From contig CAJXSI010000012.1 of assembly GCA_913061155.1 (NCBI GenBank), positions 1-34,723 of the forward strand: DNA of 34,723 nt, written 5' to 3'. Made by a program: the position numbers and the translations under genes. Source of the DNA: an uncultured Alphaproteobacteria bacterium (GTDB taxonomy: Bacteria > Pseudomonadota > Alphaproteobacteria > UBA7879 > VGCX01). Positions within the stretch are counted from its first letter, which is position 1; every line of letters begins with the position of its first letter. The notes under the pieces are model-generated. The model saw nothing but the letters and a program-made list of their open reading frames with translations. It made no database searches and was not told the origin of the DNA. Positions 1 to 34,723 of this stretch are shown one piece after another.

Positions 1-111
1 AGTACTCTTTCAGAAGGGGTTAAGTGGTGCCTTATGGTTGGCATGATTATGGGCCGCCTTGAACTTTTGACCATTTATGTCTTGTTCCTGCCATCCTTTT
101 GGAAAGATTAA
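1..111 (+). CDS. TrkH-type potassium uptake protein, C-terminal end (partial)
   Basis: Frame 1 is open from the first base to a TAA ending at 111, giving 36 residues. The segment around GRLELLTIYVLFLPSFW matches the last transmembrane helix and C-terminus typical of TrkH/KtrB potassium channel subunits (usual form GRLE[LI]-T-VL-TP-FW). In that family the membrane subunit passes K+ and works with a cytoplasmic TrkA regulator; no trkA is visible because the contig starts inside the gene. The call rests on a short but characteristic tail, so the family is likely and the exact paralogue (TrkH or TrkG/KtrB) is open. Confidence 0.72.
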   Translation, partial: STLSEGVKWCLMVGMIMGRLELLTIYVLFLPSFWKD

Positions 112-137
112 AATACTTTTTTCTGGTATGCCCCTCA

Positions 138-156
138 CCCCGTGATTGACACGGGG
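138..156. repeat. short palindrome of the NTTGA-core repeat family
   Basis: Perfect 7-bp arms CCCCGTG and CACGGGG enclose the five-base core ATTGA. It sits 27 bases after the TrkH-like stop codon and has no T-run, so it is not a convincing terminator. Arms and core match the design of the palindromes that fill the intergenic blocks near 8.5, 14.3 and 34 kb. Confidence 0.7.
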
Positions 157-206
157 CCAGGTATATTTTCAATTATTCTATTACTTTATTGGCTTGTTCC
201 CTAAAT

Positions 207-761
207 TTAGGATGATAATCCCTCATTGTGAAAAAGGCCAGGGAAGATAGCGCGTCCGCTATCTTTACCAAATACTATAATTTTATCTCTTAACCAATTT
301 TCATCTTCCTGACTCAGTCCCTTGGAAATTTGGCCTCTTATAAACTCTTCTGCCCGCTGTTCCCGCTTGTAAAACTCTGATAATGAGGGGGCTTTTTCTG
401 AATGACTTATAACCCCTGATCTCAATGCACGACAAAGACGCCATGATTCCACAGCATTTTCCAAAGTTTTAGGGTTTATTAGATCTTCTGTAAAATGTAG
501 GGATGTTCTTGTTGAGCCGGGAAGTCCTGATGCGACCCTTGCTGATGCGTCTACTGTTACTTGGATTGGTTCGACCCTTGCTGCTGCGGTACGTGGGGCA
601 GGTCTTTCTTGTTCAATTGGCTTGCCACAACATGAAACAAAGGAACATACGCAGGCCATAAGGCTACGCTGGCCAACGGATCTTTCTTCAGCCGCAGCGG
701 CAAAACATTCTATGTTAGGGGTTAAAAATAGGCATAGGTATAGATATAGTATTCTTTTCAT
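207..761 (-). CDS. secreted protein of unknown function
   Basis: I do not recognise the family. The open frame can start at 797, but the ATG at 761 is preferred: it has AAGAGAG about 9 bases upstream and begins directly with a signal peptide (MKRILYLYLCLFL, likely cleavage near IECFA-AAAEE). The mature protein of roughly 165 residues has a cysteine cluster soon after the cleavage site (ACVCSFVSCC), then a polar, charged region with no membrane segment. No lipobox is evident, so a periplasmic or exported location is inferred. It ends 95 bases after the TrkH-like gene on the opposite strand and diverges from fabG. No function should be assigned from sequence alone. Confidence 0.6.
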   Translation of the reverse strand: MKRILYLYLCLFLTPNIECFAAAAEERSVGQRSLMACVCSFVSCCGKPIEQERPAPRTAAARVEPIQVTVDASARVASGLPGSTRTSLHFTEDLINPKTLENAVESWRLCRALRSGVISHSEKAPSLSEFYKREQRAEEFIRGQISKGLSQEDENWLRDKIIVFGKDSGRAIFPGLFHNEGLSS

Positions 762-791
762 CTCAATATCTCTCTTAATTAAATCATCTTT

Positions 792-819
792 TTGCAAAAT
801 ACACTTGTTATGGTAATAT
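792..819 (+). promoter_or_regulatory. possible sigma-70 promoter for fabG
   Basis: TTGCAA (792-797) and TAATAT (814-819) are separated by 16 bases and lie about 50 bases before the fabG start. Both boxes are near consensus, but no transcript start is known. Confidence 0.4.
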
Positions 820-869
820 ACGCAACAGTTTATATTTAAGAACAGTTTTCAAGGAATCAGGAGCCATAA

Positions 870-1610
870 ATGTTTAATTTAACAAATAAAAAAGCAGTTG
901 TAACAGGTGCCACAGGCGGAATTGGCGAAGAAATTGCCAAGGCCTTGCATGCCCAAGGGGCAACCGTTTTCATCACAGGACGTCGCGAAGAAAAATTAAA
1001 AGAATTGGCCAAAGAATTGGGCAGTGATCGTGTTATTACGCATGTCTGTGATTTATCAAATGATGCTGATGTGGCGAACCTTATTTCTGCGGCTATTGAG
1101 AAAATGGAAAATGTGGATATTCTTGTGAATAATGCAGGAATTACCAAAGATGGGTTGATGATGCGTATGAAAGACGAAGATTTTCAAACAGTTATGAAAG
1201 TTAATTTGGAATCCATTTTTAAACTTTGTCGGGCCAGCTTAAAACCTATGATGAAAAGTCGTTTTGGCCGGGTGATTAATATTACATCCATTGTTGGCGT
1301 GACAGGAAACCCTGGGCAAGCAAACTATTGCGCTGCAAAAGCAGGTCTGATAGGGATGTCTAAATCCCTGGCTGCCGAAGTATCCGTTCGTGGCATTACT
1401 GTAAACTGTGTGGCCCCTGGATTCATTAAATCAGCCATGACAGAAGCTTTAAATGAAAAGCAATCTGAGGCAATTTTATCCAGAATCCCGGCACACCGTA
1501 TGGGGAACCCCCAAGAAATTGCCGCCGCTGTGGCATTTTTGGCATCCGATGAAGCTGCCTATATTACAGGTCAAACTATTCACGTGAACGGTGGCATGGC
1601 GATGATATAA
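870..1610 (+). CDS. fabG: 3-oxoacyl-[acyl-carrier-protein] reductase
   Basis: A 246-residue short-chain dehydrogenase of normal FabG length. It carries the NADP(H)-binding TGATGGIG loop at residues 12-19, the NNAG motif near residue 90, and the catalytic Ser-Tyr-Lys arrangement (SIVGVTG, then YCAAK near residues 155-159). The C-terminal TGQTIHVNGG is typical of FabG. The enzyme reduces 3-oxoacyl-ACP in each cycle of type II fatty-acid synthesis in the cytoplasm. The start has an AGGAG 6 bases upstream. It stands alone here, not in a fabD-fabG-acpP cluster, and is followed by a strong terminator. Other SDR reductases are similar, but the C-terminal signature makes FabG the best call. Confidence 0.93.
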   Translation: MFNLTNKKAVVTGATGGIGEEIAKALHAQGATVFITGRREEKLKELAKELGSDRVITHVCDLSNDADVANLISAAIEKMENVDILVNNAGITKDGLMMRMKDEDFQTVMKVNLESIFKLCRASLKPMMKSRFGRVINITSIVGVTGNPGQANYCAAKAGLIGMSKSLAAEVSVRGITVNCVAPGFIKSAMTEALNEKQSEAILSRIPAHRMGNPQEIAAAVAFLASDEAAYITGQTIHVNGGMAMI

Positions 1611-1631
1611 AGTTGCCAAAATTTCCAATAC

Positions 1632-1659
1632 AAAAGCATCCATTTCGGGTGCTTTTTTT
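1632..1659 (+). terminator. rho-independent terminator of fabG
   Basis: A 10-bp stem (AAAAGCATCC pairing with GGGTGCTTTT, one G-T pair) closes a five-base loop ATTTC and runs into a T-tract, 21 bases after the fabG stop. Confidence 0.85.
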
Positions 1660-1769
1660 ATAATAAGGGCTTGTCACACGATCGCTTAATAGGGGTTCTA
1701 TGCCCAATCCAGCCAAAAAAGACATTTGATACCTGTAATTCTTAGTGGATAAAGGTTTGGAAGAGTAAA

Positions 1770-2636
1770 TTATTCTTCTTTTATAGCTTTTTGAATCATA
1801 TTATCTAAATTTTTATGATAATCGGAAGAGGGCATGAGATTTTTCAGTTCAGTTTCTAATTCTAAGGTAAAATTTGGTATCTTGTAATTAGTTAAAAAGC
1901 TTTTTGAATATTCTTCTATATAGTCTTTGCAAAGCACTATAAAAGCTAAAATTGAATCTGTAAGATTTTCTAATCCTTTAGCTGCTGATTCGTGAAGCCC
2001 ATAAGCTATTTTTATTTGGTGTATTGTTTCTTTTTCATCGCTAAAAATTTCTTTTACATAAAATTCTGTAAATTTATTTCTCTGTTTAATTAAGTGATTT
2101 ATGGTATTTAACTCCGCTATAAGTTTATGAAAAACTACTAAATATGGTGTTCTTTTTAAATTCAGAAAATCTAATTCTTTGCCATACAAAAATCCGTTGA
2201 ATGAAATAGGGGAAAATGTTTGAGAGGATTTGGGGGTCTTTTCTTTCCATACATTGATTATAGTGCTTTCATTCTTATTTTTCGTTTTTTCTTCAATAAT
2301 TTGAAGTTCTTTATCGTAAGGTTTAGAAAATTGTGATTTAAAAATTAGAACAGAGTATCGCGTTTCTTCTAAGGCAGCGATAGCAGCCTTTAATACATTA
2401 CATTGTCTTCTTTCTTCATTTTCCTTTTCTTGTTTTTCTTTACGATTAGCAAAATACCATTGCGAACCCCAAGCTATAATAGCACCTATTAAAACCCCAA
2501 AAATCTGAGATTCCCAAAAAGTATTAGATTGGTTTATTATTTCTATAAGATTTTGAAGGTTAGCGTTTAATATTTGTAGAAGGTTACTTCCATAATAATG
2601 TAACGTTTCTATATCCAAAATATTTATAAAATCCAT
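1770..2636 (-). CDS. membrane-anchored protein of unknown function, likely mobile-element cargo
   Basis: The frame is open from 2678, but the ATG at 2636 (MDFINILD) is favoured by a GAGGA about 8 bases before it; this gives 288 residues. One clear membrane segment lies at about residues 45-63 (FGVLIGAIIAWGSQW), followed at once by a highly charged stretch rich in Lys and Glu (66-78) and then a long soluble, probably helical, cytoplasmic domain with no motif I recognise. The layout of a short N-terminus, one helix and a cytoplasmic helical domain is common among uncharacterised proteins of genomic islands, but no defence role can be read from it. It is clearly more AT-rich than fabG and yeiH and begins 5 bases after the stop codon of an integrase fragment, which suggests arrival with a mobile element. 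Confidence 0.55.
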   Translation of the reverse strand: MDFINILDIETLHYYGSNLLQILNANLQNLIEIINQSNTFWESQIFGVLIGAIIAWGSQWYFANRKEKQEKENEERRQCNVLKAAIAALEETRYSVLIFKSQFSKPYDKELQIIEEKTKNKNESTIINVWKEKTPKSSQTFSPISFNGFLYGKELDFLNLKRTPYLVVFHKLIAELNTINHLIKQRNKFTEFYVKEIFSDEKETIHQIKIAYGLHESAAKGLENLTDSILAFIVLCKDYIEEYSKSFLTNYKIPNFTLELETELKNLMPSSDYHKNLDNMIQKAIKEE

Positions 2637-2640
2637 AATA

Positions 2641-2841
2641 TCATCCTCGTAAAGATTTATGTTTAGCCGACTGGGCACGAGCCTGCAGTTCTACATCTAT
2701 GTAGCGATCTGTGATCGCACTGGAACTGTGGCCGACATCATTTCTCACGTGTTCCCGTGGTCTGATTTTAACATCTTCAGATATTCCTGTATGTCTCAGC
2801 CAGTGCACCGTTTCTGACCTCAACATATTGGCATTTTCTTC
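2641..2841 (-). pseudogene. tyrosine recombinase (phage integrase), C-terminal fragment
   Basis: About 66 residues remain, from just inside the yeiH stop codon to a TGA at 2641. HWLRHTGISEDV followed by GHSSSAITDRYID matches the end of the catalytic domain of site-specific tyrosine recombinases: His and Arg of the HxxR box, the later GH, and the nucleophilic Tyr. The arm-binding and core-binding domains and the first catalytic Arg are missing, so the protein cannot be active. The fragment continues in the same frame directly after the yeiH TAA, suggesting that a deletion removed the rest of the integrase up to the edge of yeiH. The internal ATG at 2826 has no clear ribosome-binding site. Confidence 0.8.
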
Positions 2842-3849
2842 TTAATAAAGAAATTTCACAAGGACGTAGCCACTTAAGATTAGCCAAGCGAATAAAAACA
2901 AGCCCAGAAAAAAGGGTTTCATACCAAGGTTTTGAAGTTTTCGTAAACTGGTTTCCATACCCAAAGCAGTAATCGACATCGTTAATAAGAAATTGGTAAA
3001 AGAATTAATAATTTCAACGATATAGGTTGAAAGGATATTAAGTGAATTAAACCCAATTACGCCAATAAAACCAAAGGCAAACCAAGGAATAGGCACTTTA
3101 GTCTGAGGGGCATGTTTCTTGAAAATAAAACCAATACCTATTAAAACAGGTGCCAATAACATAATGCGGATCATTTTTACAATAATCGCAGTTTGGGCAA
3201 TTTCCTCTGAAAGGGCTTTGCCTGTTCCGACGACCTGGGAAATACCGTAAAGTGTTCCCCCAATATAGGCCCCCATCTGATCAGGGGTAAGGTCAAGCCA
3301 TCCAGATTGGTAGGCAATAGGATACAAAAACATAGATAAGGTGCCAAATAAAATGATGGAACTTATGGCAGCAACGGCTTTATGCGGGGGTGATTTTAAA
3401 AAGGATTCTGTGGCCAAAATTGCGGCACCACCACAAATAGAACTACCAATTGCGGTCAAGATGGCAGTTTCACGGTCAACTTTAAGGACAAAGCGTCCAA
3501 AAACATATCCCAGAATAAGGGTGGAAAAAATAATGTATAAACTTATTAAAAATCCAGTGCCGCCAACATCCAGAATGTTTTGAAATGACAGGCGAAACCC
3601 AAACAGAATAATGGCATACTTTAATAATGGACTGCTGGCAAAAGCAATGCCCAGGCCCCATTCTTTGGGCAAGTGCCCACTTAAGGCATTGGCATAAAAC
3701 ATTCCAATTACAAGCCCAAGAACCAGGGGGCTGATATGCAAGGACAAGGCCGGGGGGGTGTCTGCAATCATTGTTGCAGCCGCCGCAAATAAAGAAACGA
3801 ACAATAATCCGTATATTACGTGGGGTCTGTTTTCTTTTGTAAAAGCCAT
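2842..3849 (-). CDS. yeiH: YeiH/UPF0324 family inner-membrane protein, putative sulfate exporter
   Basis: 335 residues, the normal size for the family, with about ten hydrophobic segments. Family hallmarks include SPLVLGLVIGMFYAN near the N-terminus, KYAIILFGFRLSF, the glycine-rich SSICGGAAILATE, and VGTGKALSE. UPF0324 proteins are annotated as putative sulfate exporters, but transport substrates are poorly established, so the role is known only by analogy. It is a single gene ending against an integrase remnant; its C-terminus looks complete. No LysR-type regulator, often its neighbour in enterics, is present here. Confidence 0.85.
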   Translation of the reverse strand: MAFTKENRPHVIYGLLFVSLFAAAATMIADTPPALSLHISPLVLGLVIGMFYANALSGHLPKEWGLGIAFASSPLLKYAIILFGFRLSFQNILDVGGTGFLISLYIIFSTLILGYVFGRFVLKVDRETAILTAIGSSICGGAAILATESFLKSPPHKAVAAISSIILFGTLSMFLYPIAYQSGWLDLTPDQMGAYIGGTLYGISQVVGTGKALSEEIAQTAIIVKMIRIMLLAPVLIGIGFIFKKHAPQTKVPIPWFAFGFIGVIGFNSLNILSTYIVEIINSFTNFLLTMSITALGMETSLRKLQNLGMKPFFLGLFLFAWLILSGYVLVKFLY

Positions 3850-3945
3850 ATTTTTTTATAGCACGCTTGTTGCAAATCAAACAACTTAAACTGTGCCGTA
3901 TTACGGAAATATGCCTTTCCCGGTATCGTCATCCTTTTCAGCTTG

Positions 3946-3973
3946 TCGTCCTATAGTCAAAGCCACAGGACGA
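3946..3973. repeat. inverted repeat between yeiH and eno
   Basis: Arms TCGTCCT and AGGACGA are perfect 7-bp complements around a 14-base middle that contains GTCAAAG, resembling a decayed member of the TTGA/TCAA-core palindromes. It lies 16 bases beyond the eno stop but no T-run follows on the minus strand, so I call it a repeat and not a terminator. Confidence 0.5.
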
Positions 3974-3988
3974 AAAAATAATGACGCC

Positions 3989-5275
3989 TTAATCAAATGT
4001 TTTTAAGAAAATATCACCGCCAGGGTAATATGCCACATGTTTCAGTTCTTCTTCGATTCTTAGTAACTGGTTATATTTTGCCACGCGATCTGTTCGGGCC
4101 AAAGACCCTGTTTTAATTTGGCCTGTTCCCAAGGCAACCGCCATATCGGCAATAGTCGTATCTTCGGTTTCACCAGAACGATGGGACATAACACAGCTGT
4201 ACCCATAACGTTGGGCTGTTTGAACAGTGTAGACCGTTTCTGTAATGGTCCCAATTTGGTTTGGCTTAATAAGGATGGCGTTTGCCACCCCGCTGGCAAC
4301 CCCACGTTCCAGACGTTCTGGGTTGGTGACAAACAAATCATCCCCAACCAATTGAATTTCATGTCCCAAAGCACCGGTCAGGTGTTGCCATCCATCCCAG
4401 TCTTCTTCAGCCATACCGTCTTCGATGGAAATAATTGGGTAGGCATCCGTTAGGTTTTTGTAAAAATCAACCAATTTTTCAGCTGTGAATTTTTGTTTTT
4501 CCCCATCCATGATGTAAAGGTTATTGGTATAAAATTCTGTTGCCGCAACATCCAAAGCCAAAGCCACATCTTTTCCTGGGCGCAACCCAGCCATTTCGAT
4601 GGCTTTCATAATATGGTCAAGGGCTTCCCTTGTGCTGTTGATGGCAGGGGCAAAGCCGCCTTCGTCGCCAACATTTGTCTGCAGACCTTTTGCTTTTAAG
4701 GACAATTTTAATTGTTGAATTACATTGTATCCATACTGTATGGCTTCAGAAAAAGATTCTGCACCAACAGGCACAATCATGAATTCTTGGATGTCTAATT
4801 TATTGTCAGCATGCGCCCCACCGTTCAAAATATTAATCATCGGCACAGGCATAATATGGGAAAAAGGCCCCGCCAAATAACGGTATAAGGGGAGTCCCAT
4901 TTCATCTGCTGCCGCACGGGCAACCGCAATACTTGTCCCTAATAATGCATTGGCGCCTAAGCGAGATTTATTATCCGTACCATCCAATTCACATAAGGTT
5001 TGGTCAATATGAACCTGGTCAAGGGCATCAAATCCTTTAAGGGCTTCAAATATTTCGCCATTTATATGGTCAACGGCTTTCTTAACACTTTTTCCATGGA
5101 AACTTTTTTTATCCCCATCACGCAATTCAAAGGCTTCGAAACTGCCAGTAGAAGCCCCCGAAGGAACAGCGCTCCAACCAGTTGCCCCAGAATCAAGTTC
5201 GACTTCAACTTCTAACGTTGGGTTTCCGCGACTGTCCAATATTTGGCGACTGTGGATATTAATAATCTGACTCAT
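3989..5275 (-). CDS. eno: enolase (phosphopyruvate hydratase)
   Basis: 428 residues, full length. It begins with the enolase N-terminal signature [19 protein letters not shown] and carries the phosphate and catalytic loops [48 protein letters not shown] and SHRSGETED. Enolase interconverts 2-phosphoglycerate and phosphoenolpyruvate in the cytoplasm. It is the third gene of the minus-strand run pyrG-kdsA-eno, 10 bases after kdsA, and is very likely co-transcribed with it. The link makes metabolic sense, because KdsA consumes phosphoenolpyruvate. No damaged motif is seen. Confidence 0.98.
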
Positions 5276-5285
5276 AAGGGGGCTC

Positions 5286-6119
5286 CTAAACTGTTAAGGG
5301 GTTGGCTTTGGCATATTTATCCACTTGGACCAAGTCACCAATAACCCGATCCATGTTTTTCAAATATATCATGTTTGGGCCATCACTTGGCGCATTGTCA
5401 GGGTCTTCGTGTGTTTCCATAAAGACAGCTGCAACACCGATGCTGACAGCCGCACGGGCAAGGATGGGGGCATGTTCGCGGTTGCCACCGCTTGACGTTC
5501 CTTGGCCACCCGGTTCCATGACAGAGTGTGTTGCATCAAATACAACAGGGCAACCAGTTTGCGCCATAATAGAAAAACTGCGCATATCAACCACCAAACG
5601 GTTATATCCAAAGGTTGTTCCGCGTTCACATAACATCACATTATCATTGCCGCCGGCTTGCAATTTTTTGGCCACATTTTCCATTTCCCACGGGGCAAGG
5701 AATTGCCCTTTTTTAACATTGATGACCCGACCGGTTTTTGCGGCGGCTAACAACAAGTCAGTTTGACGACAAAGAAAAGCAGGTATCTGCAAAACGTCAA
5801 TAACATCTGCCACTTGCGCACATTGTTCAGGGGAATGCACATCTGTTATGACGGGACATCCAAAAGTTTTTTTGACCTCTTCAAATATAGGAAGGGCATT
5901 TTCTATGCCAATACCGCGCTTGCCAGAAATACTGGTACGATTGGCTTTGTCAAAAGAGGATTTGTAAATAAAGTTAACGCCGTGTTTTTCGCATATCTTT
6001 GACAGAGATTCTGCCATCATCATAGTGTGATCACGGGTTTCCATCTGACAGGGACCTGCAATAATTGTTAAAGGCAGGTCGTTCCCAATTTTAAAGTTAT
6101 TTAAAGATATGTGTTTCAT
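5286..6119 (-). CDS. kdsA: 3-deoxy-8-phosphooctulonate synthase (KDO-8-P synthase)
   Basis: 277 residues, standard length. Recognisable segments are [64 protein letters not shown] and [16 protein letters not shown]. The enzyme condenses phosphoenolpyruvate with arabinose-5-phosphate in the first committed step to KDO, the inner-core sugar of lipopolysaccharide. Its presence shows that the organism makes, or recently made, LPS. It sits 7 bases after pyrG and 10 bases before eno, all on the minus strand. The start is the ATG closest to pyrG. Confidence 0.97.
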
Positions 6120-6126
6120 TCTTATC

Positions 6127-7755
6127 CTATACTAAGCGTGATTGTTTCATGGCTGCCTCTATAAAAGAAACAAACAAAGGGTGCGGGGCAAATGGCCTGG
6201 ATTTAAATTCAGGGTGAAATTGTACGCCAACAAACCAGGGATGATCCGCGATTTCAACAGTTTCAGGCAAATTTCCATCCGGCGAAAAACCACTAAACAT
6301 CAACCCTTTGTCTTCCAAGATTTTAACATAATTTAGGTTAACTTCATAACGATGGCGATGGCGTTCTTCGATCGTCATGGTTTTATAGATATTGTGAATT
6401 TTTGAATCTTTTTTCAAGACGGATTCATGGGATCCAAGGCGCATGCTACCCCCAAGATCTGAATGGGTATCCCGGGTTTCAACGCCATCTGCATGATGCC
6501 ATTCTGTCATCAAGCCAACGACAGGGATGCCATTGCTGTTAAATTCTGACGATGTCGCATCTGAAATGCCGCATTTGTTTCTGGCATATTCGATTACCCC
6601 AATTTGCATGCCCAAGCAAATACCAAAATAAGGGATTTTGCGTTCGCGTGCATAACGAACGGCTTCAATTTTGCCGTCAATACCACGGGAACCAAAGCCA
6701 CCCGGAACCAAAATCGCATCTATGTTTGAAAAGATACTTTCTGCTTTGGCCGCCGTAATTTCCTCTGAATTAATCCAGCGAGAATTGACCCTTACATTAT
6801 TGGTGACACCTGCATGAATTAAGGCCTCATTCAATGATTTATAGGCATCTTGCAAAGATGTGTATTTTCCAATAATGGCGATATTAACTTCGCCTTCTGG
6901 GGACGTTAATTTTTTTGTAAATGACGCCCACGGGGTAAGGTCAGGGTTCTTTTTAGATTTCAAATTAAAATGATTACAGACAACAGTATCAAGACCTTGT
7001 TCATGTAAATTACTTGGGACTTTGTAAATAGAACTAACGTCAATGGCGCTGATAACATTCTTTTGGGGAAGGTTACAGAACAATGATATTTTTTTACGTT
7101 CGTCCTCTGTAATAAGTTTTGATGCCCGGCAAAGCAGGATGTCAGGCTGAATTCCATGACTTAAAAGCTCTTTCACAGAATGCTGCGTTGGCTTTGTTTT
7201 AATTTCCCCGGACGTTGTAAGATAGGGAAGGAGGGTAAGATGCATAAATAATGTATTTTCCCGCCCAACGGCATAGGCAAACTGGCGGATGGCTTCAATA
7301 AAAGGAAGGCTTTCAATATCCCCAATTGTTCCCCCAATTTCACAAATCATAAAGTCAACATCAAAATCATCATTTGCAATGTATTCTTTGATTTCGTCTG
7401 TGATATGGGGAATAACTTGGACAGTGGCCCCCAGGTAATCTCCCTTACGTTCCTTATCAATCACATTGGAATAAATTTTTCCGGCTGTTGTTGTGTCAAA
7501 AGAAGAACAGTTTTGATGGAGGAAGCGTTCATAATGACCAAGATCAAGATCAGTTTCGGCGCCATCTTCTGTGACAAAGACTTCGCCATGTTGATAGGGA
7601 CTCATCGTTCCAGGGTCGCAATTCAAATAAGGGTCCAATTTGCGTATCCTTACCTTGTATCCCCTGGCCTGAAGCAATACCCCAAGTGACGCAGCTGCAA
7701 TACCTTTTCCAAGGGAGGATAAGACGCCTCCGGTTACAAAAATGTAGCGTTTCAT
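6127..7755 (-). CDS. pyrG: CTP synthase
   Basis: 542 residues, the expected two-domain length. The N-terminal amidoligase half opens with [14 protein letters not shown] and contains [23 protein letters not shown] split over conserved loops, and [11 protein letters not shown]. The C-terminal class I glutaminase half has the catalytic Cys at about residue 380 in FGICLGMQ and the His-Glu pair in QFHPEF. It converts UTP, ATP and glutamine to CTP. It heads the pyrG-kdsA-eno cluster and follows secG by 173 bases, an order widely seen in Alphaproteobacteria. No regulatory element is certain in the 173-base gap. Confidence 0.98.
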
Positions 7756-7928
7756 TTATGCCCTCTTTACATTAATTGATTTAGCATTCCCTTATTACCA
7801 TCTTTTGACGTGAACAGGGAATTTGCAACGGTGCATATATCCGGCATCATGTACCTGTTGGCAACACATGAATTCTGCTTGGTTCCCCTAAGCTTTACAG
7901 AAAAACAGAAGGGCACTTCAAAAGAATA

Positions 7929-8246
7929 CTATTGACTAATGGGTGCGTCGTCTTTTTCCATTGGCTCTGCAGTTTCTGTTTTTGCAGCCGAATCTGTGTC
8001 AAAAATGGACTTTGGCTCCATCGTGCGCCCTGACATAATGGCCAAGATTAAACACAAAACCATGAATATTGCTGCAAGAATGCCTGTTGTTCGGGTTAAT
8101 AGGTTGGCGGCTGCGCGGCTGGACATCATGCCACCCATTCCAGAACCACCTGTAAGACCTGTTCCACCCTCGCTTTTTTGCAATAAGATGACGCCAATCA
8201 TGGCCAAAGTTACGATTAATAAAATTACGATTAATACTGTTTGCAT
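7929..8246 (-). CDS. secG: preprotein translocase subunit SecG
   Basis: 105 residues with two membrane helices (about 3-22 and 52-72) joined by the conserved cytoplasmic loop ILLQKSEGGTGLTGGSG and the segment SRAAANLLTRTTGILA, diagnostic of SecG. The C-terminal tail is acidic and variable as in other Alphaproteobacteria. SecG assists SecYE and SecA in moving proteins across the inner membrane. AAGGAA lies about 8 bases before the start. With secB in the same window, it shows that the general secretory route is complete enough to use the SecB chaperone branch. Confidence 0.95.
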   Translation of the reverse strand: MQTVLIVILLIVTLAMIGVILLQKSEGGTGLTGGSGMGGMMSSRAAANLLTRTTGILAAIFMVLCLILAIMSGRTMEPKSIFDTDSAAKTETAEPMEKDDAPISQ

Positions 8247-8343
8247 TGTTTTCCTTTTAGAACTTCTAATAAATAAGTTTTATAGGTTTTCATATAATAA
8301 TTCAAGAGGGTAAAGTAAATATACCTATTTAAAAGTGGTCTAC

Positions 8344-8442
8344 CTAAGAAAGCACATTATAGGCAATTTGGGCCTCACTATTCCCCTGATCTGCTGCTTT
8401 TTTATAATATTCACGGGCTTGATCCGGAATCCACAGCGGTGT
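8344..8442 (-). pseudogene. Sel1-like repeat protein, C-terminal fragment
   Basis: Reading the minus strand to the TAG at 8344 gives a tail with AREYYKKAADQGNSEAQ, a near-perfect Sel1/TPR-like repeat unit followed by a short C-terminus. Upstream the frame passes straight into an intergenic palindrome (GATCCGGAAT) and meets a stop near 8442. The recognisable part is 8344-8418. Sel1 proteins are common in host-associated Proteobacteria. The gene seems to have been cut by repeat insertion or deletion; the rest of it is not in the window. Confidence 0.65.
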
Positions 8443-8483
8443 TTACCGGATTATGGTACGATTTCTGGAGACCTATTTTACTT

Positions 8484-8510
8484 CGTCATCCCGGACTTGA
8501 TCCGGGATCC
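8484..8510. repeat. CCGGG-arm TTGA-core palindrome
   Basis: CGTCATCCCGGACTTGATCC continues into GGGATCC: arms ATCCCGGA and TCCGGGAT close the core CTTGA. It lies in the 0.9-kb gene-free stretch between secG and rpmE, which consists mostly of such elements, the Sel1 remnant and short unique linkers. Confidence 0.85.
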
Positions 8511-8534
8511 ACACACCAACTGCCTCCTCTCACT

Positions 8535-8689
8535 TTGTCATTCCGGACTTGATCCGGAATCCACAGCGGTGTTCATCACAGAGAATTTGATTGCCGTAGA
8601 CTTCTGGATTCTGGTGTCAAGCACCAGAATGACAAAAATTGTATCCGGTGAATACGGCCCTGGACCCCGCATCAAGTGCGGGGCGACGA
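8535..8689. repeat. 155-bp composite repeat, copy 1
   Basis: Order of parts: a palindrome with CCGGA arms, a 41-base spacer starting ACAGCGGTGTTCATCACAGA, a palindrome with arms TTCTGGTG/CACCAGAA around TCAAG, a short linker (AAAAATTGTATCCGGTGAAT), and a palindrome with CCCCGCA arms around TCAAG. The whole block recurs 227 bases to the right with a single mismatch that I can find. No coding potential is supported; the open frame across it is a by-product of the repeat. Confidence 0.9.
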
Positions 8690-8761
8690 GGTAAAATAGT
8701 CAACGAATTTGTGAACCTATACACGGGGCGACGATTTCTATGTAAAGACAGCCCCTCTTCA

Positions 8762-8916
8762 TTGTCATTCCGGACTTGATCCGGAATCCACAGCGGTGTT
8801 CATCACAGAGAATTTGATTGCCGTAGACTTCTGGATTCTGGTGTCAAGCACCAGAATGACAAAAATTGTATCCGGTGAATATGGCCCTGGACCCCGCATC
8901 AAGTGCGGGGCGACGA
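8762..8916. repeat. 155-bp composite repeat, copy 2
   Basis: Near-identical to 8535-8689 in the same orientation, with one base change in the AATACGG/AATATGG linker. Such high identity between two tandem copies points to recent duplication or gene conversion. The 70 bases between the copies contain ACACGGGGCGACGA and TTTCTATG.AAAGACAG, which recur inverted near 14.35-14.40 kb. Confidence 0.9.
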
Positions 8917-8977
8917 AGTTGGGAGGCTATCATAAGCTTAATGACAAATGATTATACCCCGGTGATTTTATACGTAT

Positions 8978-9055
8978 CGTCATTCCGGACTTGATCCGGA
9001 ATCCAGTCATAATCTAAACGGCAGGCAGGTTATATCTGGTGACTCTACCGCCCTG
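8978..9055. repeat. composite repeat of the AGTCATAA-spacer type, decayed copy
   Basis: A CCGGA-arm palindrome (8981-9004) is followed by AGTCATAATCTAAACGGCAG and a decayed second half (CCCTGGGTCAATGGGGCC). The same spacer occurs at 33669-33770 and, inverted, at 14258-14358. Confidence 0.75.
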
Positions 9056-9108
9056 GGTCAATGGGGCCTCAGGTCAGTGGCGGTTGATACAGGGGTGGAA
9101 AAAAGATA

Positions 9109-9135
9109 CAAAAAAAGCCGGTATAACCGGCTTCT
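9109..9135 (-). terminator. rho-independent terminator of rpmE
   Basis: On the minus strand, AAGCCGGT pairs with ACCGGCTT around a three-base loop and is followed by a run of T, 20 bases after the rpmE stop. Confidence 0.85.
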
Positions 9136-9154
9136 TGACTTGTAACAAGTAAAA

Positions 9155-9379
9155 CTATTGTTTGCCACCAAGGCCTTTGAAACGGCTTTGGAATTTGCTT
9201 AATTGACCACCACTTCCAAGAAGACGATGTACACCTGTCCATGCAGGATGTGTCTTTGGATCAACTTCAAGCTTTAGAACTGCCCCAGGTTTACCAAGGG
9301 TTGAACGTGTTGTGTATTCTGTTCCATCAGTCATAACAACTTTAATTTCATGATAGTCAGGGTGAATGCCTTTTTTCAT
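9155..9379 (-). CDS. rpmE: 50S ribosomal protein L31
   Basis: 74 residues. [19 protein letters not shown], the TTRSTLGK strand and HPAWTG match alphaproteobacterial L31, which is longer in the middle than enteric L31. There are no cysteines, so this is the zinc-free type. L31 bridges the two ribosomal subunits. The gene is single and has its own terminator; the next gene on the strand ends 70 bases before its start, which leaves room for a private promoter. Confidence 0.96.
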
Positions 9380-9449
9380 TGTCTTAATACCTTAAATTTA
9401 AATTCTTTACTATACATATAAGACTTGGCCCGCAATTTCAAGGGGTTTT

Positions 9450-10136
9450 TTATAGATTTTCACAGAAACATGCATGAACAGACTGAATTCTTTGTTTTGT
9501 TAAGTCATCTGGTTTGCCAGAAAGGTTCTGTGGCAAAAAATGGCGTTGAAAGGCCAAGATGGCTTTGTCTGTATTTTTATTGTCAAAATGATAACCGATG
9601 GCTTTTAAGTATTGAATGGATTCAGTGTCTGATATCTTTTTTTGTCCGGTATCTTTGGGCCACAATCCAATATTATTATCTGCCAAAAATTTCCAATCAA
9701 ATAATTCTCCGGGATCTTTTTTTCTGTCGACAGCAATATCAGAATGGCCAAGAATGTGATGGTCTGGAATTTCCCATCTTGTTCGGATGTCTTTTATCAA
9801 ATCAACCAAGGCATTCATTTGCACAGGAGGAAAGGGCTGGTATCCGTTAGAATGTCCCGGATTGTCCAATTCGATGCCAATGGAGTGGTGGTTAATATTT
9901 TTCCGATCTTTCCACTGGCTTAAACCGGCATGCCAGGCCCTTTTTTCTTCGGATACCAGGTTATATATCAGGCCGTCCACAGAAATTAAGTAATGGGCGC
10001 TGACTTTTGCCGTTGGATCTTTTAAGCGATCCAAAGCCGCGGTTGCACTTAGCATATCTGTGTAATGCAGAATAAGCATATCGACCGAGTGATCTCTGTC
10101 ATCAAAGTTCATTGAAGGTGTTGAGAATGCTTTCAT
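9450..10136 (-). CDS. N-acetylmuramoyl-L-alanine amidase, AmpD/AmiD type
   Basis: 228 residues. The N-terminal Amidase_2 domain (about 15-150) has the zinc ligands expected for the family: His24 in LILHYT, His131 in ILGHSDIA and Asp141 in KKDPG, plus Glu89 in GIELDN. The C-terminal part (about 165-225) resembles a small peptidoglycan-binding helical domain (AILAFQRHFLP). The family cleaves the bond between N-acetylmuramic acid and the stem peptide. No signal peptide or lipobox is visible, favouring a cytoplasmic, recycling role like AmpD; the extra C-terminal domain is more like AmiD, so I leave the symbol blank. Confidence 0.88.
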   Translation of the reverse strand: MKAFSTPSMNFDDRDHSVDMLILHYTDMLSATAALDRLKDPTAKVSAHYLISVDGLIYNLVSEEKRAWHAGLSQWKDRKNINHHSIGIELDNPGHSNGYQPFPPVQMNALVDLIKDIRTRWEIPDHHILGHSDIAVDRKKDPGELFDWKFLADNNIGLWPKDTGQKKISDTESIQYLKAIGYHFDNKNTDKAILAFQRHFLPQNLSGKPDDLTKQRIQSVHACFCENL

Positions 10137-10251
10137 TTAACTAAAATCCTATATTTATTCATTATAAGGCTCAAAAGGTTTAAAATAATAGAAAAATATT
10201 TTTTTTCAAAATAACTTTCCAAAAAAAACCAGTTAAAACAATAACTTAATT

Positions 10252-10272
10252 GCTATGCAAAAAAAGCATAGC
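10252..10272. other. perfect inverted repeat upstream of the amidase gene
   Basis: GCTATGC and GCATAGC enclose seven A residues. It lies 116 bases before the amidase start on one side and about 55 bases before the candidate small RNA on the other. It may be an operator or a hairpin in the amidase leader; nothing decides between these. Confidence 0.35.
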
Positions 10273-10321
10273 TATAAGGTAAAGAAAATGGTGGTAATTT
10301 TTATTATTATTTATATATTAC

Positions 10322-10463
10322 AGGTGTAGGCAACGAAGTAAAAGTTCTTACAAAAAGTTTCCAAGAGCAATTCTTGGAGAGTGGAGCAAGCCTCCACGTT
10401 ACGTCGCCAGACGTAATAAAAGCCTCCCTGTTAGACTGGCCGGATTTATCCGGCCTTTTTTTT
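10322..10463 (+). ncRNA. candidate structured small RNA ending in a strong terminator
   Basis: Four hairpins follow one another and end in an intrinsic terminator. They are TCCAAGA/TCTTGGA (10360-10378, loop GCAAT), GTGGAG/CTCCAC (10381-10397, loop CAAGC), TTACGTC/GACGTAA (10399-10416, loop GCCA) and the terminator GGCCGGA/TCCGGCC with eight T (10438-10463). A weaker stem GTAA/TTAC lies at 10338-10351. No open frame with a ribosome-binding site fits the span. It stops 227 bases before mfd and is preceded by an AT-rich stretch that could hold a promoter. I do not recognise it as tmRNA, RNase P RNA, SRP RNA or 6S RNA. The 5' end is a guess. Confidence 0.5.
10438..10463 (+). terminator. rho-independent terminator of the candidate small RNA
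   Basis: A perfect 7-bp GC-rich stem (GGCCGGA/TCCGGCC) with loop TTTA is followed by eight T. No plus-strand protein gene lies just upstream, which is the main argument for a non-coding transcript. Confidence 0.88.
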
Positions 10464-10690
10464 AAGCCAATCGATTTAATCTTGTCACAGCAAGGCGTTC
10501 TTTTTGGGCGATTTTGGCGTCAAATCTTGTTTGTGATGCTCACGTACAATAGGTACGCTGCGCGTCAAAAACTTCACTTTTCCTAAAACTCCCCTCACAA
10601 AATATCATCTTGCAAAGAACCCTTATTAAATATAGGGGGTGTTTTTATTTTAACACTTGATATTTAAATCTATATAAGCTTTTTTAGGAT

Positions 10691-13600
10691 ATGACTTTTT
10701 CTAAAATTTTTAAAGAATATATTGATAATAAATCGGTCTGCCTATCTAATTTGCCAGATGCGGCGCATGGCTATGCTTATTTTCAATTCTTAGAAAAGTT
10801 AGAACATGATAATGTTTTGATTATCGCCCAAAATGATTCAAAGATGCGACAAGTCAAAGCAGAACTGGATTTCTTTGCACCCAAGTTCGATATTTTTGTT
10901 TTCCCTGAATGGGATTGTTTGCCCTATGATAGGGTGTCCCCCAGTAAAGATTGTTTGTCAGAGCGTATTAAGACTTTTTCACATATCGCCAAGAAACCAA
11001 GGAATACCTGTATTATTACAACCATGGGGGCTTTGGCTCAGAAAATACCAACGCTGGGACAATTTGTGCAGAATTCTATTGATGTTAAATCAGGGCGTTC
11101 AAGTAAGTTAGATGACTTAATAACCTATTGTGAAAAGAACGGTTATGAACGTGTGGACATTGTTTATAATGTTGGCGAATATGCCGTGCGTGGCAGTGTC
11201 TTTGATTTATTCCCAACAGGCGAAGAGCTTCCTTACAGATTGGACTTTTTTGGGGACGAGGTAGAAAGCATCAAAACTTTTGATGTTGAAACCCAAAGAT
11301 CCCAAAACAGTGTTGAAAAAATTCATTTATCCACATTAACAGAAGTTTTCTTAACAAATTCCGCCATCGATTTATTTCGTGAAAAATATAGAAGCCTGTT
11401 TGGGATTGAGGCTTGTAAAGATCCTTTGTACGAAGCAATTTCAGAAAAAAGACAGTTCATGGGGTATGAACATTGGTTGCCTTTATTCTATCCAAAACTA
11501 ACGTCCTTTATGGATGCGTATAACCCTGACCATGTGTTTATGGATATTAAATCCGAAGAAACATTGAAAAATTTTCATACCCAAGTTTTGGATCATTACC
11601 AAGCACGAAGTGATTCAAAAGGTTATATGGGTAAGGAAGATGTTGCCTATCGACCCTTGAATCCAGAATGTTTATTTCTTTCAGAAGAAAAGGTTTTAAA
11701 AGAATTAACAGCATTAAAGACAGTTAAGATCACCAATTTTGATGATAAAAATGGCCATGATATTGGGATAAGAAATTCAAAGAATTTTATTGCAGAACGC
11801 CAAAATAAACAAGAAACGATTTATCAATCTGTTACAGATTATCTGTCTGAATCAAAGAAAAAGATTTTGGTTACTGCCAAAACACAAGGGGCAAAATCAA
11901 CTTTAACGGCGGCTTTTTTCAAAGCAACAGAGGTTGATATTTTCAAAAATGTTAAAGGGTTTTCTTTTACAAAACCCCCAAAAACAGCTGTTGTTTCGGC
12001 CCCATTTGATGGTGGGTTTCAAGGAAAAGATTTCGAAGTTCTGACAGAACAAGATATTCTGGGGGATCAAATTATTCGTCAGAAAAAACGATCCGGCAAA
12101 AAGAAACTTAGTTTAGAACTTGAAAACTTTAAGTCAGGTGATTTGCTGGTTCATAAAACCCATGGTTTGGGACGTTATATAGACTTGCAAAATATTTCAA
12201 TTAATGAAGCATCACATGATTGTCTGGAATTAGAATACGCAGGGGGTGATAAATTATTTATCCCGGTTGAAAATATTGATGATTTAAGTATTTACGGGGC
12301 ATCAGAAGATGCTGTTCTGGATAAACTTGGGGGTGTCGGCTGGCAAAACAGGAAGAAAAGAGTCCAAGAACGTATATTTGAAATTGCCGAAGGGCTTATC
12401 AACCTGGCCGCCAAACGGCAAAAATTGATTGCGGAACCGATTCCTTTTGACACAGGTATATATAGTGAGTTTTGTCAAAAATTCCCATACACAGAGACAG
12501 AAGACCAACTGGATGCCATTGGCGATATCATCCAGGATATGGGCAAAAACAAGCCGATGGATCGCCTGCTGTGCGGAGACGTTGGGTTTGGAAAGACAGA
12601 GGTTGCCATGCGGGCCGCCTTTGTTGCCGCCATGTCGGGTTTTCAAGTGGCAATTGTGGCCCCCACGACGATCCTATGTCATCAGCATTATGAAAACTTT
12701 GTCCAACGCTTTAAAGGGTTTGGGGTTAATATTGCTTTCTTGTCCAGGCTGCAAAAGCAAGCAGAAACCAAAAGAATAAAAGAACAGTTGGAAAAAGGCG
12801 AAATTCAAATTGTCATTGGGACCCATACATTATTATCCAAATCAATCAAGTTTTCCCATTTGGGGTTGGTTGTTTTGGACGAAGAACAACATTTTGGCGT
12901 CAAACAAAAAGAACATCTAAAGAATTTGGCAGAGAATGTACATGTCCTGTCGATGAGTGCGACCCCAATCCCAAGAACATTACAGATGGCTGTTTCTGGC
13001 ATAAGGGAACTGAGTATTATCGCGACACCGCCAGTGGACCGTCTGTCTGTTCATACGTTTGTGATGCCATTTGATTCTGTCACTATCCGAGAAGTTATTT
13101 TACGTGAATATCAAAGAGGCGGGCAGGTGTTTTGTGTCTGTCCCCGGATTAATGACATTGAAGATCTGCAAGAACGTTTATTAAAAATTGTTCCCGAAGT
13201 TAAAATAAAAATTGGCCATGGTCAAATGCCGCCAGATGAAATGGCTGACATTATGAAGGCCTTTGAAAACCGTCAATTTGATGTATTGATTTCCACCAAT
13301 ATTATTGAATCAGGGTTGGATATTCCCAATGCCAATACCTTGATTGTGTATCGTTCTGATATGTTTGGCCTGTCACAATTGCACCAATTACGTGGGCGTG
13401 TGGGACGTTCAAAGGTGCGGGGGTATGCCTACTTAACCCTACCACCCAATAAAATACTAAAAGGCACCGCAGAAAAAAGGCTAGAGGTTATTAAATCTGT
13501 TCAAGGATTGGGTGCAGGGTTCACGCTGGCCAGCCATGATATGGATATTCGTGGGCCAGGAAATTTAATAGGACAACAGCAATCGGGCCAAATTAAAGAG

Positions 13601-14128
13601 GTTGGTATTGGCCTGTACAACCATATGTTGGAAGAGGCCTTGCATAAGGTTAAAAGTGGGGATCACAAGCATACGGTGAAAGAAGACTGGACGCCCAATA
13701 TTAATCTGGGGTTGGATATTTTAATTCCAAATACATATGTGCCTGATTTGAATCTGCGTCTTAGTCTGTATCGACGTATCAGTAAGCTGGATTGTGATGA
13801 AAATATTAATGAATTTACAGCAGAAATGACAGATCGATTTGGGGCATTACCAGAAGAAGTTAAAAATTTAATCGATACAATAGAAATCAAAAGATTATGC
13901 ATCACACTGAATATTCAAAGTATTGATGCTGGGGCCAAAGGAATCCTAATTAGTTTCTATAAAAATCAGGTGCCCTATGTTGATAAGTTGTTACAGTTTG
14001 TTTCCCGCCAGTATGGCACGGTTAAATTGCGCCCTGACCAAAAAATGGTTCTGATCAGATCATGGAAAACCCCCCAAGAAAAATTGCAAGGAATTAACAA
14101 GTTTTTAAAAGAGTTATCTGTTTTATAA
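10691..14128 (+). CDS. mfd: transcription-repair coupling factor
   Basis: 1145 residues, full length. The N-terminal UvrB-like part covers about 1-330. The RNA-polymerase-interacting CarD-like domain starts near 475 (LENFKSGDLLVHKTHGLGRY). The translocase motor has Walker A GDVGFGKTE near 630, the DEEQ box (LDEEQHFGV) near 730, SATPIPRTL, and LRGRVGRS near 897. The C-terminal TRCF domain follows at about 1000-1110. Mfd pushes stalled RNA polymerase off damaged DNA and recruits UvrA/UvrB. It is a single plus-strand gene; uvrB is 1 kb downstream on the other strand. The 227-base gap before it holds CGTACAATAGGTACG, a short palindrome, but no clear promoter. Confidence 0.97.
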   Translation: MTFSKIFKEYIDNKSVCLSNLPDAAHGYAYFQFLEKLEHDNVLIIAQNDSKMRQVKAELDFFAPKFDIFVFPEWDCLPYDRVSPSKDCLSERIKTFSHIAKKPRNTCIITTMGALAQKIPTLGQFVQNSIDVKSGRSSKLDDLITYCEKNGYERVDIVYNVGEYAVRGSVFDLFPTGEELPYRLDFFGDEVESIKTFDVETQRSQNSVEKIHLSTLTEVFLTNSAIDLFREKYRSLFGIEACKDPLYEAISEKRQFMGYEHWLPLFYPKLTSFMDAYNPDHVFMDIKSEETLKNFHTQVLDHYQARSDSKGYMGKEDVAYRPLNPECLFLSEEKVLKELTALKTVKITNFDDKNGHDIGIRNSKNFIAERQNKQETIYQSVTDYLSESKKKILVTAKTQGAKSTLTAAFFKATEVDIFKNVKGFSFTKPPKTAVVSAPFDGGFQGKDFEVLTEQDILGDQIIRQKKRSGKKKLSLELENFKSGDLLVHKTHGLGRYIDLQNISINEASHDCLELEYAGGDKLFIPVENIDDLSIYGASEDAVLDKLGGVGWQNRKKRVQERIFEIAEGLINLAAKRQKLIAEPIPFDTGIYSEFCQKFPYTETEDQLDAIGDIIQDMGKNKPMDRLLCGDVGFGKTEVAMRAAFVAAMSGFQVAIVAPTTILCHQHYENFVQRFKGFGVNIAFLSRLQKQAETKRIKEQLEKGEIQIVIGTHTLLSKSIKFSHLGLVVLDEEQHFGVKQKEHLKNLAENVHVLSMSATPIPRTLQMAVSGIRELSIIATPPVDRLSVHTFVMPFDSVTIREVILREYQRGGQVFCVCPRINDIEDLQERLLKIVPEVKIKIGHGQMPPDEMADIMKAFENRQFDVLISTNIIESGLDIPNANTLIVYRSDMFGLSQLHQLRGRVGRSKVRGYAYLTLPPNKILKGTAEKRLEVIKSVQGLGAGFTLASHDMDIRGPGNLIGQQQSGQIKEVGIGLYNHMLEEALHKVKSGDHKHTVKEDWTPNINLGLDILIPNTYVPDLNLRLSLYRRISKLDCDENINEFTAEMTDRFGALPEEVKNLIDTIEIKRLCITLNIQSIDAGAKGILISFYKNQVPYVDKLLQFVSRQYGTVKLRPDQKMVLIRSWKTPQEKLQGINKFLKELSVL

Positions 14129-14171
14129 ACGGCAACCCATGCGTCGTTCCATGCGACTCCCTTCACCTTCG

Positions 14172-14197
14172 TCGCCCTGTGCTTGACACCAGGGTAT
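14172..14197. repeat. TTGA-core palindrome after mfd
   Basis: CGCCCTGTGCTTGACACCAG followed by GG: the arms pair around CTTGA with one bulged C. It opens the 426-base gene-free stretch between mfd and yqgE, which otherwise contains the two composite repeats below and short linkers. Confidence 0.65.
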
Positions 14198-14257
14198 AAT
14201 CACTTTCTTCATCAGGTTTCCCATTAAAGTCGACCGGTATCTGGACCTATCTTACCT

Positions 14258-14358
14258 CGTCGCCCCGCACTTGATGCGGGGCCCAGAGAAGTATTCACCG
14301 AATACAACCCGCCTGCCTTTTAGTTTATGACTGGATCCCGGATCAAGTCCGGGACGAC
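14258..14358. repeat. composite repeat of the AGTCATAA-spacer type, inverted copy
   Basis: Read on the minus strand it runs: CCGGG-arm palindrome, AGTCATAAACTAAAAGGCAG spacer, GTATTCGGTGAATACTTC linker, CCCCGCA-arm palindrome. This is the same order as 33669-33770 on the plus strand. Two full palindromes of different arm sequence stay joined by the same spacer in both places, so they appear to move or be copied as one unit. Confidence 0.85.
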
Positions 14359-14387
14359 AATCGAGAGGGTCTGTCTTTGCATAGAAA

Positions 14388-14476
14388 TCGTCGCCCCGTG
14401 TATGGGTGTTCATTACAGACAATTTGGTTGCCATAGACTTCTGGATCGGAGTCTAGGACAGGCTAAATTAAGAATG
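14388..14476. repeat. decayed copy of the GTGTTCATCACAGA-type composite repeat
   Basis: GTGTTCATTACAGACAATTT, GTTGCCATAGACTTCTGGAT and AGAATGAC align with the spacer and second half of the repeat at 8535-8689, but the palindrome arms have lost pairing. The adjoining TTTGCATAGAAATCGTCGCC is the reverse complement of the linker near 8722-8755. Confidence 0.7.
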
Positions 14477-14554
14477 ACGAAGGTAAAGCGTAACTGGTAA
14501 ACACAGCCTCGCATTCTGCAATCAAATAACAGGTCGGTGAATAGAAAGATTAAT

Positions 14555-15124
14555 CTAAGCCAAGCCAACTTGGTGGCTGTGAACGGTTTTATTTATCTTT
14601 AAAGATGCCAAGGCGTGGGTCCATTTATGGTCATCCTGTTTATCAAAAATAATATCAGGGGTGGCATCCAGGGTAAGCCAATCACTTTCTTTTAATTCTT
14701 TTTCCAGCTGACCTTCTTCCCAGCTGGCATAACCAAGTGTTAATAAAAAATGATCTGGCTGATTATCAATTGTGGCTTGTTTTAAAAAATCATGACATGC
14801 ACTGATGGCAATGTTTTTGCCAACCTTAACAGCCTTTTTTATTGTTGGTGAAGGACTATGAACAACAAGACCCAGGTTTACATCAACAGGTCCCCCAAAA
14901 TGAATGGGGTTTTTCGTAAGGATATTGGGTTTGGTGATCTTAAAATCAGCATATAAATCATCAATCGTGACATTTGGCGCCGTTTGGTTAATAACAAGTC
15001 CCACAGCCCCAAATTCATCATGTCCAATCATGTAAATAACCGATTGGGCAAAAATATCACTTTGCAGTTTTGGGGCTGCAATTAATAATTTTCCGGTTAA
15101 TCCATTGGGATTGGGTAATTTCAT
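14555..15124 (-). CDS. YqgE/AlgH family protein (UPF0301)
   Basis: 189 residues. The N-terminal GKLLIAAPKL, then SVIYMIGHDEFGAVGLVINQ, HFGGPVD and LGYASWEEGQLEKEL are the conserved segments of the UPF0301/DUF179 family. The biochemical role is not settled; some members affect alginate or stress regulation in Pseudomonas (AlgH). It lies 76 bases downstream of uvrB on the same strand and could be the last gene of nupC-uvrB-yqgE. Nothing about it is unusual. Confidence 0.9.
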   Translation of the reverse strand: MKLPNPNGLTGKLLIAAPKLQSDIFAQSVIYMIGHDEFGAVGLVINQTAPNVTIDDLYADFKITKPNILTKNPIHFGGPVDVNLGLVVHSPSPTIKKAVKVGKNIAISACHDFLKQATIDNQPDHFLLTLGYASWEEGQLEKELKESDWLTLDATPDIIFDKQDDHKWTHALASLKINKTVHSHQVGLA

Positions 15125-15200
15125 ATACGTGATCTTTCTTTTCTAAATAGGGTGTCAGAGTAAGTCAAAAGTAATAAATATTCAATATTAAAAGGGGGTT

Positions 15201-17201
15201 TTAGCCCTTTAATAAATTATCATTCTCTAACTTCTTAATGCGATCCCGCAGTTTTGCTGCCTTTTCAAATTCTAAATTACTGGCAAGTTCGTGCATTTCC
15301 TTGGATAGATCCTTAATTTCTTTTTGAAGTTCTTTTTTCGATAGGTTACGGGCTTCTTTTATATCAACAGTAACGTGATCTTTTTCAAAGACACTGGCCA
15401 AAATATTATTAATATTTTTCTTGATACTTTCAGGGGTAATTCCGTTGGCGGCATTATATTTTTGTTGCCTTTCACGGCGACGATGGGTTTCTTCGATCGC
15501 GGCGGACATTGATTTTGTCATGGTATCAGCATACAAAATGGCCCGTCCATCAACATTACGTGCGGCCCGGCCAATGGTTTGAATTAAGGATGTTTTTGAT
15601 CTTAAATACCCTTCTTTATCAGCGTCTAAAATGGCCACCAAGCCACATTCTGGAATGTCCAATCCCTCACGAAGAAGGTTGATACCAATTAAAACTTCAA
15701 AGTTACCAAGGCGCAGATCCCGAATAATTTGGATGCGTTCAAGCGTATCAATATCAGAGTGCACATAGCGAACTTTCAACCCAGCCTCACTCATATACTC
15801 TGTTAGGGCTTCGGCCATTTTTTTTGTCAAGGTGGTCACCAGAACGCGTTCATTCTTTTTGGAACTTTCCACACATTCAGCAATCAAATCATCCACCTGC
15901 GTTTCCGTTGGGCGCACGATACAAACCGGGTCCAAAAGGCCGGTGGGACGCACAACTTGTTCGGCAAATTCACCGTGGGTTTGTTCCAGTTCCCAACTGT
16001 TTGGCGTTGCAGATACAAAAACAGTGCGGGGCCGTAATTCATCCCATTCTTCAAATTTCATAGGTCGGTTATCTTTGCAGGCCGGCAAACGAAAACCAAA
16101 ATCAGCCAGGTTTGTTTTGCGCGCCCGGTCCCCTTTATACATTCCATGTATCTGTGGCACACCAATATGACTTTCATCCACAAACAATAGGCTGTTTTTT
16201 GGCAAGTATTCAAATAGGGTTGGAGGTGGGGAACCAGGTGTTCGACCTGTTAAATAGCGAGAATAATTTTCAATACCGGCGCAACTGCCGGTGGCTTCCA
16301 TCATTTCAATGTCAAATGACACACGTTCGCGTATTCTTTGGGCTTCAATTAATTTGTTTTCAGATTCAAATTCTTGAATGCGGGTTTTCAAATCAATTTT
16401 AATTTGCTTAATAGCTTGGTTTAAACTGGGGCGCGGGGTGACATAGTGACTATTGGGATAAATTGTTACGCTTTGCAGCTCTGTTGATTTTTTCCCTGTT
16501 AGGGGATCAATTTCATAGATGCCTTCAATATCGTCATCAAACATATCCAGGCGCCAGGCCAGGGTATCGCTGTGCGAGGGGAATATTTCAACAAGGTCCC
16601 CCCGAACACGAAATGTGCCTCGTTTAAAATCTATATCATTGCGGGCATATTGCAGTTCCACCAATTTTTTCAAGAGGTCTTGGCGGCTTATGACTTCCCC
16701 TTTTTTTAGGGGAAGGGCCATACTGCTATAAACCTCAGCCGATCCAATGCCATAAATACAAGATACACTGGCCACAATAATGGTATCTGGGCGTTCAAAC
16801 AAAGACCGGGTGGCCGCATGGCGCATGCGGTCCAATTGTTCGTTTATACTGGCTTCTTTTTCAATAAATAAATCACGCCGGGGAACGTAGGCCTCTGGCT
16901 GATAATAATCATAATAAGATACGAAATATTCCACCGCATTATCTGGAAAAAATTCTTTCATTTCTGAAAATAATTGGGCTGCCAAAGTTTTGTTCGGGGC
17001 CATAATCAGGGCAGGGCACTGCATTTCATTAATGGTGTGGGCCATGGTAAACGTTTTACCTGATCCTGTTACCCCAAGTAAAACTTGATCTTTTTGATTT
17101 TCATGCAGGCCGGCAATAAGTTGCTTTATGGCTTGGGGTTGATCCCCCGCCGGTTTGTAATCTGATTTAAGGGTGAATAATTTTTCTATCCGAACCACCA
17201 T
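15201..17201 (-). CDS. uvrB: excinuclease ABC subunit B
   Basis: 666 residues, normal length. Walker A GVTGSGKT is at 43-50. The DNA-inserting beta-hairpin region YFVSYYDYYQPEAYVP follows near 92-107. Also present are DESHIGVPQ, SATPNSWE, LLREGLDIPE, the motif VI segment QTIGRAARN, and the C-terminal UVR motif (LASNLEFEKAAKLRDRIKKL) that binds UvrC. UvrB verifies damage and loads UvrC in nucleotide-excision repair. The start MVVRIEKLFTLKSDY lies 16 bases inside the end of the nupC frame, so the two genes overlap and are probably translationally coupled. A start a few codons later is possible but less well placed. Confidence 0.97.
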   Translation of the reverse strand: MVVRIEKLFTLKSDYKPAGDQPQAIKQLIAGLHENQKDQVLLGVTGSGKTFTMAHTINEMQCPALIMAPNKTLAAQLFSEMKEFFPDNAVEYFVSYYDYYQPEAYVPRRDLFIEKEASINEQLDRMRHAATRSLFERPDTIIVASVSCIYGIGSAEVYSSMALPLKKGEVISRQDLLKKLVELQYARNDIDFKRGTFRVRGDLVEIFPSHSDTLAWRLDMFDDDIEGIYEIDPLTGKKSTELQSVTIYPNSHYVTPRPSLNQAIKQIKIDLKTRIQEFESENKLIEAQRIRERVSFDIEMMEATGSCAGIENYSRYLTGRTPGSPPPTLFEYLPKNSLLFVDESHIGVPQIHGMYKGDRARKTNLADFGFRLPACKDNRPMKFEEWDELRPRTVFVSATPNSWELEQTHGEFAEQVVRPTGLLDPVCIVRPTETQVDDLIAECVESSKKNERVLVTTLTKKMAEALTEYMSEAGLKVRYVHSDIDTLERIQIIRDLRLGNFEVLIGINLLREGLDIPECGLVAILDADKEGYLRSKTSLIQTIGRAARNVDGRAILYADTMTKSMSAAIEETHRRRERQQKYNAANGITPESIKKNINNILASVFEKDHVTVDIKEARNLSKKELQKEIKDLSKEMHELASNLEFEKAAKLRDRIKKLENDNLLKG

Positions 17202-18439
17202 AAAATACCAACAACTGTTCCACTTAGGCAGGATGAAAGTGTGCCAACAATTAAGGCTTTGAAACTTAAGGAAATTATTTCATTTCGTTGTTCTGGAACG
17301 ATGCTGCCAAAGCCCCCAATCATAATTCCAACGCTGCTGATATTGGCAAATCCACATAACGCATAAGTCATAATGATACGGCTATGCACAGACATTTGGG
17401 CATCTGTTATTTTGGCCAGTTCAGTAAAGGCATAGAATTCATTCAAAATGGTTTTAATTCCCAGCAAAGATCCTGCGGATAGGGCATCTTTCCACGGCAC
17501 ACCCATAAGCCAAGTTACTGGCGCCATAACAGCCCCAAGCATGCGTTGAAGGGTGATGGGTTCGTTATTAAAGTAAGGCAGATTTCCAAGAATCATATTA
17601 ACCAAGGTTACCAAGGCAACAAAAACAATTAACATGGCCAAAACATTGATGAACAGACGAATACCATCCGTTGTTCCTTTGGATATGGCATCCATTGATC
17701 CTGAAAATTCATAAGGAGAATGCAATTTCCCTGAAGTACGATCCTGTGTATTTGGAACCACAATGCGCGATAAAGTTAATGCGGCGGGCACACTGATAAT
17801 GGACGCTGTTAAAATATGAACCATTGAATTGGGAACGGTTTGTTCAAGAACCAAAGCATATAAACCCATGATGGTGGCAGATGTTGTGGCAAACCCCATA
17901 CACATGATTGAAAATATTTCGCTGCGGTTCATGTCTTTTAAATAAGGACGCACAAGCAAGGGGGCTTCTGTCTGGCCCAAAAATACTTGGGCGGCACTAC
18001 AGACCCCCAGACCCCCACCAATGCCCATTGATTTGCGCATTAACCAGGAAATCCCCCTAACCATCAAAGGTAAAATTCGCCAATGGAATAATAACATGGA
18101 CAAGGCACTGACCACGATAATCATGGGCAAGGCTTGGAACGCAAAAACAAAGGTATTGCCAGTGGATTCAAACGGTAAATCACCGCCACCAATAAATCCA
18201 AATACAAATTTGGTGCCTTCCATCGTGGCATCTTTTAAAGCCATGACACCGTTGGCAATCCATTTAAAAAACTTTTGAACAAACGGCACATGCATAATAA
18301 CGGCGGCAAAGGCAAACTGTACCATTAAGCCAATAATCACCTGAAAGGAATGAACGTTTTTGCGATTTTCACTGATGACCCAACAAAAGACGATGAAAAA
18401 TAAAATACCGAAACTTGCTTGGAAAAGATTTTGCGCCAT
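17186..18439 (-). CDS. nupC: concentrative nucleoside transporter (CNT family)
   Basis: 417 residues with about ten hydrophobic segments in the CNT pattern. The hallmarks are GGGLGVCSAAQVFLGQTEAP, the gate and pore segment VLALSAL-type region around VVSALSMLLFHW, SLLGIKTILNEFYAF and YALCGFANISSVGIMIGG. The family imports nucleosides with Na+ or H+. The symbol is by family; sub-type specificity cannot be read. Nucleoside import is common in host-associated bacteria, although pyrG shows that at least CTP is still made from UTP. Its last codons overlap uvrB. Confidence 0.9.
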   Translation of the reverse strand: MAQNLFQASFGILFFIVFCWVISENRKNVHSFQVIIGLMVQFAFAAVIMHVPFVQKFFKWIANGVMALKDATMEGTKFVFGFIGGGDLPFESTGNTFVFAFQALPMIIVVSALSMLLFHWRILPLMVRGISWLMRKSMGIGGGLGVCSAAQVFLGQTEAPLLVRPYLKDMNRSEIFSIMCMGFATTSATIMGLYALVLEQTVPNSMVHILTASIISVPAALTLSRIVVPNTQDRTSGKLHSPYEFSGSMDAISKGTTDGIRLFINVLAMLIVFVALVTLVNMILGNLPYFNNEPITLQRMLGAVMAPVTWLMGVPWKDALSAGSLLGIKTILNEFYAFTELAKITDAQMSVHSRIIMTYALCGFANISSVGIMIGGFGSIVPEQRNEIISLSFKALIVGTLSSCLSGTVVGILWWFG

Positions 18440-18533
18440 TGGTTTGCCTAACTAAAAAATTCAATGTATGTTAATTTTATTACCTGATAGAATTATATGA
18501 ATTTAAATTGTAGTCAACTTTAGAATTAAAAAA

Positions 18534-19910
18534 ATGACCTTTGAAGTAATCACCATCCTTTCCATGTCCTTAATTTTTGCAATAGTTTTGCTTGTTTTAC
18601 TGCGTCGAAAACCCGCGGGATCCCAGGAAATGCAGGCCCGCATTATTGCAGAAGAAAAAGCAAGACGTGTGCCAGAACTTGAATCCAAAATTATGGAATT
18701 GCAAAATCGGTTGATGGATGTTCAAAATAGAAATGTCGGGTTGGAAACAACTTTGGAAAAAGAACGCCAAAGCATGCAGGAAAAACTTCAAACATTAAAA
18801 GAGGCCGAAGAAAACTTGCGGCATGCTTTCAGATCATTATCATCCGAAGCCTTACAAAATAATAACAAAGCCTTTCTGGATTTGGCCAAGTCAACGTTGG
18901 AAAAATTCCAAGATGGGGCCAAGACAGATTTGGCCTCTCGTCAAAAAGCCATCCAAGATTTAATGACCCCAGTGACAGAGGCTTTGGGATCTGTCGATAA
19001 GAAAATTAATGAACTGGAAAAAAATCGGGTAGGGGCCTATGAAAACCTGAAAGAACAAGTGGGCAACTTAATTCAAACGCAAAAAGATTTAAGGTCAGAA
19101 ACCCATAATCTGGTTAATGCTTTGCGCGCGCCCACAGTCCGGGGGCGTTGGGGCGAAATGCAATTAAAACGTGTTGTTGAAATGGCGGGCATGGTTTCCC
19201 ACTGTGATTTTACAGAGCAAACCTCAGCCAATACTGAAGATGGGCGCTTAAGACCTGATATGATTATACGCCTTCCCGGAAATAAAAATATTATTGTGGA
19301 TGCCAAGGCACCTCTGGCCGCATATTTAGAGGCTCTGGAGGCCAAAGATCCTGCAACAAAAACATTAAAATTAAAGGCACATGCCCGTCAAGTGCGACAG
19401 CATATTATGGCCCTAAGTGCCAAATCTTATTGGGATAAATTCAGCCCTTCCCCTGAATTTGTTGTTCTGTTCTTGCCGGGGGAAACTTTTTTTAGTGCAG
19501 CCCTGGAACAAGATCCAGAATTAATTGAATTGGGGGCAGATCAAAAGGTTATTTTGGCCACACCCACAACCTTAATCGCGCTGTTACGGGCGGTTTCATA
19601 CGGATGGCGTCAAGAACAGTTGGCAGCCAATGCAAAAGATATAAGCGAACTGGGTAAAGAACTGCATAAGCGTATTGCCGATTTGGGTGGTCATTTTCAA
19701 AGATTGGGCAAGCACCTTGGCAACGCTGTGGATTCATATAATCAGGCAGTTGGAACCGTTGAACGTCGTGTGATGGTGACAGCCCGAAAATTCAAAGAAT
19801 TGGGCGCGGTGCCGTCAAAGCAAGAGATAGAAGACCTTGACCCAATCGATAAAAACCCCCGCAGTCTGTCAGCCTTGGCAGTGAATGAGGTTGAAAAAGA
19901 CAAAAACTAA
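18534..19910 (+). CDS. rmuC: DNA recombination protein RmuC
   Basis: 458 residues. One N-terminal membrane helix (about 4-22), a long coiled coil (about 35-100, rich in Glu, Lys and Gln), then the RmuC domain (about 150-410) with LRAPTVRGRWGEMQLKRVVE, DMIIRLPGNKNIIVDAKAPL and VVLFLPGETFF. The core has a predicted nuclease fold related to restriction endonucleases; RmuC limits recombination at short inverted repeats. That is of interest here because the genome is full of short palindromes, but the link is only inference. Divergent from nupC with 94 bases between. Confidence 0.93.
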   Translation: MTFEVITILSMSLIFAIVLLVLLRRKPAGSQEMQARIIAEEKARRVPELESKIMELQNRLMDVQNRNVGLETTLEKERQSMQEKLQTLKEAEENLRHAFRSLSSEALQNNNKAFLDLAKSTLEKFQDGAKTDLASRQKAIQDLMTPVTEALGSVDKKINELEKNRVGAYENLKEQVGNLIQTQKDLRSETHNLVNALRAPTVRGRWGEMQLKRVVEMAGMVSHCDFTEQTSANTEDGRLRPDMIIRLPGNKNIIVDAKAPLAAYLEALEAKDPATKTLKLKAHARQVRQHIMALSAKSYWDKFSPSPEFVVLFLPGETFFSAALEQDPELIELGADQKVILATPTTLIALLRAVSYGWRQEQLAANAKDISELGKELHKRIADLGGHFQRLGKHLGNAVDSYNQAVGTVERRVMVTARKFKELGAVPSKQEIEDLDPIDKNPRSLSALAVNEVEKDKN

Positions 19911-19942
19911 GAAAATAATAATAAATAAAATAGAGATATGAG

Positions 19943-20584
19943 ATGATTCCAAGAAAATTAAACCTAAGAAACCTTTTTTATATAAAACTTATCTTTTTAT
20001 TGTTCCTATCTGCAGATGGAAAATGTGCCGCTGCCTATGACCCTTCGGGGGAACAACTTGCAGAGGCTTGGTCAACCAATTGGCGGGTTGTTGAATTCAG
20101 GGGCCGTTTATCGGAATTGCAAAAAAGAGATCTTGATGAAGGGGCGGCCTTGACGAAATCTGGTAAAAAAGTTCAGGTTATTATTCATATAGGCTTAAGT
20201 CATATTGTAAAGGGGTTTTGGGCAAGCTTTAAAAAGGATGTTATTCCTAGGTTAGTATCCAGAGAAGGCAGTGATCGAACCTACCCACTTTTTAAGATCT
20301 TTAATGACTTTAAAAGTAAGGACATCACCCGTCGGACAGAGGCAGATGATAGGGTTACTTTTTTCATTCCTATTGACCCTGATGAGTTACATTCTTTGAT
20401 TTATTGGCTAAAGAATCATACAAAAATTCAGGGGGTGTTACCAAGACTCAGATGCCAAGTGGAACATAATTTTATGCCTTCTGATGATTTGACAAAAAAG
20501 GCTCTGAATGAATATTTTCTTAGTTTATTTAGGGTCACCAAGTCAAAATTTGTTGAAGAAGAAAGCTGGGATGGTGCCTATTAA
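19943..20584 (+). CDS. secreted protein of unknown function
   Basis: 213 residues, not recognised. A signal peptide is clear (basic start, hydrophobic FYIKLIFLLFLS, likely cleavage near GKCAAA). The rest is soluble and mixed alpha/beta in character with segments such as VQVIIHIGLSHIVKGFW and DRVTFFIPIDPDELHSLI. No cysteine pair or catalytic motif stands out. It starts 32 bases after rmuC and 62 bases before the alternative oxidase on the same strand. The ATG at 19943 follows GAGATATGAGATG, so the ribosome-binding site is only moderate. Confidence 0.6.
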   Translation: MIPRKLNLRNLFYIKLIFLLFLSADGKCAAAYDPSGEQLAEAWSTNWRVVEFRGRLSELQKRDLDEGAALTKSGKKVQVIIHIGLSHIVKGFWASFKKDVIPRLVSREGSDRTYPLFKIFNDFKSKDITRRTEADDRVTFFIPIDPDELHSLIYWLKNHTKIQGVLPRLRCQVEHNFMPSDDLTKKALNEYFLSLFRVTKSKFVEEESWDGAY

Positions 20585-20646
20585 GCGATGTTTCAAAATA
20601 CTTTAAATAAGTGGACATTCCTTACCCAAAGGATTAATATATTTAT

Positions 20647-21243
20647 ATGAAAATTAAACATAAAAAACCAAAAACATTCAGGGATAAGTTTGCTTATGCT
20701 TTGGTTAAATTCATGCGTATTTTTGCTGATGCTTTCTTTCGAAAACGATATGGCCACCGGGCTGTTGTTTTGGAAACTGTTGCGGCCGTCCCGGGGATGG
20801 TTGGGGCCGGCTTAATTCACTTTAAATGCTTGCGTCGTATCCAAGATGATAAAGGTTGGATCCATGAATTATTGGAAGAGGCCGATAACGAACGTATGCA
20901 CCTTATGACTTTTATTAAAGTTGCCCACCCTTCGTTTTTGGAACGTTTACTGATTGTCGCAGCGCAATTCTTTTTCATTATTTTTTATACTTTGATGTAT
21001 ATATTATCTGCAAAAACAGCTCATCGTTTTGTTGGTTATTTAGAAGAAGAGGCTGTTCATAGCTATACCGAATATTTAAAAGAAATTGATGCAGGGCGAT
21101 TGCTTAATGAACCTGCCCCAGAAATTGCCATTAAATATTGGAAGCTTAACAAGGACGCAACATTAAGGGATGTTGTTTTAATTGTTCGCGAAGACGAAGC
21201 CCTGCACCGGGATGTGAACCATAAATTTGCTGATGAATTATAA
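20647..21243 (+). CDS. aox: alternative oxidase (ubiquinol oxidase, AOX family)
   Basis: 198 residues, short like bacterial AOX. All four di-iron ligand motifs are present: Glu43 in VLET, Glu82 and His85 in [15 protein letters not shown] (133-140), and Glu184 and His187 in [12 protein letters not shown]. Hydrophobic helices at about 46-58 and 103-120 fit the monotopic membrane attachment of the family. AOX oxidises ubiquinol and reduces O2 to water without proton pumping, giving a respiration branch that resists cyanide and nitric oxide. The mitochondrial enzyme is thought to descend from alphaproteobacterial AOX. A second, truncated AOX tail occurs at 22891-22939. Confidence 0.93.
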
Positions 21244-21271
21244 AAACAAAACTTAGGGGTGTCGCACACAA

Positions 21272-22030
21272 TCAATGGTTTTTTGTTGCGGCCTTTTGTT
21301 TGAAAATAAATACAAGCAGGAAAATGGCAGAAATTAAAACCAATGACGCCGTATAACGATTTAATGCCAACCCACCGTGATCAGTTGGTTTGTCCAAGAA
21401 ATCGCCTACAACAGCACCTAAAGGGCGCGTTAGAATAAAGGCAGCCCAAAAAAGAAAAGTACGAGAAATCGCAGTTGTAAAATAAAAGACGACCAAGACA
21501 AGTAATAACCCGCCAAATATCCCTGCTGAGAAAAGGTATCCTAATGAAGCTGTGTCCGCTGTCCAATCCCCAACTGCCGTCCCAAGTGTTTGGGAAAACA
21601 TGATGGTTACCCAATAAAAAACTTCGGATTTTGTTGATATAACAGAACGGATTGAGATACTGCCGGTGGCTTGATACCAAGTAAATAAAGAAAGTAATAA
21701 TAAAATTAAAATAACAGAAGATCCACCCGTATAGCCAATGTTAAGGGATCTATCTGCAAAATCAGCAAAAGTTGTTCCAACAGTTGTTGAGGCGATAATT
21801 GTTATCCAATAAATCCCAGGGTGAAATTTGGGGCTTTTTATTTGTGCGATGACGGCAAGAACAAAGATCGCCAAAAAAATTGCGCTGCCGACCAGATACC
21901 CTAGTTTCATAGACATTGAAACAGCGTCTCCGCCTGTTTCGCCTAAGGTTGTGGCAAATATTTTTATAATCCAAAATACCAGAGTGACCTCTGGGACCTT
22001 GCTTAGTCCTTTTTTAGTTTTTTGATTCAT
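21272..22030 (-). CDS. COG4705-type multi-pass membrane protein with internal repeats
   Basis: 252 residues, about eight membrane helices. A motif recurs four times: ATTLGETGGDAVS, STTVGTTFADFAD, SQTLGTAVGDWTAD and TRPLGAVVGDFLD. This fourfold T-LG---GD pattern is characteristic of the uncharacterised COG4705 membrane proteins and points to internal duplication, with the Asp residues likely placed inside the membrane fold. Function is not established; a transport or ion-binding role is only a guess. It converges on the alternative oxidase (28 bases between stops) and has a long, AT-rich upstream region ending in the first tRNA-Glu fragment. Confidence 0.75.
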   Translation of the reverse strand: MNQKTKKGLSKVPEVTLVFWIIKIFATTLGETGGDAVSMSMKLGYLVGSAIFLAIFVLAVIAQIKSPKFHPGIYWITIIASTTVGTTFADFADRSLNIGYTGGSSVILILLLLSLFTWYQATGSISIRSVISTKSEVFYWVTIMFSQTLGTAVGDWTADTASLGYLFSAGIFGGLLLVLVVFYFTTAISRTFLFWAAFILTRPLGAVVGDFLDKPTDHGGLALNRYTASLVLISAIFLLVFIFKQKAATKNH

Positions 22031-22102
22031 TGTAATTCTCCCCCTGTTTTTTATAATTTAACATAAAAAGACAAAAGAAATTACTTTTTTGAAAATTTGA
22101 AA

Positions 22103-22142
22103 TAAAAAATTATAAATGGTGTCCCCTACGGGAGTCGAACCC
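22103..22142. repeat. left 40-bp direct repeat containing tRNA-Glu 3' end (fragment 1)
   Basis: Perfect match to 22824-22863. Its right 26 bases (22117-22142) equal the minus-strand tRNA-Glu 3' end including CCA and most of the T-arm; its left 14 bases (TAAAAAATTATAAA) are not tRNA sequence and are shared only between these two repeats, not with the complete tRNA. It touches the stop codon of the PIN-domain gene without a gap. The pattern is that of an attachment-site pair left by tRNA-targeted integration. Confidence 0.85.
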
Positions 22143-22811
22143 TTAATTGAGTAAAGTAAGCATATCTATAAATTCCTCAGGAGTTTTCAGAACAGGATAT
22201 TCAAGTTTTTCATTTTTTTTCAAGAGTCCTTTATCCCAAGTTAAAAAATAACCATGTCCTTTCCATGTTTCAGTGGATTGGTAAATATGAGTTAAGTCTT
22301 TTTCCATATTTTTGAATTTAGAATTGCCTTTGTTTTCATTAATAAATTTATCTGTTTTTTCTTTCTGGTTATATTCGCGAACACTAAAAAAATAGTGCAT
22401 TTTATCGTTTCTTTTATTATTTCCAATTTCATCTGTAACTGAGGATGGTTCAGTAAGAATTATAATTTTTGCGTTGCTTAAGGCTTTGAGCCATTCATAG
22501 TGATCTTTCTTACTTTTATCCAAAATAACATTACTATCAATTACTATCGGTATAGGAAGTTTTTCCCCTGGGTTAAAATAGAATATTCTTAAATTTTTTG
22601 CAGCAGATATGACCTTCGCATACTCTAGGGCTTCCCAGGGATAAAATTCCTGATTATTCCTAGCTGATATTTCATTTATGTAGTTATGGGGCCATTCTTT
22701 TAAAGGCTCAATGACGCCGTTCTTGTTTATTAGATCAACGTGCGTTATGTAAGTTTGGTTTAATTGGTTATCTAATTGATCTTTAGTATAAATTACTACT
22801 GCTTTTTGCAT
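22143..22811 (-). CDS. PIN-domain protein, orphan, bracketed by tRNA-Glu-derived repeats
   Basis: 222 residues. The C-terminal half (about 86-215) has the PIN nuclease layout: a strand ending in IVIDSNVILD (Asp92), an acidic residue in SVTDEIG (Glu128), and GYFLTWDKGLLKK (Asp193) before a final helix (TPEEFIDML). PIN proteins are Mg2+-dependent ribonucleases, many of them VapC toxins that cut tRNA or rRNA. The first 85 residues are an extension I do not recognise, longer than in VapC. No small antitoxin gene lies beside it. It is AT-rich, ends exactly at a tRNA-Glu fragment and starts 13 bases before the other repeat, so it is probably the cargo of a small integrated element. PIN assignment is by motif only. 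Confidence 0.6.
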   Translation of the reverse strand: MQKAVVIYTKDQLDNQLNQTYITHVDLINKNGVIEPLKEWPHNYINEISARNNQEFYPWEALEYAKVISAAKNLRIFYFNPGEKLPIPIVIDSNVILDKSKKDHYEWLKALSNAKIIILTEPSSVTDEIGNNKRNDKMHYFFSVREYNQKEKTDKFINENKGNSKFKNMEKDLTHIYQSTETWKGHGYFLTWDKGLLKKNEKLEYPVLKTPEEFIDMLTLLN

Positions 22812-22823
22812 TTTTTCTATTCT

Positions 22824-22863
22824 TAAAAAATTATAAATGGTGTCCCCTACGGGAGTCGAACCC
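22824..22863. repeat. right 40-bp direct repeat containing tRNA-Glu 3' end
   Basis: Identical to 22103-22142, in direct orientation, 721 bases apart. Here the tRNA match continues to the right beyond the repeat. Confidence 0.85.
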
Positions 22864-22890
22864 GTGTTACCGCCTTGAGAAGGCGGTGTC
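22838..22890 (-). pseudogene. tRNA-Glu fragment 2 (3' part only)
   Basis: 53 bases identical to 24096-24148 of the complete tRNA-Glu: the CCA end, T-arm, variable region and full anticodon arm with TTC. The D-arm and 5' acceptor strand are absent; the sequence changes abruptly at 22891. It cannot fold into a tRNA and marks an old integration or deletion boundary. Confidence 0.9.
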
Positions 22891-22939
22891 TTGCACCAGG
22901 GATGGGGATGTGAACCATAAATTTGCCGATAGTCTTTAA
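22891..22939 (+). pseudogene. fragment of a second alternative oxidase gene (3' tail)
   Basis: TTGCACC, a 7-base insertion, then GGGATGTGAACCATAAATTT and GC match 21209-21230 of the intact AOX gene perfectly over 22 bases; the frame reads [10 protein letters not shown] and a TAA, against [10 protein letters not shown] in the intact gene. The last codons differ, so this is a remnant of a separate AOX copy and not a recent slip duplicate. It is fused on its left to tRNA-Glu fragment 2, and its stop codon overlaps that of the convergent lipoprotein gene. Confidence 0.8.
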
Positions 22940-23553
22940 GTGACGCTATGTAATCCGTCGCGAATATACAAAGATCCTATTTCAACAAGTTGGCGGATTG
23001 CTTCTACAGCGGCAGCTTGCGCACCTTTTTCTCCCGAACATCCCATAGAGTCATTACAGCCTTTCCCACTTACTTTGAATTCTTTTTGAAATTGCAGGCC
23101 AGATTTTCCAAAAGAAGACACAATAGCATTCAAATCTATTGTTGTTTCAATATTGCTTGTAAAGAACCCTGGGTTAACACTAAACCCAGACGCAGCATTT
23201 CCTTGAAGAATACTTATTTGTGCGTTGTAGCCCTTGTCATTTAATTCTTGTTTTGTTAATACACGATCATAAAAAGTTATATTTTCAAGAGAATTTTCTA
23301 ATAAGCTTTTCATGGATTTTTTATAAGAAGAATTTAAATCAATTTTATGTTTCCAAGCGGAGCAGGCAAATCCTTTTGCTTTAGATTTCAACACCCATCC
23401 CCCAGTTTGAATATAAGCCGCATAATTCCCTTTTATTTTTTTCAAGCCAACCGGCGTGCTTACGTCTACATTGTGGACATTTATAGTAGATGTGCAATTA
23501 CTAAGAAGGGCAAATAGAATACATAAACATAAATTTTTTAGGGGACTAGTCAT
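22936..23553 (-). CDS. lipoprotein of unknown function
   Basis: 205 residues with a type II signal peptide: hydrophobic LCLCILFALLSNC, lipobox LLSNC with the lipidated Cys at about residue 19. The mature part is a mixed alpha/beta domain with two cysteine-containing segments (GFACSAW; GKGCNDSMGCSGEKGAQ) that could form disulfides, and a helix AAAVEAIRQLVEIG near the end. I do not recognise the family. Its start overlaps the end of the SlyB-like gene by 8 bases, so the pair is surely one operon and may act together in the outer membrane. Its stop overlaps the AOX remnant, so its final residues may be a product of the rearrangement. Confidence 0.7.
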   Translation of the reverse strand: MTSPLKNLCLCILFALLSNCTSTINVHNVDVSTPVGLKKIKGNYAAYIQTGGWVLKSKAKGFACSAWKHKIDLNSSYKKSMKSLLENSLENITFYDRVLTKQELNDKGYNAQISILQGNAASGFSVNPGFFTSNIETTIDLNAIVSSFGKSGLQFQKEFKVSGKGCNDSMGCSGEKGAQAAAVEAIRQLVEIGSLYIRDGLHSVT

Positions 23554-24073
23554 TTATTTTAATTCCTTTAGGTCTTTTTATTTCAGTTGGTAAATCTTCG
23601 GCAGGAAGCACCCTTTGGAACCCACCTGTATTCTGCACAATAACACGTGAGTTAACAGGTAAGGGGGTTTCTTTTTTAGGGAGTTCTTGGACAGCGGTTA
23701 TAACAACGCCATTTTCCAAGACAACAGTATATTCAACACCTTCACGGTCAGAAAACCCTTGTTCAATTAAATAACCGATTATGCCACCCGCAACTGCACC
23801 TATGCCTACAGCCCAAGCAGTTCCTGAATTTCCGCCAACATATGAACCGCCTCCTGCACCCGCAGCCCCGACAACACCAGCAGTAATACCACTATTTTTT
23901 CCAATAATTCCAATTGAACGGGATTTTATAATTGTTCCAAAGGTAACTGCAGTTGTTTTTCCAACCTCATCATAATTATAAATATCTCTACCTGGCCGCT
24001 TGCAGCTTGTAATATTTAAAGAAATAAATAAAACAGTTAAAATTTTTAATTTAGAAAATATATGTTTTTTCAT
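23546..24073 (-). CDS. SlyB/PcP-like outer-membrane lipoprotein (17-kDa antigen family)
   Basis: 175 residues. Signal peptide with lipobox ITSC (Cys at about 24), then a glycine-zipper membrane domain (GITAGVVGAAGAGGGSYVGG and AVGIGAVAGGIIGYLIEQG, about 62-108), then the soluble part with EYTVVLENG and V-SRVIVQNTGGFQRVLP. This is the SlyB/PcP architecture, related to the Rickettsia 17-kDa surface antigen. SlyB forms oligomers that stabilise outer-membrane proteins under envelope stress in enterics; that role here is inference. The start lies 22 bases after the tRNA-Glu 3' end in the same direction, so transcription may run from the tRNA promoter. Confidence 0.87.
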   Translation of the reverse strand: MKKHIFSKLKILTVLFISLNITSCKRPGRDIYNYDEVGKTTAVTFGTIIKSRSIGIIGKNSGITAGVVGAAGAGGGSYVGGNSGTAWAVGIGAVAGGIIGYLIEQGFSDREGVEYTVVLENGVVITAVQELPKKETPLPVNSRVIVQNTGGFQRVLPAEDLPTEIKRPKGIKIND

Positions 24074-24095
24074 GTCAATCGCTCTGTTTTTGTTT

Positions 24096-24171
24096 TGGTG
24101 TCCCCTACGGGAGTCGAACCCGTGTTACCGCCTTGAGAAGGCGGTGTCCTAGGCCACTAGACGAAGGGGAC
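24096..24171 (-). tRNA. tRNA-Glu (anticodon TTC), complete
   Basis: 76 bases including an encoded CCA. Acceptor GTCCCCT pairs with AGGGGAC; the anticodon stem CCGCC/GGCGG carries the loop with TTC; the T-arm is ACGGGTTCGACTCCCGT. Two partial copies of its 3' end lie at 22117-22142 and 22838-22890, both downstream in the tRNA's direction. Confidence 0.97.
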
Positions 24172-24227
24172 CATAAGAAATATCATTCGTTTAAAATAAA
24201 GGTAATCAGTTAAAAGTCAATAAAGAC

Positions 24228-27200
24228 TTAGGCTTTTATCCCTTTTTTTGACACATTGCTTCTATCCTTACGGGCAAGAATACTGTACGCAGCCGGAATA
24301 ACAAATAAGGTAAAGATCGTTCCAATTGACATTCCCCCAACAATAACCCAACCAATTTGGCTCCGGCTTACAGCACCGGCGCCACTTGCCATAACAAGGG
24401 GAACAGCCCCTAAAACCATGGCACCTGTTGTCATAAGAATGGGGCGCAAACGCAACATTGTTGCCCGAATCGCCGCATTAATACGGGATATTTTCGGGTT
24501 TTCATCACGAATAACATTGGCAAATTCAACAATCAAAATACCGTGTTTTGTAATCAACCCGATCAGGGTGACCAACCCAATCTGACTGTAAATACTTAAA
24601 GAATGCCCTGTCATCCATAAAGTGATTAAGGCCCCCGATAAAGACATGGGAACAGAGAACATAATAATAAGGGGGTCAATAAAGCTTTCAAACTGGGCCG
24701 CCATAATCAAATAAATAAAGATTAAGGCCAGACCAAAGATTAAGTAAATTGTGTATTGGGCTTCCATATACTGTTTTGTTTCCCCAGAAAATTCTGTGCG
24801 AATTGTGTCAGGAAGAACTTGGTCTGCAACTTTTTGGAAGACTTCAACAACTTCCCCCATGCTTAAGTTTTTGGCAGGTTCACCACTTAATGTCACGGAC
24901 CGTAATTGGTTGTAGTGGTTAATACGTGCGGGGATACGTTCTTGGCTGATATCCACGACAGAAGAAATCGGAATCATGGTTTCTTTGTTATTAGTGCCCC
25001 GGATATACATATTGCTTAGATCATTGGGGGAACGTTTTTTGTCATCACGAACAGACATGACAACATCATATTGTTCAGAATCTTTTTTAAAGTCTGTTAT
25101 GCGGCGGCCACTGATAAAGGTGTCAAAGGCTTCGGCAATGGCAGAAACATCAATCCCAAGAAGGGCCGCTTTATCGCGTTTAATATTCACAACATATTCT
25201 TGAATGGCATCTTCCTTGTCTGTCATAAGGTAAGGAATGGCCCGCGCCCGACTTAAAGCACCTTGTAAGATAGAAGAGGCAGATTCCAATTCAGATTGGG
25301 ATTTTGTGGTCTGTAAAACAAACTGTAAGGATTCATCAGACCCACCACCTGAAGATATGCCAGAACGCCCAGGGGAGGCCGATGCATTCACACCTGTTAC
25401 TTTGCGTATTTTAGGTTTCACTTCCTTGATGATGTCTAAACTGCTGCGTTTTCTATCTTTCCAAGGCGTCAAAATGTTCATAATCATGGGATTTGGGGGG
25501 GCCACAATGGATAGTTGGCCTTCGACTTCTGGTACTTTGGACATGATTTCAGCAATTTCTTGCATATATTTTTTCGTAAATTCAATCGTTGCCCCTTGCG
25601 GTAACATGGCACTATTATTAATAAGCCCAAGGTCTTCGTCAGGGGTTAATTCACTTGGCAGAACTTTGAATCCTATAAAACTTCCAAAAAGGAACAAAAT
25701 GAATGCCCCAGATAAGATGATTTTACGAAACTTCATGGCTTTGATAAGTTTATCATTATACCAAACTTCAAATTCACCGTAGTAATAATTAAAGTCTAAT
25801 CTTTTTGCAGCCCGTTTAATGGCCGTCCAAGTGTCATGATACTCAACAGGAAGTTTTTTCGTTCTGCTGTTTATCTTTGACCCTAACCAGCCAGGTTTTT
25901 TATTTTTATCATGCGCCTTTAACATTCTGGAACACATCATTGGCGTCAGTGTCAACGCAACAAAGCCCGAGATAATAACAGACCCTGCCAAAGTCAAAGC
26001 AAATTCGGTAAAAAGCTTGCCAATAGTTCCCGTTGATAAAGAAATAGGGGCATAAACAGCAGCCAAAGTAAGGGTCATGGCAATAATGGCAAAGCTGATT
26101 TCCTGGCTACCCTTAAGGGCTGCTTTCATGGGGGATAGGCCATTTTCAATATAACGATGGATGTTCTCCATCATGACAATGGCATCATCAACCACAAGTC
26201 CAATGGCCAAAACAATGGCCAACAAGGTTAACATGTTCAACGTAAACCCAAAGGCATAAAGCAAGGTAAACGTTGCAATGATGGAAACTGGGATGGTTAC
26301 CAACGGAATCAGGGCCGCACGGAAAGACCACAAGAATAATAGAATGATAAGAAAGACACATACAATGGCTTCAAAGAATGTTTTATAAACTTCATCAATA
26401 GATTGTTTAATTGGGATACTTTTATCCACAGCAAGGGCAAGGTTCATACCTTTTGGCAAGTTTCTTTTCATTTCCGGCAAAAGCTTTTTTGCCTGATCAG
26501 AAACTTCCAATGGGTTTGAAATAGACTTTTTAATTAACCCGATGGCAATGGCCGGCATTCTGTTATAAAACGCCACATTTTTTTCAACACCAGGGGAAAA
26601 TTCTGCCCGCCCAACGTCTTTAAGTTTGATCAAATAATCTTTTTCTTTTGCAATGATGACGTTATTAAATTCTTCCGTACTTTTTAACGTAGCGGATGTT
26701 GTGACCATGTATTCGCGATCGGTTCCCTTTAACTGTCCAGCAGGTTTATGAATGTTTTGTTGTTTTAATGCTGTTGAAATATCTTGGGTGGTTATGCGGT
26801 AAGCTGCCATTTTCACAGGGTCAAGCCAAATGTGCATCATATGCCCTTGGGATCCAAATAGATCAACTGCTGCAACCCCTCCAATGGCTTCAAAATCACT
26901 TTCTAAATAGTGATGGGCATAGTCATATAGTTCTGCGATGGAGTGACTGTTATTTTCGCTGTAAAGGGCAACATACAAAACAGGAATGGCGTCGGCATCA
27001 GATTTTTTAATAATGGAATCTTTTGCCCCGTCTGGCAATTTCACCTTTATTTTCGATATCCGGTCACGAATATCGCTGGCTGCTGCGTCAATATCACGGT
27101 CGGGTTTGAAATAAATGTTAACACGACTTGTTTCCCCTTCACTGACAGACTTCATAAAGTCGATACCTTCAATCCCGGCTAAGGCAGATTCGATAATCTT

Positions 27201-27392
27201 TGTTACGCGGGTTTCAATGATTTGTGGGCTGGCACCTTCATACGCAGTTGTGATACTGACAATTGGTTTATCAACACGTGGATATTGGCGTAGGGATAAA
27301 TGTGTATAAGATACGGCCCCAATAATAATCATGATCAATGTCATGACGATTGCAAGAACGGGTCTATTGATACAAATTACAGGAAGTTTCAC
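24228..27392 (-). CDS. RND efflux transporter, inner-membrane permease (HAE1 family)
   Basis: 1054 residues, full length, GTG start with AAGGA 8 bases upstream. It has the RND pattern of two halves, each a first helix, a large periplasmic loop and five more helices. The proton-relay segment LAIVLAIGLVVDDAIVMMEN (about 393-412) contains the paired Asp residues. Conserved pieces include GASPQIIETRVTKIIE, SGFVALTLTPMMCSRML and LITKHGILIVEFAN. The family exports drugs, detergents or lipids using proton flow. It follows its adaptor gene by 5 bases. No outer-membrane TolC-type gene is in the window, so the pump must use one encoded elsewhere. Confidence 0.93.
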   Translation of the reverse strand: MKLPVICINRPVLAIVMTLIMIIIGAVSYTHLSLRQYPRVDKPIVSITTAYEGASPQIIETRVTKIIESALAGIEGIDFMKSVSEGETSRVNIYFKPDRDIDAAASDIRDRISKIKVKLPDGAKDSIIKKSDADAIPVLYVALYSENNSHSIAELYDYAHHYLESDFEAIGGVAAVDLFGSQGHMMHIWLDPVKMAAYRITTQDISTALKQQNIHKPAGQLKGTDREYMVTTSATLKSTEEFNNVIIAKEKDYLIKLKDVGRAEFSPGVEKNVAFYNRMPAIAIGLIKKSISNPLEVSDQAKKLLPEMKRNLPKGMNLALAVDKSIPIKQSIDEVYKTFFEAIVCVFLIILLFLWSFRAALIPLVTIPVSIIATFTLLYAFGFTLNMLTLLAIVLAIGLVVDDAIVMMENIHRYIENGLSPMKAALKGSQEISFAIIAMTLTLAAVYAPISLSTGTIGKLFTEFALTLAGSVIISGFVALTLTPMMCSRMLKAHDKNKKPGWLGSKINSRTKKLPVEYHDTWTAIKRAAKRLDFNYYYGEFEVWYNDKLIKAMKFRKIILSGAFILFLFGSFIGFKVLPSELTPDEDLGLINNSAMLPQGATIEFTKKYMQEIAEIMSKVPEVEGQLSIVAPPNPMIMNILTPWKDRKRSSLDIIKEVKPKIRKVTGVNASASPGRSGISSGGGSDESLQFVLQTTKSQSELESASSILQGALSRARAIPYLMTDKEDAIQEYVVNIKRDKAALLGIDVSAIAEAFDTFISGRRITDFKKDSEQYDVVMSVRDDKKRSPNDLSNMYIRGTNNKETMIPISSVVDISQERIPARINHYNQLRSVTLSGEPAKNLSMGEVVEVFQKVADQVLPDTIRTEFSGETKQYMEAQYTIYLIFGLALIFIYLIMAAQFESFIDPLIIMFSVPMSLSGALITLWMTGHSLSIYSQIGLVTLIGLITKHGILIVEFANVIRDENPKISRINAAIRATMLRLRPILMTTGAMVLGAVPLVMASGAGAVSRSQIGWVIVGGMSIGTIFTLFVIPAAYSILARKDRSNVSKKGIKA

Positions 27393-27397
27393 AGCAT

Positions 27398-28591
27398 TTA
27401 TCCTTGTTGTAATGTCATTGGAGGAACTATATAAACAGGAGCATTATGTTGAATTTTCATTTGTCCTGCATAAACAACTTTTTGTCCAGGGGCCAATCCT
27501 TTAAGGATTTCCACATGTTCACCGTTCCGTTCACCTGTCTTAACGCCACGTTGTTTTGCAATACCATTTTCGACGACATAGACGAATTCTTGGTTGCCTA
27601 ATGATTCGACAGAGGATTCACGAACCATAATGACATTTTCATGTACTTCTGTTCGGATTTTCACGTTGGCAAACAACCCTGGGCGTAATTCGTTGTCAAG
27701 ATTTTCAAAGCTTGCCCTAACACGAATGCTGTGCCCCAATGGATCTATGACAGTATCAATCGATTCAATTTCTGCTTCGAAAACATTTCCGTCAAATCCA
27801 TCAATTTCCAAAGTGACCAGCTCACCCACTTTTACTTTTGTAAGCAGTTTTTCGGGGATACGGAAGTCTACTTTGATCGGGTCTGTGTCGTCCAAAGTAA
27901 TAAGGTCTTCCCCAACCTTGACATATTGACCTAAGTTAATGTCTAGCATCCCCAAGAACCCTTCAAATGGGGACGTAATTAAAGTTTTATCAAGATGGCT
28001 TTGCGTTTTTTCAACTTCAGCTTCAGCAACAAGCATACTGGCATAAGCTTCTTCCTTGTCCGTCTTTTTACCAGCCCCCCGTTTTTGAAGGAGTTTGGCC
28101 CGTTCATATTTTGCCTTGGCAAGCTTTAATTTGGCAGTAGCCTCTTTAAATTGTGCTTTGTAAGCGGTGGCATTCAACTGGATAAGGGGCGTATCTTTTT
28201 TGACAAACTGACCACTTTTAACAAAAATTTCTTGAATCTTACCGTCAACTTCGGGCTTAACAGTGATGGTTTGATTGGACCTTAGTGTCCCCACAGTATT
28301 GATGAATTGTTCAAAAGTTTTTGTTGACACATCTTCTGCTTCTACAGCGATTTCAGGCATTTTGGGATTGGAATCAAACGCAGATGCCAAGTAAAAATTA
28401 TAAGCAATCCACGAAACAAGACTTAATATAATGACAAGTTGACCACCAATTGCAAGATGTAACCATCCCTTAGGGTGCTTTGTTATATGCTGGTATCCAT
28501 GCTTTGCCTTTCTGGCAACCCAACTGCTTGCTTTTTTACTTGCCTTTTTTGTTGTGGCAAGATGTTTGTGAAAACTATCCCTCATGTGCAA
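27398..28591 (-). CDS. RND efflux periplasmic adaptor (membrane fusion protein)
   Basis: 397 residues. A basic cytoplasmic N-terminus (about 1-45), one membrane anchor (about 46-69), then the HlyD/AcrA-like order of domains: beta-barrel and lipoyl half (VKPEVDGKIQEIFVKSGQFV), a helical hairpin with heptads (about 130-185), the second lipoyl half (ITSPFEGFLGMLDINLGQYV) and a beta-barrel to the C-terminus. It is anchored by a helix, not by a lipid. It links the permease to an outer-membrane channel. Two ATGs lie 6 bases apart (28591 and 28585) and neither has a strong ribosome-binding site. Confidence 0.92.
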   Translation of the reverse strand: MHMRDSFHKHLATTKKASKKASSWVARKAKHGYQHITKHPKGWLHLAIGGQLVIILSLVSWIAYNFYLASAFDSNPKMPEIAVEAEDVSTKTFEQFINTVGTLRSNQTITVKPEVDGKIQEIFVKSGQFVKKDTPLIQLNATAYKAQFKEATAKLKLAKAKYERAKLLQKRGAGKKTDKEEAYASMLVAEAEVEKTQSHLDKTLITSPFEGFLGMLDINLGQYVKVGEDLITLDDTDPIKVDFRIPEKLLTKVKVGELVTLEIDGFDGNVFEAEIESIDTVIDPLGHSIRVRASFENLDNELRPGLFANVKIRTEVHENVIMVRESSVESLGNQEFVYVVENGIAKQRGVKTGERNGEHVEILKGLAPGQKVVYAGQMKIQHNAPVYIVPPMTLQQG

Positions 28592-28661
28592 CTACCATTT
28601 TTTTTATTAATCATATAGCATTTCATCTGGTGTCAACAGTCTTATTTTTCAACTATTGATG

Positions 28662-29165
28662 TTAATTTTTCTTTGTTTTAGCTGTTTGGTTGCCTTGATT
28701 TGCTTGTTGACGGTACATTTCAACAAAATCAACAGGGTTCAACATCAAGGGGGGCACACCGCCATCACGCGTTATTTCTGCAATAATATTGCGGGCAAAG
28801 GGGAATAATAACCTTGGGCATTCAATTAAAACCAATGGCTTAAGTGATTCTTCAGGGATTTCTTCTGCAATGCCAAAAACACCTGCATAAGCAAGCTCAG
28901 CAATAAAAACCTCTGCCTTTTCCAAAGACGCCTTGGCCTGAATATTTAACGTCACTTCAAAATCATTGTTTTCAAGAGGTTTTGCTTCAACATGGACATT
29001 AACACTAATGTCAGGTGATTGGGCCGCTGGTTCTGATAAAAGCTTAAGAATATTTGGATTTTCAAAAGACAGATCTTTTGTGTACTGTGCCTTAATCGTA
29101 ATTGGATTGCTGGGCATTGATTCTGTGAATTCTGCTTTTGTCTCTTGTTTCTTGTCGTTTGCCAT
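28662..29165 (-). CDS. secB: protein-export chaperone SecB
   Basis: 167 residues when started at the ATG at 29165, which has AAGGAA 7 bases upstream; the frame is open 96 bases further but that extension is unlike SecB. The conserved core is IKAQYTKDLSFENPN, VELxVQAKA-type strands (VTLNIQAKASLEKAEVFIAELAYAGVF split across 95-125), and ECPRLLFPFARNIIAEITRDGGVPPLMLNPVDF. SecB keeps preproteins unfolded and passes them to SecA. It is longer at both ends than enteric SecB, as is usual in Alphaproteobacteria. Divergent from mutS. Confidence 0.95.
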   Translation of the reverse strand: MANDKKQETKAEFTESMPSNPITIKAQYTKDLSFENPNILKLLSEPAAQSPDISVNVHVEAKPLENNDFEVTLNIQAKASLEKAEVFIAELAYAGVFGIAEEIPEESLKPLVLIECPRLLFPFARNIIAEITRDGGVPPLMLNPVDFVEMYRQQANQGNQTAKTKKN

Positions 29166-29282
29166 TGAAAATTCCTTTATTATATATTTTTCATAAAAAA
29201 TTCGATATTGTATTGGCCTTACATATAAATTAATGTGGGCAGTAATTTCGTATACAATCAAGTACTATAGAGTTTTAACATA
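29166..29282. promoter_or_regulatory. divergent secB / mutS intergenic region
   Basis: 117 AT-rich bases must hold the promoters of both genes. I see the secB ribosome-binding site (AAGGAA at about 29172-29177, minus strand) but no pair of boxes near sigma-70 consensus that I would defend. Confidence 0.4.
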
Positions 29283-31928
29283 ATGACCACCCAAGATACA
29301 AACACAAAATCTGAAATAAATATTGGCAAATTAACCCCAATGTTACAACAATATTTTGAAATCAAACAACAGTATCCAGATTGTTTGTTGTTTTATCGCC
29401 TTGGAGATTTTTATGAATTGTTTTTTGATGATGCTGTTAAGACCGCAAAAATACTTGAAATAACCTTAACCAAAAGGGGCAGAAAAGAAGGGGATGATAT
29501 TCCTATGTGTGGCGTCCCTTTTCATTCAAGTGATTCCTATATTTCCAGGTTAATCCGCGAAGGGTACAAAGTTGCAATTTGTGAACAAATTGAAGATGCT
29601 TCTGAAGCAAAAAAACGGGGCCCAAAATCAATTGTTCAGCGTGATGTCGTTAGGGTTATAACGCCAGGCACTTTGACCGAAGACACTTTGCTTGAAGCAA
29701 GTCAGTACAACTTTCTGACCGCTGTATCGGAAAATAAGGGAACTTATGGCGTGGCCTCAATCGATATTTCAACAGGAAATTTTTTGATTGAAAATGGGTC
29801 TGCAAGCCAGCTTGAAACGATTCTTGCAAAGCTTGATCCTAAAGAAGTTTTGATTCCGCAAAAGCTTACAGAAAATGCCCGATTATATGAAATACTTGGC
29901 CAGTGGAAAGAAAAATTAACCCTTCAGCCCGACAGTCGTTTTAACTTAAAGAATTCAGAAAAAAGATTATTGGAAGCCTTCAACGTATCGACTATGGATG
30001 GGTTCGGTAATTTTGGCGCGGCAGAAATATCCGCCGCTGGGGCGTTGTCCGAATATATATTTTTGACGCAAAAAGGAAAATTTCCAAACTTGCAACCACC
30101 AAAAAAACATGCGGAAAATAATTTCCTTCAGATCGACGCATCAACCCGACGAAATCTAGAACTTTCTTGTACTTTATCAGGGCAACGCAAAGGCAGTTTA
30201 TTAAATACAATTGATTATACAAAGACAGCGGCAGGGGGCCGTTTAATGGCTTACAGACTGGCCATGCCAATTACTAATATTCAAATTATTGATCAACGTC
30301 TGGACGCCATAGAATGGGCAATGAAAAGCAACTTGGGCGATGCAGTTTGTTCAGAAATGAAAAACTTGCCAGATATAGAAAGGGTCTTGTCACGCTTAAG
30401 CCTTGGACGTGGGGCCCCCCGTGATCTTGCCAGTATTCGCGATGGTCTGTTGATAGCAACCCGGATGTCCCGTTTGTTGGAAAATAAACAGCTTCCAATT
30501 CTTTTTGAAAAGAATATTTCTATATTGGATAAATACGAATTATTGGCCCAGCGTCTTGATAAAATGTTGGCAGAAAACATACCGTTGTTTGCACGAGATG
30601 GGGGTTTTATCGCAACAGGATACATGCCAGAATTGGATGAATTACGTCACTTAAAGAATGAAGGCAAACAAACCATTGCGGCGATGCAAATGGCAATGTC
30701 CCGCGATACAGGGATTCCATCTTTGAAAATAAAGCATAATAATGTTTTAGGATATTATATTGAAATAACGAATACCCATAAAAATAAAATTCCAGAACAT
30801 TTTATCCATCGCCAAACGCTGGCCAGCAATTTTCGTTTCACCACTGTTGAATTAAGTGAGTTGGAACAAAAAATCGCCACAGCAGGGGAAAAAGCCATTT
30901 CAATTGAATTAAGATTATTTGAAGATTTGGTTCAAGAAATTATGAAGTATCAGGCGGATTTTTCAAAAATATCCCATGTGTTGGCAGAACTTGATTTAAC
31001 TTTTTCTTTGGCGCATCTGGCGGAAAACGAAGGATATTGTCGGCCAAAAATCGATACAAGTCTGAAGATGGATATTATCGATGGCCGCCATTCGGTGGTG
31101 GAAAAAACTTTGAAGTCAGGGGACAGTCAGTCTTTCACGCCCAATGATTGTCAACTGGATGAAAATAATAGGGTTTGGCTTTTAACAGGCCCCAACATGG
31201 CGGGGAAAAGCACCTTTTTGCGGCAAAATGCTTTGCTTGTCATTATGGCCCAAATGGGCAGTTTTGTTCCGGCAAAAAAAGCCCACATCGGTATTGTTGA
31301 TCGTATCTTTAGTCGGGTAGGGGCATCAGATGATTTGGCCCGTGGACGGTCAACCTTTATGGTTGAAATGGTGGAAACAGCCGCCATTTTGAATCAATCA
31401 ACCCAACGATCTTTTGTTATTCTGGATGAAATAGGCCGCGGAACATCGACGTATGATGGGGTGTCCTTGGCCTGGGCAACAGTGGAACACCTTCATAACT
31501 TATCCAGATGTCGCACCTTGTTTGCAACGCACTATCATGAATTATCTGCCTTGGAAAAAACAATGCCTGGCATTGAATGTCATTCCATGAGTATCAAAGA
31601 ATGGGAAAATAAAATAGTCTTTTTGCACAAAGTTATTAAAGGCGCCGCCGATCGTTCTTATGGTATACATGTGGCAGAGATTGCGGGTATTCCCGATGCC
31701 GTCATACAGCGTGCCAAGGGCATTTTATTGAAATTAGAAAAATCTGGACAGAAAATTAAACTGCAAGATTTATCAGATGATTTACCCTTGTTGAAAATCG
31801 CAAACCAGACAAATACGTCATCAAAAGCAAGCAATCTTGAAAAAGAAGTGAAAAACATGAACCCTGACAGTCTAAGCCCGCGTGAGGCGTTAGATTATTT
31901 ATATAAACTAAAAGGACTAATTTCTTAA
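29283..31928 (+). CDS. mutS: DNA mismatch repair protein MutS
   Basis: 881 residues. The mismatch-recognition Phe-x-Glu is F43-Y-E45 in YRLGDFYELFFDDA. The connector, lever and clamp domains follow, then the ABC-type ATPase: Walker A TGPNMAGKST near 637, Walker B and signature DEIGRGTSTYDG near 714-725, and FATHYHEL near 747. The C-terminal helix-loop-helix dimer region ends in SPREALDYLYKLK. MutS finds mismatches and recruits MutL. The TAA overlaps the ATG of the next gene by one base, so mutS heads a coupled operon. No strong ribosome-binding site precedes it. Confidence 0.97.
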   Translation: MTTQDTNTKSEINIGKLTPMLQQYFEIKQQYPDCLLFYRLGDFYELFFDDAVKTAKILEITLTKRGRKEGDDIPMCGVPFHSSDSYISRLIREGYKVAICEQIEDASEAKKRGPKSIVQRDVVRVITPGTLTEDTLLEASQYNFLTAVSENKGTYGVASIDISTGNFLIENGSASQLETILAKLDPKEVLIPQKLTENARLYEILGQWKEKLTLQPDSRFNLKNSEKRLLEAFNVSTMDGFGNFGAAEISAAGALSEYIFLTQKGKFPNLQPPKKHAENNFLQIDASTRRNLELSCTLSGQRKGSLLNTIDYTKTAAGGRLMAYRLAMPITNIQIIDQRLDAIEWAMKSNLGDAVCSEMKNLPDIERVLSRLSLGRGAPRDLASIRDGLLIATRMSRLLENKQLPILFEKNISILDKYELLAQRLDKMLAENIPLFARDGGFIATGYMPELDELRHLKNEGKQTIAAMQMAMSRDTGIPSLKIKHNNVLGYYIEITNTHKNKIPEHFIHRQTLASNFRFTTVELSELEQKIATAGEKAISIELRLFEDLVQEIMKYQADFSKISHVLAELDLTFSLAHLAENEGYCRPKIDTSLKMDIIDGRHSVVEKTLKSGDSQSFTPNDCQLDENNRVWLLTGPNMAGKSTFLRQNALLVIMAQMGSFVPAKKAHIGIVDRIFSRVGASDDLARGRSTFMVEMVETAAILNQSTQRSFVILDEIGRGTSTYDGVSLAWATVEHLHNLSRCRTLFATHYHELSALEKTMPGIECHSMSIKEWENKIVFLHKVIKGAADRSYGIHVAEIAGIPDAVIQRAKGILLKLEKSGQKIKLQDLSDDLPLLKIANQTNTSSKASNLEKEVKNMNPDSLSPREALDYLYKLKGLIS

Positions 31929-32854
31929 TGGTATCAGTTTCCCAGACGAAACATTTGCATGCACAGGCGGCAGGATGGATTATCTTATGCCGGGCCGCCT
32001 TTATTGGCATGATGGCTTTGGTAAAGTTTTTGCCGTATCAGACATTACAAGTAAACCTATGTCGAAGTGTTGTCAATATGGCTATTGTCCTGCTTGTTTT
32101 GGCTTATCAACGCAAGCTTCATTTCAAAAGCAAGCAACCTAAATTGCAACTGGTGCGTGTTATCTGTGGGGCGTTTGGCATGATGTGTTATTACTATGCT
32201 TTTCGTAATTTAGATATGGCAAAGGCCAGCACTTTATTATTTGCCCAGGCTTTGATTTTGCCTGTTTTGGCAATGATTTTTCTGCATGAAAAAAGTGGGT
32301 GGCGTCGTATTTTGGCTGTGGTTATTGGTTATATTGGGATATGGGTTGCGTTGGATCCTGTTTATGAAGAATTTTCATATGCCGAGGGAATTGCCTTGCT
32401 GGCCGCAGCTTTGGGGGCAGGGGCGATGGTATCTGGCAAGAAATTAACCGCCACAGATAATACCTTGTTATTGATGTTCTTTTCAGGATTGGCCACTGTT
32501 TCTTTGCTGGCGCCGTTGTTTATATTTGATATATCTTTATTTGGCATGATTGAAAAGGTTCACTGGCAACCAATGTTATTTGACGATTGGAAGTATATTT
32601 TATTGATTGTTTTGTGCTCTTTAACTGCCCAGTACAGTTATATTCGGTCCTATAAAATTGGAGATATCGGATTTTTGGCCCCATTTGAATATTTAAAGTT
32701 TATTTTTTCTTTGGTTATAGGCTATTTATTTTTTGCAGAATTTCCAGAAACAACAACCTATATTGGGGCTGCCATCGTGATGGGCAGCACGCTGTATTTG
32801 ACAAAGCGAGAACTTAAGAAAAATCCACAATATAACTATAGGCCAGATAGATGA
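31928..32854 (+). CDS. EamA/DMT-family drug/metabolite transporter
   Basis: 308 residues with ten predicted helices arranged as two EamA repeats. RVICGAFGMMCYYYAFRNLDMAKASTL is the typical middle of repeat one, and SLTAQYSYIRSYKIGDIGFLAPFEYLKFIFSLVIGYLFFAEFP the end of repeat two (both quoted in part). DMT proteins move small metabolites, S-adenosylmethionine or amino acids; the substrate cannot be read. The ATG shares a base with the mutS stop, and the TGA overlaps the gloB start by 4 bases, which indicates translational coupling on both sides. Confidence 0.88.
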   Translation: MVSVSQTKHLHAQAAGWIILCRAAFIGMMALVKFLPYQTLQVNLCRSVVNMAIVLLVLAYQRKLHFKSKQPKLQLVRVICGAFGMMCYYYAFRNLDMAKASTLLFAQALILPVLAMIFLHEKSGWRRILAVVIGYIGIWVALDPVYEEFSYAEGIALLAAALGAGAMVSGKKLTATDNTLLLMFFSGLATVSLLAPLFIFDISLFGMIEKVHWQPMLFDDWKYILLIVLCSLTAQYSYIRSYKIGDIGFLAPFEYLKFIFSLVIGYLFFAEFPETTTYIGAAIVMGSTLYLTKRELKKNPQYNYRPDR

Positions 32855-33570
32855 GTTTGCAGATATATCAAATTCCAGCCTTAACAGATAACTATATTTA
32901 TATCCTTCACGGCGAAGGGCGTACTGCGATTATTGATCCGTCAGAGTCAAAAGATGTCTTACATTTCTTACAACAGCGGGATTGGCCGCTGGATTATATA
33001 TTGAATACACATCATCACCATGATCATGTGGGCGGAAATAATGATATTAAGCAACATAAACAATGCCTGGTTTATGCAAGTAGGCACGATCAAGAACGTA
33101 TACCAAGCTGTGATAAGGGGCTAACAGAGGCAGATATTATTACTTTGGGCAAACATGTGATTCAAATCATTGATATTCCGGGCCATACATCTGGTCATAT
33201 TGCTTATTACCTGCCACAGGATGCTGTTTTATTTTGTGGGGATACGTTGTTTTCCATGGGGTGTGGGCGTGTTTTCGAAGGCACAATGGAACAGCTTTAT
33301 GATTCTTTGCAAAAAATAAAGGCGTTACCTGATGATACGATGGTTTATTGCGCCCATGAATATACGGTGAAAAATATTGAATTTGCTTTGACCTTGGATC
33401 CTGAAAATAAAGACTTGCAGGAAAAGTTATCAGAGGCCACGGCCAAAAGGGAAATGGGCAAATCAACTGTCCCAACCTTTTTGGGGGATGAAAAAAAATA
33501 TAACCCTTTCTTAAAGGCCACATCTTTGGAAGAATTTAAAAAAATTCGATTAATGAAAGATGATTTTTAA
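32851..33570 (+). CDS. gloB: hydroxyacylglutathione hydrolase (glyoxalase II)
   Basis: 239 residues of the metallo-beta-lactamase fold. THHHHDHVGG (residues 53-62) gives the His-x-His-x-Asp-His metal site; GHTSGH, FCGDTLFSMGCGR and CAHEYT supply the remaining ligands; the C-terminal part with PTFLGDEKKYNPFLK is the glyoxalase II glutathione-binding tail. It hydrolyses S-lactoylglutathione in methylglyoxal detoxification. Last gene of the mutS-eamA-gloB run. Confidence 0.94.
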   Translation: MSLQIYQIPALTDNYIYILHGEGRTAIIDPSESKDVLHFLQQRDWPLDYILNTHHHHDHVGGNNDIKQHKQCLVYASRHDQERIPSCDKGLTEADIITLGKHVIQIIDIPGHTSGHIAYYLPQDAVLFCGDTLFSMGCGRVFEGTMEQLYDSLQKIKALPDDTMVYCAHEYTVKNIEFALTLDPENKDLQEKLSEATAKREMGKSTVPTFLGDEKKYNPFLKATSLEEFKKIRLMKDDF

Positions 33571-33668
33571 ATAAGAAGTTTAGACCAATACGTAACGCAC
33601 AAAATTATTTTTGGGGCGTGTACCTAATAAAGATCCTTAAGAAGACATTTTGGTGATCTTATTCCGTT

Positions 33669-33770
33669 GTCGTCCCGGACTTGATCCGGGATCCAGTCAT
33701 AACCTAAAAGGCAGGCGGATTGTATACGGTGAGTATTTCTCTGGACCCCGCATCAAGTGCGGGGCGACGA
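33669..33770. repeat. composite repeat of the AGTCATAA-spacer type, intact copy
   Basis: GTCGTCCCGGACTTGATCC opens a CCGGG-arm palindrome, followed by AGTCATAACCTAAAAGGCAG, a TATACGGTGAGTATTTCTCT linker and a CCCCGCA-arm palindrome (TCAAG core). Inverted partner at 14258-14358. The 98 bases before it, after gloB, hold nothing I can identify. Confidence 0.87.
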
Positions 33771-33786
33771 AGTTGGAGGAGGCCGA

Positions 33787-33981
33787 TGGCGCATGGATCA
33801 CCGTGCACCCTGTTGATGCTCGCGATGACGGAACAAGGGGTTGGGTAAGGATACTTCTTGGTTTGCCGTCATCCCACGGATTGACCGTGGGGCCCAAGCT
33901 ACCTTAGACATCTTTCTTCATTGTCATTCCGGACTTGATCCGGAATCCACAGCGGTGTTCATCACAGAGAACTTGATTGCC
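33787..33981. repeat. 195-bp direct repeat, copy 1
   Basis: Matches 34182-34376 with about three mismatches. It contains GGATCACCGTGCACCC, a palindrome CCCACGG/CCGTGGG with core ATTGA (33873-33891) and the start of the GTGTTCATCACAGA-type composite. Open frames across it are chance products of the repeat. Confidence 0.88.
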
Positions 33982-34019
33982 GTAGACTTCTGGATTCTGG
34001 TGCCAAGCACCAGAATGAC
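33922..34019. repeat. composite repeat of the GTGTTCATCACAGA type, third intact copy
   Basis: Same order as the first 100 bases of 8535-8689: CCGGA palindrome, spacer, TTCTGGTG palindrome. The core here is CCAAG in place of TCAAG (one change). Confidence 0.87.
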
Positions 34020-34065
34020 GGGGTTTGGAGGGCTATCATAATCTTAATGACATACGTATCGTCGT

Positions 34066-34084
34066 CCTGGTAGTTGATACCAGG
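34066..34084. repeat. CCTGGTA-arm palindrome with GTTGA core
   Basis: Perfect 7-bp arms CCTGGTA/TACCAGG around GTTGA, flanked by CGTCGT and GCCC as in the other types. Confidence 0.85.
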
Positions 34085-34139
34085 GCCCAGCCTAGCGCTA
34101 ACCAGGTACACAGAGGTTGCCAGCTATACCGTTACTGGG

Positions 34140-34158
34140 CCCCGCATCAAGTGCGGGG
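34140..34158. repeat. CCCCGCA-arm palindrome with TCAAG core
   Basis: Perfect 7-bp arms CCCCGCA/TGCGGGG; flanked on the right by CGACGA, the complement of the TCGTCG seen left of other types. Confidence 0.87.
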
Positions 34159-34181
34159 CGACGAGGTTGGAAAGTGTCAAG

Positions 34182-34376
34182 TGGCGTATGGATCACCGTG
34201 CACCCTGTTGATGCTCGCGATGACGGAACAAGGGGTTGGGTAAGGATACTTCTTGGTTTGCCGTCATCCCACGGATTGACCGTGGGGCCCAAGCTACCTT
34301 AGACATCTTTCTTCATTGTCATTCCGGACTTGATCCGGAATCCACAGCGGTGTTCATCACAGACAATTTGATTGCC
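34182..34376. repeat. 195-bp direct repeat, copy 2
   Basis: Second copy of 33787-33981, offset 395 bases. Its composite module is cut after GATTGCC at 34376, where unique sequence begins. Confidence 0.88.
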
Positions 34377-34457
34377 AACAACACATGGATTTGTTTGGGG
34401 TAAGATTATAACTTTTATCAGCTCCCCTTAAAACATATGATTTAAAAACTGGTGCAT

Positions 34458-34490
34458 AAAAAAAGGCCCTGGGGAAAACCCAGGACCTTT
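34458..34490 (-). terminator. rho-independent terminator of the right-edge gene
   Basis: On the minus strand a 10-bp stem (AGGTCCTGGG with CCCAGGGCCT, one mismatch) is followed by seven T, 23 bases after the stop codon at 34513. Confidence 0.85.
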
Positions 34491-34512
34491 GGAAAAAGGA
34501 AAGATTTTTGGT

Positions 34513-34676
34513 TTAGAATATTCCCCCGCTAAGGCTATTAGCTTTCGCTGTTTCTTGCTTACCCCATTCTCCTTCAGCAACCTGACATGCCGGAATCATT
34601 TCTCTGCCTTTTATAGCATTTTTGCAGATAGTACATAAAACTCTTTGCCTACTTGCAGCAACGTCTTCTCCTGAAC
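34513..34676 (-). CDS. C-terminal end of an unknown protein with Cys pairs (partial)
   Basis: The minus strand is open from the contig edge to a TAA at 34513-34515, giving about 54 residues. It contains LCTICKNAIKGREMIPACQ, a CxxC pair with a third Cys 12 residues on, then a polar tail ending LSGGIF. The Cys spacing suggests a metal-binding or disulfide segment, but the family is not recognised. A good terminator follows directly, supporting a real gene. It is cut by adapter sequence, so the start and most of the protein are missing. Confidence 0.6.
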
Positions 34677-34723
34677 CTGTCTCTTATACACATCTGACGC
34701 TGCCGACGAGCGATCTAGTGTAG
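34677..34723. other. Illumina Nextera adapter read-through (assembly artefact)
   Basis: CTGTCTCTTATACACATCT at 34677-34695 is the Tn5 mosaic end; GACGCTGCCGACGA at 34696-34709 completes the Nextera read-1 adapter in reverse complement. The next 8 bases, GCGATCTA, are the reverse complement of index N501/S501 (TAGATCGC), and GTGTAG begins the P5 sequence. These 47 bases are not from the organism. Confidence 0.98.

Follow-up and report, generated by a model that had tools for sequence, protein, structure and literature searches.

Where several 3' fragments of a tRNA follow one another, they are usually taken as traces left by integrase islands. Canonical tRNA islands consist of an intact tRNA gene, an interval and a 3' fragment in the same orientation, and tandem arrays of them are known; the Islander criteria require an integrase within the interval, a length of 2-200 kb and, in a tandem array, a separate integrase and fragment for each island, and the known integrase sublocations within tRNA genes include the anticodon arm and the T arm (PMC4383910). 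Additive flexible islands also use a tRNA as a repeated insertion point. Cassettes with tRNA direct repeats have been described in 'Ca. Actinomarinales', with one such locus at a tRNA-Glu (PMC7771536), and the final 20 nt of tRNA-Lys recur as repeats that mark the islands of Methylophilaceae fGI-2, from 330 bp to 42 kb in size (PMC10872708); both are streamlined genomes. In Alteromonas fGI1, a conserved tRNA is the insertion target for gene cassettes (PMC4119200). Homology-assisted illegitimate recombination has been discussed as a source of short variable segments (PMC2884548).

The locus analysed here lies in a stretch of 34,723 nt (the window) from the draft genome, in 51 contigs, of an uncultured Alphaproteobacteria bacterium, and the joints at its tRNA-Glu rest on the assembly as given. 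The features, in outward order from the tRNA, are as follows; the "PIN" and "lipoprotein" labels are guesses from sequence.

24096-24171, minus strand: intact tRNA-Glu(CTC) (ARAGORN; Rfam RF00005, 62 bits)
23546-24073, minus strand: lipo2, a 175-aa glycine-zipper-like putative lipoprotein with a weak PF05433 match, starting 22 nt behind the tRNA
22936-23553, minus strand: lipo1, a 205-aa putative lipoprotein, its stop overlapping that of the AOX remnant
22891-22939, plus strand: remnant (3' end only) of an alternative oxidase (AOX) gene, matching the AOX 3' end at 25/26 nt and directly joined to fragment 2
22838-22890, minus strand: tRNA-Glu fragment 2, exact tRNA positions 24-76 (53/53 identical)
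22824-22837, minus strand: 14-nt 3' flank of fragment 2, the same as that of fragment 1
22143-22811, minus strand: PIN-like orphan gene, 222 aa, starting 12 nt past the 14-nt flank and with its stop exactly at fragment 1
22117-22142, minus strand: tRNA-Glu fragment 1, exact tRNA positions 51-76 (26/26 identical)
22103-22116, minus strand: 14-nt 3' flank of fragment 1
21272-22030, minus strand: DUF347 (COG4705) membrane protein gene, the first gene beyond the insertions
20647-21243, plus strand: intact AOX gene

The tRNA-Glu fragments and a tRNA-Lys island in the same genome

The complete tRNA gene of the initial annotation was recovered by both ARAGORN and Rfam, and its two 3' copies proved to be exact and on the same strand (blastn within the window, E 8e-18 for fragment 2 and 3e-5 for fragment 1). 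Both fragments keep the orientation of tRNA-Glu and are nested outward from the intact gene. They start at position 24, near the anticodon arm (fragment 2), and position 51, near the T arm (fragment 1), and take in the anticodon arm and the greater part of the T arm. A further 14 nt downstream (TTTATAATTTTTTA) are common to both fragments and absent behind the intact tRNA, which has a different 3' flank, as would be expected if each new tRNA copy arrived with new DNA. The 26 nt of tRNA and the 14-nt flank together make a 40-nt exact direct repeat (22103-22142 and 22824-22863). When the genome was queried with the last 56 nt of 40 of its own tRNAs, the scan returned the tRNAs themselves and only three fragments, two of tRNA-Glu and one of tRNA-Lys(CTT); the tRNA-Glu signal is therefore specific and beyond chance. 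The fragment sequence is unchanged over 79 nt, corresponding to a divergence since insertion of less than ~4% (95% confidence), so both insertions are young by comparison with the separation from any relative compared.

The tRNA-Lys(CTT) fragment served as a positive control. It is an exact 49-nt copy of positions 28-76. On contig 42, where it lies, a tyrosine integrase gene encoding an Arm-DNA-bind_3 domain begins 142 nt away from it. Within this integrase gene, the end of contig 6 and the beginning of contig 42 share an overlap of exactly 55 nt. Contig 6 carries the intact tRNA-Lys(CTT), with Toprim/primase-like (Toprim/DUF7146) and DUF3987 genes between it and the fragment. This is a canonical P4-like integrase island of ~9.4 kb (contig 6:41675-49964 and contig 42:1-1235), and it fits the published description of tRNA islands (PMC4383910). 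Integrase islands at tRNAs thus occur in this genome, and the tRNA-Glu locus does not look like one.

At tRNA-Glu, the 3' fragments lie downstream of the tRNA in the same orientation, as in canonical islands (PMC4383910), and each tandem member has its fragment but none has an integrase. Neither interval holds an integrase or a recognisable phage integration gene among its ORFs or in family searches, in agreement with the initial annotation, and contigs 2, 6 and 42 are the only ones of the genome with a PF00589 match. The repeat spacings of 721 and 1258 nt (intervals of ~0.7 and 1.2 kb) are below the 2 kb to 200 kb range. As the tRNA pieces and the genes are separated by only 22, 12 and 0 nt, there is also no space for attP arms or integrase arm-binding sites. 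In contrast, each cassette ends in a direct repeat of the 3' part of the tRNA, as in additive flexible islands, which can likewise be very small, and by this analogy the pattern appears to match theirs (PMC7771536, PMC10872708, PMC4119200). Those islands were recognised by comparing strains, whereas the tRNA-Glu locus was read from one genome. The same small genome has a regular integrase island behind one tRNA and, behind another, micro-cassettes that lack an integrase.

An AOX remnant fused to fragment 2, and the cassette genes

The initial annotation had missed the AOX remnant. A search of the locus against its own genome matched 22905-22930 to the 3' end of the intact AOX gene at 25/26 nt, with a score of 23, whereas the best of 300 shuffles scored 17 (whole window searched). 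The match extends to TGCACC across a 7-nt insertion, and the remnant is in frame to its stop (last 10 residues read for both the remnant and the intact gene). Its stop overlaps that of lipo1, resembling a natural convergent pair, and on its other side the AOX coding sequence runs straight into tRNA position 24. This fusion of an AOX 3' end to a tRNA fragment is new here. Carrying the truncated end of a neighbouring gene sets the cassette apart from those of the additive flexible islands and points to where its DNA came from. The same stretch in the AOX genes of two same-family genomes (G001 and G002) has many differing positions, while the remnant is 25/26 identical to the AOX gene of its own genome; the remnant thus stems either from the species itself or from one very closely akin to it.

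In those two genomes and in other members of the order, tRNA-Glu and AOX lie in unrelated neighbourhoods with no synteny, and a scan of named genomes gave 34 AOX loci, none of them syntenic at the tRNA. Among the same-family genomes, the order members and the 34 AOX loci, no donor or empty-site genome was found.

Of 289 genomes of the class, 76 have relatives of lipo2, and lipo2 and lipo1 are adjacent in two other alphaproteobacterial families (genomes G131 and G209), as expected for chromosomal genes. The 36-nt repeat pattern and the cassette proteins were also searched for in viral contigs, phages and plasmids. For lipo1 there was no match in viral contigs or plasmids, and for lipo2 only distant Azospirillum relatives were found. 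The PIN-like protein had no match in viral contigs, phages or plasmids and no relative among 398 genomes of the phylum except in its own genome. The gene that the initial annotation placed between the fragments is present, with a GC content of 30% compared to 40% for the window, but its assignment as a PIN domain is tentative: the PF13638 match (E 0.0096) is below the cut-off and the D, E, D motifs were found by eye. An AlphaFold model made without relatives had a mean pLDDT of 34 and was set aside.

Possible origins of the insertions

Repeated insertion at the 3' end of tRNA-Glu, with the newest insertion adjoining the tRNA, is well supported by the order, orientation and exact identity of the fragments, their coverage of the tRNA arms and the tRNA-Lys positive control. 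This part of the initial annotation, which had proposed successive integrase-mediated integrations, therefore stands. Its proposal of integrase-borne elements is not supported, given the missing integrase, the lack of room for attP arms, the length of less than 2 kb and the truncated chromosomal AOX gene that abuts fragment 2 where an element end would be expected. We lean slightly towards an account in which 22103-24095 consists of two successive small insertions of the additive tRNA cassette kind, the proximal block coming from the chromosome of a close relative.

The ancestral locus would have read, in the direction of the tRNA, tRNA-Glu, TTTATAATTTTTTA, DUF347 and AOX. A block of tRNA 3' end, flank and PIN-like gene would then have been added, with the previous tRNA end left on the outer side to become fragment 1; the second block, made up of tRNA, lipoprotein pair and cut-off AOX 3' end, would have done the same with the tRNA end then in place, now fragment 2. 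The source of the lipoprotein block was probably the chromosome of a close relative with its own allele of this locus, and this donor could have had the order AOX, lipo1, lipo2, tRNA-Glu, with AOX converging on the other three. One side of the block may have been anchored by recombination inside the shared tRNA sequence and the other formed by a non-homologous join between the AOX remnant and tRNA position 24, through RecA-type or homology-facilitated illegitimate recombination. The process described earlier (PMC2884548) has a homologous anchor, a non-homologous join and the gain of a short segment from a relative; here it would be deduced from anatomy only, and two joins in one tRNA gene would be unusual. 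The identity of the tRNA copies is compatible with such an anchor. For the PIN-like block, which the exact 40-nt repeat flanks, a single crossover and a site-specific recombinase are both possible sources, and this cassette by itself does not tell an integrase apart from homologous exchange by one crossover. A further reading, which we consider rather unlikely, needs no recombinase of its own: incoming AOX-to-tRNA alleles from relatives would be added instead of replacing the resident one, because the crossover is confined to the conserved tRNA. If that were true, the locus would be a layered record of population alleles, with cut-off neighbour genes marking the layers.

Two independent non-homologous joins inside one 76-nt tRNA gene would be an odd coincidence unless crossover is somehow favoured there, and this counts against the account we favour, as do the ambiguity of the PIN-like cassette and the fact that no donor or empty site turned up among the genomes compared. 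A tRNA-specific recombinase would remove the coincidence, and two readings with a recombinase were therefore kept. One, which is unlikely but deserves serious consideration, is that two integrase elements integrated in turn and then lost nearly everything, leaving one and two cargo genes. The starts of the fragments, near the anticodon arm (24) and the T arm (51), are at known integrase sublocations (PMC4383910), the identity of fragment 2 stops precisely at the 3' end of the tRNA, and an integrase island is present at the tRNA-Lys of the same genome. However, the fragments carry no changes and are hence young, whereas every integration gene and attP arm would already be gone, the deletions would have had to stop exactly at the fragment edges, and the AOX remnant abuts fragment 2. 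It is less likely still that a simple recombinase, either Xer-like or from another element, worked on the tRNA sequence and moved the cassettes in trans, so that they needed no integrase or arm sites of their own. Such a process would suit compact cassettes made only of a gene and a repeat, with the crossover limited to the tRNA, and tyrosine recombinases do occur elsewhere in the genome, but the genome's one island integrase is at tRNA-Lys and not at tRNA-Glu, no recognition site is defined and the AOX scar is not explained by this process alone.

The remaining readings start from the AOX sequence or from the assembly. It seems very improbable that the key repeat is the AOX 3' end, with 21235-22908 (DUF347, fragment 1, PIN-like gene and fragment 2) inserted as a unit into AOX and the remnant being the old AOX 3' end. 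The AOX 3' end and the remnant are indeed direct repeats with sharp edges, and the remnant and lipo1 form a natural convergent pair; the unit, however, would have to carry two tRNA-Glu fragments identical to the adjacent tRNA, which is natural only if these fragments were made there. We give hardly any credence to a local tandem duplication with deletions, or to a mis-assembly of mixed strains at short repeats. The genome is a draft of 51 contigs, the two repeats (53 and 40 nt) are slightly shorter than the 55-nt overlap of contigs 6 and 42, and the donor AOX is local. Against this, the lipoprotein, PIN-like and DUF347 genes have no duplicate copy, the joint between AOX and tRNA lies in unique sequence, and the remnant differs from the intact AOX by a substitution, an insertion and its C-terminal codons.

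Under the favoured account of two small additive insertions, the scar in the lipoprotein cassette suggests ordinary chromosomal DNA of a close relative and not a classic virus-like island. Should this hold up, finding tRNA fragments in a streamlined genome would not have to mean that mobile elements were involved.

Other observations

In genome G131 (contig 23, stretch L179, 8270-9569), the lipo2-lipo1 pair lies directly behind the 3' end of a tRNA-His. The pair was considered as a tRNA-hopping unit and this was rejected, as G131 has no tRNA-His fragment and most other relatives of lipo2 have no tRNA close by.

At 2641-2841 of the window there is a putative tyrosine recombinase C-terminus remnant (HWLRHT..VRNDVGHSSSAITDRY), with no tRNA nearby. 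A match to the XerS C-terminus (E 0.0015) lends weak support to the integrase remnant reported there by the initial annotation, and comparison with the Xer and island integrases of the genome gave no useful match.

ARAGORN also called a second "tRNA-Glu" of 72 nt at 22838-22909, which consists of fragment 2 and 19 nt of other sequence. Its Rfam score of 27.2 bits is below the cut-off of 29, its D arm is poor and its acceptor stem mispairs, and a functional second tRNA-Glu was therefore discarded as the main reading. As its 5' part is antisense AOX sequence, which by accident pairs partly as an acceptor stem, 22838-22909 is a chimeric pseudo-tRNA, which could be entered as a tRNA gene when a genome is annotated automatically.

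Follow-up and report, generated by a model that had tools for sequence, protein, structure and literature searches.

In this study, we characterized a 721-bp unit carrying a single PIN-domain gene in a window of 34,723 nucleotides (the whole stretch of DNA analysed, contig C12 of a 1.26-Mb genome). Our analyses suggested that the unit is the cargo of a tRNA-targeted insertion and that two short foreign pieces were added in tandem at a tRNA-Glu(CTC) gene, a reading to which we assign a probability of roughly 0.78. It would represent a clean and very small case of gene gain at a tRNA gene. No new mobile system is revealed by the tRNA-Glu inserts, and inserts of such size and gene content escape island finders such as Islander by design.

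Three copies of the tRNA-Glu(CTC) end

A repeat search placed two 40-bp direct repeats on the minus strand, one at 22824..22863 on the tRNA side of the PIN gene and the other at 22103..22142 on its far side. As the initial annotation had reported, they are identical, with a spacing of 721 bp. Thirty simulated sequences with matching neighbour-base composition had longest exact repeats of 14-18 bp, so the 40-bp pair is not due to chance. Read on the minus strand, each repeat consists of the last 26 nt of tRNA-Glu(CTC), including the terminal CCA, and then 14 AT-rich flanking bases, a composition already recognized in that annotation. What it had overlooked is that this exact pair belongs to a three-copy series with an intact tRNA at its head.

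Two tRNA-Glu(CTC) genes were called in the window by ARAGORN, at 22838-22909 and 24096-24171, and only the second is whole. This intact gene (copy A, 24096..24171, minus strand; ARAGORN and sequence), the putative insertion target, stands 1.26 kb away. Copy B (22838..22890, minus strand; ARAGORN and sequence comparison) is the last 53 nt of tRNA-Glu, from the anticodon arm to CCA, and matches A exactly, while copy C (22117..22142, minus strand; sequence comparison) comprises the last 26 nt, from the T arm to CCA. All three copies share one orientation, with exact repeats of 40, 53 and 26 bp; the series runs A, orf175 and orf205, B, PIN gene, C, DUF347 gene, and its genes are all co-directional with the tRNA. 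The DUF347 gene, recognized by Pfam, encodes a membrane protein and lies downstream of copy C (21272..22030, minus strand). Copies B and C are thus 3' fragments in the tRNA's own orientation, downstream of the intact gene; the breakpoint of B falls just before the anticodon arm and that of C at the T arm. Copy A has a flank unlike those of B and C. A functional tRNA at 22838-22909 was ruled out, since the 5' part of this call is not tRNA-Glu sequence and only the last 53 nt are common to 24096-24171; the 5' part belongs to the remnant of an alternative-oxidase (AOX) gene tail.

Elsewhere in the window, intergenic repeats of one dispersed family (CGGACTTGATCCGGAATCCACAG and its variants) form two clusters, at 8414-9015 and 33719-34391, 25 kb apart, with exact copies of up to 176 bp.

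The PIN gene as probable cargo

Between the 40-bp repeats lies exactly one gene (22143..22811, minus strand, 222 codons), identified from the ORF list, Pfam, alignment and a structure model. Its start codon stands 26 nt past the tRNA end and its stop codon touches the far repeat with 0 nt after it, an abutment that had been noticed from the outset. The GC content of the gene is 30%, compared with 36-44% in the 15 other window genes computed and 40% in the window, while its GC per codon position (0.40, 0.25 and 0.26) is that of an ORF that looks coding. The setting of the gene suggests foreign, horizontally acquired cargo, and the low GC points the same way.

The absence of a recombinase from the unit, claimed in the initial annotation, was confirmed and extends further: none is encoded inside the 721 bp or elsewhere in the window, which also holds no integrase debris, and the three tyrosine recombinases of the genome lie on contigs C2 and C42. 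Likewise, no free-standing antitoxin-like partner was found beside the PIN gene among ORFs of at least 30 aa at 21980-22960, in agreement with what had been stated. Eight such ORFs occur there; three are the PIN gene and its annotated neighbours, four overlap PIN or DUF347 coding sequence in other frames, and one overlaps orf205. The adjacent antitoxin gene that defines VapBC is therefore missing from this locus.

Proposed tandem insertion at tRNA-Glu(CTC)

According to the Islander report, the action of an integrase that targets tRNA genes results in a whole tRNA gene together with a displaced, co-oriented 3' fragment, and the crossovers fall into two classes, represented by 2083 anticodon-centred islands and 1836 in the T-stem region (PMC4383910). 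The window displays the same geometry, an intact tRNA with downstream 3' fragments in its orientation, and the same breakpoints, copy B starting just before the anticodon arm and copy C in the T-stem region. tRNA-Glu(CTC) has accordingly probably served as the integration site for two small integrase-less inserts. One insertion, with its crossover in the T-arm/acceptor region, would have brought in the PIN gene and turned copy C into the displaced tRNA end; another, with its crossover in the anticodon arm, would account for copy B and for the arrival of orf175 and orf205. Each insert would supply a new tRNA 3' end, so that a single intact tRNA survives at 24096-24171, and the integrase would have been supplied in trans or since deleted. 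We infer site-specific recombination as the cause, together with the order of events, from the scar alone, as no insert-free strain was found. A search for relatives of the PIN gene in 93 other genomes, among which there is no close strain, found none, and the surroundings of tRNA-Glu and AOX show no conserved gene order in the relatives compared.

The putative second insert and the alternative-oxidase remnant

The second insert starts with orf175 (23546..24073, minus strand; ORF list, Pfam and PHROGs), a glycine-rich protein with a lipoprotein-like start, whose ATG follows tRNA copy A by 22 nt. It matches a phage family of unknown function, phrog_13877 (E 5e-10), and for this reason the insert may be phage-derived. 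The second gene, orf205 (22936..23553, minus strand; ORF list and relatives search), encodes a lipoprotein-like protein. Among 37 other genomes a single one held a relative of it, with 23% identity and a 3.5-kb locus devoid of tRNA, so the pair is not generally shared.

Local alignment also detected a remnant of the 3' end of an alternative-oxidase gene (R, 22891..22938, plus strand), which abuts copy B. The intact AOX gene, the 3' end of which R resembles, lies at 20647..21243 on the plus strand (Pfam and local alignment), and its product is closest to oxidases of Pelagibacteraceae, other Alphaproteobacteria and some further Proteobacteria. R aligned with the AOX 3' end at a score of 55, whereas none of about 1000 random segments of the window scored above 38; the alignment has a 7-base gap, within which lies a 6-bp tandem repeat. 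It has the orientation of AOX and is fused without spacer to the truncated copy B, and a short similar stretch is common to the tRNA and AOX sequences at this junction. Such a remnant is not expected of a clean insertion; R would either have been carried in by the orf175-orf205 insert or have arisen through a local rearrangement.

The duplicated AOX tail, its spacer-free contact with copy B in unchanged orientation and the shared stretch at the junction are what one would look for if the tRNA end and the AOX tail had been duplicated locally, by illegitimate or RecA-dependent events, and the whole array had arisen in this way without an integrase. We regard such an origin as unlikely, because the gene content changes from unit to unit and A is followed by another flank than B and C, so that no simple tandem duplication gives this order, and because both breakpoints fall in the regions usual for integrases. 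A tandem duplication spanning the AOX tail to the tRNA was also weighed, as copy B abuts R, and was ruled out since the intervening genes and flanks differ.

Possible expression of the inserted genes

A promoter scan placed a promoter-like site within the 40-bp repeat upstream of the PIN gene (22830..22859, minus strand), with 10 of 12 matches and a perfect TATAAT, and the same TATAAT site recurs in the other repeat copy, upstream of DUF347. The region holds 10 promoter-like sites, against 7.5 expected from shuffles, and we take the site as a hint only of a candidate repeat-borne promoter for the PIN gene. Read-through from tRNA A into orf175 is plausible, given that merely 22 nt separate the tRNA from the start codon. 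One may extend the insertion reading further, to a tRNA-Glu that acts as an integron-like platform, attachment site and promoter at once: one- or two-gene cassettes would be inserted head first and co-directionally, their start codons 22-26 nt past the end of the tRNA, moved by a recombinase in trans and expressed by tRNA read-through or from the repeat's TATAAT. We consider this extension improbable.

Other tRNA genes and an element at tRNA-Lys

The genome also contains what appears to be an integrative element with its own integrase at tRNA-Lys, which is an internal precedent for the tRNA-Glu copies. On contig C42 (L125, 1187-1252), 66 bp repeat the tRNA-Lys sequence exactly, starting in the anticodon arm and running past CCA into 16 nt of flank, and a tyrosine integrase gene (L125, 2-1045), which runs off the contig end, starts about 140 bp from this copy (Pfam Phage_integrase, E 2.9e-20, plus Arm-DNA-bind_3). 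A gene for a small helix-turn-helix protein near the intact tRNA-Lys (HTH_17, below cut-off) is possibly the other end of the element. Since the C42 integrase sits at tRNA-Lys, it does not readily suggest itself as the enzyme that moved the PIN unit.

Other tRNA genes of the genome were surveyed with a T-arm pattern, the 47 matches of which (27 and 20, some overlapping) gave 30 loci; 26 of these were scanned by ARAGORN, a set from which the three copies in the window and an overlapping duplicate were excluded. At five of the 26 there was no tRNA at the match, and none of the 21 genes at the others had a 3'-end copy within its own 2-3 kb locus. Three of the 17 matches without a locus, those on C42, were followed. 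No 3' copy of this kind was found at the eight tRNA-Glu loci inspected, which comprise those of relatives and the other tRNA-Glu of the window's genome.

As a sub-case of the insertion reading, the 721-bp unit could equally be the leftover of a larger element rather than a mobile cassette: an integrase-bearing phage, satellite or island would have entered tRNA-Glu, deletions would have left the cargo and the att repeats, and the unit would never have moved as such. The integrase-bearing element at tRNA-Lys of the same genome is in keeping with this history, and decay also leaves single-copy inserts devoid of a recombinase. On the other hand, the repeats are undamaged, exactly one gene with 26 nt before it and 0 nt after it is not an outcome that random deletion specially produces, and integrase debris is absent from the window. 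We put the chance of this history at somewhat below even.

Fold of the PIN protein

The 222-aa protein consists of an N-terminal domain of about 85 residues followed by a PIN domain at about 86-220. Its Pfam match to PIN_4 (PF13638; E 0.0096, 16.7 bits) lies below the gathering cut-off of 21.9, and a PDB sequence search returned no PIN chain. Alignment of four full-length proteins, which leaves out the relatives L131 and L132, showed D92, E128, D172 and D193 to be invariant in 4/4. The first, second and fourth of these residues had been proposed as the acidic cluster of a PIN fold; D172 is to be added. A structure model built from the four-sequence alignment had a mean pLDDT of 66 and a pTM of 0.65, whereas a single-sequence AlphaFold model (pLDDT 34) was set aside.

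Comparison of the alignment-based model by VIA-align gave VapC of R. felis as the top match (Z 9.0, rmsd 3.1, 108 residues), with VapC in all of the first eight rows; 14 of 1000 chains reached Z of at least 8, a level near which the score may reflect a common arrangement, and model residues of about 82-220 were aligned to the PIN structures. Foldseek returned nothing at E ≤ 0.001, while PIN structures hold five of its first seven ranks (2fe1, 1v8o twice, 1v8p and 4mj7), counting the PAE proteins, which we take to be PIN proteins. The uniform PIN list in VIA-align and the invariant acidic residues led us to accept the fold, which the model and alignment support. The protein most probably works on its own as a metal-dependent RNase, with no antitoxin gene as its partner, the RNase activity being predicted from the fold.

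Relatives of the PIN protein

The first relative, L119 in genome G536 (E 1e-4), emerged when 385 genomes of the class were searched. A two-sequence profile then recovered L127 and L128 among 42 genomes that belong to the same order as G536 (3/42 with a match), and a four-sequence profile recovered L131 and L132 in the 385 genomes of the class, where four genomes matched including the window's own. L131, in genome G565, is a PIN-family relative broken by an in-frame stop. Across 398 genomes of the phylum, the two-row profile matched the window itself and gave one weak, chance-like match only, L123. Further weak matches, L120 and L121, came from the search of the 385 class genomes. Four of seven matches at E 0.01-0.1 were inspected (L078, L079, L080 and L084, with L081-L083 outside the inspection); they are sugar-transport ATPase-like and penicillin-binding-protein-like, and were taken as chance. 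Relatives were absent from plasmids (also queried with the L119 protein), phages, viral contigs, genome contigs, NCBIfam and PHROGs, and a non-exhaustive literature search found nothing on the family. The family appears rare, has an N-terminal domain of its own and is named in none of the libraries searched. This domain, of about 70-95 residues, is common to L127, L128 and L119 and has no significant Pfam match. No obvious partner ORF down to 50-60 aa was seen at L119, L127 and L132; at L128, a 90-aa ORF lies immediately downstream.

These relatives bear directly on a further possibility, that tRNA cleavage or phage defence is the task of the PIN enzyme, with its location in tRNA-derived sequence as part of the mechanism. 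Its fold is common to VapC toxins, some of which cut tRNA. By contrast, ARAGORN found a tRNA gene at 0/5 relative loci (L124 and L133-L136; 19.0, 19.0, 16.0, 7.2 and 18.0 kb read), short-range scans at three of the five gave imperfect or short repeats only, and the PADLOC search had no significant match (best E 0.12). The initial annotation had suggested that a tRNA-cutting role might explain the location; it proposed to check whether homologues also lie between tRNA 3' repeats and counted homologues in ordinary operons without them against its reading, and the latter is largely what the five loci display. With no relative near a tRNA gene, the family does not seem to be tied to tRNA ends and the link in the window looks incidental; we consider a functional link very improbable.

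Comparison with known systems

VapC and PIN_4 proteins have the PIN core and the four acidic residues in common with the window protein, which is unlike them in its extra N-terminal domain of about 85 residues, its lack of an antitoxin gene and its score below the Pfam cut-off. As for the DNA, Islander-type islands likewise combine a tRNA gene with a displaced 3' fragment in the same orientation and a crossover at the anticodon or T-stem (PMC4383910). Islander demands an integrase and at least 2 kb in the same account, and both units here would fail (PMC4383910); the PIN unit, with 721 bp, one gene and no tyrosine recombinase on C12, falls outside this definition of an autonomous island.

The microcin H47 island also has direct-repeat flanks and no recombination genes of its own, and is moved by functions in trans, as shown experimentally (PMC3191183). 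It differs in its size of 13 kb and in its extensive imperfect repeats, which its abstract does not call tRNA-derived (PMC3191183); its mobility was shown by experiment, whereas that of the PIN unit is hypothetical.

The closest parallel is offered by additive flexible genomic islands, which grow through gene cassettes added at tRNA genes (PMC7771536, PMC10872708, PMC4119200). The fGI-2 of Methylophilaceae ranges from 330 bp to 42 kb and from 1 to 63 CDS, and its repeats are made up of 20 nt of tRNA-Lys (PMC10872708); the additive islands of Actinomarinales occur also at tRNA-Glu (PMC7771536); and in Alteromonas a conserved tRNA is the target of cassette insertion (PMC4119200). Those islands were demonstrated by strain comparison, while the PIN unit is known from one genome, and the PIN repeat, compared with theirs, reaches 14 nt beyond the tRNA. 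The initial annotation had found no described system to match the unit; one-gene inserts delimited by tRNA-end repeats are, on the evidence of these accounts, already in print, and the PIN unit is a very small further example.
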